Shown in pieces: positions 1 through 64,000 of a DNA stretch of 64,000 bases. The stretch is from the NCBI GenBank assembly GCA_945888325.1, contig CAMDAC010000006.1, positions 62,001 through 126,000 of the forward strand. Reading direction: 5' to 3'. Positions within the stretch are counted from its first letter, which is position 1. Every line of letters starts with the position of its first letter. The DNA is from Candidatus Sulfopaludibacter sp. SbA3. Its GTDB lineage: Bacteria > Pseudomonadota > Alphaproteobacteria > Caulobacterales > Hyphomonadaceae. The notes below the pieces were generated by a model that saw only the letters and a list, made by a program, of their open reading frames with translations, ran no database searches and had not been told where the DNA came from. A program made the position numbers and the translations under genes.

Positions 1-259
1 CGCCTTCCGGCAGCCGGCCGGACAGGGCCGCGACCGCGAGCGCGTCCTTGCCGTTGCCGAGGCCGAACAGGACAGATTGCAGCGCGCCGGTCTCGCCCGG
101 CACCAGAACCGCCTGCCCTGCCCCGCCTTTGAAGCCCTGCGCCGCCGCAATCGCGCGCGCGCCGGGGAACGGGTCGTCCGTCAGCGCCGTGAAAGTCTGG
201 GCTGTGTAGAGGTAAATGCGGGCGGCGTGTTTCGGCTTGGCGGTGAAGCTCTTGTGCAT
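1..259 (-). CDS. M17 leucyl aminopeptidase family protein, N-terminal part
   Basis: Only the first 86 codons are inside the window; the gene runs off the left edge. The ATG at 257-259 on the minus strand opens a protein starting MHKSFTAKPKHAARIYLY. Further in is the segment FKGGAGQAVLVPGETGAL followed by VLFGLGNG, which resembles the N-terminal domain of alphaproteobacterial M17 zinc aminopeptidases, cytosolic enzymes that remove N-terminal residues from peptides. The catalytic C-terminal domain is not visible, so activity cannot be judged. It is divergent from tadD, with 116 bases between the two start codons. Confidence 0.6.
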   Translation of the reverse strand, partial: MHKSFTAKPKHAARIYLYTAQTFTALTDDPFPGARAIAAAQGFKGGAGQAVLVPGETGALQSVLFGLGNGKDALAVAALSGRLPEG

Positions 260-375
260 GGCGCGTTCCTGAAGGGTTTCGGGGTTAAGGCCGCGCGCGG
301 CGGCGTTAACCGAACTTTGACCCCGGCGGTTCAATATCCGGGCTTATGCTGCCGATACATACACGGAGCCCGATG

Positions 376-1287
376 ATGTCCAGTGCCAAAACGTCTCTGG
401 CTTTGCTAGCCTTTGCACTCTCTGCGTCCACCACCTCGTGCGCCTCGGCGCCGAAAGACGAGGCGGCGCTGGCGATGCAGGAAGCCATGAAGCCAGCCTC
501 CCCCGAGGAGCGCGCGGCGGCCAACCGCGCCGATCCCCTTACGCGCGCCAACTTCTGGGCCAAGGAAAACCTGAAGGACGGCGAAGACCTGACGGTCAGC
601 CTGGAATTTGCCCGCGCGCTGCGCGAAATCGGCAGCCATGAACGCGCCCTCGACGTGCTGTCGCGCGCGTTGATCGTGCACCCAGAAAGCGCCGACGCGC
701 TGATGCTGTTCGGCCGGATCCAGATGGCCCTTGGCGATGTGACGACCGCTGGCCGGGCGTTCCACCGCGCGACCGAAGTGGGCCCGGAACGGGCCGAAAC
801 CTGGGCCGCGCTCGGCACCACGTTTGACCGCGAAGGCCAGCACAAGCTGGCACAGACGGCCTATCAGAGAGCGCTGGAACTCGAGCCTCTCCGGACGACC
901 ACGCTGACCAATTACGGCCTGTCGCTGGTGCTGACCGGCGACCTGCCGGGTGCCGAAGCGAAGCTGCGCCAGGCAGCAGCAAACGCCGATGCCGGCGCCC
1001 GCGTCACCGAGAACCTGGCGCTGGTGTTGGGCCTGCAAGGCAGGTTCGAGGACATGAAGACCGTGAGCGGCGCTGCGGCGCCCGAACAGGTGGTCGACCA
1101 GAATGTCGCGCTGCTTCGGGCGCTGATCCAGCCCGCGCGCAGCTGGGACGCGCTGGCGGAGAAACCTGCGCCGGTGCGCGTGGCCGAAGCGGTGACCAAG
1201 GCTGAAACGCCGACCTCTGCGCCTGTGACCGGAGACGACGCGGCGGAACCAGAAGCCCCCCAGCGGACACTCCGCCTTCGCAACTAG
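376..1287 (+). CDS. tadD: TadD-type TPR lipoprotein of the Flp pilus system
   Basis: A 303-residue protein with an N-terminal hydrophobic segment (about residues 6-20) ending in a Cys at SASTTSC, a weak lipobox. Tetratricopeptide-like helices fill about residues 65-240, and the C-terminal tail is Ala/Pro-rich and low in complexity. TadD proteins are outer-membrane-associated pilotin or assembly factors for the Tad secretion machine. The identity rests on the TPR lipoprotein layout plus the tad genes just beyond the aldehyde dehydrogenase. Starts at 346, 373 and 376 are possible; 376 is preferred because GGAG lies 7 bases upstream. Its stop overlaps the stop of the convergent aldehyde dehydrogenase by 4 bases. 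Confidence 0.75.
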   Translation: MSSAKTSLALLAFALSASTTSCASAPKDEAALAMQEAMKPASPEERAAANRADPLTRANFWAKENLKDGEDLTVSLEFARALREIGSHERALDVLSRALIVHPESADALMLFGRIQMALGDVTTAGRAFHRATEVGPERAETWAALGTTFDREGQHKLAQTAYQRALELEPLRTTTLTNYGLSLVLTGDLPGAEAKLRQAAANADAGARVTENLALVLGLQGRFEDMKTVSGAAAPEQVVDQNVALLRALIQPARSWDALAEKPAPVRVAEAVTKAETPTSAPVTGDDAAEPEAPQRTLRLRN

Positions 1288-2780
1288 GTGTCGAAGCGGA
1301 TACCCTGAGCGAGCGGCAGCGCGCTTGAATAATTGATCGTGTTCGTCGCCCGGCGCATGTAGCCTTTCCAGGCATCGGAGCCCGACTCGCGCCCGCCGCC
1401 GGTTTCCTTCTCGCCGCCGAACGCCCCGCCGATCTCTGCGCCGGAGGTGCCGATATTGACGTTGGCAATCCCGCAATCCGACCCTGACGCGGCGAGGAAT
1501 CGCTCGGCCTCGCGCAGGTCGGTCGTGAAGATGGACGAGGACAGGCCGGCGGAGACCGCGTTGTTGAAGGCGATGGCTTCGCCGAGGTCCGTGTAGCGCA
1601 TCACATAGAGGATCGGCGCGAAGGTCTCGCGCAAGACCGGGCCGGTTTGCGAAGGCATGACGACAAACGCGGGGCGCCGGTAGGTGCCGCCACCCGTATC
1701 CACAGGCTCGCCGCCAAAGACGTCACCGCCGGCGGCTTTTGCTTCGGCCAGCGCCGCTGTCATCGCCTCCCCCGCCGCGGCATCGATCAGCGGACCCACG
1801 AGGACGCCAGGCGTCATCGGATTGCCGACTTTCGCCGAAGCCCAGGCGGCCCGCAGCCGCGGGATCAGCGTATCTGCAATCTGTTCGTGCACGAACAGGC
1901 GGCGCATCGTGGTGCAGCGCTGACCGGCTGTGCCGAGCGCCGAGAAGGCGATGGCACGCACCGCCAGATCAAGGTCAGCAGACGGACAGACGATGGCGGC
2001 ATTGTTGCCGCCGAGTTCGAGGATCGTCTTGCCAAAGCGCGCCGCCACGACGGGCGCTACCGCTCGTCCCATCCGCGTCGAGCCGGTGGCCGACACGACG
2101 GCGACACGCGGATCGGCAGCAAGCTTTGCGCCGGTTTCTGGTCCGCCGATCAAGCAGGCTGCAAGGCCATCCGGCGCATCGCCGAACTGGCGCGCCGCCC
2201 TCTCGAAGACCGCCATCACGGCAAGCGCCGTCAGCGGCGTTTTCTCGGACGGTTTCCAGATCACCGGATTGCCGCAAACGAATGCCAGCGCGGCGTTCCA
2301 GGCCCAGACCGCAACCGGGAAATTGAAGGCCGTGATGACGGCTGTGACACCCGCCGGGTGCCAGGTTTCCATCATCCGGTGGCCCGGGCGTTCAGAGGCA
2401 ATCGTCAGCCCGTGCAGCTGGCGGGAGAGACCGACGGCAAAGTCGCAGATGTCGATCATCTCCTGCACTTCGCCCATCGCTTCTGCTGGGATCTTGCCGG
2501 CCTCCAGCGTCACGAGGGTTGCGAGATCATCCTTGGCGCTGCGCAGTTCCTCGCCGAGCAGGCGGACAAGTTCGCCGCGCCTCGGCGCCGGCACGTCGCG
2601 CCATTGGACAAAGGCTGTTGCGGCGGCGGCGAGCGCGGCCTCGACAGCCTCGGGCGAATGAACGGGCAGATGGGTGAGCACGTCGCCGGTGAGCGGCGTG
2701 CGGCAGGCGAGCGCGCCTTCTGCGCCGGTCTGGAGACCGAAGCGGGCAAGCGTGGCCGAAGCAAGGGGCATGAGACTCAT
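1284..2780 (-). CDS. ALDH7-family aldehyde dehydrogenase (aminoadipate-semialdehyde type)
   Basis: A 498-residue NAD(P)-dependent aldehyde dehydrogenase. The catalytic pair is visible: Glu about 255 in KTILELGGN and Cys about 289 in GQRCTT. The signature around residues 101-146 (EMIDICDFAVGLSRQLHG, then a METWHPAG block) is typical of the antiquitin/ALDH7 subgroup, which oxidises alpha-aminoadipate semialdehyde (piperideine-6-carboxylate) in lysine breakdown; the substrate is inferred from the family. It lies 70 bases downstream of tadC on the same strand but has no evident role in pilus assembly. A GC-rich hairpin sits in the gap. Its 3' end overlaps tadD tail to tail. Confidence 0.88.
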   Translation of the reverse strand: MSLMPLASATLARFGLQTGAEGALACRTPLTGDVLTHLPVHSPEAVEAALAAAATAFVQWRDVPAPRRGELVRLLGEELRSAKDDLATLVTLEAGKIPAEAMGEVQEMIDICDFAVGLSRQLHGLTIASERPGHRMMETWHPAGVTAVITAFNFPVAVWAWNAALAFVCGNPVIWKPSEKTPLTALAVMAVFERAARQFGDAPDGLAACLIGGPETGAKLAADPRVAVVSATGSTRMGRAVAPVVAARFGKTILELGGNNAAIVCPSADLDLAVRAIAFSALGTAGQRCTTMRRLFVHEQIADTLIPRLRAAWASAKVGNPMTPGVLVGPLIDAAAGEAMTAALAEAKAAGGDVFGGEPVDTGGGTYRRPAFVVMPSQTGPVLRETFAPILYVMRYTDLGEAIAFNNAVSAGLSSSIFTTDLREAERFLAASGSDCGIANVNIGTSGAEIGGAFGGEKETGGGRESGSDAWKGYMRRATNTINYSSALPLAQGIRFDT

Positions 2781-2800
2781 GCGCCGGGTCTAGCGGCACC

Positions 2801-2832
2801 GGGCGCGCGGGGAAAGCCCCGACCACGCGCCC
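2801..2832 (-). terminator. GC-rich hairpin between tadC and the aldehyde dehydrogenase gene
   Basis: GGGCGCG at 2801-2807 pairs with CGCGCCC at 2826-2832, and an inner CGGGG/CCCCG pair encloses a short AAAG loop. There is no T-run after it on the minus strand, so it may attenuate or stabilise the tad transcript's 3' end rather than terminate it. Confidence 0.35.
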
Positions 2833-2850
2833 AGTGAGTGGGCCGCCGTC

Positions 2851-3852
2851 TCAGGTAGGCGCGACAACTTGCGGGGCAACTTCGTTGTCGCCCTGCATCT
2901 TTTCGTACTTGATGTAGGCTGGGCCGAGCACGACGAGGAAGAGCACCGGCAGGAAGAACAGGATCATCGGAACCGTCAGCTGGGCTGGCAGCGCGGCTGC
3001 CTTCTTCTCGGCTTCCGACATCCGCATCTCGCGGTTTTCACGCGCCATCAGGCGCAGCGCATCACCAAGCGGCGTGCCGTAACGCTCAGCCTGGCCCAGC
3101 GCCATGCAGACGGCTTTGACGCCTTCGTGGCCGGTGCGGATCGCGAGGTTTTCATAAGCCTGCCGGCGGTCCGGCAGATAGGAGAGCTCAGCCACTGTGA
3201 TGCCGAACTCTTCGGCGAGTTCCGGCGAGGCGGTGCCAATTTCCTGGCTGACCTTGTTGAAGCCCATCTCGATCGACATGCCGGCCTCGACGCAGATCAG
3301 CAGCATGTCGAGCGAGTCCGGGAAGGCTCGCATCAAGGACTTCTGGCGTTTCTGGGCGATGTTGGAGATGTAGATGTTGGGCGCATAGAATCCGGCGGCG
3401 GCGCCGAAGGCCAGCGAGCCGTATTTCATGACCGTGTTGAGGCCGTGATCATTGACGTAGAAAATGTAGACGAACGCGCCAATCGCGCCGACAAACGGCA
3501 ATACCATCCGCGCAAAGTAGAAGGCCGAGATCGGCCCGGGGCCGCGCATGCCCGCCTGGTTCATCAGCTTGACGACGTTCGGATCTTCCAGCGCCTTGGC
3601 GAGGTTCAGCTTCGACGAAATGTTGCCGACGACGGAATCATCCTTGCGGCGCAGGCCCTTCTTCTCGAGCGCGGCGCGGCTCTGCTTGCGCAAGCGTTCG
3701 CGCTGGCTGGCGACGGCTTTAAGGCGCGTCTCGAGCTTGTTGCCCTGCAGGTAGGGCAAGAGGATGGTCATCAGTGTACCGAACACCGCGGCCGCGACGA
3801 GGTAGGCCGCCAGCGTTTCGGGCCTGGAGAAAGACAGAATGAAATTATACAT
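2851..3852 (-). CDS. tadC: Tad pilus inner-membrane platform protein TadC
   Basis: A 333-residue type II secretion F-domain protein. Hydrophobic segments lie near residues 15-35, 110-160 and 300-325, with a cytosolic F domain (MRAFPDSLDMLLICVEAG followed by SIEMGFNKV) between them. TadC pairs with TadB to form the inner-membrane platform on which the CpaF ATPase acts to extrude Flp pilin. It follows tadB by 12 bases and is the last tad gene on this strand. The length is normal for the family. Confidence 0.92.
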   Translation of the reverse strand: MYNFILSFSRPETLAAYLVAAAVFGTLMTILLPYLQGNKLETRLKAVASQRERLRKQSRAALEKKGLRRKDDSVVGNISSKLNLAKALEDPNVVKLMNQAGMRGPGPISAFYFARMVLPFVGAIGAFVYIFYVNDHGLNTVMKYGSLAFGAAAGFYAPNIYISNIAQKRQKSLMRAFPDSLDMLLICVEAGMSIEMGFNKVSQEIGTASPELAEEFGITVAELSYLPDRRQAYENLAIRTGHEGVKAVCMALGQAERYGTPLGDALRLMARENREMRMSEAEKKAAALPAQLTVPMILFFLPVLFLVVLGPAYIKYEKMQGDNEVAPQVVAPT

Positions 3853-3864
3853 CGCTGTCTGCCC

Positions 3865-4896
3865 CTACATGTCAAAGTTGATCATGTTGCGCATCACGGT
3901 GATGCCGAGACCCATCATCGCCGCCGCAATGACAAGAATTACGTGACCGGTTTCGGTCAGGAAGAGTTCCATGATGTAGTCGGGCGTTGTCATGAACACC
4001 ATCGTACCCACGGCAAACGGCAGGGATCCGATGATCATGCCGGATGCCTTGGCCTCCGAAGACAAGGCGCTGACCTTTTCCCGCATCATCTTGCGTGAGC
4101 GGATGACCGTGGAAAGGTTCCCGAGGGCTTCGGAGAGGTTGCCGCCCGCTTTCGACTGGATCATCAGCACGATAGCGAAGAAGTTCACTTCCTGCAGCGG
4201 CATGCGCTTGTAGAGTTGGGCGAGGGCGCGGTCGAGGCCGGAGCCCATCGAGAGGTTGTCTGCGAAGGTGAGGAATTCCTTGCGCAGCGGCTCCGGGCTT
4301 TCCTTGGCGATGATCCGGATACACTCGTTCAGCGGCAATCCGGTTTTCACGCCGCGCACGATGACATCCAGCGCGTCGGCGAACTGGTTGATCATCTTCT
4401 TGTGCCGGCCCTTGATCATCGTGTTCAGAACGAAGTTCGGCAGGCCGAGCGTGCCTGCGAAGAAGGCCGCTCCGCACAGCACCGGCCGGCTCTTGAAGCT
4501 GATTCCGCTGATGACGAGGCCATCTGCGCCGGACATCCAGACCGCACCGGCGCAGACGACGCCGGTAATGAGCGAGATGATCCAGAACGCCGGAACTGGC
4601 AATTCGAGACCTGCCTGGGTCAGCTTTGAACCGATATCCTGGGACGCAGATTTCTTGCGCGCCTTGTCCTGCTTGCGCAGGTTTTCGAGCATCTCCTGGG
4701 TCTTGGCGCGGCGCTTGGCCGTGTCGTCGGTGGCCTTGCTGGCCGCCTTGGACATCTGCGGCGCACGCCCTGCCCCGATCTCGCGCGCCCGTTTCTTGGC
4801 GGCGTCGTCCTGACCTGAGGTAAACGTGAAGCCAATGCCGACGATCGCCGCGAAGGCGAGAACGGCCACGAGCGCGATGATCAGTGTGCTGCCCAT
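3865..4896 (-). CDS. tadB: Tad pilus inner-membrane platform protein TadB
   Basis: A 343-residue T2SSF-domain membrane protein. It has an N-terminal membrane segment (residues 4-25), a charged linker rich in Lys/Ala, a pair of membrane helices near 95-140, the F domain around 165-280 (FADALDVIVRGVKTGLPL), and terminal helices near 290-335. It is the partner of TadC in the pilus base. Its ATG overlaps the cpaF stop in a TGATG arrangement, which implies translational coupling. Confidence 0.92.
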   Translation of the reverse strand: MGSTLIIALVAVLAFAAIVGIGFTFTSGQDDAAKKRAREIGAGRAPQMSKAASKATDDTAKRRAKTQEMLENLRKQDKARKKSASQDIGSKLTQAGLELPVPAFWIISLITGVVCAGAVWMSGADGLVISGISFKSRPVLCGAAFFAGTLGLPNFVLNTMIKGRHKKMINQFADALDVIVRGVKTGLPLNECIRIIAKESPEPLRKEFLTFADNLSMGSGLDRALAQLYKRMPLQEVNFFAIVLMIQSKAGGNLSEALGNLSTVIRSRKMMREKVSALSSEAKASGMIIGSLPFAVGTMVFMTTPDYIMELFLTETGHVILVIAAAMMGLGITVMRNMINFDM

Positions 4897-6398
4897 CAGG
4901 CGTTGTTCAGCGAGTCGAGTGCTTCGGCCAATTCCCGCTCCATGTTGTAGTAGGCGGCGCGCTCCCAGAAGCGCGGACGGCCGATCCCCATGCCGCGGTG
5001 GCGACCGATGATCTTGCCGTCATCGTCCTCACCTTCGATCTCGTACTTGAGAATATCCTGCAGCACGATGGTATCGCCTTCGAGACCGAGCACTTCCGTG
5101 ATGCCCATGATGCGGCGCGAGCCATCCCGCAGACGCGAGGCTTGCACGACCACGTCGATCGAGCCGACGATCATTTCACGGATGGTTTTCGCCGGCAGCG
5201 CAAACCCGCCCATCGTGATCATGGATTCGACGCGGCTGAGCGCTTCGCGGGCCGAGTTGGCGTGCAGTGTGCCCATCGAGCCATCGTGGCCCGTGTTCAT
5301 CGCCTGCAGAAGGTCAAACGCTTCCGGTCCGCGCACCTCGCCCACGATGATGCGTTCCGGACGCATACGCAGACAGTTCTTGACGAGGTCGCGCATCGTG
5401 ATCTCGCCGGAACCTTCGATGTTCGGCGGGCGCGTTTCAAGACGCACGACGTGCGGTTGCTGCAGCTGAAGTTCGGCGGAGTCTTCGCAAGTGATGACGC
5501 GCTCGCCGGGTTCGATGAAACCGGTGAGACAGTTGAGCAGTGTCGTCTTGCCCGAGCCGGTACCGCCAGAGATCAGGACGTTGCAGCGGCTGTGGCCGAT
5601 GATGCGCAGGACTTCGGCGCCGGCTTCGCTGATCGAGCCGAATCGCACGAGGTCGTGCAGCTTCAGCTTGTCCTTCTTGAACTTACGAATGGTGAGCGTG
5701 GGGCCATCGATCGCCAGCGGCGGCGCGATGACGTTGACGCGCGAGCCGTCCAAGAGGCGGGCATCGCAGATCGGGGAGCTTTCATCGACGCGGCGGCCGA
5801 CCTGGGACACGATGCGCTGACAGATGTTCATCAGCTGCGCGTTGTCGCGGAAGCGAATATTGGTGCGCTCGATCTTGCCATTGACCTCGATATAGGTCGT
5901 GTCGGCGCCGTTGACCATGATATCGGCAATGTCGTCGCGGGCAAGCAGCGGCTCGAGCGGGCCGTAGCCGAGCACGTCGTTACAGATGTCGTCCAGCAGG
6001 TATTCCTGCTCGGAGATCGACATCACGACGTTCTTGATACTGATGATCTCGACGACAATGTCGCGAATTTCCTCGCGCGCGCTTTCCGTGTCCAGCTGGG
6101 CAAGCTGGGAAAGGTCGATCGTGTCAATCAGCGCGTTGAAGATCGTGGTTTTGGTCGAATAGTATTGCTCGGAGTGCTGGTTGACCTTGCGGATCGGCTC
6201 CGGCTTGATTTCGGGGGTCTTCAGCTTGACGGCTGGCGCAGGCGCCGCGCCGGGGACGGAAGCTGCCGGTTTGGGCTGCGCCGAAGCAGAGGGGGACGGC
6301 GCGGGTTTGGGCGCCGCAGGCTTGGGCGCCGACGCGGCCGCCGGCGCCGCGCCGGGAAGCGTGAGAGCTGTTGCGCCAGAGCGTTTTCCGAAGGCCAT
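4896..6398 (-). CDS. cpaF: Flp pilus assembly/secretion ATPase CpaF (TadA)
   Basis: A 500-residue type II/IV secretion ATPase that powers pilin polymerisation from the cytosolic face. The first ~60 residues are a disordered Ala/Pro/Lys-rich tail. The conserved N-domain follows (about 75-250), then the Walker A motif GGTGSGKTT at 278-286, an Asp box and Walker B region, and the segment [18 protein letters not shown] typical of the TadA/CpaF branch. The gene sits between cpaE and tadB, as in Caulobacter. No key residue is missing. Confidence 0.95.
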
Positions 6399-6425
6399 AT
6401 TCCTACCTGTCGCGTCGAACCCGGC

Positions 6426-7835
6426 TTACTTGCCCAGAAGTTTCTTGATGAAAGATTTTTCTTCAACCTGGATGGCCCGGCCCGTCAGCAGGCAGGCAAG
6501 CTGGTCGATCGCAATCGAGGATTTTGCGGCCGGCGAGGTTTCGGAAATCATCTGGCCATTGTTGGCCGCCATACCGAAAACTTCCGGCTCGAACGGCACG
6601 ATGATGTCCGGATCAACACCGATCGCCGCCGCAAAATCCTTCATCGGGATCTCCGGGCGTTTCGGCACGCCGCACATGTTGAGGACAAGGCGCGGCGCGT
6701 GGTCGTTGACGCGGTGACCCTTGAGCTGGTCGATCATGTTCTTGCCGTTGCGCAGCGAGGCAAGATCCGGCTGGCACACGATGATCACCTCATCCGAGGC
6801 GATCAGCGTGTTGCGGACCCAGTGACTCCAGGTGTGCGGCAGGTCGAGCACCATGTACGGCACATTGCGGCGCACACTCTCGATGACCATCGCATAGGAC
6901 TCGTCCGGGATGTCGATGATCTGGCTGATGTTGGCCGGTGCCGTGAAGAGCGAGAGGCGCTCGGTCGCCCGCGTCAGCAGGCGCTCGATGACGGCATTGT
7001 CAGCGCGCTCAGGCGCCAGCAGCGCGTCCGCGATCGTCTGTGGCGTGTCCTGGTTGAAGTCGAGGGCGGTGGTGCCGAACGACAGGTCGAGATCTACAAG
7101 CGTCGTGTTGACGTGGGTGTTCTCCGCGAGCGCCCAGGCGAGGTTGTGGGCGATCGTCGAGGCCCCTACCCCGCCCTTGGCGCCAACCACGGAAATCTGC
7201 TTGCCCAGGAAAGGCGCATCCGGGTCTGCAAACAGGGCCGAGATCGAGCGAATGATGCTCAGGGGCTGGAAAGGCGGAACAAGGTATTCGGAGACGCCGC
7301 GCGCCACCAGTTGACGGTAAAGCGTGATGTCGTTGACAGCGCCGATGACCAGTACCTTGACGTGGTCATCACAATGCTCCGCCAACGTATCGATCTCGTG
7401 CAGAACCTGGCTGGCCTGGGCCGAGGACTCGACCATGAGCAGGTTGGGTGTCGGATTGGCCCGCAGGTCCGCCACCGCGGCCGGAATGCCGCCGGGAATA
7501 CACTGCACGGTCGCGCGTCCCATGCGCCGGTCGGCGGCGCAGAGCTGCATCAGGGCGCGGGTTTCCTCGCGCTCATAGAAAAGTTTGATCGAGATGGCAG
7601 GCAGCATCGCATCGCCGCCCGACTGGTCCATCGGCACGAATGAGAACTGCGCAGGCGCAACAGGCTTCGAGGCGAAATCCGTGACCGGTTGAACAGGTTG
7701 CGCCTGCGTCTCCGCAAACGGGTCCTGCTCATCCAGATCGTTCGCGCCAGTCAGCGCGTCTTCATTGAACACGTCTTCGAACTCGGTGCCGAAGTCGTCT
7801 TCAAAAAGTGCCGTTTCCTTGCCCATCGTACGCAT
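6426..7835 (-). CDS. cpaE: Pilus assembly/localisation ATPase CpaE (TadZ)
   Basis: A 469-residue MinD/ParA-like protein. An acidic N-terminal tail (~1-60) is followed by a receiver-like domain and then an ATPase domain with the deviant Walker A KGGVGAST after VVGA, and VDLDLSFGT as Walker A'. CpaE/TadZ proteins mark the pole at which the Tad machine assembles. It starts 25 bases after the end of cpaD, with a clear ATG. The acidic tail likely binds a polar partner; that is inference. Confidence 0.92.
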   Translation of the reverse strand: MRTMGKETALFEDDFGTEFEDVFNEDALTGANDLDEQDPFAETQAQPVQPVTDFASKPVAPAQFSFVPMDQSGGDAMLPAISIKLFYEREETRALMQLCAADRRMGRATVQCIPGGIPAAVADLRANPTPNLLMVESSAQASQVLHEIDTLAEHCDDHVKVLVIGAVNDITLYRQLVARGVSEYLVPPFQPLSIIRSISALFADPDAPFLGKQISVVGAKGGVGASTIAHNLAWALAENTHVNTTLVDLDLSFGTTALDFNQDTPQTIADALLAPERADNAVIERLLTRATERLSLFTAPANISQIIDIPDESYAMVIESVRRNVPYMVLDLPHTWSHWVRNTLIASDEVIIVCQPDLASLRNGKNMIDQLKGHRVNDHAPRLVLNMCGVPKRPEIPMKDFAAAIGVDPDIIVPFEPEVFGMAANNGQMISETSPAAKSSIAIDQLACLLTGRAIQVEEKSFIKKLLGK

Positions 7836-7860
7836 ACTCCTTTTGCCGGGCGAGCCGGCC

Positions 7861-8571
7861 TTAGTTCACAGCGTCTGAGACGGCGCCCGATTCCTGGTTC
7901 GAACGCTCCGCGGCGGTGGATTCGCCGAGCCGGAACTTTTCGAGAATGACTTCGCGGCGCAGCATGTCAGATTGTCCAAGCGGACGATTGCCCAGAAGAT
8001 CTGCAGGATCAGCGATCATGGCGGCAAGATTGGTGCGGATCGAACAGCCGAGCGTAGGCAGGTTGTTGTTCGACGCCACATCCGCAAAGTCCAGGGTGGC
8101 AAGCGAGGCGCATTCCGGCGCAACCGCATCATAAGCCTGGAACGCAAGGATCATCGGCTGCGAGTAAGCTTCCCCCGCGCCGTGCGAGGTGCCGGATATC
8201 TCGTCATACTGTATGCCCTTTTCCCACGCGATGGTGCGCGCCTCGGCGAGGGCGGTCACGGCGAGTTGCGGGTTGGCGCTCGCGGCCGGCAACGACAGGA
8301 CAAGCGGGCCGTGACCCTTCTGGGCATAAGCTTCAATAAAGCGATGGATGCGCGCGCGATCTTCGCTCGACAGCTCGCTGGCTTCCGGATTCATCGCGAC
8401 TTCGAGGAACTCGGTGCGTTTCGTGACGCCGATCTCGTTCCGCGTAAGGGCTGTCCCCTCGAGATAATCCGAGGTGACGGCTGTGGGCGCACTGCTCGCG
8501 CAGGCGCCGAGGGTCATCAGGCCGGCGCCGAGCGCCAGCATTGTGCGATGTGATTTCGAGACGATAGTCAT
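7861..8571 (-). CDS. cpaD: Pilus assembly lipoprotein CpaD
   Basis: A 236-residue lipoprotein with a signal peptide and the lipobox LGAC at about residues 21-24. The middle contains the peptidoglycan-binding-like CpaD/RcpB fold region (SSEDRARIHRFIEAYA), and GCSIRTNLAAMIADPADLL near the end is characteristic of CpaD. It acts at the outer membrane with the CpaC secretin. It lies 10 bases downstream of cpaC in the same operon. Confidence 0.88.
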   Translation of the reverse strand: MTIVSKSHRTMLALGAGLMTLGACASSAPTAVTSDYLEGTALTRNEIGVTKRTEFLEVAMNPEASELSSEDRARIHRFIEAYAQKGHGPLVLSLPAASANPQLAVTALAEARTIAWEKGIQYDEISGTSHGAGEAYSQPMILAFQAYDAVAPECASLATLDFADVASNNNLPTLGCSIRTNLAAMIADPADLLGNRPLGQSDMLRREVILEKFRLGESTAAERSNQESGAVSDAVN

Positions 8572-8581
8572 TGTCGGTCCC

Positions 8582-10141
8582 CTACTCTTCCATGAAGCCC
8601 ACGGGGGCCCGGTAGTCTTCTGCTTTGACCGGCGCGCCGTCGCGGGCGTAGGTTTCGTTCAGTTTGCCGAAGAAGATGGTCTTGGTGTCTGAGGCGTTCG
8701 CAAATCCGTCCGCAGGCGTGCGCAGTTCGGATTTGGCCGCCGGGTTTACAAGATAGGGCGTGACGATGACGACGAGCTCACTCTCCTCGGAGAGAAAGTC
8801 GCGCGACTGGAACAGCGCGCCGAGCACCGGCAGTTTCTTCAGACCCGGAACTTGGTCAAGGTTCTGGCGATCTTTTGTCGAAATAAGGCCGGCCATCATC
8901 ATCGAGCCGCCGGAAGGCAACTCGATCGTCGATTCGGCGCGCCTGACCGTCAGACCAGGCAGCGTCACGCCCTCGATCTGGATCACGTTGCCTTCATCGT
9001 CGATAGTGGTGCGGCTTTCACCCTGGAAAGCGCCCTGGGAGGTCAGCTCCGAAACCTCGGTCGAGATCTTGAGGGATATGCGCCCTTCGGACAGAACCAC
9101 CGGCGTGAACCCAAGGCCAACACCGTAGGGTTTGAATTCCACCGTGATGCGGCCCTGGTTGTCTTGGCCGACCGGCACAGGGAATTCACCGCCTGCAAGG
9201 AACTTCGCGCTTTCGCCCGACATCGCCACCATGGTCGGCTCTGCCAGCGTCTTGACGATGCCGATCCGCTCCAGCGCATTGAAGGCAGCGCCGATTCGGG
9301 ACTGAAGGTCAGTCCCCACATAGTTCGTGTACGTAGCGGTTCCGCCGATCCCGCCCAGAGGACGGCCCTGGATCGGGAAACCGAAATCGCTGCTGAAATC
9401 GCCCGAGCCGCTGAACGGCAGGCCCGGAAACAGGCCGGTTGTGCCCGTGTCGACTGGCGGATCGCCGGTGAACAGGCGTTTTTCAACGAGATTGGCGAAG
9501 TCGCCCCAATTCGGAACGCCGGACAAGTTGATTCCGAGCTGCTTGACGACATTGCGCTGCATCTCGACGATGCGCACTTCGAGCAAGACCTGGTCGGGCG
9601 CCATGACATTCAACATGTTGACGATTTGCGGCCCGTCGTCGCCAGCGGGGAAGTAGGCGGCGACGAGCTGGCGGACGCGGTCGGACTGGGACATGTCGTC
9701 CACAGCGCCTGTCATGACAATGCTGCCGTTCATGCTTTCAAGCTTGACGCGCGCATCGGGGACATGGCGGATAATGGTGTCTTCCAATGCGGCCATGTCG
9801 GTCTCGACATGCAGCGACAGGTCAAGCAGCGTGCGTCCGGCCCGGTCAAAGATCAACGCGCTGGTCTGGCCATAGGCGACACCACGGAAGATGATCCGTT
9901 GCGAGGTCTGGACAACTGCATCGGCAATTGCCGGGTTCGCGATCACCACATCGGCGGCGGGCGCTTCAAGTTCGATGATCACCGACTTGTTGACGCCAAC
10001 CGTGATGCTGCGCGAATTCGTGCTGTCACCGGCAGCCGTGATCACGGTGCCCATGCCTGAGGGGCCAGACTGGGCCGGCGCCGGCAGTGCGGGGCCGAGG
10101 ACCAGAACCGCAGATACAGCTATAATCTTCAGGATACGCAT
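8582..10141 (-). CDS. cpaC: Flp pilus outer-membrane secretin CpaC (RcpA)
   Basis: A 519-residue secretin. It has a Sec signal peptide (residues 1-23, ending PAPAQ), the pilus-assembly N-terminal domain (about 40-115), a BON-like region (about 120-190) and a secretin domain ending with the signature VPGLKKLPVLGALFQS near residues 430-445. It forms the pore through which the Flp fibre leaves the cell. It is separated from cpaB by 2 bases. The full length suggests a functional gene. Confidence 0.95.
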   Translation of the reverse strand: MRILKIIAVSAVLVLGPALPAPAQSGPSGMGTVITAAGDSTNSRSITVGVNKSVIIELEAPAADVVIANPAIADAVVQTSQRIIFRGVAYGQTSALIFDRAGRTLLDLSLHVETDMAALEDTIIRHVPDARVKLESMNGSIVMTGAVDDMSQSDRVRQLVAAYFPAGDDGPQIVNMLNVMAPDQVLLEVRIVEMQRNVVKQLGINLSGVPNWGDFANLVEKRLFTGDPPVDTGTTGLFPGLPFSGSGDFSSDFGFPIQGRPLGGIGGTATYTNYVGTDLQSRIGAAFNALERIGIVKTLAEPTMVAMSGESAKFLAGGEFPVPVGQDNQGRITVEFKPYGVGLGFTPVVLSEGRISLKISTEVSELTSQGAFQGESRTTIDDEGNVIQIEGVTLPGLTVRRAESTIELPSGGSMMMAGLISTKDRQNLDQVPGLKKLPVLGALFQSRDFLSEESELVVIVTPYLVNPAAKSELRTPADGFANASDTKTIFFGKLNETYARDGAPVKAEDYRAPVGFMEE

Positions 10142-10143
10142 GT

Positions 10144-10992
10144 TCAGTTGCCTCCCACGCCGGCAGGTGAAGGCTGGCCGTTCCGAATGATCGTGATTCC
10201 GGATCCGGTCGCGCCATCATCGCCTTCAAGAAGTTCGATTCGGGGGCTCCGGTCCGTGCCGCTGGCCATCTGGTCCAGAGGGCGCAGCGACAGGGACACC
10301 TCCCCGCGGCGCATCGACATGGCGAGAAGTTCAGCTTCCTGGGGTGAAACTTCCAGCGTGGCAGTGCTGCCGAGGCGGGCCGTTTCCCCTTCTGCGTTGG
10401 TCGCGAAGTTCTGGTCGATCGCCAGCACACGGACGTTCTTCACGATCGTGGTGGCAATCGTGCGCTCGGGGATGGCGCGCGCATCGTCGGCGGCCTGGTC
10501 ATAAGTCAGGATAAGGTCGACCCTGTCATTGGGCAGGATGAAGCCGCCGGATGCTGATTCGGCTGAAATCTCGACCGACACGGCCCGCATCTCGGGATCC
10601 ATGATAGAGGCAAGCAGTCCCTGATCCCCCTTGATGACCACTTTTTGTGGCAGGACGGGCTCGCCCTTGTAGAGGGCCGCCTTGACGACGGCGCCGGTCA
10701 GCGTCTCGATCGAGGCGGGGACCGTGGTCTGGACATAGTAGCCTTCGACGAGGTTGGCTTTTGGCCAGGGCGCCCATTTCAGGTCTTCCGCCTTGATCGT
10801 CTCGCCGATGGCGAAATCGCGAAGGACGGTCAGCACCTCGACTTCGGAGACTTCACGCTCCTCGATCCGGAGCTTTTCCTGCAAAACGGTCTCGGTCACG
10901 ACTTGCGGCTTGCTCAGCTGCAGAACCAGGAAGGCTGCGCCTCCTGCGGCGGCCAGCGCCAGAAGAAGGATGATGATGCGCATCGGCGACAT
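10144..10992 (-). CDS. cpaB: Flp pilus assembly protein CpaB (RcpC)
   Basis: A 282-residue periplasmic protein anchored by an N-terminal helix (about residues 4-26). The SAF domain (LRDFAIGETIKAEDLKWA, about 60-125) is followed by the RcpC/CpaB domain (SGGFILPNDRVDLILTY, about 150-240). CpaB stabilises the secretin and may bind glycans. It lies between cpaA and cpaC in the usual order. The last ~25 residues are Gly/Asp-rich and probably flexible. Confidence 0.92.
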   Translation of the reverse strand: MSPMRIIILLLALAAAGGAAFLVLQLSKPQVVTETVLQEKLRIEEREVSEVEVLTVLRDFAIGETIKAEDLKWAPWPKANLVEGYYVQTTVPASIETLTGAVVKAALYKGEPVLPQKVVIKGDQGLLASIMDPEMRAVSVEISAESASGGFILPNDRVDLILTYDQAADDARAIPERTIATTIVKNVRVLAIDQNFATNAEGETARLGSTATLEVSPQEAELLAMSMRRGEVSLSLRPLDQMASGTDRSPRIELLEGDDGATGSGITIIRNGQPSPAGVGGN

Positions 10993-11090
10993 AATCCGCC
11001 ACTCCTCTTACTCTAGGTCTTCAGGCCAGCGCAGGACGCGGCAAGCCTTCTCAATCAAGACCAAAGTTGCACGCTGCGCCTAAAGGAGTG

Positions 11091-11606
11091 TTAACCGGCA
11101 AAGCCAAAGGATTCATAAAAGAGGGCGAGCAGCGGAGAGGCTGATCCGGCAATGATCGCCCCGCCGGTAATCGCCACACCGTAGGGTACGCCGGCCTTCG
11201 GCTCGAACGGGGCGCGCATGAAGCCCGGAACAGCGGCAGCCGGGAAGCTCCGTTTACCAATCAAAAGAAACAGCGCGCAGGCGCCGCCCACGATGGCCAT
11301 CCAGTAGACAAAGGGAAAGGCGGCCGCAGGACCCATCCAGAGCACGACGGCGGGAATCATCTTGGCGTCCCCTCCCCCGAAAATGCGGAAGGCAAACAGG
11401 CCGACGGCAATGACGAAGGCCAGCCCGCCGGCGAGCAGATGACCGCCCAGTATCTCGATCGGAATGCCCGACACCAGCGCCGCCGGGACAAAAAGACCGG
11501 CAATCGTGAGGTTCAGCCAATTCGGAATCGTCAGGCGATTGACGTCATGCAGGGCAGCAAAAATGCACAAGGCCAGGAAAAGGCCCGAGAGAAAGATGAG
11601 AATCAT
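11091..11606 (-). CDS. cpaA: Prepilin peptidase CpaA (A24 family, short form)
   Basis: A 171-residue polytopic membrane aspartyl protease. It has the conserved Asp in ALHDVNRLTIPNW near residue 19 and the FGGGDAK motif in the middle, the two Asp-containing sites of type IV prepilin peptidases. It lacks the N-terminal methylase domain, as is usual for CpaA/TadV. It should cleave the Flp pilin encoded just upstream. An upstream ATG at 11648 would add 14 residues that look unlike a signal or helix, so the start at 11606 is preferred. Confidence 0.9.
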   Translation of the reverse strand: MILIFLSGLFLALCIFAALHDVNRLTIPNWLNLTIAGLFVPAALVSGIPIEILGGHLLAGGLAFVIAVGLFAFRIFGGGDAKMIPAVVLWMGPAAAFPFVYWMAIVGGACALFLLIGKRSFPAAAVPGFMRAPFEPKAGVPYGVAITGGAIIAGSASPLLALFYESFGFAG

Positions 11607-11697
11607 GGCGGCAGCTCCGGTTCGGCAAGCCCCGGCAAGCTGCCTCAAAAGCCTGAACGAAGCCTTTCCCCATGCAGGGCGCCCGCAAGCGCGGAAT

Positions 11698-11730
11698 CGA
11701 AAGAGCCGCCGGGCAAGCCCGGCGGCTCCA
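11698..11730 (-). terminator. Rho-independent terminator after flp pilin
   Basis: A perfect 12-bp inverted repeat (11703-11714 with 11717-11728), GAGCCGCCGGGC against GCCCGGCGGCTC, followed on the minus strand by TTTCG. It sits 27 bases past the pilin stop. It could let most transcripts end after the abundant pilin while some read through into cpaA. Confidence 0.75.
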
Positions 11731-11756
11731 TAGTCATCTAGAATAATCGGGGGCGA

Positions 11757-11918
11757 TTAGGCGCCTTCGATTGCGTCCGCAACTTCGTTGAAGGCGGCGC
11801 CAGACTGCTCACCGAGAGCGGTCACACCGCCGATGATGGCGACAGCGATCAGAGCGGCGATGAGGCCGTACTCGATAGCGGTTGCGCCCGACTCGTCTTT
11901 AAGAAAACGTGCAAACAT
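11757..11918 (-). CDS. Flp-type IVb major pilin (Flp/PilA)
   Basis: A 53-residue prepilin. The leader MFARFLKDESG ends in Gly11, and the mature protein would begin ATAIEYGLIAALIAV, with Glu at +5 and Tyr at +6: the Flp processing motif plus a hydrophobic helix through about residue 35. The C-terminal half is short and acidic (NEVADAIEGA). A GGGAG Shine-Dalgarno sits just upstream of the ATG. It is the first gene of the cpa operon and its substrate: cleaved by CpaA and polymerised by CpaF/TadB/TadC. Strong terminator downstream. Confidence 0.95.
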   Translation of the reverse strand: MFARFLKDESGATAIEYGLIAALIAVAIIGGVTALGEQSGAAFNEVADAIEGA

Positions 11919-12270
11919 TGGAAACTCCCATCATTCGTTTTTGACATGTCCCGGCTTGAACTTTTCTTCCTGGAACAAAAACAGGTGTAAACTTGCAGAG
12001 TTCAGATCTGATTGAAGAAATCAGAAAAGTCGTGAAGCCGTGTCAGGCTTTCATTTACCGCGCCTGAAGCTTCCATGAAGACGTTGACTGGACGGCATGC
12101 GCGTCCCCGTCCCTGCCTATATATAGAGAGCGCATGGCACCGCGTTGCGCAGGCTGCCGGACAGTGATGTGCCGTCTATATGCGATGTGCTTGCGGAAAG
12201 TTCCGGTTAGGATTCAGTAAACCATAATCTGGAATATTCTGGTGACCCTGTATGCTGGAGTGTCCGTATA
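11919..12270. promoter_or_regulatory. Divergent promoter region between flp pilin and the plus-strand tad genes
   Basis: This 352-base gene-free, relatively AT-rich stretch must hold the promoters of both operons. On the pilin side, a hairpin CTGATT/AATCAG with a 5-base loop (12008-12024) lies about 90 bases before the ATG, probably in the leader. On the other side, CATAAT at 12223-12228 could be a -10 box for the plus-strand gene, without a good -35. A perfect GAATATTC palindrome follows at about 12232-12239. No TTAA-N7-TTAA CtrA site was found. Confidence 0.45.
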
Positions 12271-12714
12271 ATGACGATCTGCCTGAAAGCTGCCGCGTTC
12301 GGCGCCGTCGCTCTCGCTCTCGCGTCGACGGCTTCGGCCGACGAATTGTTTGTAGAAGCCAGCAAGACGGTCCCGCTGACGATCAATGGCGCCGCCTCCA
12401 GCATCATCATCGGCAACAAGAACATCGCCGATGTCGCCGTACACAATGAAAACCTGCTGTTCGTGACCGGCAAGAGCTATGGAACGACAAACCTGCTGGT
12501 TTTCGACAAGGCCGGCCGCGAGATCTACAGCTCGGATGTCCTGGTCACTACCAATTCCGCCTCGCTGGTCACGATCAACCGGGCCGGCCAGTCCTACACT
12601 TATAACTGCTCACCCAATTGCAAGGCGGTGCTCAGCGTCGGTGACCAGGCGGATCATTTCGCCACCCTGATCGACCAGCAGCTCCAGACCCAGGCCCTGA
12701 CCGAAGGCGAATAG
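12271..12714 (+). CDS. Secretin N-domain-only pilus assembly protein (CpaC N-terminal-like)
   Basis: A 147-residue secreted protein with a signal peptide (residues 1-23, ending TASA). The body matches the pilus-assembly N-terminal domain found at the start of CpaC (ELFVEASKTVPLTINGAA, then SSIIIGNKNIADV) but has no secretin barrel. Two Cys in YNCSPNCKA, near residues 110-116, could form a disulfide. It is divergent from the pilin and upstream of two TadE-like genes, so it is probably a periplasmic accessory of the Tad machine. A small CAGCG/CGCTG hairpin at 12718-12732 follows the stop. Confidence 0.82.
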   Translation: MTICLKAAAFGAVALALASTASADELFVEASKTVPLTINGAASSIIIGNKNIADVAVHNENLLFVTGKSYGTTNLLVFDKAGREIYSSDVLVTTNSASLVTINRAGQSYTYNCSPNCKAVLSVGDQADHFATLIDQQLQTQALTEGE

Positions 12715-12829
12715 GACAGCGGTTAACGCTGCCTTATCCAGACCGGTAAAATTCGAGCATGCGCCGAAGCCACCTGCAAACCGGCGTGTGATAAGTCGGT
12801 TGTCTGTGACTCAACAGGGGATCGGAAAG

Positions 12830-13390
12830 ATGTCCGGCGCTTACGAATTCAGCCTCGCAGCACGCCTCCGGTCGCGCTGGCAGCGCTTCGCTGAAGACCA
12901 GCGCGGCGCCGCGGCGGTCGAATTTGCGATGATCGCCGCTCCCTTCTTCTTTCTCATCTTCGGTCTTCTCGAAGTGTGTCTGATCTTCATCATGACCACC
13001 ATCATGGAGAACGCGGTCTCCGAAGCGGCGCGCCCCCTTCGCACCGGCGAGGCCCAGGGCGCCGGAATGACAGAAATGCAGTTCCGCCAAGCGGTCTGCG
13101 CCGAGTTTTTCGAAATCATTGAATGCGACGCACGTCTTTCGATCGACGTCCGCACGGTCTCTGACTTTGCCTCGACCCCTACCGGCTCTGCCCTGGACGC
13201 AGACGGCAACCTCGAGAACAACGACTTCATGTTCGAGCCCGGCGGCCCCAACGACATCGTGGCCGTGCGCGTCTTCTCCGAATGGGATCTGATCACGCCG
13301 ATCTTGTCGCAGCCGCTCGCCAACATGGCAGGCAACAAGCATCTCCTTCAAACCAGCGCCGTTTTCCGCAACGAACCGTTCGGGAGCTGA
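12830..13390 (+). CDS. tadE: TadE-like minor pseudopilin
   Basis: A 186-residue protein with a short basic N-terminus, the TadE motif DQRGAAAVEFAMIAAPFF and a membrane helix at about residues 23-50, followed by a periplasmic domain with Cys in AVCAEFFEIIECD. Minor pseudopilins of this type are processed by the same peptidase as Flp and help start or anchor the fibre. GTG at 12788 is an alternative start, but ATG at 12830 has AGGGGA just upstream and puts the helix at the usual place. The next gene follows by 4 bases. Confidence 0.88.
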   Translation: MSGAYEFSLAARLRSRWQRFAEDQRGAAAVEFAMIAAPFFFLIFGLLEVCLIFIMTTIMENAVSEAARPLRTGEAQGAGMTEMQFRQAVCAEFFEIIECDARLSIDVRTVSDFASTPTGSALDADGNLENNDFMFEPGGPNDIVAVRVFSEWDLITPILSQPLANMAGNKHLLQTSAVFRNEPFGS

Positions 13391-13394
13391 TATC

Positions 13395-14003
13395 ATGACC
13401 CTTCGATCCGCTCTCTCCCTGCTCACCCGTCGCACCCGCTGGCGCGGTATCCAGGGCATCTGGTACAACGAGAAAGGCATCTCGGCTGTCGAATTTGCGC
13501 TGATCGCACCGCTCATGGTGCTGATCTATTTCGGATGTATCGAACTCAGCCTGCTGATGCGCGTTGACCGGCGCGTGACCACGACGGCTTCGAGCCTCGG
13601 AGACCTGACGGCGCGCCTTGTGACCGTCAGTGACGCTGACATGCAGGAACTGTTCAATGCCGCCTCGGTGACGATGCAGCCCTATCCGGCCGAGACCGCC
13701 CTCATGCGGATCACGTCGGTGGTCGACAATGGCGACGGTCAGACCCGCGTCGACTGGTCGGACGGCCACAACATCCTTCCGTATACTGAAGGCGCCCTGA
13801 TCACGGTTCCCGAAGGTCTCGTGCCGAGCCCTGGTTCGGTCATCGTTGCGGAAGTCGAGTTCGAATACGAAAGCACGCTGGGCGTGGTTCTGGACGCCTC
13901 GCAAACCCTGAAGGACGTGTTCTACTTGCGTCCCCGCCGGGTTACCCAGATTGCCCGCACAGATGACGCCGACCCCGCAACCGGCTTCGGCCCGGGCAGC
14001 TAG
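13395..14003 (+). CDS. TadE/TadG-like minor pseudopilin
   Basis: A 202-residue protein with a basic N-terminus and the motif NEKGISAVEFALIAPLMVLI (about residues 25-44), which continues into a membrane helix up to about residue 55. A periplasmic domain of about 145 residues follows. It is a second TadE-family protein, 4 bases after the first and clearly co-transcribed. It has no von Willebrand-type domain, so it is not a full TadG. It is convergent with the UMF1 transporter gene, with 8 bases between them. Confidence 0.85.
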   Translation: MTLRSALSLLTRRTRWRGIQGIWYNEKGISAVEFALIAPLMVLIYFGCIELSLLMRVDRRVTTTASSLGDLTARLVTVSDADMQELFNAASVTMQPYPAETALMRITSVVDNGDGQTRVDWSDGHNILPYTEGALITVPEGLVPSPGSVIVAEVEFEYESTLGVVLDASQTLKDVFYLRPRRVTQIARTDDADPATGFGPGS

Positions 14004-14011
14004 CCCCTCGC

Positions 14012-15490
14012 CTACCGGTTTTCGTCGGCGTGCTTCGGCGCCTGGACTTTCCAAAGCACGATCAGCCCGATCAGGAACATGAACCCGATGCCGCCCATGC
14101 CGATGCGCTGGTTGCCGGTCAGCCATGTCAGCAGGCTGACAATTCCGGGGCCCATCCAGACCGTTACCGTGCCGGCAATCGCGTAAAGCCCGAAGAACTC
14201 GCCAATCCGCTCGCGCGGCGCGATATGCACCAGCATGTAGCGGCTCGAAGAGATCGACGCGACGACCACGATGGCGGTGGGGATAACGAACAGGAAGTAG
14301 ACGATGTCTGACAGCGTGTCGAAGAACGGACTGCCCCAGACCGGTTCGCCGCTGGGGATGAGGCCGAACAGGAGCGACTCCGGCGTAATCGACAGCTGCG
14401 CGAGCAGCAGGACCACAAGGATCGAGATTTCCCAGATCAGCGCCATCTTCGGACCAAGCCAACGGTCGAGCGCGCCGCCGAGGAACCCGCCGATCGCGCC
14501 GAACAGCACGCCCGTGATCCCGAAGAACAGGATCTCGACCCCTGACCAGCCGAGGAAGGTGGCCGCGAATACGGCGCCGAGAGTCAACAGCGCCGACATC
14601 GCGTCGGCGTAGATCGTCCGCGCGATCAGGAAACGCATCGTCTGCGGGTGTTCCTTGAACAGGCCGGCGAGGTAGTTCTTGAAGACTGTCACCCGCTCGA
14701 AAACCGAGTGGCGTTTCTGCCCGTCCACCGGCTCACCGAGGAAGACGTCCGCCGCTGCGCGTTTCCAGGTCAGGCCGCCCGGCGCGCCGTCCGGCATGAA
14801 CAGGAAGAACGGGATCACCAGGAGGAGCATCCAGACGGCGACGAACGGACCGGCGAATCGCTGCGGCGCGTTGGTCTCCCGGTCGAGCGCGATCAGTTGT
14901 TCATCTGCGGCGAAGGGCAGCCCGGTGCCGGGCAGAAGGAGGCCGAAGAGGAAGAAGAACAGGATACCGACGCTGAGCAGGTTGCCCGTCGACAGGCCCA
15001 GTCCGGAAATATAGGGCAAGGCGCTCGGCCTGCCGGCCATCGGCAGCATCGCGTTGTGCAGCACTTCAGAATAGCCGTAGCAGCAATATGCGATCGCCAG
15101 CACCGCCATCGTCGGCCACATGGTCAGCGGGCCCTCCGGGCGCGCCCACCAGAGAATGAACGAGCAGAAGGCCAGCAGACCGACGAAGAACACCAGAGGC
15201 GGTTTGCGGCGCCCGGCCTTGTCCGCGATCACACCGAGGAAGGGCGCTGTCAGCGCCGTCACGATCCCGGCGATGGTGATCGTCAGACCCGACAGGCTGA
15301 GCGCATCGGCGCCGCCACCCGCCAGAACCGAAGCGAAGTAAGGCGCGAAGATATAGATGACGATCAGGTTGTAGTACGGGTTGCGGGCACCTTCGAAGAT
15401 TGCCCAGGCCAGACCCTTGATACCAAACGGCCCGCCATCAACGGTCGCCCGCGCCGAACCTTCAGGCGCGTCGAGCACCACTTGCGCCAT
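14012..15490 (-). CDS. MFS transporter, UMF1 (Atg22-like) family
   Basis: A 492-residue integral membrane protein with about 11-12 hydrophobic segments. The N-terminal segment LAWAIFEGARNPYYNL and the loop ADKAGRRKPP (MFS motif A) after helix 2 are typical of the UMF1/Atg22-like branch. Some family members are thought to export amino acids, but the substrate here is unknown. It is a single-gene unit on the minus strand. The 186 bases upstream, shared with the divergent phospholipase-like gene, show no recognised site. Confidence 0.82.
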   Translation of the reverse strand: MAQVVLDAPEGSARATVDGGPFGIKGLAWAIFEGARNPYYNLIVIYIFAPYFASVLAGGGADALSLSGLTITIAGIVTALTAPFLGVIADKAGRRKPPLVFFVGLLAFCSFILWWARPEGPLTMWPTMAVLAIAYCCYGYSEVLHNAMLPMAGRPSALPYISGLGLSTGNLLSVGILFFFLFGLLLPGTGLPFAADEQLIALDRETNAPQRFAGPFVAVWMLLLVIPFFLFMPDGAPGGLTWKRAAADVFLGEPVDGQKRHSVFERVTVFKNYLAGLFKEHPQTMRFLIARTIYADAMSALLTLGAVFAATFLGWSGVEILFFGITGVLFGAIGGFLGGALDRWLGPKMALIWEISILVVLLLAQLSITPESLLFGLIPSGEPVWGSPFFDTLSDIVYFLFVIPTAIVVVASISSSRYMLVHIAPRERIGEFFGLYAIAGTVTVWMGPGIVSLLTWLTGNQRIGMGGIGFMFLIGLIVLWKVQAPKHADENR

Positions 15491-15676
15491 TCGAAATCCT
15501 CCCGGCGCAAGTACCTGCGCTCATCGGGGCAAGACTAGCCGTTCGCAGGGAAAGGGGAAGCGGATTTGCTCATGACCGCGCGTCAGGCCCCGGAACGCCG
15601 CCGCCTTTCCCTGAAAGCCCGCCTGCGCTAATCCGGCCTCCTGCAACGTCTACGCTGACCTGGGGAGGACCGGGGC

Positions 15677-16462
15677 ATGAAGCTTCCGCCCGGATGGATC
15701 ACGGTCTGCGCTGTAATGATAACGGCCTGCGCCACCGCGCCGGGCATCGACCGCCCCGTGCCGCTCGATGCCGGATATGCGGCCCGCGAAGTGGCTGCCG
15801 GCAAACCGGCTGACCGGTGCGGGCCGGAATTCATCTCGGATCACCTGCCCCAATCCCTTGTCTCGCTGATGGGCCCCCTGATCGACGGCCCGTTCCGGCC
15901 CGTCTGCGCGCGTCATGACGCCTGCTACGAACTGCGCGAACAGACTCAGGCCTGGTGCGACGACCGGATGCGCACCGAGATGATCGACATCTGCAACGCA
16001 GGCCGGACAGAAACCTCTGCCGCAGCCGCGCTCTGCCGGTTTCGCGCGGGGGTATATGCGGGCCTCGTCGACAATTCCTTCGGCGCCTATTCCTATCACG
16101 GCGAACCCGACGGTCGGATCGCGGCGGTCGAACTCGCAGAGGCGCCGGAGGGCAATGTAAAGATCTGCACGACGGTCGAAAATCCGACCCCCCTGCTCCA
16201 GGAATATGTCGTTGAGCTGCGCGCCGCCAATGGCAAACGGATCGACAGCGAGCCGGGCTTCGGCGAACGCAGCGTCCGGGCCGGCGGGTCCGCCGTCATC
16301 TGCGTCGGAACCAATGGCTCACCGTTCTGGACTCTCGGCCGCATCAAGGGTCCGGTCGAAATTGTTCTGCTGGCGGATGATCCCGATTCGCTCGCGATGA
16401 GACATGACCGGGTCGCAGTGGACCGCCGCGTCCTGGACCGCGCGGCGCTGGATGTCCGCTAA
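15677..16462 (+). CDS. Lipoprotein with a phospholipase A2-like catalytic motif
   Basis: A 261-residue predicted lipoprotein with the lipobox ITAC (Cys18) and a strong GGGGAGGA Shine-Dalgarno. The segment [10 protein letters not shown] places a His80-Asp81 pair between Cys77 and Cys83, the active-site signature of the phospholipase A2 superfamily (CxxHDxC). Further Cys in QAWCDD, DICNAG and LCRF suggest a disulfide-stabilised helical core. About 120 residues of probable beta structure follow. Hydrolysis of phospholipid sn-2 esters is inferred from the motif only. Its stop overlaps the murC stop by 4 bases. Confidence 0.68.
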
Positions 16463-17877
16463 AGCCTGCCCGCCAGTTCACCCGCATATTTCGTGATGTC
16501 GCCTGCCCCGAGGCACACGATCATGGCGCCCGGGACCGCGAGCGGACGCACCGCGTCGGCAAGACCAGCGAGGCCGGGCAAGGCCGTTGCGCTCTTGTGT
16601 CCGTGGCGGCGGATGGAATTGACCAGCGCCTCACTGGTGATGCCCGGGATCGGCGTCTCGCCTGCCTCATAGACCGGCGCGACCAGTACATGATCGGCCG
16701 CGTCGAAACAGGTCGAGAACTCCTCGAACAGGTCATTCAGACGCGAATACCGGTGCGGCTGGCAGACGGCGATCAGCGTGCCCTTGCCCTGCATTGCGCG
16801 GCCCGCCTTGAGCACGGCGGCGATCTCGACCGGGTGGTGGCCATAATCGTCGATGATCTTCACCGGGGGCTGGCCCGCGACCGGAACCCAGTCGCCGACC
16901 GGCGTGAAGCGCCGCTTCACGCCCCCGAACTTCGCCAGCGCGCTGCGCATCTGCACGTCCGTGGCGCCAAGCTCCAGCGCCACGGCGATGGCGGCGAGCG
17001 AGTTCTGCACATTGTGCTCCCCCGCCATCGGCAGCGAGAAATCCTTGATCAGGCGCACATCGGCGCCGGGCGCGCGCCGGATCTCGACATCGAAATGCGC
17101 GCCGTTCAGGTCAGTGCGCAGGTTGGTCGCCCGCACATCGGCCTGCAGGTTGAAGCCGTAGGTGATGCGGCGCCGGTCGGTGACTCGCGCCGCCAGTGCC
17201 TGCACCTCCGGATGGTCCGTGCACAGAACAGCAAAACCATAGAAAGGCAGGTTCTCGACAAAGGTGTCGAAGGCTTCCCGCAACCGGTCCATGGTGCCGT
17301 AATGGTCCATGTGCTCGGGGTCGATATTGGTAACAATGGCGCAGGTCGGATGCAGCTTGGCAAAGGTACCGTCACTTTCATCGCTCTCGACGACCATCCA
17401 GTCGCTTTCGCCCGCCTTGTAGTTCGAGCCATAGGCATGGATGATCCCGCCATTGATGACGGTCGGGTCAATCCCCGCCCCGTCCAGCAAGCAGGCGACC
17501 AGCGAGGTCGTCGTCGTCTTGCCATGCGTGCCCGCGATGCAGACGGTGTATTTCAGCCGCGTGATCTCGGCGAGCATATTGGCGCGCCGCACGACGGGAA
17601 TGCCCGCGGCGCGGGCAGCGCGCACTTCCGGATTGTCGCGCTTGATCGCGGACGAGATGATCACCGTTCCGGCGCCTGCCACGTTCTCCGGCTGGTGGCC
17701 GATAAACACCTTCACGCCGCGTGCGCGCAGGCGCTCGACGTTGGCACTGTCGGCGACGTCCGAACCCTGCACCAGGTAGCCCATCGTCAGCATGACATCC
17801 GCAATGCCGGACATGCCGATGCCGCCGATGCCGACAATATGCGCGGGGCCTACAGAGAACGGGGTGGGTGGTGACAT
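16459..17877 (-). CDS. murC: UDP-N-acetylmuramate--L-alanine ligase
   Basis: A 472-residue cytosolic Mur ligase that adds L-Ala to UDP-MurNAc. The N-terminal Rossmann motif [11 protein letters not shown] (about residues 16-26), the ATP loop GTHGKTTTT (about 116-124) and the C-terminal [10 protein letters not shown] segment are all present. It is the last gene of the dcw block here, 17 bases after a small membrane protein; murB and ddl do not follow, because a convergent lipoprotein gene ends the run. Confidence 0.97.
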
Positions 17878-17894
17878 GGAGGGAATCTAAGCTC

Positions 17895-18269
17895 CTAGAT
17901 GGACCGGCGCGACAGGGACATCATCAGGCCGGCAATGGCCGCCAGGAGCATCCCGCCAATGATCAGGGTCAGCAGGCTCTCGGGCACCGCCCCGCTGGCG
18001 TAGGTTTCGGCGGTCCCCTGACTCAGGGTCTCCGTATGCGAGAAGAACGACATCCAGAAAATGCCGACGGTGAAGCCCCAGGCAGCCGAGAGAAGGCGCG
18101 ACGAGCCCTGGCTCAAGGTGCGCAGCCCGCCCCAGACCAGAGCGCCGGCCGCGATGAAGTCGACAATCCAGAAAGGCCAGGCCTGCCAGTCGCCCCAATT
18201 GCGCACGATCTCGGCAATCGCGAGGAACACGCCGAAGCCGAGCGCCAGGAAGGCCGAGTTGCGTGTCAT
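17895..18269 (-). CDS. Small four-helix membrane protein between murG and murC
   Basis: A 124-residue protein made almost entirely of four hydrophobic segments (about residues 5-22, 31-49, 59-76 and 99-119) joined by short loops. There is no catalytic motif I can recognise. Its ATG overlaps the murG stop by 4 bases and murC starts 17 bases later, so it is co-transcribed and probably coupled with cell wall synthesis genes. It may be a lineage-specific membrane factor; I cannot name the family. Confidence 0.7.
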
Positions 18270-19366
18270 AGCTCGGCAATCCGCTCCGCCATGTCAGCGA
18301 GATCCCTGGCCGCGTCCGGCTTGGCCGCAGACTTTGCGGCAGCCGCGCGGGCTTTGAGTTCTACCGGATCAGACAGCCGCGCGGCAATCAGTGCGCCGAG
18401 CAGTTTCGGATTGACGTTGGCTTCCAGCAGCATGTCCGCCGCGCCGACATCCGTCAGCGCTTCGGCATTGGCGGCCTGGTGGTCATCCATCGCGATGGCC
18501 AGCGGGATCAGGATAGACGGACGGCCGACCGCCGCCAATTCGCTGACGGTCCCAGCCCCGGAGCGTGCGATCACGAGGTGCGCCTCGGCCAGCCGGTCCG
18601 GCATGTTGGAAAAGAAAGGCGCCAACTCACACTCGATCTTCGCCACGCGGTAGAGGGAGCGGACGCTTTCGACCTGCTCTTCCCTCACCTGCTGCACCAC
18701 CTTGATCCGCGCCATCAGGGGCGGGGGCAGCTGCTGGGCAATCGCCAGCGGCACCAGCTCGCCGATTATGCGCGAGCCCTGGCTGCCGCCGGTGATGAAG
18801 ATGTTGAGTTCGCCGTCCATCGGCGGAAAGGGCCGGGTGGCCGCGGCAAGGATGGGCGCGCGCACGGGATTGCCGACCGCGAGATGCGCGCAACCGGACG
18901 GCAGGAAATCCAGCCGCGAGAAGCCGCTGGCCACCAGCTTGGCATGCCTTGCGAACTGCCGGTTCACGCGGCCGAGGACCGCATTCTGTTCGTGAATGAT
19001 GATCGGTACGCCCTGCCGCCGGGCCGCGGCGAGGGCCGGGAAGGCCGGATAACCGCCGAACCCGGCGACCAGCGCCGGGCGGTGCTGCTTCAGCAGGCGC
19101 GAGGCCTTGGCGATCCCGGCATTGATCTTCAGCGCCGCGCCCGGAACCGTCCAGGGTTTGCGGAAGTTCGGGGAGGCGGCCTCGATCTCTTCCTTCCAGT
19201 CGGCGGGGAAGTCGGTCGCATAGCGCAGCCCGCGCGAATCCGAGATCAGCGCCGTCTGCCAGCCGCGCGCGCGCAGCTCGTCGGCGAAGGCGCGCGCGGG
19301 GAACATGTGGCCACCCGTCCCGCCTGCAGCGATGACGACCAGCTTCTCTCGGGGGGATTTAGCCAT
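18266..19366 (-). CDS. murG: UDP-GlcNAc:lipid-linked MurNAc-pentapeptide GlcNAc transferase
   Basis: A 366-residue GT-B glycosyltransferase that makes lipid II on the inner face of the membrane. The N-terminal [10 protein letters not shown] motif (about residues 15-24), [11 protein letters not shown] in the middle, TGGSQGS and the nucleotide-sugar region [12 protein letters not shown] are visible. An in-frame ATG at 19414 would add 16 residues; ATG 19366 fits the family and overlaps the ftsW stop by 8 bases. Confidence 0.97.
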
Positions 19367-20513
19367 ACGGCCCGTGGCTCCTCGTGCCTTCTCCGCGCAC
19401 GAGAGCAAGCGCAAGGCCGAGCGTCAATCCCATGCCGACCATCGCACTGCCGCCATACGAGATGAAAGGCAGTGTCAGGCCGGTCGGCGGGACGACCGCG
19501 AGGTTGACGCCGATGTTGATCGCCGCCTGGATCGCGAACAGCGCAAACAGGCCCGCTGCGGCCGTCCGGGCAAATCCGTCCTCGATGCGGGCCGCCGCCC
19601 GGAAGCCCCGGATCGCGATCAGCCCATAGATGGCCATCACGGCCACAATCGCCACCAGGCCGAATTCCTCGGCAATCACGGCGAAGATGAAATCGGTATG
19701 CGCTTCTGGGATCTGCGTCTTCACCAGCCCCTCGCCAGGCCCGGTCCCGAACAGGCCGCCCCGGCTGATCGCGGCGCCGGCCATGTCGATCTGGAACGTG
19801 TCGGCATTGCTGGACGGATTGAAGATCATGTCCACCCGCCGCTTCACGTTCGGCAGCACGTTGTAGAGGAGCACCGCGAGCGCCGCGCCGCCGGCCGCAA
19901 ATCCGACGATCCAGCGCTTGGGCAGGCCGCTGACAAAAAACGTCACGACGAACGCCGCCGAAATCAGCGCGGCGCCGCCGACATCCGGCTGCAGCAGGAA
20001 CAGGCCAAGGGTGACGGCAAAGAAGACAAAGGACACGATCGCCCAGGGCACATCCGGATAGCGATCGCGCTGTGACAGCAGCCAGGCGCACAGCACGATC
20101 AGACCCGGCTTGACCTGTTCGCTTGGCTGCACCGAGAACGCGCTGAACCGGAACCAGCTCTGCGCGCCGTTCACTTCATGCCCGACGCCGAGAATGGCCG
20201 CCATCAGCAGCAGGGAGCCAGCAAAGATCAGCACGCCGAACCGGCGGGCCCATTTGCGCTCCAGCACGCTGACTGCCAGCATCAGGCCGGTGCCGATACA
20301 GGCATGCACCGCTTGCCGGTAGAGATAATGATAGGGGTCTTCGTAGCCGATCTTCGCCGCCGCCGTCGGGCCCACGGCCAGCGACATCAGCAGGCCGATT
20401 CCGGCGAGCAGCAGGATCCCGGCGACCAGTCCCCAATCCAGCGTCCGGCGCCACTCGGTGAACCAGGAGCTGTCCGACCGGGGCAGCAGCGGTGCAGCGG
20501 CGGTATGGGTCAC
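19359..20513 (-). CDS. ftsW: Septal peptidoglycan glycosyltransferase FtsW
   Basis: A 384-residue SEDS-family membrane protein with about ten hydrophobic segments. Motifs include [26 protein letters not shown] (large periplasmic loop), [15 protein letters not shown] and [10 protein letters not shown] near the C-terminus. It polymerises lipid II together with FtsI at the septum. It overlaps murD by 4 bases upstream and murG by 8 bases downstream. Confidence 0.96.
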
Positions 20514-21925
20514 GCAGACTCCTTCAGCGGTGCGGACATCATGGCCTTCACGAGGCTGCGGAAGACCTCCCCGCGATGCTCATAGTCCTTGAACTGATCA
20601 AAGCTGGCACACGCAGGTGAAAGAAGGACTACCGGGGACGTCTCGCCCGCCGCCTTGGCATCGCGGAACGCCTGGTCGACGGCGCGGTCGAGCGTGCCGC
20701 AGGCCTGCACAGGCACCTTGCCCTGCAGGGTGGCGGTGAAGGCGTCCTCGGCCTGTCCAAACAGGTAGGCCTTCGAGACATGCGAAAACAGCGGCGCCAG
20801 CGGCATGATGCCCTCGGCTTTCGCCACCCCGCCGGCGATCCAGTAGATGTTCTTGAACGCGCGCAGCGCCTGTTCGGCGGCCTGCGCATTGGTAGCCTTG
20901 GAATCGTTGACGAACCGCACGCCGTCGATGGCGCCGATATTCTCCATGCGATGCGCGAGGCCCGGGAACGACTTGAGCCCCGCCATGATGGTTGCCGGAT
21001 CGAGACCCAGCGCGCGGCAGGTCGAATAGGCCGCCGCCGCATTCTGGAAATTGTGACGGCCCTGCAGCGCCGGGCAGTCTTCCAGCTTGCCGATGAACTC
21101 GGCCTTGCCGTTGAGGTTGTCATACAGCCGGCCTTCGACCGCGCTGACGCCCTTGCCCAGCGTATAGGTCGAGGAAATCTGCGTGACGCGCTGCGGGCCG
21201 CTGGCCGACAGGCCGATGGCCATCGACTGGGTATAGATGTCGTCGAACCCGATCACCGCGAGATCCTGCGGCGTCTGGTTCTGGAAGATGCGCATCTTTG
21301 CGGCCTGGTAGCCATCCATGCCGCCATGCCGGTCGAGATGGTCTGGCGACAGGTTCAGCATCACAGCGACATTGCAGTGCAGGCTCTTCACCAGGTCGAG
21401 CTGGTAGGAGGACAATTCCAGCACATAGATCGCGTTGGAATGCAGCGCGGCGAGATCCAGCACGCCTGTGCCAATGTTGCCGCCGACGCGTACATCGCGT
21501 CCGGCTTCCTTGAGGATGTGGCCGATCAGCGTGGTGGTGGTCGACTTGCCGTTGGTGCCCGTGATGCCGACGATTTTCGGACGGCCGCGCTCCGGCAGCG
21601 CCTGCACGGCGCGCGCGAACAATTCCATGTCGCCGATCACCGGCACGCCGGTCATCTCCGCCATGCGCACGAGGCGGTGCGGCTGCGGGAACTTGTAGGG
21701 AATGCCCGGCGACAGGACGAGCGCGGCAAACGTCTGCCAGTCGCGCTTGTTGATGTCCGACAGGGCGATGCCCGCCGCTTCGGCCTTGGCGCGCGTCTCC
21801 TCGTTATCGTCCCACGCATGGACGCGCGCGCCGCCGGCCTTCAGGGCCAGCGCTGCGCTGAGACCTGTGCGGCCCAGGCCGTACACAGCAACGTCTCGTC
21901 CAGCGTATTCGGTAATCCGGATCAT
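20510..21925 (-). CDS. murD: UDP-N-acetylmuramoylalanine--D-glutamate ligase
   Basis: A 471-residue Mur ligase adding D-Glu to UDP-MurNAc-L-Ala. It has an N-terminal GLGRTGLSAA motif (about residues 17-26), ATP loop GTNGKSTTT (about 123-131), NLSPDHLDRHGG, and the C-terminal LSPACASFDQF signature. It follows mraY by 10 bases, the only non-overlapping junction in this part of the cluster. Full length. Confidence 0.97.
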   Translation of the reverse strand: MIRITEYAGRDVAVYGLGRTGLSAALALKAGGARVHAWDDNEETRAKAEAAGIALSDINKRDWQTFAALVLSPGIPYKFPQPHRLVRMAEMTGVPVIGDMELFARAVQALPERGRPKIVGITGTNGKSTTTTLIGHILKEAGRDVRVGGNIGTGVLDLAALHSNAIYVLELSSYQLDLVKSLHCNVAVMLNLSPDHLDRHGGMDGYQAAKMRIFQNQTPQDLAVIGFDDIYTQSMAIGLSASGPQRVTQISSTYTLGKGVSAVEGRLYDNLNGKAEFIGKLEDCPALQGRHNFQNAAAAYSTCRALGLDPATIMAGLKSFPGLAHRMENIGAIDGVRFVNDSKATNAQAAEQALRAFKNIYWIAGGVAKAEGIMPLAPLFSHVSKAYLFGQAEDAFTATLQGKVPVQACGTLDRAVDQAFRDAKAAGETSPVVLLSPACASFDQFKDYEHRGEVFRSLVKAMMSAPLKESA

Positions 21926-21935
21926 CGCGCGCGCT

Positions 21936-23129
21936 TCACCTCAGCTTTAGGGTGGCGAGGCCCGCTAGGGCGAAGAGGACGGAGAGAATCCAGAACCGGA
22001 CGACGACGCGCGTCTCCGGCCAGTTCTTCTTCTGGAAGTGGTGGTGCAGCGGCGCCATCAGGAAGATGCGTTTGCCCTCCCCGGTCAGGCGCTTGGTGAT
22101 CTTGAACCAGCCGATCTGGGTCAGCACCGACACCGCCTCGATCACGAACAGGCCGCCGATCACCACCAGCGCGAACTCGTGCTTGGTCGCCACGGCGACC
22201 ACACCGAGCATGCCGCCGAGGCCCAGCGAGCCGGTATCGCCCATGAACACCTTGGCGGGGTAGGCGTTGTACCAGAGGAAGCCCATGCCGGCGCCGATCA
22301 TCGCGCCCAGCACGACCGCGAGTTCGCCCGCGCCCGGCGCGAACTGGATGCCGAGATAATCCGCGAACACGAAGTTGCCGGTGAGATAGGCGATCATCGC
22401 ATAGGCGGCGGCCGCAAAGGTCATCGGCACGATCGCGAGGCCGTCGAGCCCGTCCGTGAAGTTCACGGCATTGGCTGCGCCGACGATCACGATCATGCCA
22501 AACAGGATGAAGAAGCCTCCGAGCGGGAGGAAGTAGTTGTTGACGAAGGGCACCGCGACACCGCCGGAGAAGTTCGGGTCAGCTGGCTCGACCGAGGTCT
22601 GCGGCGCCAGCGTCGCGATCCATTCGGCGAGCGGATTGAGCGGGCCCCACTGGGCATGGCCCGCCGGCGTGTGCGCGCCGTGCAGTCCCATGATGATGGC
22701 GCAGGCGAGGGCGGCGATGCCGAACCCGGCGATCAGGCGCACGCCGGCCGAGACACCGTCGGTCGATTGCTTGGTGACCTTGGCATAGTCATCCATGAAA
22801 CCGAGAAAGGCGTAAGAGAAGGTGACGAACAACGTGACCCAGACATACGGGTTCTGCAGGTTGCCCCACAGCGCGACACCGACGATCAGGCCGAGCCAGA
22901 TCAGCAGGCCGCCCATCGTTGGCGTGCCCTTCTTCGACATCTGCGCTTCCAGCGACAGGTCGCGGATCGGCTGACCCTTGCCCTGGCGCGCACGCAGCGT
23001 GTTGATCATCCAGTCGCCGAGCAACACGGTGATCAGGAACGCTGTCACCACCGCCGCACCGGTGCGGAAGGTGATGTAGTTCAACAGATTGAAAGCACCG
23101 CTTGGCGCGGCAAGCCATTCATACAGCAT
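21936..23129 (-). CDS. mraY: Phospho-N-acetylmuramoyl-pentapeptide transferase
   Basis: A 397-residue membrane enzyme that makes lipid I from UDP-MurNAc-pentapeptide and undecaprenyl phosphate. It has ten or so helices, the motif KKGTPTMGG, the Asp pairs in FMDDYAKV and [21 protein letters not shown], and the HHHFQKKNW signature near the C-terminus. A longer frame runs upstream inside murF, but ATG 23129 starts exactly at the family's usual N-terminus and overlaps the murF stop as TGATG. Confidence 0.97.
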
Positions 23130-24565
23130 CAGATTTTCCCCGCGGGCCTTTCTGGCCCGCCATCCATCTTGCCCAATACGGCCTCCGCGCTCCATTGGCG
23201 CAAGCGGTCCGCTAACCGTCCCATCCCGGAGGCGTTCGACCCTTTGATCAAGAGCAGATCGCCGTCCTTCAGGGCTTTATGCAGCTGATTCCACAAGTCA
23301 TCCGCTGACGGAGCAGACGCCTGGGGCAGGCCCGGTGGAAGCGCCTCGGCGAGACGCTGCATTTCAGGACCAGCGAGGAAAATTCCCTCGACACCTGCCT
23401 CGACGACCGGGCCGGCGAGGGCGATATGTTCCTCGATCGAGGTAGATCCGATTTCGCGCATGTCGCCGAGGGCGGCGAGACGCCGCCCGCCGGTCCGCTG
23501 CGCCAGCGACTGCAGAGCCGCGCGCATGCTGGCCGGGTTGGCGTTGTAGGCGTCGTCGATCAGCGTGAACGATCCGCCCGCCGGCAGGGCAAGCGTCTCC
23601 GCTGTGCCGCGGCCCGGAGGCGGCGCGTAGCCCGACAGCGCCTCGGCGCACTCGGCGACCGAGCGTCCGGTCTGGCTGGCCGCGAGCAGGGCGGTGGCGA
23701 CATTCAGCGCCCAGTGCTCGCCGACCGCATTGATCGACACTGTCGCGCTGCGCCCGACCACGTCCACCGTGATGCGGCTGGTCAGGCCATCGGTCTCATA
23801 AGCCGTGATGCGGGCCGTGGCGTCCGCCGAGCGGCCAAAGGTCTCGACATTCCCGGTCGGGCAAAGTTCGCGTGCGCGCGCCGCGAGGAAATCGAGGAAG
23901 GCATCTTCCGCCGGCAGGATGATCGTGCCGCCCGCTTCGAGACCGGCGAAGATGTCCGACTTCTCGCGTGCAATCGCCTCGACCGAGCCGAGACCTTCAA
24001 GGTGGGCCGCCGCGACACAGGTGATGATCCCGATCTGCGGACGCACCATCTGGCTGCGCGGGGCAATCTCGCCCGGCGTGTTCATGCCGATCTCGAACAC
24101 CGCGCGCTGCGTTTCTTCCGGCATCCGCGCCAGCGTCAGCGGCACGCCCCAGTGATTGTTGAAACTCTTGGCATTCGAGTGCGCAGGTCCGAACGCGCCA
24201 TAGATGCGCGCCAGCATTTCCTTGACCGACGTCTTGCCGGCCGAGCCCGTCACCGCGGTGCGGATTGCGCCGCAGCGGATCCGCGCCGCAATGCCCATCG
24301 CCGTCAGCGCGTCCAGCACGTCATCGGCCTGTACGGCGGGACCGCCGCTCACCGGCTTCGAGACCAGAGCGCCAGCTGCGCCCGCCTTGAACGCCGCTTC
24401 GACAAAATCATGCCCGTCGCGCTGATCCGTCAGCGCCACGAAAAGATCGCCCGGCTGCAGCGACCGCGTGTCGATCGACACTCCGCCGGTCACCGTGAAC
24501 GGCGCGGTTGCGCTGCCGCCGGTGGCGAGTTCGATATCCTCGGAGGTCCAGAGCGGCACACTCAT
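23129..24565 (-). CDS. murF: UDP-N-acetylmuramoyl-tripeptide--D-alanyl-D-alanine ligase
   Basis: A 478-residue Mur ligase that joins D-Ala-D-Ala to the tripeptide precursor. The ATP loop [13 protein letters not shown] (about residues 106-118; Ala replaces the Asn/Ser often seen), [15 protein letters not shown], the [15 protein letters not shown] motif and a C-terminal IKGSNASGM block are present. It overlaps murE by 4 bases and mraY by 1 base. Confidence 0.96.
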
Positions 24566-25998
24566 GCGCGCGCCCCCGTCAGCGCGGCCTGCGCTTCGTC
24601 CTGGTCCGAGAATGGCAGCACGGTCCTGCCGACAATCTGCCCGGTCTCGTGGCCCTTGCCCGCGACCACCAGCGTGTCGCCCTTCCTGAGTTCGCCGATC
24701 ACCGTGCGGATCGCCTCGCCCCGGTCACCGATCTCGCGCGCGCCCTTGGCGCCGGCGAGCACCGCGGCCCGGATGGTCGCTGGATCCTCCGAACGCGGAT
24801 TATCGTCGGTGACGATCACATCGTCGGCCTGGCGGCTGGCAATCTCGCCCATCAGCGGACGCTTCTTCGCGTCCCGGTCGCCGCCGCAGCCGAAGATCAC
24901 CTTCAGGCGGCCGGCCGTATGCGGACGCACGGCGCGCAGGAGAACATCGAGCCCGTCCGGTGTGTGGGCATAGTCGACGAACACCGCGGCGCCCGTCTCT
25001 GTCTTGCCGACAAATTCGAGCCGGCCCTTGACCGGCTTGAGGTTGGCGAGGCCGTCGGCCACCGCCGGAAACTCCATGCCGAGCGACAGGCAGATCGCCG
25101 CCGCGGCGAGGGCGTTGAGCGCCTGGAACTCGCCGATCAGCGGCAGCTCGACCGGCTTTTGTTCGACATCGCGCCAGTAGAGGAACAGCGACTGGCCCGC
25201 CTGCTTCGGCATCAGCTCGTCGATCCAGAGATCCTCGCCGCGCCAGCCGAACGAGACAACCTGCAGGCCGGCGCTCTTGGCCGCCGCTTCGAAATCGTCC
25301 CGCTGCGGACTATCGGCATTGACGATCGCCGGAATGCCCTTTGGCGCCAGCGACGCGAACAGGCGTAGCTTTGACTTGAGGTATTCCTCCATCGAGCCGT
25401 GATAATCGAGATGGTCCTGCGTGAAGTTCAGGAAGCCGACGGCCGAGAGATCGACGCCGTCGAGCCGATGCTGCTCGAGGCCGTGGCTGGAGGCCTCCAT
25501 CGCGCAATGCGTTACACCCTGCCCGGCCAGCGCCGAAAGCGTCTCGTGGATCGTCACAGGATCCGGCGTCGTATGGCCGACATCGATCTTGCCGCTCGGA
25601 CCAATCGCGCCGAGCGTGCCCATCGAGGCGGCCTTGAGGCCCGCCCGGCTCCAGATCTGGCGCGCGAAATCGACCGTGGAGGATTTGCCGTTGGTGCCGG
25701 TCACGGCCACCACGAATTCCGGCTGCGCGGCATGGAAACGTTTCGCCGCCAGGGCCAGCGCGCGGCGCGGCTCGTCGGCGACAACATGCGGGAGACCACC
25801 CGCGTCGGCGCTGCCATCGGAGAGGATCGCCGCGGCGCCCTTCTGGATCGCCATCGTCGCAAACTGGCTGCCGTCCTGCACGCTGCCCTTCAGGGCGGCG
25901 AACAGGAATCCGGGCTCGACCTTGCGGCTGTCGGCCGTCATTCCGATGATCTCGGTCTCGCCGTTCTCGGCGAGCGGGAAGAGGTCCTTCAATTTCAC
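24562..25998 (-). CDS. murE: UDP-MurNAc-L-Ala-D-Glu:meso-diaminopimelate ligase
   Basis: A 478-residue Mur ligase. The ATP loop GTNGKSSTV (about residues 100-108), EASSHGLEQHRLDG, FTQDHLDYHGS and the DNPRSEDP motif near the C-terminus are visible. DNPR is the substrate-selecting motif of diaminopimelate-adding MurE (lysine enzymes differ), so the wall should contain meso-DAP. It overlaps ftsI and murF by 4 bases each. Confidence 0.97.
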   Translation of the reverse strand: MKLKDLFPLAENGETEIIGMTADSRKVEPGFLFAALKGSVQDGSQFATMAIQKGAAAILSDGSADAGGLPHVVADEPRRALALAAKRFHAAQPEFVVAVTGTNGKSSTVDFARQIWSRAGLKAASMGTLGAIGPSGKIDVGHTTPDPVTIHETLSALAGQGVTHCAMEASSHGLEQHRLDGVDLSAVGFLNFTQDHLDYHGSMEEYLKSKLRLFASLAPKGIPAIVNADSPQRDDFEAAAKSAGLQVVSFGWRGEDLWIDELMPKQAGQSLFLYWRDVEQKPVELPLIGEFQALNALAAAAICLSLGMEFPAVADGLANLKPVKGRLEFVGKTETGAAVFVDYAHTPDGLDVLLRAVRPHTAGRLKVIFGCGGDRDAKKRPLMGEIASRQADDVIVTDDNPRSEDPATIRAAVLAGAKGAREIGDRGEAIRTVIGELRKGDTLVVAGKGHETGQIVGRTVLPFSDQDEAQAALTGARA

Positions 25999-27629
25999 AG
26001 GGCACTCCTTTCTGGGGTCCGCTGCATGAAGCCTGGCCGGGCGGGGCGGACACCCTCGAAGCGCGGGGTCACGCCCAGAAGCGGCGCCACGCGTTCAATG
26101 ATCCGGCCCGCCACGGGGGCCGCACTTGCAGACGCCGTTGCACCTCGGCCAGCCTTGGCCTTCGGATTATCCAGCGTCACGATCAGGGCATATTGCGGGC
26201 CGTCTTCGGGAAAAACGGCTGCAAAGCTCGAGATATTTGCGTTCTTGTCATAGCCGCCGGCAATCGGCTTTTCGCCAGTGCCGGTCTTGCCCGCGACCCG
26301 GTAGCCCGCGACTTCGGCGCTGGCGCCGGATCCGCGGATCACCGACTCGCGCATCATGCGCGTCACGATTTCGGCGGTGATCGCCGACATCAGCCGCACC
26401 GGCTCGACCTTGCGTTGCGAGTCGGACACGATAGTCGGCGCCACCATCTCGCCGCCATTCCCCAGCGCCGAGAAGGCTGTCAGGAATGCGAGCGGCGAGA
26501 CGGAAATCCCGTGCCCGTAGGAGATCGTGGCTGCGGTAACTTCATCCAGCTGCGCAGGCACCAGCGGCGCCTCGCTGCCCGGCAGCTCGATCGCCGCGCG
26601 CTGCATCAGGCCGGCCTCCTTCAGGAAGGCGCCCTGCCGGCGCACGCCCAGTTCCCGCGCCACATGCACGGTGCCGATATTGGAGCTCTCGACAATGATC
26701 TCGGTCAGGTTTGCAGACGCCGCGAACTTGTGCGTATCCTTCACCTCGAACCGGCCGACCAGAACCGGCGCGCTGACATCGAACTCGTCATTCGGGCGCA
26801 CGGCGCCCGCTTCCAGCGCGGCCGCGAGCGTCAGCGGCTTGAACACCGAGCCGAGCTCATACACGGCGCCGATGGCGCGGTTGAGGCGCGAGGGGTCTGC
26901 CGCCGGAATCTCCGCCGCGCGGTTGGGATCGAACGCCGGCCAACTCGCCATCGCCAGCACTTCGCCGGTGCGCGTCTCCATCAGGATCGCCGCCGCGCCG
27001 TCCATGTCAAAGTCCGCCGCCGCCGCCGCCAGCTCGCGCTCCAGCGCCGTCTGCGCCTCGATGTCGAGCGTCAGGCGCACGGGCGCTTTGCCCGCCACGA
27101 GCGCTTCGTCAAACGAGCGCTCGATCCCGGCAATCCCCTTGCCGTCCACATTGACCTGGCCGAGCACATGACCCGCGAGTTCGCCGAGCGGATAGGCGCG
27201 CCGCGTTTCGGTGCGGAAGCCGAACCCTTCCAGACGAAGGTCCATCACCGCTTCGCGCTGGCGCGGCGTCAGCCCGCGCTTGACCCAGACGAACTGTTTC
27301 GACGTGTCCGAAAGCCGTTCCTTGAGATTGCTGCTCGCCAGTTCGGGAAACATCTTCACGAGACCGGCATGCACTTCGTTCGCATCCCAGATCAGGCTCG
27401 GATTGACCCAGAGCGACGAGGTCTCGACCGAGGTGGCGAGCAGCTCGCCGTTGCGGTCCAGGATTTCGGCGCGCAGCACTTTCGGCGCGGCCGGGCTTGT
27501 CAGGATCTTGGTGCCCTCATCCGGTGCGCCGGACAGCGCCAGGTATCCGCTTCGCCCGGCCATGACGACGAACAATCCGCAGAGCACGAGCCCTGCGAGC
27601 CGCGTCCGGTCGCGCGAAGCTTCGCTCAT
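25995..27629 (-). CDS. ftsI: Septal peptidoglycan transpeptidase FtsI (PBP3)
   Basis: A 544-residue class B penicillin-binding protein: short cytosolic tail, one membrane helix (about residues 12-28), a PBP dimerisation domain, and a transpeptidase domain with SVFK (nucleophile Ser), SSN in VESSNIGTV, and KTGTGEK. It crosslinks septal peptidoglycan with FtsW. The C-terminal tail is about 30 residues of Ala/Arg/Pro-rich sequence. The start overlaps ftsL by 4 bases. Confidence 0.97.
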   Translation of the reverse strand: MSEASRDRTRLAGLVLCGLFVVMAGRSGYLALSGAPDEGTKILTSPAAPKVLRAEILDRNGELLATSVETSSLWVNPSLIWDANEVHAGLVKMFPELASSNLKERLSDTSKQFVWVKRGLTPRQREAVMDLRLEGFGFRTETRRAYPLGELAGHVLGQVNVDGKGIAGIERSFDEALVAGKAPVRLTLDIEAQTALERELAAAAADFDMDGAAAILMETRTGEVLAMASWPAFDPNRAAEIPAADPSRLNRAIGAVYELGSVFKPLTLAAALEAGAVRPNDEFDVSAPVLVGRFEVKDTHKFAASANLTEIIVESSNIGTVHVARELGVRRQGAFLKEAGLMQRAAIELPGSEAPLVPAQLDEVTAATISYGHGISVSPLAFLTAFSALGNGGEMVAPTIVSDSQRKVEPVRLMSAITAEIVTRMMRESVIRGSGASAEVAGYRVAGKTGTGEKPIAGGYDKNANISSFAAVFPEDGPQYALIVTLDNPKAKAGRGATASASAAPVAGRIIERVAPLLGVTPRFEGVRPARPGFMQRTPERSAL

Positions 27630-27985
27630 GGCGTGGCCTCCGCAGCCTCGGGCGCCGCCTCTTCCGCCAGCGGATCAACCGCCGGTGCAAGGCCGTCCGT
27701 CGGCGGGCCGACGACATCGTCGAGATCGTCCTCGTACGCCATCTGGTCAGCTTTCGGCGGGGCCATGCCCAGCTCCTTGCGGGCGTATTCCTCGATCCAG
27801 TCGCGCCGGCTCATGTGCGCCAGCTCGGTTTCGAGCAACGCCTTTTCCTTTTGCGCCTGTTCGATCTGCGCCTCGACGGCCATCAGTTCGGCGGCAGTAT
27901 CACGCGCGCCATACTTGGCCCGGTAGAGGCTGAAAACGAGAAGGGCGGCGACAAGCAGCCCGAAGAAAAATGCACGCCGGCTCAT
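27626..27985 (-). CDS. ftsL: FtsL-like cell division protein
   Basis: A 119-residue bitopic protein: a short basic N-terminus, membrane helix at about residues 5-22, and a coiled-coil stretch (about 28-70, [20 protein letters not shown]) as in FtsL/FtsB, followed by an acidic Ala/Pro tail. It lies between rsmH and ftsI, the canonical ftsL position, and overlaps both by 4 bases. Sequence conservation of FtsL is weak, so position and topology carry the call. Confidence 0.85.
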
Positions 27986-29013
27986 GGGGAGGCCTCCAGC
28001 TCAGTAATCGGCGGCAGGTCTATTCCATCATCCGCCGGACTGGCAAAGGCGGCGGCCTCGGTCCGCACCGCCGCCCGCAGTCGTGCAGACCGTGCCCGTG
28101 GATTGGTTTCCACTTCCTTTTCAGAAGGTTGCAGCGCCTTGTTTGTAATCTGCTCGAAGCTCGGCGGGCGCGGCTTGGCAAGCAGGGGCACATGCCGCGA
28201 TCCGGCTGGTACCCCGCCCGTCCGCTCGCGCAGCCATTGCTTGACCAGTCGGTCCTCCAGCGAGTGGAAGGTGACGACCACCAGACGCCCGCCCGGCTTC
28301 AGAACTTCCTCCGCCGCGCGCAGGCCGCGCGCCAGCTCGCCGAGTTCGTCGTTCACGTACATCCGGATCGCCTGGAAGGTATGGGTCGCCGGATGGGTCC
28401 TCGCGCCGCGCCGCCCGCCCACGGCCACTTCCACCAGCGCTGCCAGATCCGCTGTCGTTTCAAAGGGTTGGGAGCCCCGCCGCTCGGCGATCGACCGGGC
28501 TATCCGGCGCGCATTGCGCTCCTCGCCCAGCCGGAAGATGATGTTGGCGAGGTCGCGCTCGGCCATCCCGTTGACGACATCCGCCGCCGAAGGGCCCGCC
28601 GCGCCCATCCGCATGTCCAGCGGGCCGTCCTTCATGAAGGAAAAGCCGCGCTCCGCCTCATCGATCTGGAAGCTCGAGACGCCGATATCCAGCACCACGC
28701 CGTCGACCTTCGGATGCCCGGCCTGCGCCAGCAGCGTGTCCATGTCCCCGAACCGTCCAAGCAGAGGCACCAGCCGCGGAAATTCCGCCGCCAGCGCCTC
28801 TGCCCGCACGATCGCATCGAGATCACGGTCGATACCGATCACGGAACAGTTTGCGGTCTTGAGGATGGCGCGCGTGTAGCCGCCGCCGCCGAACGTGCCA
28901 TCCGCAATCACTTCGCCGTCCGCCGGCGCCAGCGTCTGCAGCACCTCGGCCAGCATGACGGGCAGGTGGCCGGGCGCGGCCGGCGATCGGGTTCCGGTGC
29001 GGGCGACCATCAT
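27982..29013 (-). CDS. rsmH: 16S rRNA (cytosine-N4)-methyltransferase RsmH (MraW)
   Basis: A 343-residue SAM-dependent methyltransferase that modifies C1402 of 16S rRNA. The segment [13 protein letters not shown] (SAM site, about residues 39-51), [19 protein letters not shown], the MRMG motif and [13 protein letters not shown] near the C-terminus are characteristic. It overlaps mraZ and ftsL by 4 bases on each side. Confidence 0.97.
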
Positions 29014-29504
29014 CCGGCCTCCCCGCGCGACGACGCCGCGCGCCGGCGGCGCACTTCGCGGTAGGCTTCATGGAAGGCGTCCAGGGTGGCCGGCTGCTGG
29101 GCAATGCCATTCTGTTTGGCGCGGTGCGCCTCGAACCGGGCAGGGTCCCAGATCTTGAAACTCTCGATCGCGCCCGTGAACCGGATGCGCCCGGAGATAC
29201 CGGCGGCTTCGCAGAACTCGTCTGGCAGCTTGATGCGCCCGGTCTCATCGATCTTCAGGTCGGCCGATCCCGCAATCACCGACGTCACGAAGGCTTCGCG
29301 GACCGGCGATTGCAGCGGCAGCTCGGCCAGCGTCTCGGCATACAGTTCCATCAACGCTTCGCCGCCGCCTTCCAGAGCCCCGGATCCGTCCGGCGCTATC
29401 CAGATGAAAACACGGGAGTTTCCACCCAGCGCGGCGCGATAGGGTGCCGGGATCGAAACCCGCCCTTTTGCGTCAATAGCGCCCTCATAGGTGGAATAAA
29501 ACAC
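29010..29504 (-). CDS. mraZ: Transcriptional regulator / cell division protein MraZ
   Basis: A ~164-residue protein with two AbrB-like (SpoVT) DNA-binding repeats: [17 protein letters not shown] near the N-terminus and [20 protein letters not shown] in the second half. MraZ represses the dcw promoter in other bacteria. The frame extends to an ATG at 29573 (23 more residues), but homologues start close to FYSTYEG, so GTG at 29504, preceded by a purine-rich CAGGACGGGCGG, is preferred. It is the first gene of the dcw operon, overlapping rsmH by 4 bases. Confidence 0.9.
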
Positions 29505-30027
29505 CCGCCCGTCCTGTTCTGGATTTGCCTCAACCCCGCCATGGGTAAACCATGTCTTAACGTGGACTACCATGGGCAGGTATGGGCCTCAATGGGCGGC
29601 CGGGCCGAATCGGGATTTCCACACAAGTACAATAAGGGAACAAAGCGCGCTCATTGGCACAACCCGGTGAAGACGGCGCATGGGATCGCGTGGGAGGCGA
29701 GAAATTTCCTGCGCGTTTTCCGGGTCTTGGGCTCGTGTGTTGCGATGCCGCATCGGTCACCCCGGAAGCGTTGCATCTACCGGAACGGGCACAGAACCTA
29801 ACCAGACTGCAATGTCAGATGCTCAATTTCCGGGCCCTGCCGGGCGCGCTCGCCCACCCTCCGGGAACGGATCGTCCGTGACCGGAAATCGCGCCGCTTA
29901 TGGGTTTCAGGCAATAACCATCCGGCCCCGGAGCGTATGCGCATTCGAAAGGGGGAGGATCGAAGCGGCTCCAGAGCCGGATGGCATCTTGTGAGGGCAA
30001 GATACCGCCGGCCGACTGATAAAGAAA
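29505..30027. promoter_or_regulatory. Long intergenic region upstream of mraZ and oxyR
   Basis: About 520 bases with no convincing gene; the open frames here are short and compositionally unlike their neighbours. It must hold the dcw promoter on the minus strand. Repeated GGGC-containing short motifs occur just upstream of the mraZ ATG candidate (around 29573-29597, TGGGCAGG, TGGGCCTC, TGGGCGGC), spaced 10-12 bases apart. MraZ operators are tandem short G-rich repeats (often TGGGN) at 10-bp spacing, so this is a good MraZ-box candidate. Confidence 0.5.
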
Positions 30028-30064
30028 ATTGATTGTTCCTGAGTTTGGTATAGATAGAACCTAT
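30028..30064 (+). promoter_or_regulatory. OxyR operator overlapping the oxyR start codon
   Basis: At 30050-30064, ATAGATAGAACCTAT fits the OxyR half-operator ATAGnTnnnAnCTAT at all ten defined positions. The ATG of oxyR begins at its penultimate base. Exactly 7 bases upstream, a degenerate second copy lies at 30028-30042 (ATTG...CTGA, 6 of 10 defined positions), giving the tandem spacing known for OxyR tetramers. TATAGA within the site could also serve as a -10 box, so binding should repress oxyR itself. Confidence 0.78.
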
Positions 30065-30980
30065 GATCCTTCCGACACTCCGCCAGCTCCAGTTCCTTGT
30101 CGCCCTGGGCGAAACCGGCTCGTTTTCCCGCGCCGCCGAAGCCTGCCATGTCACCCAGCCCACGCTTTCGGCGGGCATCAAGGAGCTCGAGGACCTGTTC
30201 GGCGTCTCGCTCGCCGAGCGTGAGTCGCGCGGCGCCACCCTCACCCATGCCGGCGAAATCGCCGCCGCCCGCGCCTCGGCCCTGCTCGCCGATGCCCACG
30301 CCCTCGTCCAGGCCGTCACCACGGCCGGAGAGGTATTCTCCGGACCGTTCAACCTCGGCGCCATTCCGACGATCGCGCCCTTCGTCCTGCCCCAGACCGT
30401 CAGCCTACTGACCAAAAAATACCCGGGCCTGAAGCTCTATCTCAACGAGGACCGCACCAGCCGCCTGATCGACCAGCTCAAGGCCCGCACCCTCGATGCC
30501 GCCTTCATTGCCCTTCCCTATGACGCCCCCGGCATCGAGACGATGACGCTGTTCGATGACGAGTTCCTGCTCGCCGCGCCCGCCGGTCATCCCCTCGCCC
30601 GCAAGAACGGTCTGTCCCCGGAGGACCTGAAGGATACCGACCTCCTCCTCCTCGAAGACGGCCACTGCCTGCGTGAACACGCGCTGTCGGTCTGCCGGCT
30701 GAAAGCCGGGGCGGGGCGCGAGCAGGTCGCTGCCACCTCGCTCGGCACGCTGGTCAACATGGTCGCTGGCGGCCTCGGCGTTTCGCTGATCCCGCGCCTC
30801 GCCGCCGACAACGGCCTCGCCCTCGGACCCGACGTGGCCGTGCGCGCCTTCGTCACGCCGATCATCGGCCGCCAGATCGGCATCGCCTGGAAAGCCGGCA
30901 GCCCCCGCGCCGCCGAGGCCCGCCAGCTCGGCGAACTGGTGCGCGAACACCTCAAGCCCCGCGCCACGCTTCACGCCTGA
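30063..30980 (+). CDS. oxyR: Hydrogen peroxide sensor OxyR (LysR family)
   Basis: A 305-residue LysR-type regulator. It has a winged helix-turn-helix at about residues 5-65 (SFSRAAEACHVTQPTLSAGI) and a substrate domain with EDGHCLREHALSVC, where Cys202 and Cys211 sit nine residues apart like the redox pair Cys199/Cys208 of E. coli OxyR. ATSLGTLVNMVAGGLG further matches OxyR. Peroxide should form the disulfide and switch the protein to an activator. No katG or ahpC is adjacent in the window. Confidence 0.93.
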   Translation: MILPTLRQLQFLVALGETGSFSRAAEACHVTQPTLSAGIKELEDLFGVSLAERESRGATLTHAGEIAAARASALLADAHALVQAVTTAGEVFSGPFNLGAIPTIAPFVLPQTVSLLTKKYPGLKLYLNEDRTSRLIDQLKARTLDAAFIALPYDAPGIETMTLFDDEFLLAAPAGHPLARKNGLSPEDLKDTDLLLLEDGHCLREHALSVCRLKAGAGREQVAATSLGTLVNMVAGGLGVSLIPRLAADNGLALGPDVAVRAFVTPIIGRQIGIAWKAGSPRAAEARQLGELVREHLKPRATLHA

Positions 30981-31098
30981 CACCTGCGCGCGTCCCGGCA
31001 GCCACACCCGCGATTTATCTCCGCCGGGGGCTTCCGGCGCCGCCCGGCTCCTGCATAAGAGCAGGAAGACGGGGAACGCTTCGAAGGCAGGATCACAG

Positions 31099-32289
31099 AT
31101 GAAGCTCAGCGCCTCCTGGCGAGCGACCCTGGCGGCCAGCTGCGTGCACCTGGTTATGGGCGCGAACTTGCCCTACCTGCCGGTCTGGATGGAAAAGGTC
31201 GCCGGCATGTCCGGCGCCGAGATCGCGGGCGCCGCCACCATCGCGATGATCATCCGCATCGTCGCCGGCCCGCTCACCGCCGGCATCGCGCAGGACCGCG
31301 GCCTGCGCGCCACCCTCGCCGTCGCCATGGCGGTCAGCTTCGCCGGCTACGCGCTCCTCTTCCCGGCCTCGCCCCGCGCCGCCGATTTCCTGCTCTGCAT
31401 CCTCATCTACAGCGCCCTCAATGTCGCCGGTCCGCTGTTCGAGGCGATCCTCGTCTACGGAACGCGCGGCGGCAGCCCGGACTACGGGCAGGGCCGCGCC
31501 ATCGTCTCGCTCGCCTTCGTGATCGCCAATCTTGCGGGCGGCGCCATCCTCGGCGCCTTCGGTCCGGACTGGATCCTCCTCTATCTCGTGATCACCGCCG
31601 CGATGGCCACCATCGCCCCGCTCTTCACCCAGCAGGGCGCGCGCCAGGCGATCCCGAAACGCACGATCGTCTCCACGTTCCGCGAAGGCTTCGCGCTGTT
31701 CCGCATCGAAGGCGTTTTCATCTTCATCCTCGCCGCCGCCCTCATCCAGGCAACGCACGGCGCCTACTACGCGTTCGCCTCCAACATCTGGATCGCGCAG
31801 GGCATCGGCGGCGGCCATATCGGCGCCCTCTGGGCCACCGGCGTCGGCGCCGAAATCCTGCTGTTGCTGTTCTCCGCGCGGCTGCTCGGCGGCCTGACGC
31901 CTCAGACCCTGCTCTGGATCGGCGGCATCGGCGCACTGCTGCGCTGGACGTTGGCAGGGTTCGTGTTGCCGGTGGAGGCGGTCTACGCGCAGCAAATCCT
32001 GCACGCGCTCTCCTTTGCCGTCACGCATATCGCCACCATGCGCTTCCTGCAGGCCGCCCTTCCGGACGACAAGCTGCCGATGTCCTACGCTGTGAACGGC
32101 GCGCTGGTCTTCGGCCCGATCATGGCGGTCACCAGCATCGTCGCCGGCCTCGCCTATGACGCCTTCGCGCCCGGCGGCATCGAAGCCCAGTCCCGCCTCT
32201 ACTGGATCATGCTGCCGGTCGGGATCGCCGGCCTCGTGCTGACGCACATGGCCAAACCACTGCCCGCCCACGCCGCAGCGCGCGCCTGA
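31099..32289 (+). CDS. MFS transporter, LacY/HcaT-like (MFS_1_like)
   Basis: A 396-residue membrane protein with about 12 hydrophobic segments and the start MGANLPYLPVWMEKVAGMSG, typical of the HcaT/nucleoside-symporter-like MFS_1_like branch; the loop AQDRGLRATL corresponds to MFS motif A. The substrate is unknown; relatives carry aromatic acids or sugars. It starts 118 bases after oxyR on the same strand, with a CCTGC/GCAGG hairpin in between, so it may have its own promoter. It precedes the MarR-GNAT gene. Confidence 0.8.
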   Translation: MKLSASWRATLAASCVHLVMGANLPYLPVWMEKVAGMSGAEIAGAATIAMIIRIVAGPLTAGIAQDRGLRATLAVAMAVSFAGYALLFPASPRAADFLLCILIYSALNVAGPLFEAILVYGTRGGSPDYGQGRAIVSLAFVIANLAGGAILGAFGPDWILLYLVITAAMATIAPLFTQQGARQAIPKRTIVSTFREGFALFRIEGVFIFILAAALIQATHGAYYAFASNIWIAQGIGGGHIGALWATGVGAEILLLLFSARLLGGLTPQTLLWIGGIGALLRWTLAGFVLPVEAVYAQQILHALSFAVTHIATMRFLQAALPDDKLPMSYAVNGALVFGPIMAVTSIVAGLAYDAFAPGGIEAQSRLYWIMLPVGIAGLVLTHMAKPLPAHAAARA

Positions 32290-32318
32290 CACGAGGGGAC
32301 ATGCCGGCCCGCCCCGCC

Positions 32319-32354
32319 TTGACACCTAATATATATAACATGTTATGTATTAGG
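32319..32354 (+). promoter_or_regulatory. Promoter with palindromic operator of the MarR-GNAT gene
   Basis: A perfect -35 box TTGACA lies at 32319-32324. It is followed by a 20-bp palindrome (32331-32350, ATATATAACA/TGTTATGTAT, one mismatched pair) nested in an outer inverted repeat CCTAATA (32325-32331) / TATTAGG (32348-32354). The likely -10 lies within the right arm (around 32343-32349), so a dimer bound here would block RNA polymerase. The size and symmetry suit a MarR-family repressor such as the one encoded 20 bases downstream. Confidence 0.72.
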
Positions 32355-32374
32355 CAATCAAAGGAGGGAACGGC

Positions 32375-33360
32375 ATGGCGCGCGATGTTCTGGCGGAGAT
32401 GGGCTATCTCGCCCTTGGCAGCCGGCTGAAACGCCTGGCCGAGCGCATGCAGGCGGACGCCACCCGGGCGTTTGCAGATCGCGGCATCCCGGTCCAGGCC
32501 ACGCATTTCCCGCTGCTCGCCGCACTCGCGACGTATGGGCCCATGACCGTCTCGGAGGCGGTCGAAGCGGTCGGCATCAGCCAGCCCGCCGTCACCCGCA
32601 TCCACAACAGCCTGCAGGCCCTCGGCCTCACCCGCGCCGTCCCCGTCAAGGGCGACAACCGCCAGAAGCAGATCCGCCTCACCGCGAAAGGCGAAGCGCT
32701 GATCGACGACATGAAGCACAGCATGTGGCCCCACGTGCGCTGCGCCGCGCAGGCCCTCTGCGATGGTCCGGATACGGACATCCTCTCTCAGATCACGCGC
32801 CTGGAAGAAGGCCTCCAGGCTCGCCCGCTACACCTGCGCATCCAGGACGGCATGGCCGCCGCCAGCGGCCTGCCGCCGCTCCGCCTCGTGGAGTATGACG
32901 AGCGCCTCGCGCCGGAGTTTGACGCGATCACCCGCGAATGGGTGGAAGACATGTTCACGCTGGAAGCCAACGACCTCAAGATCATCGAGAACCCGAAGGC
33001 GATGATCCTCGACCGGGGCGGCGAGATCCTGTTTGTCGAAGCCGGCCCCCTCGGCATCGTCGGCACGTGCGCACTGATGCCGGTCGACGGCGCCAGCTTC
33101 GAGCTGACAAAGATGGGTGTGCGTGCCTCCGCCCGCGGCCTGAAGGCCGGCGAGTTCCTGCTTCACCGCGTGCTCGAGCGCGCCCGCCAGATGCCGATCG
33201 GCGAACTCTTCCTGCTGACCAACACCAAGTGCGCCGCCGCCGTGCACCTCTACGAAAAGGCCGGCTTCGTCCACGATCCGGACATCATGGAACGCTACGG
33301 AAAACGCTACGCCCGCTGCAACGTCGCCATGTCCTACGACCTGGGCAAACCGCCCAGGCT

Positions 33361-33364
<4 letters not shown>
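32375..33364 (+). CDS. MarR family regulator fused to a GNAT acetyltransferase
   Basis: A 329-residue two-domain protein. Residues ~1-150 form a MarR-type winged helix (TVSEAVEAVGISQPAVTRIH recognition region, then a wing). Residues ~165-325 form a GNAT fold with GVRASARGLKAGEFLL (acetyl-CoA loop) and AVHLYEKAGF, the usual GNAT C-terminal signature. Such fusions are known in proteobacteria, but ligand and acetyl acceptor are generally unassigned. It has a strong AAGGAGGG Shine-Dalgarno. A palindrome in the promoter suggests autoregulation. It is convergent with, and overlaps by 4 bases, the sigma-54 regulator gene. Confidence 0.88.
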
Positions 33365-34827
<1,463 letters not shown>

Positions 34828-34836
34828 GGTACTCAC

Positions 34837-35143
34837 CCTTCTCGTATTATCCGTGGACGGACGCCGAACGCGCGCCGTGCCACATCGTTACGGCCCGTTC
34901 TGACACAGAGGGATGGAGTTACGGTTTGCGGGATCCTTGAAATTTCACCGAATTCCCGCCGCCGGCCGCGTTAACACTCCGGTCTGCTTCCGCCGCGGCC
35001 CAGGCTGCCAAGGTGCCATCGACGTAAACTGTAGCATGCACAACAGGTTACGCCCGCCCGCGTGCAACCGCTGCGACTTTTCCTGAACCCTTTATTAAAG
35101 TTTGGAGTGCATCAGAGGGTTAACACCCAGATGGACCTCCGAA
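34837..35143. promoter_or_regulatory. Divergent region between the sigma-54 regulator and the ECF sigma gene
   Basis: About 300 bases without a gene. It contains TTAACAC twice (around 34971 and 35119) and TTAAAG at 35095, reminiscent of half-sites of the cell-cycle regulator CtrA but not in the TTAA-N7-TTAA arrangement. I see no convincing -24/-12 or ECF promoter pair. Confidence 0.3.
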
Positions 35144-35734
35144 ATGGCCGACGCCGCGCGCCGCCCGCTCCTTTCCCCGCCGGGCCTTGCCCCGGAAAGC
35201 GCCGTCAGGCGTCTTGCCGCCGCGCATACACGGGCCCGGGACAACCTGTTTGCCACCCTCGCCGAAGATTGCCTGCCGGCCCTGCGCGCCTATGCCCGCA
35301 GTCTCACGGGGGATGCAAACCTAGCCGACGACTGTGTGCAGGACGCCTTCGTGCGGGCGCTGCATGCCTTTGCGAGCTACGATTCCTCCCGCCCGTTCCG
35401 GCCGTGGATCTTCCGTATCCTGCGCAATGAATGGCTGCAGCGCCTGCGCCGCGACCGCCGACTGACCGACCTGCCTGACGAGGCGATCAGCGACCTGCTG
35501 GTCGACACCCGCACCCCCGAGGACGCCGCCGAAGCCGCCAGCCTCCTCGCCCATATCGCCCGCCTGCCGCCCGACATGGCGGATGCCATCGGCCTGGTGC
35601 TCGGCCAGGGCTTTTCCTATGACGAAGCCGCCGCCCTCTGCGACTGCGCCCCCGGCACTATGAAAAGCCGCGTCAACCGCGCCCGCGCGATCCTCATGGA
35701 ACAACTCGACGAAAACGGCCCGAAAGCCGCCTAG
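35144..35734 (+). CDS. ECF-type RNA polymerase sigma factor
   Basis: A 196-residue group 4 sigma factor. Region 2 covers about residues 40-110 ([18 protein letters not shown], then [14 protein letters not shown]) and region 4 covers about 130-185 ([20 protein letters not shown]). A TTG at 35102 would add 14 residues; ATG 35144 gives the usual start. There is no anti-sigma gene next to it: upstream is the divergent sigma-54 regulator and downstream uvrB, so its control is not evident from context. Confidence 0.87.
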
Positions 35735-35832
35735 GGCGGGATTTATCCGGTCGCTCTAAAGTAACTCCCGGCTGCCGAACAAAACAAGAATACTCTGGAC
35801 ACCGCCCCCCGCGCCGCCCATATCTTCGGCCC

Positions 35833-38016
<2,184 letters not shown>

Positions 38017-38153
38017 AGAAAGCGCAGTTGCTTTGAGCAACCAGTAAGCGCTTCGCGCTCGATGTCGGCATTTTCTTGACGGGCCGCGTCCACCTCACCG
38101 CTCTTTAACCCCTCCCTGCTATCCCTAGCGCCAACGCGAAGGAGAGCCCCCAG

Positions 38154-38456
38154 ATGTGGATTCGCCGCAAGGAACACTTCCGCAATGCGAGCGACCGGCC
38201 GGAGCGCTCGAAGGTCGCCGCGACGGTCTACTTCCGCCCCGACACAGCCGAGCCCCCGCCGCCGCAGGGCTGGGACGAGCGCTGCCCCCAATGCAGCGCC
38301 GCCATCCGCGTCTCGAGGCCCCGGCACGGCGGCACCGCCATCTCGGAAGTCCTCCCCTCCGGCGCCCTCATCCCCCATCCCTGCTTCGACCGGCTGCGCG
38401 GGAAGCGGGCGAGCGAAGAGACGATGGATTTGTTTGGCGACTGGAACCCGGCCTGA
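38154..38456 (+). CDS. Small conserved-looking Cys-containing protein
   Basis: A 100-residue protein with a strong AAGGAG Shine-Dalgarno ending 9 bases before the ATG. Cys44 and Cys47 (CPQC), His58, His75 and Cys77 could bind a zinc ion. The rest is basic and Pro-rich and ends DLFGDWNPA. I do not recognise the family. It lies 137 bases after uvrB on the same strand. An imperfect hairpin (about 38460-38489) follows its stop. Codon use matches neighbouring genes, which supports a real gene. Confidence 0.6.
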   Translation: MWIRRKEHFRNASDRPERSKVAATVYFRPDTAEPPPPQGWDERCPQCSAAIRVSRPRHGGTAISEVLPSGALIPHPCFDRLRGKRASEETMDLFGDWNPA

Positions 38457-38640
38457 GTTCCCCTCTCTGCCCGAAGACGGGGAAAGGGGTTCAGATTTTG
38501 CTCAGCGCACGGACCATTTCCTGCCGCGCTGCAGCGAATCCGCACCCTGTCTTAAATCTGTGAAATTTATCGCCCGAAACGCGAATCACCCCCTCGACTC
38601 ACACCAGATTTGGTGAGATCGTTACGTCAAGCCAACGAAA

Positions 38641-39212
38641 TCCCGGCGGGAGACAACCCGCAAAGTGGAGCGAAGGCGAGCCCATCGCCCCCGCGCGGAG
38701 GGCCGGGCCAGGAGCAGAGCCGGGAGACCGGGCGCGCGAAAGGCCAGGCAGGACGCACGGGATAAAAACAGGCGATGGCCCATGGCAGCGGGAGCTAGAC
38801 CCGCGAGATGGGAGCCGTACGCCGTAACCGGGGCGCAAACCCGAACTACGGTGGCCAAGAGCCCGAAAGCTCCATCAGGGAGTACGAAGAAGGACTGTGC
38901 CCGCAAGGGCGTGGAACGGACAAGTGCGACCAGCGGTGGAGCGCCAGAGATGGGCGGGAGGGTCGGCCAAAGTCCTTGAACTGCAAGCGGCCCCCCGGCT
39001 GCGAGCGAGACAAGGCACCGCAAAAGGAGCGTGCGCCTGCCAGGGCGAACGTCCAGATGCGGAAGGGTGATGGAAGGGCCGCGAAAGTAGGCCGGAAAAA
39101 AACCCGGTGTCTCCGAAGAGCGTCTCCGAGTGCTAGCACTAGTAATCGGTAGCCCGATTCGAAACACCTTGGAAGGCGCGGCGCCCCTCAAAAGGCACCG
39201 CGCCTTTCTTCG
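38641..39212 (+). ncRNA. Candidate large structured non-coding RNA
   Basis: No credible coding frame covers this stretch. The plus strand is strongly biased: in 38641-39120, T makes up only about 8% of bases while A is roughly three times as common, unlike any neighbouring gene or spacer. Many short perfect hairpins are visible: GCGGG/CCCGC (38788-38804), CCGTA...TACGG with an inner CGGG/CCCG (38822-38851), GAGC-CCGAAA-GCTC (38859-38872), GCCC-GCAA-GGGC with a GNRA loop (38899-38910), AATCGG-TAGC-CCGATT near 39144, and a final terminator (39173-39212). The composition resembles stable catalytic or scaffold RNAs. It lacks RNase P signatures (GAGGAAAGTCC), a tmRNA tag or acceptor, and an SRP apical motif. 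The 5' end is uncertain; a CACCA/TGGTG hairpin at 38602-38615 may belong to it. Confidence 0.5.
39173..39212 (+). terminator. Terminator at the end of the candidate RNA
   Basis: AAGGCGCGG (39173-39181) pairs perfectly with CCGCGCCTT (39198-39206) and is followed by TCTTCGTT. It gives the RNA-like region a defined 3' end and indicates transcription on the plus strand. Confidence 0.7.
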
Positions 39213-39222
39213 TTGTGGAAAA

Positions 39223-39278
39223 GAATTCGCAGGACGAATTCCCGGACGCGTGAGGACAAGCGATTGCACGGCAATCGC
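39223..39278. other. Two tandem perfect hairpins
   Basis: GAATTCG (39223-39229) pairs with CGAATTC (39235-39241) around a CAGGA loop. GCGATTGC (39260-39267) pairs with GCAATCGC (39271-39278) around ACG. They sit between the terminator of the candidate RNA and the terminator of the EF-hand gene, with no gene of their own. They could be a 3' processing element, a protein-binding site or a second small RNA. Confidence 0.45.
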
Positions 39279-39308
39279 CCGGGCGAGGGCGCGCGCCGCG
39301 AGGCACCA

Positions 39309-39341
39309 ATAAAAAACCCCCGGCGCGGAACGCCGGGGGCT
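39309..39341 (-). terminator. Rho-independent terminator of the EF-hand gene
   Basis: CCCCCGGCG (39317-39325) pairs with CGCCGGGGG (39331-39339) around a 5-base loop; on the minus strand it is followed by TTTTTT. It lies 26 bases past the EF-hand stop codon. Confidence 0.85.
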
Positions 39342-39366
39342 TCGGTCAGCACGGGTCTTCAGGGCG

Positions 39367-39657
39367 TCAGTAGCTCGCCTTGTCGTCGTTCTTCTTCTTG
39401 TCGGCCTTCGCCGCCTTGGCGGCCTTCCAGGCGTCGTGTTCAGCCGCGCTAATATCACCGCTCGCGTCGGTGTCGTATTTCGCGAACTTTTCGGCCGTCA
39501 TCGCCGGCTTGGTGGCCTGGATTTCGGCCAGCGTGACGCCGCCGCTGGAATCGGTATCGAGATCCGCGAACGTCTTCTTGGCGCCGTGATGGTCGGCCAG
39601 CGCTGCCGGGGCGGCGAAGGCGGCAGCGAGAGCTGCGATGGCAATAAGTTTCTTCAT
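39367..39657 (-). CDS. Secreted EF-hand calcium-binding protein
   Basis: A 96-residue exported protein. The signal peptide spans residues 1-21 (MKKLIAIAALAAAFAAPAA, then LA). Two EF-hand loops follow: DLDTDSSGGVTLAE and KYDTDASGDISAAE, each with Asp at positions 1 and 3 and Glu at 12. The tail is Lys/Ala-rich and ends KKKNDDKASY. The start is fixed by a GGAGGAG Shine-Dalgarno; the longer frame to 39720 is not needed. A calcium-binding or buffering role is likely, partner unknown. It has its own terminator. Confidence 0.88.
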   Translation of the reverse strand: MKKLIAIAALAAAFAAPAALADHHGAKKTFADLDTDSSGGVTLAEIQATKPAMTAEKFAKYDTDASGDISAAEHDAWKAAKAAKADKKKNDDKASY

Positions 39658-39795
39658 GGAAATACTCCTCCGTGTTGTCGAACCGGCCAGCCGCTTATCA
39701 GCGTGTGCCGGACCTTTCATTTAGGAAGCAGGCGCCGGTTTGCTTCCAACATGATGAAGTTTTTATGCGGGCGGGCACGACGGGGCCACGCGCAA

Positions 39796-39829
39796 CAAAA
39801 AACCGTCCACACGAGAGTGTGGACGGTTT
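39796..39829 (-). terminator. Rho-independent terminator of the Cys-rich lipoprotein gene
   Basis: AACCGTCCACAC (39801-39812) pairs perfectly with GTGTGGACGGTT (39817-39828) around GAGA. On the minus strand a TTTTTT run follows. It serves the lipoprotein gene that ends at 39859. Confidence 0.88.
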
Positions 39830-39858
39830 CTGGACTGCCTTGAGGCAGGGAAGGCTTA

Positions 39859-40464
39859 CTACGGCGAGACGGGGGCCGGGGTCACTTCAGCCTCAGGGGC
39901 CGTAACCGGGGCGTAGGTTTCAGCCTCGCCGGCGTCGACCACTGCGTCTTCCGGCTGGGGCACCGAGCTCGCCGTGCCGCAGCAGCGCACCTGCATCTCA
40001 AGGACGCGGTCGTTGAAGCGGCATTGCTGATCGTTGATCTCACGCAGGATCGACGGGCCGCCGGCGCGGTAGGTGTAGCGCGTCTGGTTGCAGCTGGTCA
40101 GCGTGTAGCCTTCGCGGCAGGAGCCAGTGCTGGACTTCTGGACCGTGGTGGTCTCGCAGACCATCGTGTCGGCCAGGGCCTCTTCGGCTTTCGCCATCGC
40201 GGCGGCGGCATCGGCCTTGGCGGAGTCGGCGGTCGCCTGGGCGTTGGCCGTCAGCTTGAGGGCGTCGGCCAGGCGCATGTCGGTGGAGGCGAGCGGGGTG
40301 GACGTGCCATCGATCTCGACCTTCAGGCGGCAGACATTCTCGTCGGCCTTCTTCGGATTGGCGCAATACTCCGCAACGGTCATGTCGTTCGGAATGTTCA
40401 TGCACCCGGAAACACTCAACGCGGCAAGCAACAGCCCGCCAGAAAGGATCTTCTTGAAGTTCAT
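39859..40464 (-). CDS. Cysteine-rich lipoprotein with an Ala-rich heptad segment
   Basis: A 201-residue lipoprotein with the lipobox VSGC (Cys21). It holds nine Cys in all, including CC near residues 159-160. Residues ~65-100 (LKLTANAQATADSAKADAAA) form an Ala-rich heptad region like Lpp-type coiled coils. The middle domain (residues 100-165) contains most Cys and may be disulfide-linked. The acidic Pro-rich tail is low complexity. I do not recognise the family; an envelope structural role is a guess from the Lpp-like helix. It has its own terminator. Confidence 0.75.
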   Translation of the reverse strand: MNFKKILSGGLLLAALSVSGCMNIPNDMTVAEYCANPKKADENVCRLKVEIDGTSTPLASTDMRLADALKLTANAQATADSAKADAAAAMAKAEEALADTMVCETTTVQKSSTGSCREGYTLTSCNQTRYTYRAGGPSILREINDQQCRFNDRVLEMQVRCCGTASSVPQPEDAVVDAGEAETYAPVTAPEAEVTPAPVSP

Positions 40465-40581
40465 GTGGGGTTCTCCATCACCGTGTCCGGGGGTGTATTC
40501 ACCCTCCGCCCCAGCCGGATGACGCCGAAATGTGGCAAAAAAAATGAGCAGGTCGCCCGGTTGGGGAGATTCTTCCCGGCC

Positions 40582-41412
40582 TCAGGCCTTCAGCTTGTAG
40601 CCGTTCCGGAACATCGCCCAGACGCCGACGGTCGAGGCGAGGGCGAGCAATCCTGTATAGATTACACCGATTTGCAGCGATCCGTTGGCGACGCCGATAT
40701 GGCCGTAACGGTAGCCGTCGATCATGTAGAAAATCGGATTGAGATGGGCGATCGATTCAAACGGCTCGACCATCACCTTCACGTCGTAGAACGTGCCGGA
40801 GAGGAAGGTCAGCGGGACGATGACGAAGTTGGTGACCGCCGCGAGGTGGTCGAACTTGTCGGCCCAGATGCCGCCGGCGATGCCGAGGGCGCCGAGGATG
40901 ATGGCGCTCGAGAGGGCGAACCAGACGATCGGCCAGAGGTGGCGGATGGGGAGGCTTGCGAGGCCTGACAGATGGATCGCGAGGCCGCAGACCAGCGCGA
41001 TCAGCAGGGCGCGGGTGACGGCGCCGCCGAGGAAGGCGATGGTCAGCTCGAGCGGCGACAGCGGCGGCATCAGGAAGTCGACATGGGTGGCGTTGAACTT
41101 CGCCTGCACGAGGCTGGAGCTGGTATTGGCAAAGGCGTTCTGCAGGATCGCCATCATGATCAGGCCGGGCGCCAGGAAGTCGTTGTAGCGCAGGGCCTCG
41201 AAATCCCCCACCAGCTGCCCCCGGTCCCCGAAGGCCAGCTTGAACACCGTCATGAACAGCAGCGTCGTCACCACGGGTGCAAACACCGTCTGCATCCAGA
41301 CTTTCAGGAACCTCCCCACCTCCCGTTGGTAGAGCGTCCAGAGGCCGAGGCCGTTGAACGCGCCGTACTGGCGCAGGGTGCGGGATTGATCGGCAGCGGG
41401 AATCGTATCCAT
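40582..41412 (-). CDS. ABC-2 type transporter permease
   Basis: A 276-residue membrane protein with six hydrophobic segments and the ABC-2 permease signature: FAPVVTTLLFMTVF in helix 1, FLAPGLIMMAILQNAFANTS, and PLTFLSGTFYDV near residue 200. It is close to the YadH/NodJ export group. The partner ATPase is not adjacent: upstream is the divergent gcrA and downstream a lipoprotein, so the ATPase must be encoded elsewhere. The exported substrate is unknown. Confidence 0.88.
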   Translation of the reverse strand: MDTIPAADQSRTLRQYGAFNGLGLWTLYQREVGRFLKVWMQTVFAPVVTTLLFMTVFKLAFGDRGQLVGDFEALRYNDFLAPGLIMMAILQNAFANTSSSLVQAKFNATHVDFLMPPLSPLELTIAFLGGAVTRALLIALVCGLAIHLSGLASLPIRHLWPIVWFALSSAIILGALGIAGGIWADKFDHLAAVTNFVIVPLTFLSGTFYDVKVMVEPFESIAHLNPIFYMIDGYRYGHIGVANGSLQIGVIYTGLLALASTVGVWAMFRNGYKLKA

Positions 41413-41642
41413 GGCTACTGCACATAAGCGATGCAGCCTGCACTTGCGAGGGGCATCGCGGGGTCAATACGCCTACACAAGATATAGAACCCTGTGGAAA
41501 GCGGGGCCTGCATGTTGTGTTTCATTACGCCTCTGATACGACATCTAGGTGTCAGAACAGTTGGCGCGTACAGCCACAACAACATATAGGGGTAAGCGCA
41601 CCCAGCGACGGGACGCGCCCTGAGATGCGGGAGACTTCCAAC

Positions 41643-42179
41643 ATGTCGTGGAACGACGAGCGGGTGAACACCCTCAAGAAACTCTGGGCCGAAGGCCATT
41701 CGGCCTCCCAGATCGCCAAGCAACTGGGCGGGGTCACCCGCAATGCGGTGATCGGCAAGGTCCACCGCCTCGGCCTGTCCGGCCGCGCCACCCCGTCCCG
41801 CCCGGTCAAGCGCCCGCCGCGCCTGGCGCGGCCGAAGCCCCGTTTCCTGGCGGATGGCACGATCGCCGCGGCCACCGCCGCGCCGGCCGCCCCCGCGCCG
41901 AGCCTGCCGGTTCCGACCCTCGCCATCGAGCGCGTCTCGGCAATCAAGCCCCTGCCCCCGCTGCTGGTCGACGGCACGCCGGCGACGATCCTGACGCTGC
42001 GCGACACGATGTGCAAATGGCCGATCGGCGACCCGGCCGACCCGAAATTCGCCTTCTGCGGCCGCAAGGCCGATTGCGGCCCCTACTGCACCGAGCATGC
42101 CGCCGTCGCCTTCCAGCCGGCCCGCAAGCGCGAAGCCCGCAAATCCGAATACGACTACGTCCGGCGGATTGCCGGCTGA
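41643..42179 (+). CDS. gcrA: Cell-cycle transcriptional regulator GcrA
   Basis: A 178-residue protein. The N-terminal DNA-binding helix bundle SWNDERVNTLKKLWAEGHSA, then SQIAKQLGGVTRNAVIGKVHRLGLSG (residues 2-48) is the GcrA hallmark. A Pro/Ala-rich linker follows, then a C-terminal Cys/His domain (CKWPIGDP...FCGRKADCGPYCTEH). GcrA binds sigma-70 polymerase and acts at GANTC sites methylated by CcrM, driving S-phase genes in Caulobacter. The start follows a GGAGACTTCC stretch. A terminator at 42264-42297 ends the unit. Confidence 0.96.
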   Translation: MSWNDERVNTLKKLWAEGHSASQIAKQLGGVTRNAVIGKVHRLGLSGRATPSRPVKRPPRLARPKPRFLADGTIAAATAAPAAPAPSLPVPTLAIERVSAIKPLPPLLVDGTPATILTLRDTMCKWPIGDPADPKFAFCGRKADCGPYCTEHAAVAFQPARKREARKSEYDYVRRIAG

Positions 42180-42190
42180 TTCAAAGTCGC

Positions 42191-42230
42191 GGCGCTTGTC
42201 CGAAAACCGGTGCCCACTTTTCGGAGCGCC
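42191..42230. repeat. Dispersed alphaproteobacterial palindrome (CCGAAAACCGGTGCCCACTT type)
   Basis: TCCGAAAA (42199-42206) pairs with TTTTCGGA (42218-42225) around CCGGTGCCCAC, inside an outer GGCGC/GCGCC pair. Near-identical sequences (CCGAAAACCGGT..CCCACTTTTCGG) recur in the intergenic DNA of many alphaproteobacteria, from memory. It lies 11 bases after the gcrA stop and could double as its first terminator or an mRNA 3' end stabiliser. Confidence 0.6.
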
Positions 42231-42263
42231 GCTCAGCGCCGCGCTGACATCACCAGATGAAGA

Positions 42264-42297
42264 AGCCTCCGGTGTAGTAATGCGCCGGGGGTTTTTC
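42264..42297 (+). terminator. Terminator downstream of gcrA
   Basis: CCTCCGG (42266-42272) pairs with CCGGGGG (42285-42291) with one G:T pair, and is followed by TTTTTCG. Confidence 0.75.
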
Positions 42298-42408
42298 GTG
42301 GCGCCCGCCGCCGGTTATGCTTGAGAGTTTTCTCCCTTTGGTAGAAAGTTTGGGAGAGAGCCCGTCAGATCACCCCGTCCAGAAACCGGCATGGTCGGGC
42401 GAGCCATT

Positions 42409-42444
42409 GTAGGGTGCATTAAGGCCGCAGGCCGCAATGCACCG
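42409..42444 (+). repeat. REP-like palindrome, upstream copy 1
   Basis: It begins GTAGGGTGCATTAAGGCCG and ends GCCGCAATGCACCG: a stem TGCATT...AATGCA with an inner GGCC loop. It is one half of an inverted pair upstream of the RAYT gene and shares its ends with the other two copies. Confidence 0.8.
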
Positions 42445-42458
42445 TTCGACCGTTGAAG

Positions 42459-42490
42459 CGGTGCATTGCGCTTCGCTTAATGCACCCTAC
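42459..42490 (-). repeat. REP-like palindrome, upstream copy 2 (inverted)
   Basis: It reads CGGTGCATTGCG...TTAATGCACCCTAC on the plus strand, i.e. the reverse orientation of copy 1, 14 bases away. Together they form a BIME-like inverted pair just before the transposase start. Confidence 0.8.
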
Positions 42491-42500
42491 GGTGTTGCAC

Positions 42501-42971
42501 ATGCCGAACTATCGACGAGTTTATGTTCCGGGGGGAACTTACTTTTTCACGGTCGCGCTGCGGGATCGGCGAAGCGGTCTGCTGACGGAAGAAATTGACA
42601 AATTTCGCGCGGCCTACGCCCGCGTTTCGAAAGACTGGCCGTTTGAAACCGTGGCCATGTGCGTGTTGCCGGATCATCTGCATTGCGTCTGGACGCTGCC
42701 TGAAGGGGACGACGCTTTCTCGACCCACTGGCGGCTAATCAAGCTGAACTTCTCGAAGTCTTTGCCGCGGGCTGCTGATCCCGCAGCGGGCCGCCGCGCG
42801 GGCGAGCGTGGCATTTGGCAGCGGCGGTTCTGGGAGCACTTTGTCCGGGATGAGAAGGATCTGGAGGCCTGCATGAACTATGTTCACTGGAATCCGGTGA
42901 AGCATGGGCTGGTGGTGAAATTTGAGGAATGGCCGCATTCGACATGGCGGCGGTTTCATTCGAGTGTGTAG
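42501..42971 (+). CDS. REP-associated tyrosine transposase (RAYT, IS200-like)
   Basis: A 156-residue Y1 transposase-like HUH endonuclease. The start MPNYRRVYVPGGTYFFTVAL is typical of RAYTs. The metal-binding His pair is H59-L60-H61 in LPDHLHCVW, and the nucleophile is probably Tyr127 in CMNYVHWNPVKHGL. These enzymes cut and join single-stranded REP DNA and spread REP palindromes without forming classical insertion sequences. The longer frame from 42453 reads through a REP and is not the true start. Its TAG stop is part of the downstream REP. All key residues are intact. Confidence 0.92.
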   Translation: MPNYRRVYVPGGTYFFTVALRDRRSGLLTEEIDKFRAAYARVSKDWPFETVAMCVLPDHLHCVWTLPEGDDAFSTHWRLIKLNFSKSLPRAADPAAGRRAGERGIWQRRFWEHFVRDEKDLEACMNYVHWNPVKHGLVVKFEEWPHSTWRRFHSSV

Positions 42972-43002
42972 GGTGCATCCGGCCGAAGGCCGTAATGCAC
43001 CG
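42968..43002 (+). repeat. REP-like palindrome, downstream copy
   Basis: It begins GTAGGGTGCATCCGGCCG and ends GGCCGTAATGCACCG, in the same orientation as copy 1 but with different loop bases. The transposase stop codon lies inside its first four bases, so the gene is tightly bracketed by its presumed substrate. Confidence 0.8.
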
Positions 43003-43010
43003 CAGGCGGA

Positions 43011-44384
43011 TTATTCCCGCCCGGTGGGCATCCAGACGCCAAAGGCGGTGCCTTGGCCCATCAGGGTTTCGACGGCGAGGCCGCCGCGGTGGTGGGCCAT
43101 GATGTGTTTGACGATGGCGAGGCCGAGGCCGGTGCCGGTGATCTTGCCGCCGCGGGACTGGTCGGCGCGGTAGAAGCGTTCACCGAGACGCGGCAGGTGT
43201 TCGCGCTCGATGCCGGGGCCCTGGTCCTCGACGCGCAGCCAGACGGCGGCCTCCGGCGCGCTGGTGCGGGCGAGCGCCTGCAGCAGGGTCATCCGTCCAC
43301 TGAGGGCCCAGCGCTGGGACGCGGTGATGCGCGCCTCGGCGAGCGAGGGCGCCGCGCCGAAGCTGAGCGTGACGGTGCTGCCCGCCTTTGAATACTTGAC
43401 GGCGTTGGAGACGAGGTTCTCGACCACCTGGACGAGTTCGTCGCGGTGGGCTGTCATTTCCGGCATTTCGGTGGGGGCGGCGTTGACGGTGAGGGTGACC
43501 CCCTTCCCGGCCGCGATCGGCTCCAGCGCGGCGAGCGAGGCAGAGACAATCTCGGCGAGGTTTTCCCGCCCGCGCGGCAGGACGTGTTCGGACGATTCAA
43601 TCCGCGACAGGGAGAGGAGATCGGCGATCAGGCGGCTCATCCGGTCGGACTCGCCGGCCATTATGTCGAGGAAACGGGGCCAGGCGGCGGTGTCATCCTT
43701 CGCCGGGCCGCGCATGGTCTCGATGAAACCGGAGATTGCGGTGAGCGGGGTGCGCAGCTCGTGGCTGGCATTGGCGAGGAAGTCCGCCCTCGCGCGGGCG
43801 GCGCGCTTCACCGGGGTGAGGTCCTCCATCAGCACCAGCACGTGGCGCCCGGCAGGGATGCGGCTGACATGGGCGCGCCAGGTCTCGTCCGGGCCGGTTT
43901 CAAGCTCGGCGGAGACGGGGGCGGCATTGGTGCGTTCCAGCGCCTGGTCGATGGCGGCGAGCAGGACGGGCGAGCGGATCACCGCGCTGGCGCGGGCAAA
44001 AGGAAGGTTCGTGAGCTGGAACAGGTCATCGGCGGCGCGGTTGAAGGCCATGATCTTCTGGCCCGGCCCGATTTCGAGCGCGGGCAGCGGCAGGGCGGCG
44101 AACAGGCTGGGGCCGGGCTCGGCAGGCTCGGGCGCGGGCTTTTCGGCCCAGGTGTCGGCGACGCCCTGCGGCACCCGGGCGGCGGAGCCGACGAAATAGG
44201 CGAGCGCCACGGAGGCGATGACGCCGAGGGCGCTGAGCGCTTCGATCAGGCCAAGGGCGCCGGTGAGGGCGAGCAGAAACAGGACAAGCGCCGTTGTACC
44301 GAGCAGCACGGTGAAGTCGCGCGTCCGCCGCGTCATCGACCGCCGGCCTGCATCCTCGCTCAACGTTTCACCTGCAGGATCCAT
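43011..44384 (-). CDS. PhoR-like sensor histidine kinase
   Basis: A 457-residue kinase: two membrane helices (about residues 25-65), a short linker, a PAS-like region (ALPLPALEIGPGQKIMAFN), HisKA with the phospho-acceptor His in NASHELRTPLTAISGFIETM, and an HATPase domain with N, G1 (DQGPGIE) and G2 (GTGLGLAIVKHIM) boxes. It resembles PhoR of phosphate-starvation systems, but there is no PhoB, pst or phoU nearby, so the signal is uncertain. The N-terminus is ambiguous: 44384 or 44336 (MTRRTRDF) are both possible. Confidence 0.85.
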   Translation of the reverse strand: MDPAGETLSEDAGRRSMTRRTRDFTVLLGTTALVLFLLALTGALGLIEALSALGVIASVALAYFVGSAARVPQGVADTWAEKPAPEPAEPGPSLFAALPLPALEIGPGQKIMAFNRAADDLFQLTNLPFARASAVIRSPVLLAAIDQALERTNAAPVSAELETGPDETWRAHVSRIPAGRHVLVLMEDLTPVKRAARARADFLANASHELRTPLTAISGFIETMRGPAKDDTAAWPRFLDIMAGESDRMSRLIADLLSLSRIESSEHVLPRGRENLAEIVSASLAALEPIAAGKGVTLTVNAAPTEMPEMTAHRDELVQVVENLVSNAVKYSKAGSTVTLSFGAAPSLAEARITASQRWALSGRMTLLQALARTSAPEAAVWLRVEDQGPGIEREHLPRLGERFYRADQSRGGKITGTGLGLAIVKHIMAHHRGGLAVETLMGQGTAFGVWMPTGRE

Positions 44385-44497
44385 CCTCTGGCGGGGCCTT
44401 CGGCAGAGGCCCCGTTCTGGCGCTAACGCGCGCTCCGGCATCTGCCAAGCCCCGGAGTCCGTAACAGGGGCAGCAGGAGCGTCACATGTTCAAGACA

Positions 44498-44552
44498 AAT
44501 TATTGAATTTCGATAATTCTATATTGACGCTCGGCAAGTGCGGGCGTATCGG
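44498..44552 (+). promoter_or_regulatory. Promoter and palindromic operator of the RND efflux operon
   Basis: A 21-bp palindrome at 44498-44518 (arms AATTATTGAA and TTCGATAATT around a central T, one mismatched pair) sits five bases before the -35 box TTGACG (44524-44529). TATCGG at 44547-44552 is a fair -10 with a 17-base spacer. The outer-membrane gene starts 33 bases later. The AT-rich palindrome looks like a TetR/MarR or LysR-type binding site; no regulator gene is adjacent. Confidence 0.55.
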
Positions 44553-44585
44553 ATCACAATCCTCAGACAGGCCAGACTTCAGCGC

Positions 44586-46034
44586 ATGAAAAAATCACTT
44601 CTACTGCTTGGTTCTGCGATGTTGTCGGCCTGCGCGGTCGTGCCGGATGGCGCCGAGCGCTATATCGACGACCGCGAGGCGCTGTTCGAGACGGTGCCGG
44701 ATGCGCCGTCCGAATGGGCCGCGCGCGGCGTGGCCGGGACGGCGCCGACGGGGGACTGGCTGAACCAGTTCAATGATCCGGTGATGACGCAGCTGGTGGG
44801 CGAGGCGCTGGCCCGCAACCCGACGCTGGAATCGCGGGCGGCGCTGACGCGGGCGACCGAGGCCCTTTCGCGCGCGGCGCGCGGGCAGCGGCTGCCGAGC
44901 CTGTCGGCCTCGCTCTCGGCGGGCGGCACCTCGACCGGCCTCGACGTGGCCGGCACGAACGAGCGCTTCAACGATCCGCTGTACGGCTTCAGCATTGATG
45001 CGAGCTGGGAAGCGGATATCTGGGGCCGCTTGTCGAACTCGGTCGCGCAGGCGGATGCGGACTATGCCGCGAGCGCGGCGGACCTGGCCGCGACCGAGTT
45101 GTCGATTGCGGCGCAGACGGCGTTTGCCTGGATCGCGCTGAATGAAGCGCTGGCGCAGGAGCGGATTGCGGTCCTGTCTTTCGAGGCGCGCGACCGCGTG
45201 CTGACGATCACCGACCGGCGCGTCCGGTCCGGCGTGTCGGACCCGCTGGAGCTGCGCACGGCGCGCTCCTCGCTGGCCAGCGCCGAAGCGACGATTGCGG
45301 CCCGGCGCCAGGCTTCGACCGAGGCGGCGCGGCGGCTGGAAGTGCTGCTGGGACGCTATCCCGGCGCCGAGATTACCGCGACCTCGACGATCCCCGAGCT
45401 TCAGGAGATGGCGACCGAGGGCAACCCCGCGCTTCTGTTGTCACGCCGGCCGGACATCGCGGGGCTGGAAGCCCGCGTGGTGGCGGCCGGCCTGCGGGCC
45501 GAGGAAGCGCGTCTCGCGATGCTGCCGTCGCTGCGGCTGACGGGGTCGGCCTCGACCAGTTCGTCGGAGTTTGAAGATGCCATGGATCCGCAGCTGATTG
45601 CGGCGCGGCTGGTGGCCGGGCTGGTGCAGCCGCTGTTTACCGGCGGGCGCCTCAAGGCCCAGCAGGAAGCGGCGATTGCGCAGGCGCAGTCGTCGGTGGC
45701 CAACTATGTCGGCGGCGTGCTGACAGCCTGGCGCGAAGTGGAAGACGCGCTGACGGCCGACGTGCTGCTCGCGCGGCAGGAAACGGCGCAGACGACGGCG
45801 TTCGAAGAGGCGCGGTATGCCGAGGAACTGGCGGAGCGCCAGTATATCAGCGGCACGATCACCATCTTCAACCTGATCGACGCGCAGACGCGCCGGCTGA
45901 CCGCTGAAAGCCAGCTGGTCTCGGCGCGGGCAAGCCGTGCTATAAACCGGGTTTCGTACCACCTCGCGCTCGGAGGCGGTGTGCCCACCGCGGCCGCCCT
46001 ACCCGCCCCTTCAGAAGTCCAGACCCCGCAGTAA
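44586..46034 (+). CDS. RND efflux outer-membrane factor (NodT/OprM family lipoprotein)
   Basis: A 482-residue TolC-like channel lipoprotein with the lipobox LSAC (Cys16). Two OEP repeats fill the rest: DWLNQFNDPVMTQLVGEAL starts the first, and RRPDIAGLEARVVAAG near residue 300 is the conserved OMF motif. The C-terminus contains YISGTITIFNLIDAQTRRL. It should form the outer-membrane tunnel of the pump. GTG 44538 is an alternative start with no signal peptide; ATG 44586 is preferred. Confidence 0.93.
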   Translation: MKKSLLLLGSAMLSACAVVPDGAERYIDDREALFETVPDAPSEWAARGVAGTAPTGDWLNQFNDPVMTQLVGEALARNPTLESRAALTRATEALSRAARGQRLPSLSASLSAGGTSTGLDVAGTNERFNDPLYGFSIDASWEADIWGRLSNSVAQADADYAASAADLAATELSIAAQTAFAWIALNEALAQERIAVLSFEARDRVLTITDRRVRSGVSDPLELRTARSSLASAEATIAARRQASTEAARRLEVLLGRYPGAEITATSTIPELQEMATEGNPALLLSRRPDIAGLEARVVAAGLRAEEARLAMLPSLRLTGSASTSSSEFEDAMDPQLIAARLVAGLVQPLFTGGRLKAQQEAAIAQAQSSVANYVGGVLTAWREVEDALTADVLLARQETAQTTAFEEARYAEELAERQYISGTITIFNLIDAQTRRLTAESQLVSARASRAINRVSYHLALGGGVPTAAALPAPSEVQTPQ

Positions 46035-46054
46035 GCGGCAGGAGCCATATCCCC

Positions 46055-47323
46055 ATGGGACGCCTAATTGCCATCATCGCCCCCATCGTCATCATCCTCG
46101 TCCTGGGGATCGGCGGGTTCATCGCTGTCCAGGCGATGAAGCCGCAAGCCGAGAAGAGCGACGAGCCCCGCGCCGGCCTCAACGTGTTTGCCGAGCCGGT
46201 GCAGGAAGTCGCGCTGACGCTGACCGTCGAGGCCCAGGGCGAAGTGCGCCCGAAGACCGAGATCATCGTCGCGCCGCAGACCTCAGGCCGGATCGCGTAT
46301 GTCTCGCCGGACTTCATCGATGGCGGCTTCATCCGCCGCGGCCAGGTGCTCGTGCGCGTCGATGCGCAGGACTATGAGCTGGGCGTGGTGCGCGCGCGCT
46401 CGCTGGTCGCTTCGGCCGAGCAACGCCTCGCCCGCGAAGTGGCCGAGTCCGAACTGGCGCTGCAGGATCTTGAAGACCTCGGCATGACGGATGCCTCGCC
46501 GCTCGCCCGGCGCGAGCCGCAGCTGGCCGAAGCGCAGGCCTCGCTGGACGCGGCCAAATCGCAGCTGAAGGACGCAGAACTCGCGCTCGCCCGCACGGCG
46601 GTGATCGCACCGTTCGATGGCCGCGTGCGCGAGCGCAGCGTGGACATCGGACAGGTGGTCGCGCCCGGACAATCACTCGGGCGCATCTTCGGCAATGATG
46701 CCGTGGAAGTCTCGCTGCCGCTGAAGGATGCCGAACTCGGCCGCCTCGGCTTGCCGATCGCCTTCGAAGACAGCGAAAAAACTCCGGGTCCGGAAGTGAT
46801 CTTCACCGGAAACGTCGGCGGCGAACCGCGGACCTGGCGCGGCAAGATCGTGCGCACCGGCGCAGCCGTCAATTCGCAGACGCGCCAGATCAACGTGATC
46901 GCAGAACTGAAGGACCCGTTCGGCAAGGGCGCGGATAATGGCGCGCCGATGGCGCCCGGATTGTTCGTGCTCGCACAGATCCAGGGCCGCAGCCTTGACC
47001 GTGTGATGGTGGCGCCGCGCTCCGCGCTGCGCGGCGATGACCAGCTCTATATCGGCGATCCGAAGACCGGCAAACTGTCGATCCGCACCGTGAACATCGA
47101 GCATTCGGACCGCGACGGCGCCTACTTCCATGAAGGCGCGCAAGTCGGCGAGCTGGCCATCACCAGCCCGATCCAGGCCCCTTTTGACGGCATGAGCCTG
47201 ACGGTGATGCAGCGGATGGAAGACGGCACGGTGAAAGTTCACAATCCGCCGAAGCCGGCCGCTGATGCCGAAAAGGTCGCCAAGGCCGAGACCGGCACCG
47301 GCGCCGAAGGAGCTGCCCAATGA
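46055..47323 (+). CDS. RND efflux periplasmic adaptor (membrane fusion protein)
   Basis: A 422-residue protein with an N-terminal membrane anchor (about residues 4-27), a biotinyl-lipoyl-like motif split around a coiled-coil hairpin (ARSLVASAEQRLAREVAESE), and the conserved VIAPFDGRVRERSVDIGQVV segment closing the lipoyl domain. Beta-barrel and membrane-proximal domains follow. It bridges the inner-membrane pump and outer-membrane channel. Its stop overlaps the pump start (ATGA, 47320-47323). Confidence 0.93.
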   Translation: MGRLIAIIAPIVIILVLGIGGFIAVQAMKPQAEKSDEPRAGLNVFAEPVQEVALTLTVEAQGEVRPKTEIIVAPQTSGRIAYVSPDFIDGGFIRRGQVLVRVDAQDYELGVVRARSLVASAEQRLAREVAESELALQDLEDLGMTDASPLARREPQLAEAQASLDAAKSQLKDAELALARTAVIAPFDGRVRERSVDIGQVVAPGQSLGRIFGNDAVEVSLPLKDAELGRLGLPIAFEDSEKTPGPEVIFTGNVGGEPRTWRGKIVRTGAAVNSQTRQINVIAELKDPFGKGADNGAPMAPGLFVLAQIQGRSLDRVMVAPRSALRGDDQLYIGDPKTGKLSIRTVNIEHSDRDGAYFHEGAQVGELAITSPIQAPFDGMSLTVMQRMEDGTVKVHNPPKPAADAEKVAKAETGTGAEGAAQ

Positions 47324-50300
47324 GCGGGATCGTCGCCTGGTTTGCGCGTAACTCGGTTGCCGCAAACCTCCTTATGTTCATCTTCTTTGCCGGCGGTGTG
47401 TTCGGCTATTCGTCGATGGAACGGGAAATGTTCCCGGTCGTGAAGGTGTCCGGCGCGTCGGTGTCGGTGGCCTGGACCGGCGCAAGCCCGCGCGACATCG
47501 AAGACCAGATCGTGACCCGGATCGAAGAAGCGGTGGCCGACATCAACGGCCTCGACCGCGTCACCTCGACCTCCAGCGAAGGCTTCGGCGTGGTCAACAT
47601 CCGCGGCCGCGACGATATCGACATGGACACCTTCCTCGACGAGGTGAAGCTGCGCGTCGACCAGATCAACAACCTGCCGCAGGCAGCGTTCGAGCCGCAG
47701 GTCGAGCGCTGGGAGCAGCGCAACTGGTTCATGGGTCTGGCGGTGCACAGCGACCTCGACGCGCGGACGCTGCGCAAGATCGGCGACAAGGTCCGCGACG
47801 AGATTGCGGCCCAGCCTGGCGGCGAGCTCGCGGTGCTGCAAGGCACGCTGAGCGAACAGGTCAGCATCGAAGTTTCCGAGGAGGCGCTGCGCCGCTTCGG
47901 CCTCAGCCTGTCCGACGTGGCGAATGCGGTGCGGCAGACCTCGCTGAACTCTTCCGGCGGCCGGATTGAATCGCCGGTCGGCGACGTCCAGCTGACCGCG
48001 CGCAACCTTGCCGACACGGCCGAGCAGTTCGGCGAAATCATCATCCGCCAGTCGAGCGAAGAAGGCACCGTCCGCGTGGCGGATGTCGCCACCGTGGTCG
48101 ACGGCTTTGTCAGCGACAAGCTGCAGGCGAGCTTCAACGGGCGCGCGACGACGTTCGTGATGATCCCTGAACCCGACAACATGGATATCACGCGGTACGC
48201 TGAAGGCTTCCGTGACTATATCAAGCGCGCCAACGACCCGGCCAACGGTATCCTTCCGGAAGGCGTGAAGATCGACGTCCTGTGGGACGATTCCAAAACC
48301 TTCCAGGACCGGATGGACCTGATCACGGCGTCGGCGCTGTCCGGCGCCATCCTGGTGATGATCGTCCTGCTGCTTTTCCTTCGCCCGATCGTTGCCATCT
48401 GGGTCACAGCCGGCATCTTCACGGCGTTTGCCGGCAGCATCATGCTCTTCCCCGTCATGGGCGTGTCCTGGAACATCCTGTCGACCTTCGCCGTGCTGCT
48501 GGTGATCGGCGTGATCGTCGACGACGCCATCGTCGTCGGCGAGAACATCCACAAGGAAGTGGAAAGCGGACGGCGCGACGGCATTGATGCCGCCGTCCTC
48601 GGCACGCAGCTGGTGATGAAGCCTGTCATCTTCGGCGTTCTGACAACCATCATCGCGTTCCTGCCCTGGGCCTTCGTGACCGGGCCGACGCGCGTGTTCA
48701 CGCAGCAGATCACCTTCGTGGTGGTCATCTCGCTGACGATCTCCGTGATCGAGTGTCTGCTGATCCTTCCCGCGCACCTTGCGCACATGAAGAAGCAGAA
48801 GTTCGAAGGCCCGACCGGCAACCTGATGAAGTTCCAGCGCCGGATCGCCGACAGCCTGTTGTGGTTTGCAAGCAACCTTTACCGCCCGGTTCTCGAACTG
48901 GTGATCAAGTTCCGGTACGCCACCCTCGCCTTCTTCTTCTCGATCCTCGCGATTGCGATCTCGCTGCAGTCGAGCGGTATCGTGCCGTTCAAGTTCATGC
49001 CGGAAATCGAAGCCGACCTGATCCAGGTCAGCATCGAGATGCCGGACGGCACGCCGTTCGAGCGCGTCGTGCAGGTGCGCGACCAGCTGCAGGCGGGCGT
49101 CATTGCGGCGACCGAGATCACCGACAAACAGCACCCCGAGATCGACGGCGGACTGATCCGGGACGCGTCCATCGTGGCAGGCGGCACCAGCGTGCAGGCC
49201 TGGATCGGTCTCGTTCCGCCGGAAGAGCGGCCGGAAGGCGTCCGCTCGAAGGATATTGCCGACGAGCTGCGCAAGGCGACCGGCGAAATCCAGGACGCGG
49301 AAGAGATCAACTTCGAGTTCACCTTCAACCGACCCGACACGGGCGTGACCTTTGCGCTCAGCCACCCGGACCTTGACCGGCTGCGCGCATCGGCCGACCT
49401 CGTGAAGGCGCATCTGGCGACCTATTCGGAAGCCTATGACATCACCGACAACCTCTCCTCTGCGGCGGAGGAAATCCAGATCACGATGAAGCCCGGCGCG
49501 GAAACGCTGGGCATCACGCTCGCGGATGTATCGAACCAGCTGCGCCAGGCTTATTTCGGAGAGCTGGCGGACCGGATGGCGCGTGACGGCGAGGACGTGG
49601 AAGTGCGCGTTCGCCTGCCCATTGAAGCGCGCAATGATCTCGACAGCCTTGCGGCGATCCGTATACGGACGCTCGACGGGCGCGAAATTCCGGTGACGGA
49701 AGTTGCAAACTTCGAATACGCGCCAGGCATCAACCGGATCGTGCGGAGAAACCGAGTGCGTTCGGTGTCGGTCGGCGCCGAGGTTCTCGGCGAGGGCGGC
49801 CGCGCGCGCATCATGGAGGCGATGGAGAAGGATTTCTGGCCGCAGTTCAAACAGGAGTTCCCGGACGTCGTGCGCGGCGAAGCGGGCGGCTTTGAGCAGG
49901 AACAGGAGTTCTTCGCCGATATTCTCAAGCTGGTCCTGATGGCCATCGGCGCGATGTATATCCTGCTGGCGATCGGCTTCAGGTCCTATACCCAGCCGAT
50001 CCTGCTGATGATGGCCCTGCCCTTTGCCTATTGCGGCGCAATCCTGGGACTGGCGATCACCGGCACGCCGATGGCGATGTTTGCCTTCTTCGGAATCGCG
50101 GCGGCCGCCGGCGTCGTGATTAACGACAACCTGGTGCTGATCGACTATGTCAACAAGCGCCGGGATGAAGGCGCAGGCGCCGTGCAGGCGCTGGTCGATG
50201 CGGGGGTCTCGCGCTTCCGTCCGATCCTGCTGACCTCGTTGACGACCTTTGTCGGCCTCGCACCGATGCTGTTCGAAAAGTCCGTACAGGCACAATTCCT

Positions 50301-50541
50301 CCAGCCGATGGTCGTTTCGCTGGCCTATGCGGTGGCGTTTGCGCTGTTTGTGTCCCTGCTGATGGTGCCGGCGATGTATGCGATCGGTTCGGAAGTGGGC
50401 CGGGTGTTTGCCTGGACATGGGGCGGCAAGCCCTACCGCAATATCGGCGAGGGCTACTCGGGCCATGCCACCATCGACGAAGACGAGCTCATCGGCACGA
50501 GTGCAGGCCAGGGCCTTGGCCGGCCCTCGCCTGCCGAATAA
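47320..50541 (+). CDS. RND family efflux transporter permease (HAE1-like)
   Basis: A 1073-residue inner-membrane proton-driven exporter with 12 predicted helices in the usual two-fold repeat (helix 1 near residue 10; helices 2-6 near 335-490; second half near 530 and 870-1030). The paired Asp of helix 4, in GVIVDDAIVVGENIHKEVE, carry protons. The FFGIAAAAGVVINDNLVLID segment is the second-half counterpart. Drug, solvent or metabolite export is possible; substrate unknown. The long antisense frames here are shadows. Confidence 0.95.
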   Translation: MSGIVAWFARNSVAANLLMFIFFAGGVFGYSSMEREMFPVVKVSGASVSVAWTGASPRDIEDQIVTRIEEAVADINGLDRVTSTSSEGFGVVNIRGRDDIDMDTFLDEVKLRVDQINNLPQAAFEPQVERWEQRNWFMGLAVHSDLDARTLRKIGDKVRDEIAAQPGGELAVLQGTLSEQVSIEVSEEALRRFGLSLSDVANAVRQTSLNSSGGRIESPVGDVQLTARNLADTAEQFGEIIIRQSSEEGTVRVADVATVVDGFVSDKLQASFNGRATTFVMIPEPDNMDITRYAEGFRDYIKRANDPANGILPEGVKIDVLWDDSKTFQDRMDLITASALSGAILVMIVLLLFLRPIVAIWVTAGIFTAFAGSIMLFPVMGVSWNILSTFAVLLVIGVIVDDAIVVGENIHKEVESGRRDGIDAAVLGTQLVMKPVIFGVLTTIIAFLPWAFVTGPTRVFTQQITFVVVISLTISVIECLLILPAHLAHMKKQKFEGPTGNLMKFQRRIADSLLWFASNLYRPVLELVIKFRYATLAFFFSILAIAISLQSSGIVPFKFMPEIEADLIQVSIEMPDGTPFERVVQVRDQLQAGVIAATEITDKQHPEIDGGLIRDASIVAGGTSVQAWIGLVPPEERPEGVRSKDIADELRKATGEIQDAEEINFEFTFNRPDTGVTFALSHPDLDRLRASADLVKAHLATYSEAYDITDNLSSAAEEIQITMKPGAETLGITLADVSNQLRQAYFGELADRMARDGEDVEVRVRLPIEARNDLDSLAAIRIRTLDGREIPVTEVANFEYAPGINRIVRRNRVRSVSVGAEVLGEGGRARIMEAMEKDFWPQFKQEFPDVVRGEAGGFEQEQEFFADILKLVLMAIGAMYILLAIGFRSYTQPILLMMALPFAYCGAILGLAITGTPMAMFAFFGIAAAAGVVINDNLVLIDYVNKRRDEGAGAVQALVDAGVSRFRPILLTSLTTFVGLAPMLFEKSVQAQFLQPMVVSLAYAVAFALFVSLLMVPAMYAIGSEVGRVFAWTWGGKPYRNIGEGYSGHATIDEDELIGTSAGQGLGRPSPAE

Positions 50542-50611
50542 GTGGAGTAACGCGTTTCTGTTTCTACAATCGCTGCGCCCATGAAGGCGGGGCACCCAGG
50601 GAGTATTTCAC

Positions 50612-52798
50612 ATGAAGAAACTTTTGCTTGGCGCCGCGTCGCTCGCGCTGATCACCGCCTGTGCGCACCACAAGGACATCGCTGCGCCGGAACCGGCCGA
50701 AGCCGCGGCGCTTGCGCCCGCGAAACCTGCCGAGGAGCTGAAGCTGTCGTCGCCGGATGTCTGGGGCGCGTGGGGCCTCAACACGGAGACGCAGGACACC
50801 TCCGTGAAACCGGGCGACGATTTCAATGCCTATGTGAACGGCGCCTGGCTTTCGAGCTTCGAGATTCCCGCCGACCGGTCGCGCTATGGCTCGTTCGACC
50901 TGCTGCGCGAGAAGTCCGAGCAGCGCGTGCGCTTCATCATCGATGACCTCGCCGCCGCCGCCCCCGCGATCGACACGCCGGAAGGCAAGATTGGCGCGAT
51001 CTACAACGCCTACATGAATACCGACGCGATCAACGCTGCGGGTCTTGCGCCGGTAGCGCCGTACTTTACCAGAATCGACGCCGTCTCGAACCTCGACGAT
51101 CTGGCGAAGCTGACCGCCACGGTCGGTTATGCCTCGCCGATCAACGGCTTCGTGTTCGTCGATGACAAGGATCCCGAGACCTACATCTTCCAGATGTCAC
51201 TCGGCGGCCTCGGCATGCCGGACCGCGATTATTACCTGAAGGATGACGAGAAATCGGTCGAGCTGCGCGCCAAGTATGTGGAGCTGCTGACCTTCGTGCT
51301 CGGCAAGGCGGGCTATGCGGACCCGGCCGCGACGGCCGCAGAAGTGATGGCCTTCGAGACGGAGATTGCGAAGCTCGACTGGGACCGCACGGTCTCGCGC
51401 AATCCGGAAGTGACGTACAACAAGATGAGCCGCGAGGAATTCCTCGCGCTGTCGAGTGACTTCCCGATCCAGACGGCGCTCGACACGCTGGGCGTTGGCA
51501 CGCAGACGCACTTCCTGGTGGCGGAAATTCCTCCGACCAAGGAAGAGCTGGCTTCGGCCGGCCTGACGGCAGAAGATGCGGCCAAGCTCGGGGATGGCTT
51601 CAACGGCATTTTCGCGCTCACCTCGAAAACGCCGCTGGATACCTGGAAGGCGTACCTGAAAGCGCACTTCCTGATCGACCATGCGGATGTCCTGCCCGAG
51701 GAGATCGACAACGCGCAGTTCGCTTTCTACGGCAAGGCCCTGCGCGGCCAGCCGGAGCAGCGCGAGCGCTGGAAGCGCGCGGTGGCGGCGACCGAAGGCG
51801 TCGTCGGCGAGGCGATCGGCAAGGTGTTCGTCGAGCGTTACTTCCCGCCGGAGAACAAAGCGGAGATGGACAAGCTGGTGGTCAACCTGCGCAAGGCCAT
51901 GGACGCCAACATCGCGGAGCTTTCCTGGATGAGCGATGACACGAAAGTCAAAGCCGTCGAGAAGCTGAACACGTTCGATCCGAAGATCGGCTATCCGTCC
52001 AAATTCGAGACCTATGACACTCTCGTGGTGGGCTCCAGCGCGCTCGACAATGCGATGGCGGCCGCCCAATGGACCTTCGATGACAACCTGTCCTGGCTCG
52101 GCACGACCGTCGACAAGACCAAGTGGTTCATGACGCCGCAGACGGTAAACGCCTACTACAATCCGAGCTTCAACGAGATCGTGTTTCCGGCCGCCATCCT
52201 GCAGCCGCCCTTCTTCAACCTGTCGGCCGACCCGGCCATCAACTATGGCGGGATCGGCGGCGTGATCGGTCACGAGATGGGTCACGGCTTTGATGACCAG
52301 GGCGCGAAGTTTGACGCGGCCGGTGCCCTGAACAATTGGTGGACCGATACCGACCAGGCGGCGTTCCGCATGCTGACGGACGCGCTGGCGGCCCAGTATG
52401 ATGCCTATTGCCCGCTCGACGATGGAAAAACCTGCGTTAACGGACGCCTGACCCTCGGCGAGAATATTGGCGATGTCGGCGGTCTCTCGATGGCTTACAG
52501 GGCCTACCAGCTGAGCCTCGACACCGACGGCGATGGCACGGTCAGCGAGGCTGAACAGGCGCCGGTGATCGACGGCCTGAGCGGCGACCAGCGCTTCTTC
52601 CTCGGCTGGGCCCAGATCTGGCGCGCGAAATACCGGGACGAAGCGAAACGCCAGCAGCTGCTGACCGACCCGCACTCGCCGCCGGAGTACCGCATCAATG
52701 GTGTCGTCCGGAATTTCGACGAATGGTACGAAGCGTTTGATGTGGGTCCGGACGATACGCTGTACCTGCCACCGGAAGAGCGTATCCGCATCTGGTAA
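50612..52798 (+). CDS. M13 family zinc metallopeptidase (PepO/neprilysin-like) lipoprotein
   Basis: A 728-residue lipoprotein with the lipobox ITAC (Cys17). It begins the mature part with VKPGDDFNAYVNGAWL, typical of M13 enzymes. The zinc motif HEMGH falls near residues 554-558 (GGVIGHEMGHGFDDQGAKFD), the third zinc ligand is in GENIGDVGGLSMAYRA, and NAYYNPSFNEIVFPAAIL precedes the active site. It probably cleaves small peptides in the periplasm. It lies 70 bases after the RND operon and is followed by a terminator. Confidence 0.94.
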   Translation: MKKLLLGAASLALITACAHHKDIAAPEPAEAAALAPAKPAEELKLSSPDVWGAWGLNTETQDTSVKPGDDFNAYVNGAWLSSFEIPADRSRYGSFDLLREKSEQRVRFIIDDLAAAAPAIDTPEGKIGAIYNAYMNTDAINAAGLAPVAPYFTRIDAVSNLDDLAKLTATVGYASPINGFVFVDDKDPETYIFQMSLGGLGMPDRDYYLKDDEKSVELRAKYVELLTFVLGKAGYADPAATAAEVMAFETEIAKLDWDRTVSRNPEVTYNKMSREEFLALSSDFPIQTALDTLGVGTQTHFLVAEIPPTKEELASAGLTAEDAAKLGDGFNGIFALTSKTPLDTWKAYLKAHFLIDHADVLPEEIDNAQFAFYGKALRGQPEQRERWKRAVAATEGVVGEAIGKVFVERYFPPENKAEMDKLVVNLRKAMDANIAELSWMSDDTKVKAVEKLNTFDPKIGYPSKFETYDTLVVGSSALDNAMAAAQWTFDDNLSWLGTTVDKTKWFMTPQTVNAYYNPSFNEIVFPAAILQPPFFNLSADPAINYGGIGGVIGHEMGHGFDDQGAKFDAAGALNNWWTDTDQAAFRMLTDALAAQYDAYCPLDDGKTCVNGRLTLGENIGDVGGLSMAYRAYQLSLDTDGDGTVSEAEQAPVIDGLSGDQRFFLGWAQIWRAKYRDEAKRQQLLTDPHSPPEYRINGVVRNFDEWYEAFDVGPDDTLYLPPEERIRIW

Positions 52799-52820
52799 GG
52801 GTTAATCGCGGACTGAATGC

Positions 52821-52857
52821 GCGGCCGCTAGCCCAAATCCGGCAGGCGGCCGCAATT
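52821..52857 (+). terminator. Putative terminator after the M13 peptidase gene
   Basis: GCGGCCGC at 52821-52828 and 52846-52853 can pair (each is self-complementary) around a 17-base loop, followed by AATTTCATTTT. Confidence 0.55.
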
Positions 52858-52932
52858 TCATTTTAACTGGCGCGGAATATGCATCTGCGGTGGTGGAGTT
52901 GTTCCATTTTCGCCGCTGGAAGCCTGCCTAAG

Positions 52933-53259
52933 ATGTCCCTGCTGCCCCGCTTTTTCGGTTCCAAGAAGCCTGCGCTGGTCGAATCCGCGCGGGTGGAACA
53001 CGTTGCATCGGCCGTGCCGGACAGCGCACGTCCCGTGCGGGTACAGGTCTACCGCGAAGCCTATATCACCTATGAATCCGGTTATCGCCGCAAGGGCGTG
53101 GTGATGGATTTCACCGACACCGGCCTTCGCATCCGCTTTCCGACCAACGAGCTTTTGCCATCGATCGTCTCGGTCAATGCCCGCTCGGTGGGCATTGAAG
53201 GCGAAGCGGATGTGGTCTGGCAGAAGAATACGGAAACCGGACTGCGGCTTCGCAAGTAG
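52933..53259 (+). CDS. PilZ-domain protein
   Basis: A 108-residue single-domain protein. The PilZ-like core runs from RPVRVQVYREAYITYESGYR to the end, with RRKGVVMDFTDTGLRIRF matching the RxxxR/(D/N)xSxxG region, though Thr replaces the usual Ser and the first Arg motif is imperfect. PilZ domains bind cyclic di-GMP; binding here is uncertain. A GTG- or ATG-started longer frame from 52879 is possible, but ATG 52933 gives a normal N-terminus. It may link second-messenger state to surface behaviour. Confidence 0.72.
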   Translation: MSLLPRFFGSKKPALVESARVEHVASAVPDSARPVRVQVYREAYITYESGYRRKGVVMDFTDTGLRIRFPTNELLPSIVSVNARSVGIEGEADVVWQKNTETGLRLRK

Positions 53260-53351
53260 ACTTACCGTTCGCCTCAGGCGCGATCCGGCTTGCCAAAATT
53301 CGTCATCGGCGCACTCTGACCAAGCGTAAAGCGCAGGGAAGGAAACTCCGT

Positions 53352-53591
53352 ATGTCCATCATGAAATCCGAAGAGATCATGGCCGAGTCCCCGAAATCCT
53401 TCGAGGATGCCATCCAGGCCGCGATCAGCCGGTTCTCCAAGACCGTCCGCGGCCTTGCCTCGTGTCACATCAATTCGATGTCGACCACGATAAAGGACGG
53501 CAAGATCGACATGTACCGAGTCAACATGCAGATGACCTTCCAGGTCGATGCGGCGCCCGAGAAGAACGGGAACGGCAAGAAGAAGAAATAG
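53352..53591 (+). CDS. Dodecin-like small protein
   Basis: A 79-residue protein. The segment MAESPKSFEDAIQAAISRFS, then KTVRGLASCHINSMST, KDGKIDMYRVNMQMTFQVD follows the dodecin pattern (one helix plus strands; DGKI.EYRV motif) of flavin-storing dodecamers. The Trp that stacks on flavin in many dodecins is absent; the corresponding place reads LASCHINS. The Lys-rich tail (KNGNGKKKK) is unusual. It could form a related cage without flavin, or with another ligand. It lies 92 bases after the PilZ gene. Confidence 0.65.
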   Translation: MSIMKSEEIMAESPKSFEDAIQAAISRFSKTVRGLASCHINSMSTTIKDGKIDMYRVNMQMTFQVDAAPEKNGNGKKKK

Positions 53592-53675
53592 CGCCGCCGC
53601 CCGATCCGCAAATGGAGGGATGACGTCGCAGAAGTTCCGCCTATATCCACGCGGGAAAACGTCGTGGAGCCATTG

Positions 53676-54257
53676 ATGCGTCCTCTCACCGTCCTGCTTG
53701 CTGCCGCTGCCCTGCTCTCCGGGTGCGGCGCGCCCGCGCGCAGCGAACCGGCTGCCCCGCCTTCAACTCAGGAGACACCGTCCATGTCCGCCGCGCAGTT
53801 TACCTCGATCAACGGCAAGCCCCTCGATCTCACCGCCCTTGGCGCCAAGGCCATCCTGGTGGTGAACACCGCCTCGAAGTGCGGGTTCACCCCGCAATAC
53901 AAAGGCCTGCAGGCGCTCTACGAGGACAAGAAGGACGAGGGCCTGATCATCGTCGGCGTGCCGTCGAATGATTTCGGCGCGCAGGAGCCGGGCACCGAGG
54001 AAGAAGTGAAAACCTTCTGCGAGATCAATTACGGCGTCACCTTCCCGCTGACCAAGAAATACGCCGTGAAAGGCGCCTCGCAGCACCCCTTCTATGCCGG
54101 CGCGGTTGCCGCGTTGGGCAGCGAGGCGGAGCCCGCCTGGAACTTCCACAAGATCCTGGTCAAGGGCGACGGCACGCCGATCAAGGCCTACAGTTCCAAG
54201 GTCCGCCCCGACGACAAGGCGTTGCTGGCCGACATCGAGGCGGCACTCAAAGGCTGA
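53676..54257 (+). CDS. Glutathione peroxidase-family lipoprotein
   Basis: A 193-residue predicted lipoprotein (lipobox LSGC, Cys16) with a thioredoxin-fold peroxidase domain: the catalytic Cys in NTASKCGFTPQYKGLQALY, the Gln in SNDFGAQEPGT and Trp/Asn in AWNFHKILV. Such Cys-type enzymes usually use thioredoxin rather than glutathione. Location in the periplasm or outer membrane is inferred from the lipobox. ATG 53676 has GGAG 7 bases upstream; a GTG at 53664 is the alternative. Confidence 0.9.
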   Translation: MRPLTVLLAAAALLSGCGAPARSEPAAPPSTQETPSMSAAQFTSINGKPLDLTALGAKAILVVNTASKCGFTPQYKGLQALYEDKKDEGLIIVGVPSNDFGAQEPGTEEEVKTFCEINYGVTFPLTKKYAVKGASQHPFYAGAVAALGSEAEPAWNFHKILVKGDGTPIKAYSSKVRPDDKALLADIEAALKG

Positions 54258-54343
54258 CCCGCGCGTCACCTTGACGAAACTGCCCAGTCAGCGCCTAAGT
54301 CTGATAACAGCACCTGCACAAAAACTTCAGGAAGGAATGCCCC

Positions 54344-55525
54344 ATGTCTGAGAAAGATCCGGTTGTCATCGTTGGTATGGCGCGCACGCCGATGGGCGGC
54401 CTTCTGGGCGACCTTGCGGGCTTTTCGGCCAACGAACTCGGCGCCATGGCCATCAAGGCCGCCGTCGCCGAAGCCGGATTGAAGCCGGGCGAAGCCAATG
54501 AAGTGATCATGGGCAACTGCCTTCCTGCCGGTCAGGGCCAGGCGCCTGCGCGCCAGGCAGGCATCAAGTCCGGCGAAGATAAGGGCCTCGAAGCCACCAC
54601 CATCAACAAGATGTGCGGCTCCGGCATGCAGGCGGCCGTGATGGGCCGCAACGCGATCCTCGCGGGCGACGCCAATATCGTGATCGTCGGCGGCATGGAA
54701 TCGATGACCAACGCCCCGCACCTGCTGAACGTGCGCAAGGGCCACAAGTACGGCACGATGGGCGCCGAGGACCACATGGCCCTCGACGGCCTGACCGACG
54801 CCTATGCCAAGGGCCCGATGGGCGTGTTCGCCGACAAGATCGCCGGCGAGTATCAGTTCACTCGCGAGCAGCAGGACGCCTACGCCCTCGAGACGCTGAC
54901 CCGGGCGCAGAACGCCACCAAGAACGGCAAGTTCAAACGCGAGATCACGCCGGTCACCGTCAAGGGCAAGAAGGGCGACACGGTCATCGACACCGACCAG
55001 CTGCCGCGCGAGGCGATGCCGGACAAGATCCCGACGCTGAAGCCCGCCTTCTCGAAAGACGGCACGGTCACCGCCGCCAACGCCTCGGCGATTTCGGACG
55101 GCGCCGCGGCGCTCGTGCTGATGCGCGAATCCGAAGCCAAGAAGCGCGGCCTGAAACCGCTCGCCCGCATCGTCGCCTCGTCCAGCCACGCGCATGAGCC
55201 GGAATACTTCACCACGGCGCCTGTGCCCGCGATGAAGAAGGCGCTGGCAAAAGCCGGCTGGAAAATCGAGGACGTGGACCTCTGGGAGGTCAACGAGGCC
55301 TTCGCGGTCGTCCCGATGATCGCCATGAAAGAGCTCGGCATCAGCCATGACCGCGTCAATGTGAATGGCGGCGCCTGCGCGATGGGCCACCCGATCGGCG
55401 CCTCCGGCGCCCGCGTGCTGATCACGCTGATCGCGGCGATGGAAGACCGCGGCGCCAAGAAGGGCATGGCCTCGCTGTGCATCGGCGGCGGCGAAGGCAT
55501 CGCCATGGCGGTCGAGCGCGTGTGA
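54344..55525 (+). CDS. Acetyl-CoA acetyltransferase (thiolase)
   Basis: A 393-residue biosynthetic-type thiolase. The nucleophilic Cys91 lies in INKMCGSGMQA, the His in GGACAMGHPIGASGAR, and the second Cys in SLCIGGGEG. It condenses two acetyl-CoA to acetoacetyl-CoA or runs the reverse reaction, feeding polyhydroxybutyrate or ketone/fatty acid metabolism; no phaB or phaC is in the window. A strong terminator follows. Confidence 0.95.
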   Translation: MSEKDPVVIVGMARTPMGGLLGDLAGFSANELGAMAIKAAVAEAGLKPGEANEVIMGNCLPAGQGQAPARQAGIKSGEDKGLEATTINKMCGSGMQAAVMGRNAILAGDANIVIVGGMESMTNAPHLLNVRKGHKYGTMGAEDHMALDGLTDAYAKGPMGVFADKIAGEYQFTREQQDAYALETLTRAQNATKNGKFKREITPVTVKGKKGDTVIDTDQLPREAMPDKIPTLKPAFSKDGTVTAANASAISDGAAALVLMRESEAKKRGLKPLARIVASSSHAHEPEYFTTAPVPAMKKALAKAGWKIEDVDLWEVNEAFAVVPMIAMKELGISHDRVNVNGGACAMGHPIGASGARVLITLIAAMEDRGAKKGMASLCIGGGEGIAMAVERV

Positions 55526-55555
55526 ACCTTGCGTCGCCCAAAAAGGCTGAAACCC

Positions 55556-55595
55556 GGCCCGGACGATGCGACACGGCATCGTCCGGGCTTTTTCT
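55556..55595 (+). terminator. Rho-independent terminator after the thiolase gene
   Basis: CCCGGACGATGC (from 55558) pairs perfectly with GCATCGTCCGGG (to 55587) around GACACG, then CTTTTTCTTT. It excludes the longer upstream start of the next gene. Confidence 0.93.
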
Positions 55596-55613
55596 TTCAG
55601 GGGTGCGAGACCC

Positions 55614-56234
55614 ATGCCGCTTCAGAACCGGGTTGATCCGTTTGGCGCGTTGCAGGCCGTGCCGGACCGCGGCCTGTTCATGGGCAACCGGGGCGGCTGC
55701 TTTCATCGGGACGACCAGACGCTGAAGGACCGGCGCTGGACGAGCAAACGGTGGATCATCTGTGTGCTGAGCTTCAAGGACAGAAAGCGCAAGTTGATGC
55801 AGCCCGGGCTTTATACGGAGCTGTTTTTCCTGGATGAGGCGACCGCGCTGGCAGGCGGGCACCGGCCCTGCTTCGAATGCCGCCGCGCCGAGGCGAGCGC
55901 CTTCCGCGACGGCCTCATCACTCTCGGACACCTGCAGGCGGGCGAGACAATCGACAAGCTGGACGCGCTTGCCGCAGGCGAGATTCAGACGGTGCTGAGC
56001 GGTGCCCGGCCGCGCGAGGCCGTGGCGCCCTCCACCCTGCCCGATGGCGCTATCTATGCGACCGGCAGCGCGGCCTACCTCAAGCTCGACGGCGCGGCGC
56101 GGGCCTGGTCGTTCAAGGGGTATGGCGCGCGCCAGCCCCTGCATGCCTCCGGCGAGCGCCTGACACCACACATTACCTGCGAAGCGCTGCGCGCCGGCTA
56201 CAGACCCATCCTCCATCCCTCGGTGACCGCATGA
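55614..56234 (+). CDS. Uncharacterised conserved protein with CFECRR motif
   Basis: A 206-residue soluble protein beginning MPLQNRVDPFGALQAVPDRG. It has an FMGNRGG segment, a central LYTELFFLDEATALAGGHRP with CFECRRAEA, and a basic C-terminus. The N-terminal block is one I have seen in proteins of unknown function across bacteria; I cannot assign a reaction. The two Cys four bonds apart (CFEC) could bind metal. Its stop overlaps the next start (ATGA). Confidence 0.72.
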   Translation: MPLQNRVDPFGALQAVPDRGLFMGNRGGCFHRDDQTLKDRRWTSKRWIICVLSFKDRKRKLMQPGLYTELFFLDEATALAGGHRPCFECRRAEASAFRDGLITLGHLQAGETIDKLDALAAGEIQTVLSGARPREAVAPSTLPDGAIYATGSAAYLKLDGAARAWSFKGYGARQPLHASGERLTPHITCEALRAGYRPILHPSVTA

Positions 56235-57316
56235 CCCCTCCGCCTACAGAAGAAGAGATTGTCGCGCATTTCCGCGAGCAGGCCGTATTCTGCGGGGGGC
56301 TCGGCTCCCCGTTCATGGAGCAGCTCTGCGAGGTGATGGCGGATGACATCGAGGCGGGCGGACCCGTGGCGGCGCTGGTCGCGGGCTGGCCGACCAGTCC
56401 GCGGCGGGATGCCTTATCGCTGCGCATTGCGGGCTACCTGCATCACAGCGTGCTGATCGGCGCGGCAAAAGATCTGGCTGCGGCCTATCCGGCGCGGGAA
56501 AAGGCGTGGACGATGGCCGGGATCTGGCCGCTGGCGCGGGACTGGCTCGCGGCCACGCAGTCCGAGGCCCGGGCGTTCCTGAAATCTCCTCCGCAGACGA
56601 ACGAAGTGCGCCGCTCGGTTGCCCTGCTCCCCGGCTTCCTGAAGCTGGCGGCGCGGTTTCCAATGCCGATGCATCTTCTGGAGCTCGGCGCCAGTGCCGG
56701 TCTGAACCAGAACTGGGACCGGTTCGGCTATCGCACGGCCACATGGTCTCTTCCGGGCTCGAGCGGGGTGGAGATCGAGACCGATTGGAAAACGCCGCCG
56801 CCGGAGCATCTGGAGGCGCGGCCGCAGGTGGCGTCGCGCGCGGCGTGCGACCAGAATCCGATTGACGTGTCGAATCCGGACACCGCGCTGCGCCTCAAAT
56901 CCTATGTCTGGCCGGACCAGCCCGAACGCCTCGCCCGGATCGACGCGGCGATGGCGCTCGCGATCGAGACCGGCGTGAAGGTCGACAAGGCGGACGCCGC
57001 CGACTGGCTGAAGGCAAAACTGGCGGCGCGGCCGGCAAGCGGCCTGACCGTGATCTACCACTCGGTGTTCCTGCAATATCCGCCTGCGGACGTTCGCCGG
57101 GCGCTCCTCGACATGACGGAAGCGGCGGGCGCGGAAGCCACGCCAGCGCGGCCGCTGGCCTGGCTGTGTTTCGAACCCGGCGCCTTCTTCCAGGGGCCGG
57201 ACCAGACCGGCATCAATCCGAATGATTTCATCACCTACCTGAAGGTGTGGCCCGGCGGCGAAGAGCACCGGCTTTTGCGGTCGGACGGGCATGTGACGCG
57301 CGTCTCGGCAACCTGA
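56231..57316 (+). CDS. DUF2332 family protein
   Basis: A 361-residue cytosolic protein with EEIVAHFREQAVFCGGLGSP at the N-terminus, LLELGASAGLNQNWDRFGY around residues 155-175 (a methyltransferase-like glycine motif), and VIYHSVFLQYPP near 280. This pattern is DUF2332, of unknown function; the ELGASAG motif suggests a SAM-binding Rossmann fold. Starts far upstream are in-frame readthrough of the preceding gene. ATG 56231 overlaps its stop, so the pair is translationally coupled. Confidence 0.82.
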   Translation: MTPPPTEEEIVAHFREQAVFCGGLGSPFMEQLCEVMADDIEAGGPVAALVAGWPTSPRRDALSLRIAGYLHHSVLIGAAKDLAAAYPAREKAWTMAGIWPLARDWLAATQSEARAFLKSPPQTNEVRRSVALLPGFLKLAARFPMPMHLLELGASAGLNQNWDRFGYRTATWSLPGSSGVEIETDWKTPPPEHLEARPQVASRAACDQNPIDVSNPDTALRLKSYVWPDQPERLARIDAAMALAIETGVKVDKADAADWLKAKLAARPASGLTVIYHSVFLQYPPADVRRALLDMTEAAGAEATPARPLAWLCFEPGAFFQGPDQTGINPNDFITYLKVWPGGEEHRLLRSDGHVTRVSAT

Positions 57317-57396
57317 TTGCGTTTCGGACGTTAGATTTCTGGTCCCTTCCCGCGCGATTCGGGGTAAGATGACGCCAAGGCAAATCGGGCGGGCAC

Positions 57397-58290
57397 ATGA
57401 CGGACTATTACCAACTTCCGCCACCGGAGAAGAAGAAGCGCAGCCTGGTGTGGCTGTACCTGCTGCTGTTGCTGCTGTTCCTGCTGGGGCTGTGGGTGAC
57501 CTGGTGGTCGCTGCGCCTCCAGCCCGGCGAAATCGGCGAGGATCCGTTGCTGACCGCCACCGCAATGCCGGCCGCACCCTTGGTGCGGATGGTGCCGCCC
57601 GCGCCTGTGCCGGTGCCGGAGCCCGTTATAACTGCGGAAGCTGAGCCTGAGGCGCCGGTTGTTGAACCAACGCCTGAAGACGCAGCCGAACCGGAACCGC
57701 CGCCGCCGCTGTTCTCCGATGTCCGCTGGCGCGAGACGGCCCGGTTCACCGGCACGGACGCCGCCGGGCGCAGCGCCGAGTTCACCGCCTACGTGCTCGT
57801 CGGTGACGAGACCTGGACCTATTCCCGCGCCGATTCGATCTTTGCGGCAGGCCTCAGCGAGCCGGTCGAAACCGCCTTTGAGAAACTCGAGTTGGGCGCC
57901 GGCATCTGCGACCTGACAGGGGTGATCGCGGTGGGCGCGGCCTCGGTCGAGGGCACATCTGTTCAGAACACGTTCCTGTCTTTCACGCGCGGGCACGCCC
58001 TGCGCGCAGCCATCGGTGCCAACCTGCCCTGCGAGGCCGGCGCCCTGCCCACCGGCGTGCTGGACCTTGGCTATAGCCGGGCTGATGTCACCTGCCCTGC
58101 CGGCAAGGCGATCTGCCCGGAGCTCACCGCGCCGCAGCGGCCCATCGCCATGATACTGGCCGACGCCGAAGATCCGGAGACGGACATCGGGCAGGCCTTG
58201 CAGAGCGGTATCGCGGCGCATGAGGCGTCGGGTGCAGACGTGCTGCCAGGCGTGAAGGTCTCGGACTATTCGGCCTTCGACCTGCGCTAA
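57397..58290 (+). CDS. Membrane-anchored protein with Pro-rich linker
   Basis: A 297-residue protein: cytosolic basic N-terminus (PEKKKR), one membrane helix at about residues 17-41 (LVWLYLLLLLLFLLGLWVTW), a Pro/Glu/Ala-rich linker to about 105, then an extracytoplasmic domain of ~190 residues with three or four Cys (GICDL, LPCEAG, VTCPAGKAICPEL). I do not recognise the domain. The layout recalls envelope-spanning or stator-like proteins. Convergent with the Lrp gene. Confidence 0.65.
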   Translation: MTDYYQLPPPEKKKRSLVWLYLLLLLLFLLGLWVTWWSLRLQPGEIGEDPLLTATAMPAAPLVRMVPPAPVPVPEPVITAEAEPEAPVVEPTPEDAAEPEPPPPLFSDVRWRETARFTGTDAAGRSAEFTAYVLVGDETWTYSRADSIFAAGLSEPVETAFEKLELGAGICDLTGVIAVGAASVEGTSVQNTFLSFTRGHALRAAIGANLPCEAGALPTGVLDLGYSRADVTCPAGKAICPELTAPQRPIAMILADAEDPETDIGQALQSGIAAHEASGADVLPGVKVSDYSAFDLR

Positions 58291-58299
58291 GCGCGAAGC

Positions 58300-58806
58300 T
58301 CAGTCCGCAACCTTGGTCGTCTGGCGCACCAAGCCGAGGGGCAAGGCCGTCGTGCGCTTGGCGACGCGGATGACGATGCGCGACTGGACGTCCGAGACCA
58401 GCTTCGAGCCGAGCAGCTTGTCGCGCAGGAAATTGTCATAGGCGTGCATGTCGGTCGTCACGATGTGAAGCATGTAGTCGACCGCGCCGGTCACCGTCAT
58501 GCATTCGATCACTTCCGGCCACGCCTGGACCATCGTCTCGAAGGATTCGAGATTTTCCCGGCTCGGCAGAGCAAGTTTGGCGCTGGCGATGACTTCAAAG
58601 TCGAGGCCGAGGGCGTGGTTGTTGATCAGCGTCACCCGGCCCAGGATGAAGCCGGCCTCTTCCATCCGCTTGATCCGCCGCCAGCAAGGCGAGGAGGACA
58701 GGCCCACGCGCTCGGCAATCTCGGCGACGGACAGGCTTGCGTCACGCTGGATCAGGTCCAGGATACGGGCATCAACGCTATCTAATTCTTGGGACAATTT
58801 CCCCAC
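58300..58806 (-). CDS. Lrp/AsnC family transcriptional regulator
   Basis: A 168-residue regulator with an N-terminal helix-turn-helix (ISLSVAEIAERVGLS-type segment, about residues 24-60, SSSPCWRRIKRMEEAG) and an RAM ligand domain (about 70-150). It starts with GTG at 58806, preceded by AAGGGGAT. It lies 118 bases divergent from indolepyruvate oxidoreductase; branched-chain or aromatic amino acid sensing and control of that gene are likely but inferred. Confidence 0.9.
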   Translation of the reverse strand: MGKLSQELDSVDARILDLIQRDASLSVAEIAERVGLSSSPCWRRIKRMEEAGFILGRVTLINNHALGLDFEVIASAKLALPSRENLESFETMVQAWPEVIECMTVTGAVDYMLHIVTTDMHAYDNFLRDKLLGSKLVSDVQSRIVIRVAKRTTALPLGLVRQTTKVAD

Positions 58807-58830
58807 ATCCCCTTAGTTTTGGAAAATTTA

Positions 58831-58846
58831 TTGCTTAAAGTAGCAA
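58831..58846. promoter_or_regulatory. Lrp-type inverted repeat in the divergent promoter
   Basis: TTGCTTAAAGTAGCAA has 5-bp arms (TTGCT/AGCAA) around a six-base AT-rich centre, in an AT-rich stretch between the regulator gene and the oxidoreductase gene. Lrp-family dimers bind 15-17 bp AT-centred palindromes of this kind. Confidence 0.6.
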
Positions 58847-58924
58847 AACTCGCGCAATATAGGCAAGCATTTTCACGCGATTCGGCCAATAATCTACCTA
58901 GGCTGGAATCGAGGATGCGCGTTC

Positions 58925-61900
58925 ATGAAACACCGCGAAGTCACGCTGGACGACAAATACGATCTTGTCGAGGGCAAGGCTTACATGACCGGCATCCAGG
59001 CGCTGGTGCGCCTGCCGCTGGACCGCAAGCGGATGGACCGCGCCGCCGGACACAATACGGGTGGCTTCATCTCCGGCTATCGCGGCTCGCCACTCGGCGG
59101 ATATGACCAGCAGTTGCGCGCGGTGCAGAAACGTCTCGACGCGCATGACATCAAGTTCTGGGAAGGCCTGAACGAGGACCTGGGCGCGACCGCCGTCTGG
59201 GGCTCGCAGCAGCTCGGCCTGTTTCCCGGCGCGAAGTTCGATGGCCTGTTCGGCATCTGGTATGGCAAGGCGCCCGGCGTCGACCGGACGGGCGACGTGT
59301 TCAAGCATGCCAACGCGGCCGGAACGTCCGCCCTCGGAGGGGTTCTCGCCGTGATCGGCGACGACCATAACTGCAAGTCTTCGACCCTGCCCTCGCAGTC
59401 CGAATACGCGATGCAGGATGCCGAGATTCCGACGCTCAACCCTGCCTCGATCCAGGATGTCCTCGACTACGGCATCCATGGCTGGGAGATGAGCCGCTTC
59501 TCCGGCGCCTGGACGGGCCTCGTCGCGCTCGCCGACACGATGGATTCCGGCGCGGTGGTGAATATCGACCTTGCGCGCTTTGCCATCCAGCGGCCGACTT
59601 TCGCTCTGCCGGAAGATGGCGTGCACATGCGGCGGGGCGACGTGCCGCTGAACAAGGAAGCGCGGCTGCGCCAGATCAAGCTGCCCGCCGCGCAAGCCTA
59701 TGTGCGCGCCAACCGGCTGGACCATGTCATCCTGCCCTCGCCGAAATCGCGCCTTGGCCTGATCGTCACCGGACAGGCCGCGCGCGATGTGTTCGAGGCG
59801 CTCGCGGCCCTCGGCCTCAGCCCGCAGGAAGCCGGCGCGCTGGGACTGACGATCTACAAGGTGGCCATGCCCTGGCCGCTCGAGCCGCAAGGCGTGCGCG
59901 AATTCTGCGCCGGCCTCGAGCGCGTCATCGTGATCGAGCACAAGCGTCCGCTGATTGAAGCGCAGCTGAAGGCCGCATTGTATGATCTGCCGGATAGCCG
60001 CCGTCCGATCATCGAAGGCAAGACGGACGCGAACGGCGCGCCGCTCCTGTCCGACATCGCCTCGCTGACGATTCCGGAAATCGCGAACGCGCTGATGCAC
60101 GCCCTGCCGTCAGGCTGGGACACCTCGCGCGCCGCGGCCTATTTCGACCGCGTAGGCGGCGCCTCGGAGGCGGCCCGCACAAACGCCTCGCCGACCGTGC
60201 GCTCGCCGCACTTCTGTTCCGGCTGTCCGCACAACACCTCGACCGTGGTGCCGGAAGGCAGCCGCGCGCTGGCTGGCATCGGCTGCCATTACATGGCGAA
60301 CTTCATGCCGGACCGGAAAACCGACATGACGAGCCAGATGGGCGGCGAAGGTATCGGCTGGGTCGGCCAGCATTGGGCGACCGACGAGAACCACGTGTTC
60401 GTCAACCTCGGCGACGGCACCTACTCGCACTCGGGCAGCCTCGCGATCCGTGCGGCGGTGACTTCCGGCGCGAACATGACCTACAAGATCCTCTACAATG
60501 ATGCGGTCGCGATGACCGGCGGGCAGCATGTAGAATCCGGCCAGACGCCCGCGATGATCGCCCAGCAGGTCGAGGCGGAAGGCGTGAAGACCATCCGTAT
60601 CGTGACGGAAGACCCCACCCGCTATGCCGGCGTGCGCGACCTGCCCCGCAGCGTGACGATCCACCACCGCGACGACCTCGAAGACGTGCAGATGAAACTG
60701 CGCGAGACACCCGGCGTGTCGGTGATCATCTATGACCAGATGTGCGCGACTGAGAAACGCCGCCGCTCCAAGCGCGGCATGATCAAGCCGGACCGTGTAC
60801 GCACGATCATCAATACCGAAGTCTGCGAAGGCTGCGGCGACTGTTCGGTGAAGTCGAACTGCCTCTCGGTCGAGCCGATCGAGACCGAACTTGGCCGGAA
60901 GCGGCGCATCAACCAGTCGACTTGCAATACGGATCTGTCTTGCCTCAAGGGCTTCTGTCCGAGCTTCGTGACGATCCAGGACGGCGAGCCGGCTTGGGAA
61001 GCGCAGCCGCGCCAGGAGTTCAATGCCGACGGCCTGCCCCTGCCGGAAACCCCAAGCCTCGCGCAGCCCTGGAACATCCTGTTCACGGGCGTCGGCGGCA
61101 CCGGCGTCACCACGGTCGCCGCGGTGTTGGCCATGGCCGCGCACGTGGACGGCAACGCCGCTTCGTCCCTCGACATGACCGGCCTCGCGCAGAAGGGCGG
61201 CCCTGTCCTCTCCCACATCCGCTTTGCGCGTGAGCCCGAACTGATCTCTACCGGCCGCGTGCCGCCTGCCAGCGCGGATTGCGTGATCGCGTGCGATCTC
61301 GTGGTAGCGGCGGGCGGCGACGCCTTGAACCTGATGGACGCCGGACGTACGGCGGCCTTTGCCAACTCGGATGTGACGCCGACCTCGGAATTCATCCGTA
61401 ATCGGTCGAAACGCTTCGAGAGTGATTTTCTGTCGGCGCGCGTGAAGCGGCAGGCGGCCGAGTTCGGCGCGTTCGATGCAGAGGCCCTTGCGGTCGGCTA
61501 CCTGCATGAGGCGATCTACACCAACATGATCATGGCGGGGTATGCCTGGCAGAAGGGCAAGGTGCCGGTCTCGCTGCGCGGGCTCTACCGCGCCATCCGC
61601 CTCAACGGTACCAAGGCCGAAGACAACATGGCGGCGTTCAATATCGGCCGCCTCGCAGCTGCCGCCCCGGAACGCCTTGCCGCGCAGTCTGATCCGCGCG
61701 GGCATGTCGAGGAGAAGACGCTTGATGCCTTGATCGAGGACCGCGCCGCGCGCCTCACGGCGTACCAGAACGCCGACTATGCGGCGCGCTATCGCGCCGT
61801 GGTCGCGGACGTCCGCGCCGCCGAAGAGAAAGCCGGGCTTGGCGAGAACCTGACCCGGGCGGCGGCAACCTATGCCTTCAAGCTGATGGCTTACAAGGAC

Positions 61901-62386
61901 GAGTATGAAGTCGCCCGTCTCTATACGGACGGAAAGTTTGCTCAGCAGCTGGCCAGCCAGTTCAAGGGCGGCAAGCTGCGCTTCTGGCTCGCGCCGCCGA
62001 TCATTGCGAAGAAGGATTCGCACGGCCATCTCGAGAAGAAGCATTTCGGGCCGTGGATGATGACCGGCTTCAAGCTGCTGGCGAAGTTCAAGGGCCTGCG
62101 CGGAACGCAGCTGGACCTCTTCGGCTATACCGAGGAACGCAAGATGGAGCGCACCTTGCGCGACACCTATCTTGAGAACCTCGGCCGCATCGCGCGCGAA
62201 CTGACCGCGGGCAACCACGCCCTCGCGGTCGAGATCGCCAAGGTTCCGGACGAAATCCGAGGCTTCGGCCATGTGAAGGAAGCCGCTGTTGAAAAGGCCA
62301 GAGCTCACGAGGAAACTCTCTGGGCCGGCTGGCCGACGGGCAAGCTTCCGAAGGCAAAGACTTCGCTGATTTCAGCGTCGCAGTAG
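58925..62386 (+). CDS. Indolepyruvate ferredoxin oxidoreductase, fused single-chain form
   Basis: A 1153-residue enzyme that fuses the domains of the two-subunit IorAB. The N-terminal pyrimidine/substrate domain (TGGFISGYRGSPLGGYDQQL) is followed by a TPP-binding domain (GGEGIGWVGQHWA, LGDGTYSHSGSLAIRAA), a ferredoxin-like Fe-S region (CEGCGDCSVKSNCLS, then a further CNTDLSCLKGFC), and a gamma-type domain (TGVGGTGVTTVAAVLA). It decarboxylates indolepyruvate and other aryl 2-oxo acids to acyl-CoA. The alphaproteobacterial long form is typical. A terminator follows. Confidence 0.95.
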   Translation: MKHREVTLDDKYDLVEGKAYMTGIQALVRLPLDRKRMDRAAGHNTGGFISGYRGSPLGGYDQQLRAVQKRLDAHDIKFWEGLNEDLGATAVWGSQQLGLFPGAKFDGLFGIWYGKAPGVDRTGDVFKHANAAGTSALGGVLAVIGDDHNCKSSTLPSQSEYAMQDAEIPTLNPASIQDVLDYGIHGWEMSRFSGAWTGLVALADTMDSGAVVNIDLARFAIQRPTFALPEDGVHMRRGDVPLNKEARLRQIKLPAAQAYVRANRLDHVILPSPKSRLGLIVTGQAARDVFEALAALGLSPQEAGALGLTIYKVAMPWPLEPQGVREFCAGLERVIVIEHKRPLIEAQLKAALYDLPDSRRPIIEGKTDANGAPLLSDIASLTIPEIANALMHALPSGWDTSRAAAYFDRVGGASEAARTNASPTVRSPHFCSGCPHNTSTVVPEGSRALAGIGCHYMANFMPDRKTDMTSQMGGEGIGWVGQHWATDENHVFVNLGDGTYSHSGSLAIRAAVTSGANMTYKILYNDAVAMTGGQHVESGQTPAMIAQQVEAEGVKTIRIVTEDPTRYAGVRDLPRSVTIHHRDDLEDVQMKLRETPGVSVIIYDQMCATEKRRRSKRGMIKPDRVRTIINTEVCEGCGDCSVKSNCLSVEPIETELGRKRRINQSTCNTDLSCLKGFCPSFVTIQDGEPAWEAQPRQEFNADGLPLPETPSLAQPWNILFTGVGGTGVTTVAAVLAMAAHVDGNAASSLDMTGLAQKGGPVLSHIRFAREPELISTGRVPPASADCVIACDLVVAAGGDALNLMDAGRTAAFANSDVTPTSEFIRNRSKRFESDFLSARVKRQAAEFGAFDAEALAVGYLHEAIYTNMIMAGYAWQKGKVPVSLRGLYRAIRLNGTKAEDNMAAFNIGRLAAAAPERLAAQSDPRGHVEEKTLDALIEDRAARLTAYQNADYAARYRAVVADVRAAEEKAGLGENLTRAAATYAFKLMAYKDEYEVARLYTDGKFAQQLASQFKGGKLRFWLAPPIIAKKDSHGHLEKKHFGPWMMTGFKLLAKFKGLRGTQLDLFGYTEERKMERTLRDTYLENLGRIARELTAGNHALAVEIAKVPDEIRGFGHVKEAAVEKARAHEETLWAGWPTGKLPKAKTSLISASQ

Positions 62387-62407
62387 AGTAGTCTTCCCCG
62401 ATCACTG

Positions 62408-62446
62408 GCCCCGGATGCGCTGATCCGCTTCCGGGGCATTTTCTTT
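62408..62446 (+). terminator. Terminator after the indolepyruvate oxidoreductase gene
   Basis: GCCCCGGA (62408-62415) pairs with TCCGGGGC (62430-62437), followed by ATTTTCTTTT. It lies 21 bases past the stop and before the convergent lipoprotein gene. Confidence 0.88.
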
Positions 62447-62452
62447 TCGGCG

Positions 62453-62785
62453 TCAGTCTGCGGGCGAAACTTCGACGTCCACGACCTTGCCGTCCTTGCT
62501 CATGTCCTTGATCTCGCGCTCGACATACTTTGCCTTGACTGTGCGTTCCTTGGTGCGCGTGCCCTTGCCCTTCTTGTAGGTCACGGTGACACGGACCATT
62601 TCGTCCGGCCCGTCGAGCGCGTCACCCGTGACGCGCACCGCCGTTCCGCCGACATACAGGGCGCCCTTGCCCGCGCCTTCCAGCACATCGCCGGCAAGGC
62701 TGACTGGCACCGTGACGATCTTGGTGGCGAGGCAGCCAGACAGTGGCAGCAGAAAAACACAAAGGGAGAGGATGGCGGATCGCAT
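62453..62785 (-). CDS. Small lipoprotein of unknown function
   Basis: A 110-residue lipoprotein with the lipobox LSGC (Cys18) after a hydrophobic stretch. The mature part has Val/Thr- and Gly-rich segments (VTVPVSLAGDVLEGAGKGAL, then YVGGTAVRVTGDALDG) and a basic C-terminus. The longer frame to 62839 adds nothing recognisable. It ends convergent with the oxidoreductase. No known family recognised. Confidence 0.72.
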   Translation of the reverse strand: MRSAILSLCVFLLPLSGCLATKIVTVPVSLAGDVLEGAGKGALYVGGTAVRVTGDALDGPDEMVRVTVTYKKGKGTRTKERTVKAKYVEREIKDMSKDGKVVDVEVSPAD

Positions 62786-62860
62786 GGGCGTGACTCCGGC
62801 TGTCTGCGCAACATTAGTGCGCAATACGCCCCAGCGCATCTTACATTTTGGCGGGCAGTC

Positions 62861-64000
62861 TCAACGCGCCAGTGCCTCGTCGATCAGCTTGGCGGTGTCG
62901 CCCGCGCCGTAGAGCGCCGCGAAGCTGCCGAAACGCGGCCCCTGCTCCTGGCCCAGCAACACTTCGTACAGCGCCTTGAACCAGTCACGCAGATTCTCGA
63001 AGCCGTGCGTCTTGCCGACTTCGAAGGTCATCGTCTGCAGGTTCTCGCCCGTCGGCTCGTCCGGGAAGGTGCGCAGGCGGCCGGCAAGGTCGGCCATCGC
63101 GGCGCGCTCCTGGTCCGTCGGTGCACGGAAGGTTTTTGCGGGCAGGATGAAATCCCGGTAGTAACGCATGGCGTAACCGGCGAGGTCGTTCAGAAGCGGA
63201 TGCGTCTGCGGCGAGGTGCCGGGCGCATAGCGCGTGATGTAGGCCCAGAGCTGCGAGACGTCGGTCGGGTTCGCGACCGCCACGAGGTTCATCAGCAGCG
63301 CAAAGGAGACCGGGCTCGACCATTGCGGCGGGCGGCCGGAATGGATGTGCCAGACGGGATTTTCCAGCTGCGCCGCCGGCTCTTCCTGAGGGAACTTGTC
63401 GAGGAAGGTCAGGTATTCGTCGACGGCTTTCGGGATCACGTCGAAGTGCAGCTTCTTGGCCACGCGCGGCTTCTGGAACTGGTAGAGCGACAGGCTCTCG
63501 TCCGGCGCATAGGTCAGCCATTGCTCGACCGAAATGCCATTACCCTTGGTCTTGGAGATCTTCTCGCCTTTCTCGTCCAGGAACAGTTCGTAGACGTACT
63601 GTTCCGGCGGTCTATGGCCGAGGATACGGGCGATCTTGGAGTAGACCGGGGCGTTGGCCTGGTGATCCTTGCCGAACATTTCGAAATCGACGCCGAGGGC
63701 GGCCCAGCGCATGCCGAAATCCGGCTTCCACTGCATCTTCACGGCGCCGCCGGTGACGGGAAGGGTCACGTCGGTGCCATCTTCATCCGTGAACGTCACT
63801 TCGCCTTTGGCGGCGTCCACATGCTTCATCGGCACATAGAGCACGCGGCCAGTGCTCGGGCTGATCGGCAGGAAAGGCGAATAGGTCGCCTGCCGCTCCG
63901 GGCCAAGCGTCGGCAGCATCACGCCCATGATGGCGTCATACTTCTCCGCCGCGCGCCGCAGCATCGCGTCGAACCGGCCGGACTTGTAGCATTCCGTCGC
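62861..64000 (-). CDS. lysS: Class I lysyl-tRNA synthetase, C-terminal part
   Basis: An open frame that continues beyond the right edge: codons before the in-frame ATG at 63962-63964 read [12 protein letters not shown]. About 380 residues are seen. The KMSKS-type motif appears as KISKTKGNG, and segments [17 protein letters not shown] and [13 protein letters not shown] fit class I LysRS (found in archaea, spirochaetes and many alphaproteobacteria) rather than the common class II enzyme. It charges tRNA-Lys. The HIGH motif and N-terminus lie outside the window. Confidence 0.93.

Follow-up and report, generated by a model that had tools for sequence, protein, structure and literature searches.

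What lies between uvrB and an EF-hand gene in this window, the whole 64-kb stretch of DNA analyzed here? The original prediction placed a large, folded noncoding RNA there, on the plus strand from 38641 to 39212. The locus has stood, but its limits have shifted: we place the transcript at about 38629 to about 39210 (plus strand, ~582 nt), with a promoter element that begins at 38593. The transcript start is estimated from the position of a -10-like hexamer, and the RNA as a whole is delineated by its BLASTN relatives, an alignment of full-length elements (A1, below) and covariation. Its usual upstream neighbor, uvrB (35833..38016, plus strand), is recognized by Pfam UvrB domains and lies outside the RNA gene, and the EF-hand gene occupies the strand opposite to the RNA. 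A 100-aa ORF without a Pfam match sits between uvrB and the RNA (38154-38456, plus strand), and a strong inverted repeat with T-runs at 39313-39343 is probably the terminator of the minus-strand EF-hand gene. Beyond what had been predicted, the locus proves to have a promoter, a family-wide distribution and palindromic loops.

The composition of the element is as unusual as had been claimed, with T at 7.7% and A at 25.4% over 480 nt from 38641 (predicted, about 8% and 25%), and scanning the window in steps of 10 places the start of its lowest-T 480 nt at 38631. The plus strand of 38620-39212 folds at -266.1 kcal/mol (z = -3.97), a value equaled by none of 100 shuffles; the minus strand gives z = -1.66, with 1 of 100 shuffles as good. 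The absence of a credible protein-coding gene is likewise confirmed. Three ORFs lie over the element, a 278-aa frame on the minus strand and two on the plus strand, none with a Pfam match at E up to 1, and no ORF is conserved, the best-kept frame being free of stops in just 7 of 33 relatives. A coding gene is rejected on these two grounds. The long open frames are probably a product of the low T content, because a plus-strand stop codon always needs a T; minus-strand stops are scarce for the same reason, their complement reading TTA, CTA or TCA, each with a T.

Nor does the element belong to a described class of RNA by any search we made, consistent with the predicted failure to place it. The whole window has no Rfam match at gathering score, and the segment 38450-39370 gives 14 sub-threshold matches at E<=10, all of them far below threshold (CC1840, for example, reaches 22.3 bits where 50 are needed). 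Fifteen loci with relatives, searched against Rfam 15, returned 8 matches, all to RNase P or tRNA genes outside the element. RNase P RNA, tmRNA and 6S RNA are likewise structured bacterial RNAs, the first two comparable in size, but each has its single match at another place in the same genome: RNase P RNA (RF00010) at C23:4803-5177, tmRNA (RF01849) at C3:191189-191541, and 6S RNA (RF00013) at C20:9472-9630 with 46.4 bits, just at threshold. Covariance models of OLE, ROOL and GOLLD found no match at the window or at the 15 relative loci; we take OLE to be among the 4227 Rfam families searched, and ROOL and GOLLD to be in the library as well. A known RNA class is rejected because Rfam is negative at the locus and the genome has its RNase P RNA, tmRNA and 6S RNA matches at other sites. 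We regard the element as a large structured RNA of a new family, which the covariance-model test separates from OLE, ROOL and GOLLD. In open-licence PubMed Central, covered in part through the best-ranked papers only, we found no description of Hyphomonas noncoding RNAs or transcription starts.

The strongest evidence that the locus encodes an RNA comes from compensatory change among relatives. Alignment A1 comprises 33 full-length elements from Hyphomonas and was fitted to no structure; it omits 3 of 36 Hyphomonas carriers, namely G035 (locus L022, cut by a contig end), G096 and G099, and 26 of its sequences make up a second alignment, A2. RNAalifold predicts 77 pairs on A1, of which 36 changed on both sides, against 22.0 in shuffled alignments and 6-12 when partners were slid, and 97.0% of pair cells form standard pairs against 88.7% in shuffles; the number of further pair types barely exceeds the shuffles (84 against 79.5, with 28 of 500 shuffles as high). 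Across four genera, 39 selected sequences of the 5' core (A4) have 94.9% of cells paired against 77.7% in shuffles, and 35 of 45 pairs changed on both sides against 22.4, or 11-18 when slid. A4 and the larger alignment A5 (60 rows, 56 of them distinct, since L076, L079, L081 and L089 repeat L055, L045, L041 and L048) lean towards the model structure because they were fitted to it, A4 to the covariance model R1, which covers the 5' 223 positions. Shuffles do not model relatedness, whereas the slid control does, and compensatory changes exceed both controls in A1 and in A4, as a structured RNA gene would have them do. With no Rfam match, with homologs in hand and with strong covariation among them, the predicted large folded RNA gene gains firm support, and its fold is almost certainly under selection.

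Individual parts of the fold differ in how they are conserved. The 5' hairpin GCGGGAGACAACCCGC (38646..38661, plus strand; helix 2 of A1) has 3 of 4 pairs changed on both sides and is 92.4% paired. It is followed by a core stem that encloses a branch (38682..38778, plus strand), with 38682-38692 paired to 38759-38778 and a GNRA-capped hairpin at 38719-38731; the corresponding helices 3-7 of A4, compared across genera, are 98.7, 99.1, 94.1, 97.4 and 96.3% paired. GNRA-like loops had been predicted, and one hairpin loop does read GAGA or GAAA in 53 of the 60 alignment rows. Among the best conserved structural units across genera is the hairpin GCCGUAACCGGGGCGCAAACCCGAACUACGGU (38821..38852, plus strand), where helix 10 of A4 has all 6 pairs changed on both sides at 98.2% paired, and helix 11 has 3 of 4 pairs invariant. 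Then comes a middle region (38862..39040, plus strand, limits approximate; columns ~240-495 of A1) so different in length and sequence between relatives that it is not alignable across clades. Towards the 3' end, a hairpin and a UUCG strand (39146..39161, plus strand) lead to a predicted closing helix of 39158-39161 with 38636-38639. Helices 1 and 17 of A1 are more than 98% paired yet almost invariant and carry no covariation support, which leaves the closing helix and the 3' hairpins as predictions. Full elements measure 472-590 nt in Hyphomonas, and other relatives with a terminator found by script run from about 290 to 591 nt; for L092 and L093 the script called a terminator early, probably in error.

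Is this structure part of a transcription unit of its own? Upstream lies a -35-like element, CTCGACTC (38593..38600, plus strand), which contains a GANTC (CcrM) site and reads TCGACTC in relatives. Across 57 promoter loci (of which L076 repeats L055), TCGACTC stands at the same place in 55 and is missing from L096 and L097. A -10-like hexamer, GATCGT (38617..38622, plus strand), lies 17 nt from TCGACT and was recognized from the upstream regions of relatives, the hexamer following the TCGACTC element by 17 nt in those from Hyphomonas. A scan for the sigma-70 consensus found no promoter in the region of the RNA start; because the element is nevertheless conserved, we take it to be a conserved, nonconsensus promoter. 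Of 10 genomes searched with the pattern CTCGACTC-N11..18-ATCRTT, 9 yield the RNA promoter, and elsewhere in those ten the pattern occurs at two sites only, both in G020. These sites (C1:1518-1542 and C1:3768134-3768158; L134 and L139) are identical copies of CTCGACTCAAGCTTCCAGGATCATT that resemble the RNA promoter.

Further upstream, many relatives carry a dyad, CCACAG..CTGTGG/A, with half sites 16-18 nt apart; the corresponding region of the window is 38531..38570 (no strand assigned), in which good conservation is limited to the right half, CTGTGAAATT (38558-38567). Defined leniently, as CACAG, CACAC or CACGG followed by CTGTG or TTGTG, the dyad is present at 49 of the 55 loci with TCGACTC, the window not being one of them, compared with 30 of 2280 pieces of 80 nt drawn at random from the same loci; the strict definition gives 23 of 55. 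No regulon emerged from a dyad search of 10 genomes: of its 4 matches, two fall at the RNA itself. The half site TCCACAG is similar to a DnaA box. The GACTC in the RNA promoter is a GANTC site, and in Caulobacter the regulator GcrA is reported to bind such sites when they are methylated and presumed to activate promoters that carry YGAKTCK (PMC7987155). YGAKTCK fits the other strand of the window's promoter, but not that of several relatives, so cell-cycle control of the promoter through GANTC and the dyad is only a suggestion.

At the far end, the predicted Rho-independent terminator is borne out at 39171..39208 (plus strand), as a stem followed by a T-rich tail. This stem, helix 18 of A1, is 95.7% paired, with compensatory changes at 10 of its 14 pairs, and terminators are kept in relatives despite differing stem sequences. 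From sequence comparison, then, a conserved promoter region, a conserved covarying fold and a covarying terminator are established for what reads as a free-standing gene.

The surroundings of this gene are not random. Of the 34 genomes that have the two on a single contig, 31 place the RNA downstream of uvrB in the same orientation, at a distance of 0.6-6.8 kb, and a random neighborhood is rejected on the strength of uvrB lying within 7 kb in those 31; in the other three the RNA is far from uvrB. A further 22 genomes have RNA and uvrB on different contigs, or no uvrB found. Neighbors differ in some clades, and promoter, RNA and terminator stay together. For instance, L009 (G016) and L108 (G096) have the RNA adjoining a separate RNase P RNA gene, far from uvrB, and in the g15 genomes (L094, L097 and L099) it lies within ~0.8 kb of two tRNA genes. 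L099 also has a small Xre-type regulator-like ORF, named by eye only, downstream of the RNA and convergent with it.

How widely the gene occurs, and by what route, can be read from nested searches, for which the genus of the window is taken as Hyphomonas. BLASTN with 38620-39212 as the query gave relatives in 32 of 61 genomes (the window's own and 31 of 36 others of the same genus), and in 0 of 24 genomes of other families. A pattern for the 3' end matched 27 contigs in the named genome collection, most of them titled Hyphomonas or Hyphomonadaceae. A few matched MAG records are titled Acidobacteria, Sulfopaludibacter, Rhodobacterales or Alphaproteobacteria; the RNA is present in L041, L044 and L054, from records titled Acidobacteria or Sulfopaludibacter, and for L044 and L054 the title is probably wrong. 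R1 finds the RNA in 54 of 105 genomes of the family and 4 of 10 genera, and the wider model R2 adds carriers G077 and G078, making 56 of 105 Hyphomonadaceae genomes, always with one match each. Extended to the order, R2 matches 53 of 398 genomes, all Hyphomonadaceae (4 of 56 genera), and extended to the class 2 of 386, both in the window's genus. Outside the family, then, R2 found no relatives among the genomes sampled from the order and the class, in searches whose stricter filters and few scored candidates per genome may miss distant members.

Absences within the family were pursued more closely. A closer search of 38 of the 49 noncarrier genomes gave matches with E<=1 in 10, the best at 0.0108 and partial, and R2, applied to the uvrB loci of 16 noncarriers to see whether absence might be an artefact of assembly, gave five weak matches (best E 0.17), with the RNA not found; one CTCGACTC does stand at such a locus (L180), with no RNA behind it. 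Because the uvrB loci L177 (816 bases), L187 (635), L181 (1,780) and L176 (4,200) are short, absence from G015, G065, G086 and G003 rests on the genome-wide searches. As the gene is missing from about half of the family's genomes, it must be dispensable in some lineages. On a UvrB tree of 76 of 80 genomes (left out are three in which no UvrB was matched and G001, in which the match is divided between two contigs), the distribution of the 53 carriers needs 10 changes against 19.9 in shuffles, and strongly supported branches alone force at least 6, by a quick method and a single protein. One origin in the ancestor of the four genera with about nine losses would fit this distribution, and gain by transfer may have contributed in some lineages; we infer vertical descent with repeated loss.

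How might such an RNA act? A clue is offered by two hairpins whose loops are self-complementary. In proposed kissing loop 1 (38788..38804, plus strand), the hairpin exposes CUAG at 38795-38798, within a loop that reads AGCUAGA in most relatives. The center changes in others: to UCGA within CUCGAG (L007, L008) and within UUCGAA or alone (L092, L093), to CCGG within UCCGGA (L090, L091), and to GGCC in L097, where the stem was shifted by hand. When the hairpins were refolded locally, a 4-nt palindrome turned up in 13 of 18 distinct loops (53 of 60 rows); shuffling the loop letters gives a mean of 4.26, and none of 5000 shuffles reached 13. Two control hairpins have palindromes in 0 of 20 and 0 of 4 loops. 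A third control, the loop of helix 11, has them in 8 of 15 distinct loops against 2.39 in shuffles, chiefly as a conserved GCGC, and most of its variants (GCAC, GGAC) are nonpalindromic, with one palindromic exception (GUAC, L099). L030 (G004) has a loop 1 without a palindrome; for L092, L093, L097, L101, L102 and L128, none is left in the loop after local refolding, which pulls part of it into the stem.

Proposed kissing loop 2 (39130..39139, plus strand) is the palindrome GUGCUAGCAC, a hairpin GUG-CUAG-CAC. Either it or GUGCAUGCAC is present in 33 of 33 A1 copies and in 36 of 37 Hyphomonas loci, the 37th, L022, being cut by the contig end; outside Hyphomonas the palindrome occurs at 1 of 20 loci (L106). 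In L006 and L016-L020, GUGCAUGCAC replaces GUGCUAGCAC, a double change at neighboring bases that turns CUAG into CAUG. Neighboring bases are unable to pair with each other within one chain. This replacement probably arose twice, since the UvrB tree places L006 (G014) in the clade of the window and L016-L020 in a different one. Wherever loop 2 has CAUG, loop 1 remains CUAG, and where loop 1 is UCGA (L007, L008), loop 2 remains CUAG; the two loops therefore vary independently and do not pair with one another in these sequences. A cryo-EM study of OLE, ROOL and GOLLD treats palindrome switching at adjacent nucleotides as an argument for symmetric kissing loops in OLE and GOLLD, the OLE L9.3 loop switching from GGCC to GAUC or AGCU (PMC12286853). 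By the same argument, copies of the Hyphomonadaceae RNA would make homotypic contacts with one another. On these loop sequences, the chances that the RNA self-associates appear evenly balanced.

We lean towards a free-standing, multidomain noncoding RNA gene (~0.3-0.6 kb) whose product would act in trans through a homodimer or larger homo-oligomer. RNA polymerase would start near 38629, at the promoter that carries CTCGACTC; a regulator bound to the dyad, together with CcrM methylation of the GANTC site within CTCGACTC, may set the timing. The transcript would fold into a 5' core (~225 nt) and a 3' domain joined by a variable spacer, and its copies would join through their self-complementary loops, two of them in Hyphomonas, to form the homodimer or larger assembly. 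That assembly would then work in trans as a structural RNA or RNP, and not as the leader of a neighboring gene. Of this account, the free-standing gene is well supported, and action in trans is probable.

The same free-standing structured RNA could instead act as a monomer, a scaffold or decoy for one or more proteins, its palindromes being due to chance or to some other contact. A strong fold and an independent gene suit a monomer equally well, and loop 2 is missing from 19 of 20 non-Hyphomonas loci, just as L030 does without the loop 1 palindrome. This reading is unlikely, if deserving of real weight, as it must accommodate the excess of palindromes in loop 1 (13 of 18, where shuffles give 4.26), the 0 of 20 and 0 of 4 in two other hairpins, and a loop 1 core that changes into another palindrome. 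Exposed loops may also bring to mind a base-pairing regulatory RNA, whose loops would bind mRNAs with the remainder as a stabilizing scaffold; conserved loop sequences and a free-standing gene with a terminator are what one would expect of it. The conserved part, however, consists largely of helices with compensatory changes, unlike a short seed, and the loop 1 sequence differs between relatives, making regulation by base pairing improbable.

More improbable by far is a cis-acting structure, the leader or 3' UTR element of a neighbor such as uvrB or the EF-hand gene, even though uvrB is upstream on the same strand in 31 of the 31 genomes that have both within 7 kb. The RNA has its own conserved promoter region and terminator, its distance from uvrB ranges over 0.6-6.8 kb, in several clades its neighbors are RNase P RNA, tRNAs or other genes instead, and the EF-hand gene is on the opposite strand. 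Similar size and a GNRA-rich fold are what could be said for a strongly diverged representative of one of the known classes (RNase P, tmRNA, 6S, group I or II intron, OLE, ROOL or GOLLD), but the window and the element in 15 relative loci gave no gathering-score match in Rfam, and RNase P, tmRNA and 6S match other places in the same genome; we regard this as the least credible of all.

Returning to the trans-acting homo-oligomer, three large RNAs offer instructive comparisons. To our knowledge, the large ornate RNAs of bacteria are few and their functions are open questions, so an additional family, with carriers that include H. johnsonii, H. pacifica and H. polymorpha, a conserved promoter and predicted RNA-only self-association, is of interest in itself. 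ROOL and GOLLD RNAs are phage-associated, and OLE RNA belongs to a host group other than the Hyphomonadaceae. In OLE, the L9.3 palindromic loop forms a symmetric kissing loop in the dimer (PMC12286853); our RNA, known here from its sequence, resembles OLE in being large, covarying and bacterial and in a loop tetranucleotide that switches between palindromes, the single sequence signature compared. The same source describes ROOL as a large ornate RNA with kissing loops, a poorly conserved linker and an 8-chain cage, and GOLLD as a large ornate RNA whose symmetric kissing loops are backed by adjacent-nucleotide covariation (PMC12286853). The likeness to ROOL extends to large, ornate form and to the proximity of tRNA genes in three relatives (L094, L097 and L099). 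Unlike ROOL, the Hyphomonadaceae RNA has no match in Rfam or in phage records, is chromosomal and has a distribution that fits vertical descent, and it differs from GOLLD in that neither an Rfam match nor a phage association was found.

A bolder proposal, tentative and on the doubtful side, is that this is an undescribed class of self-assembling RNA, combining an RNA-only homo-oligomer with a replication-timed promoter (dyad regulator and CcrM). The carriers are bacteria with a budding life cycle; were the proposal true, the RNA would be an equivalent of OLE, ROOL and GOLLD that is encoded on the chromosome of dimorphic, budding bacteria and tied to their cell cycle, with two palindromic loops that evolve independently in Hyphomonas. 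Natural absences in close relatives provide ready comparisons for finding the role of the RNA.

A mobile or phage RNA is rejected, as BLASTN with 38580-39220, the window's copy being the only query, gave 0 matches in 50,697 phage and 72,556 plasmid records. One pattern match on a viral contig, L237, covers positions 194-214 of R2 only, with E = 0.00028 for that contig alone, and is taken as chance, being a 21-nt match inside an ORF.
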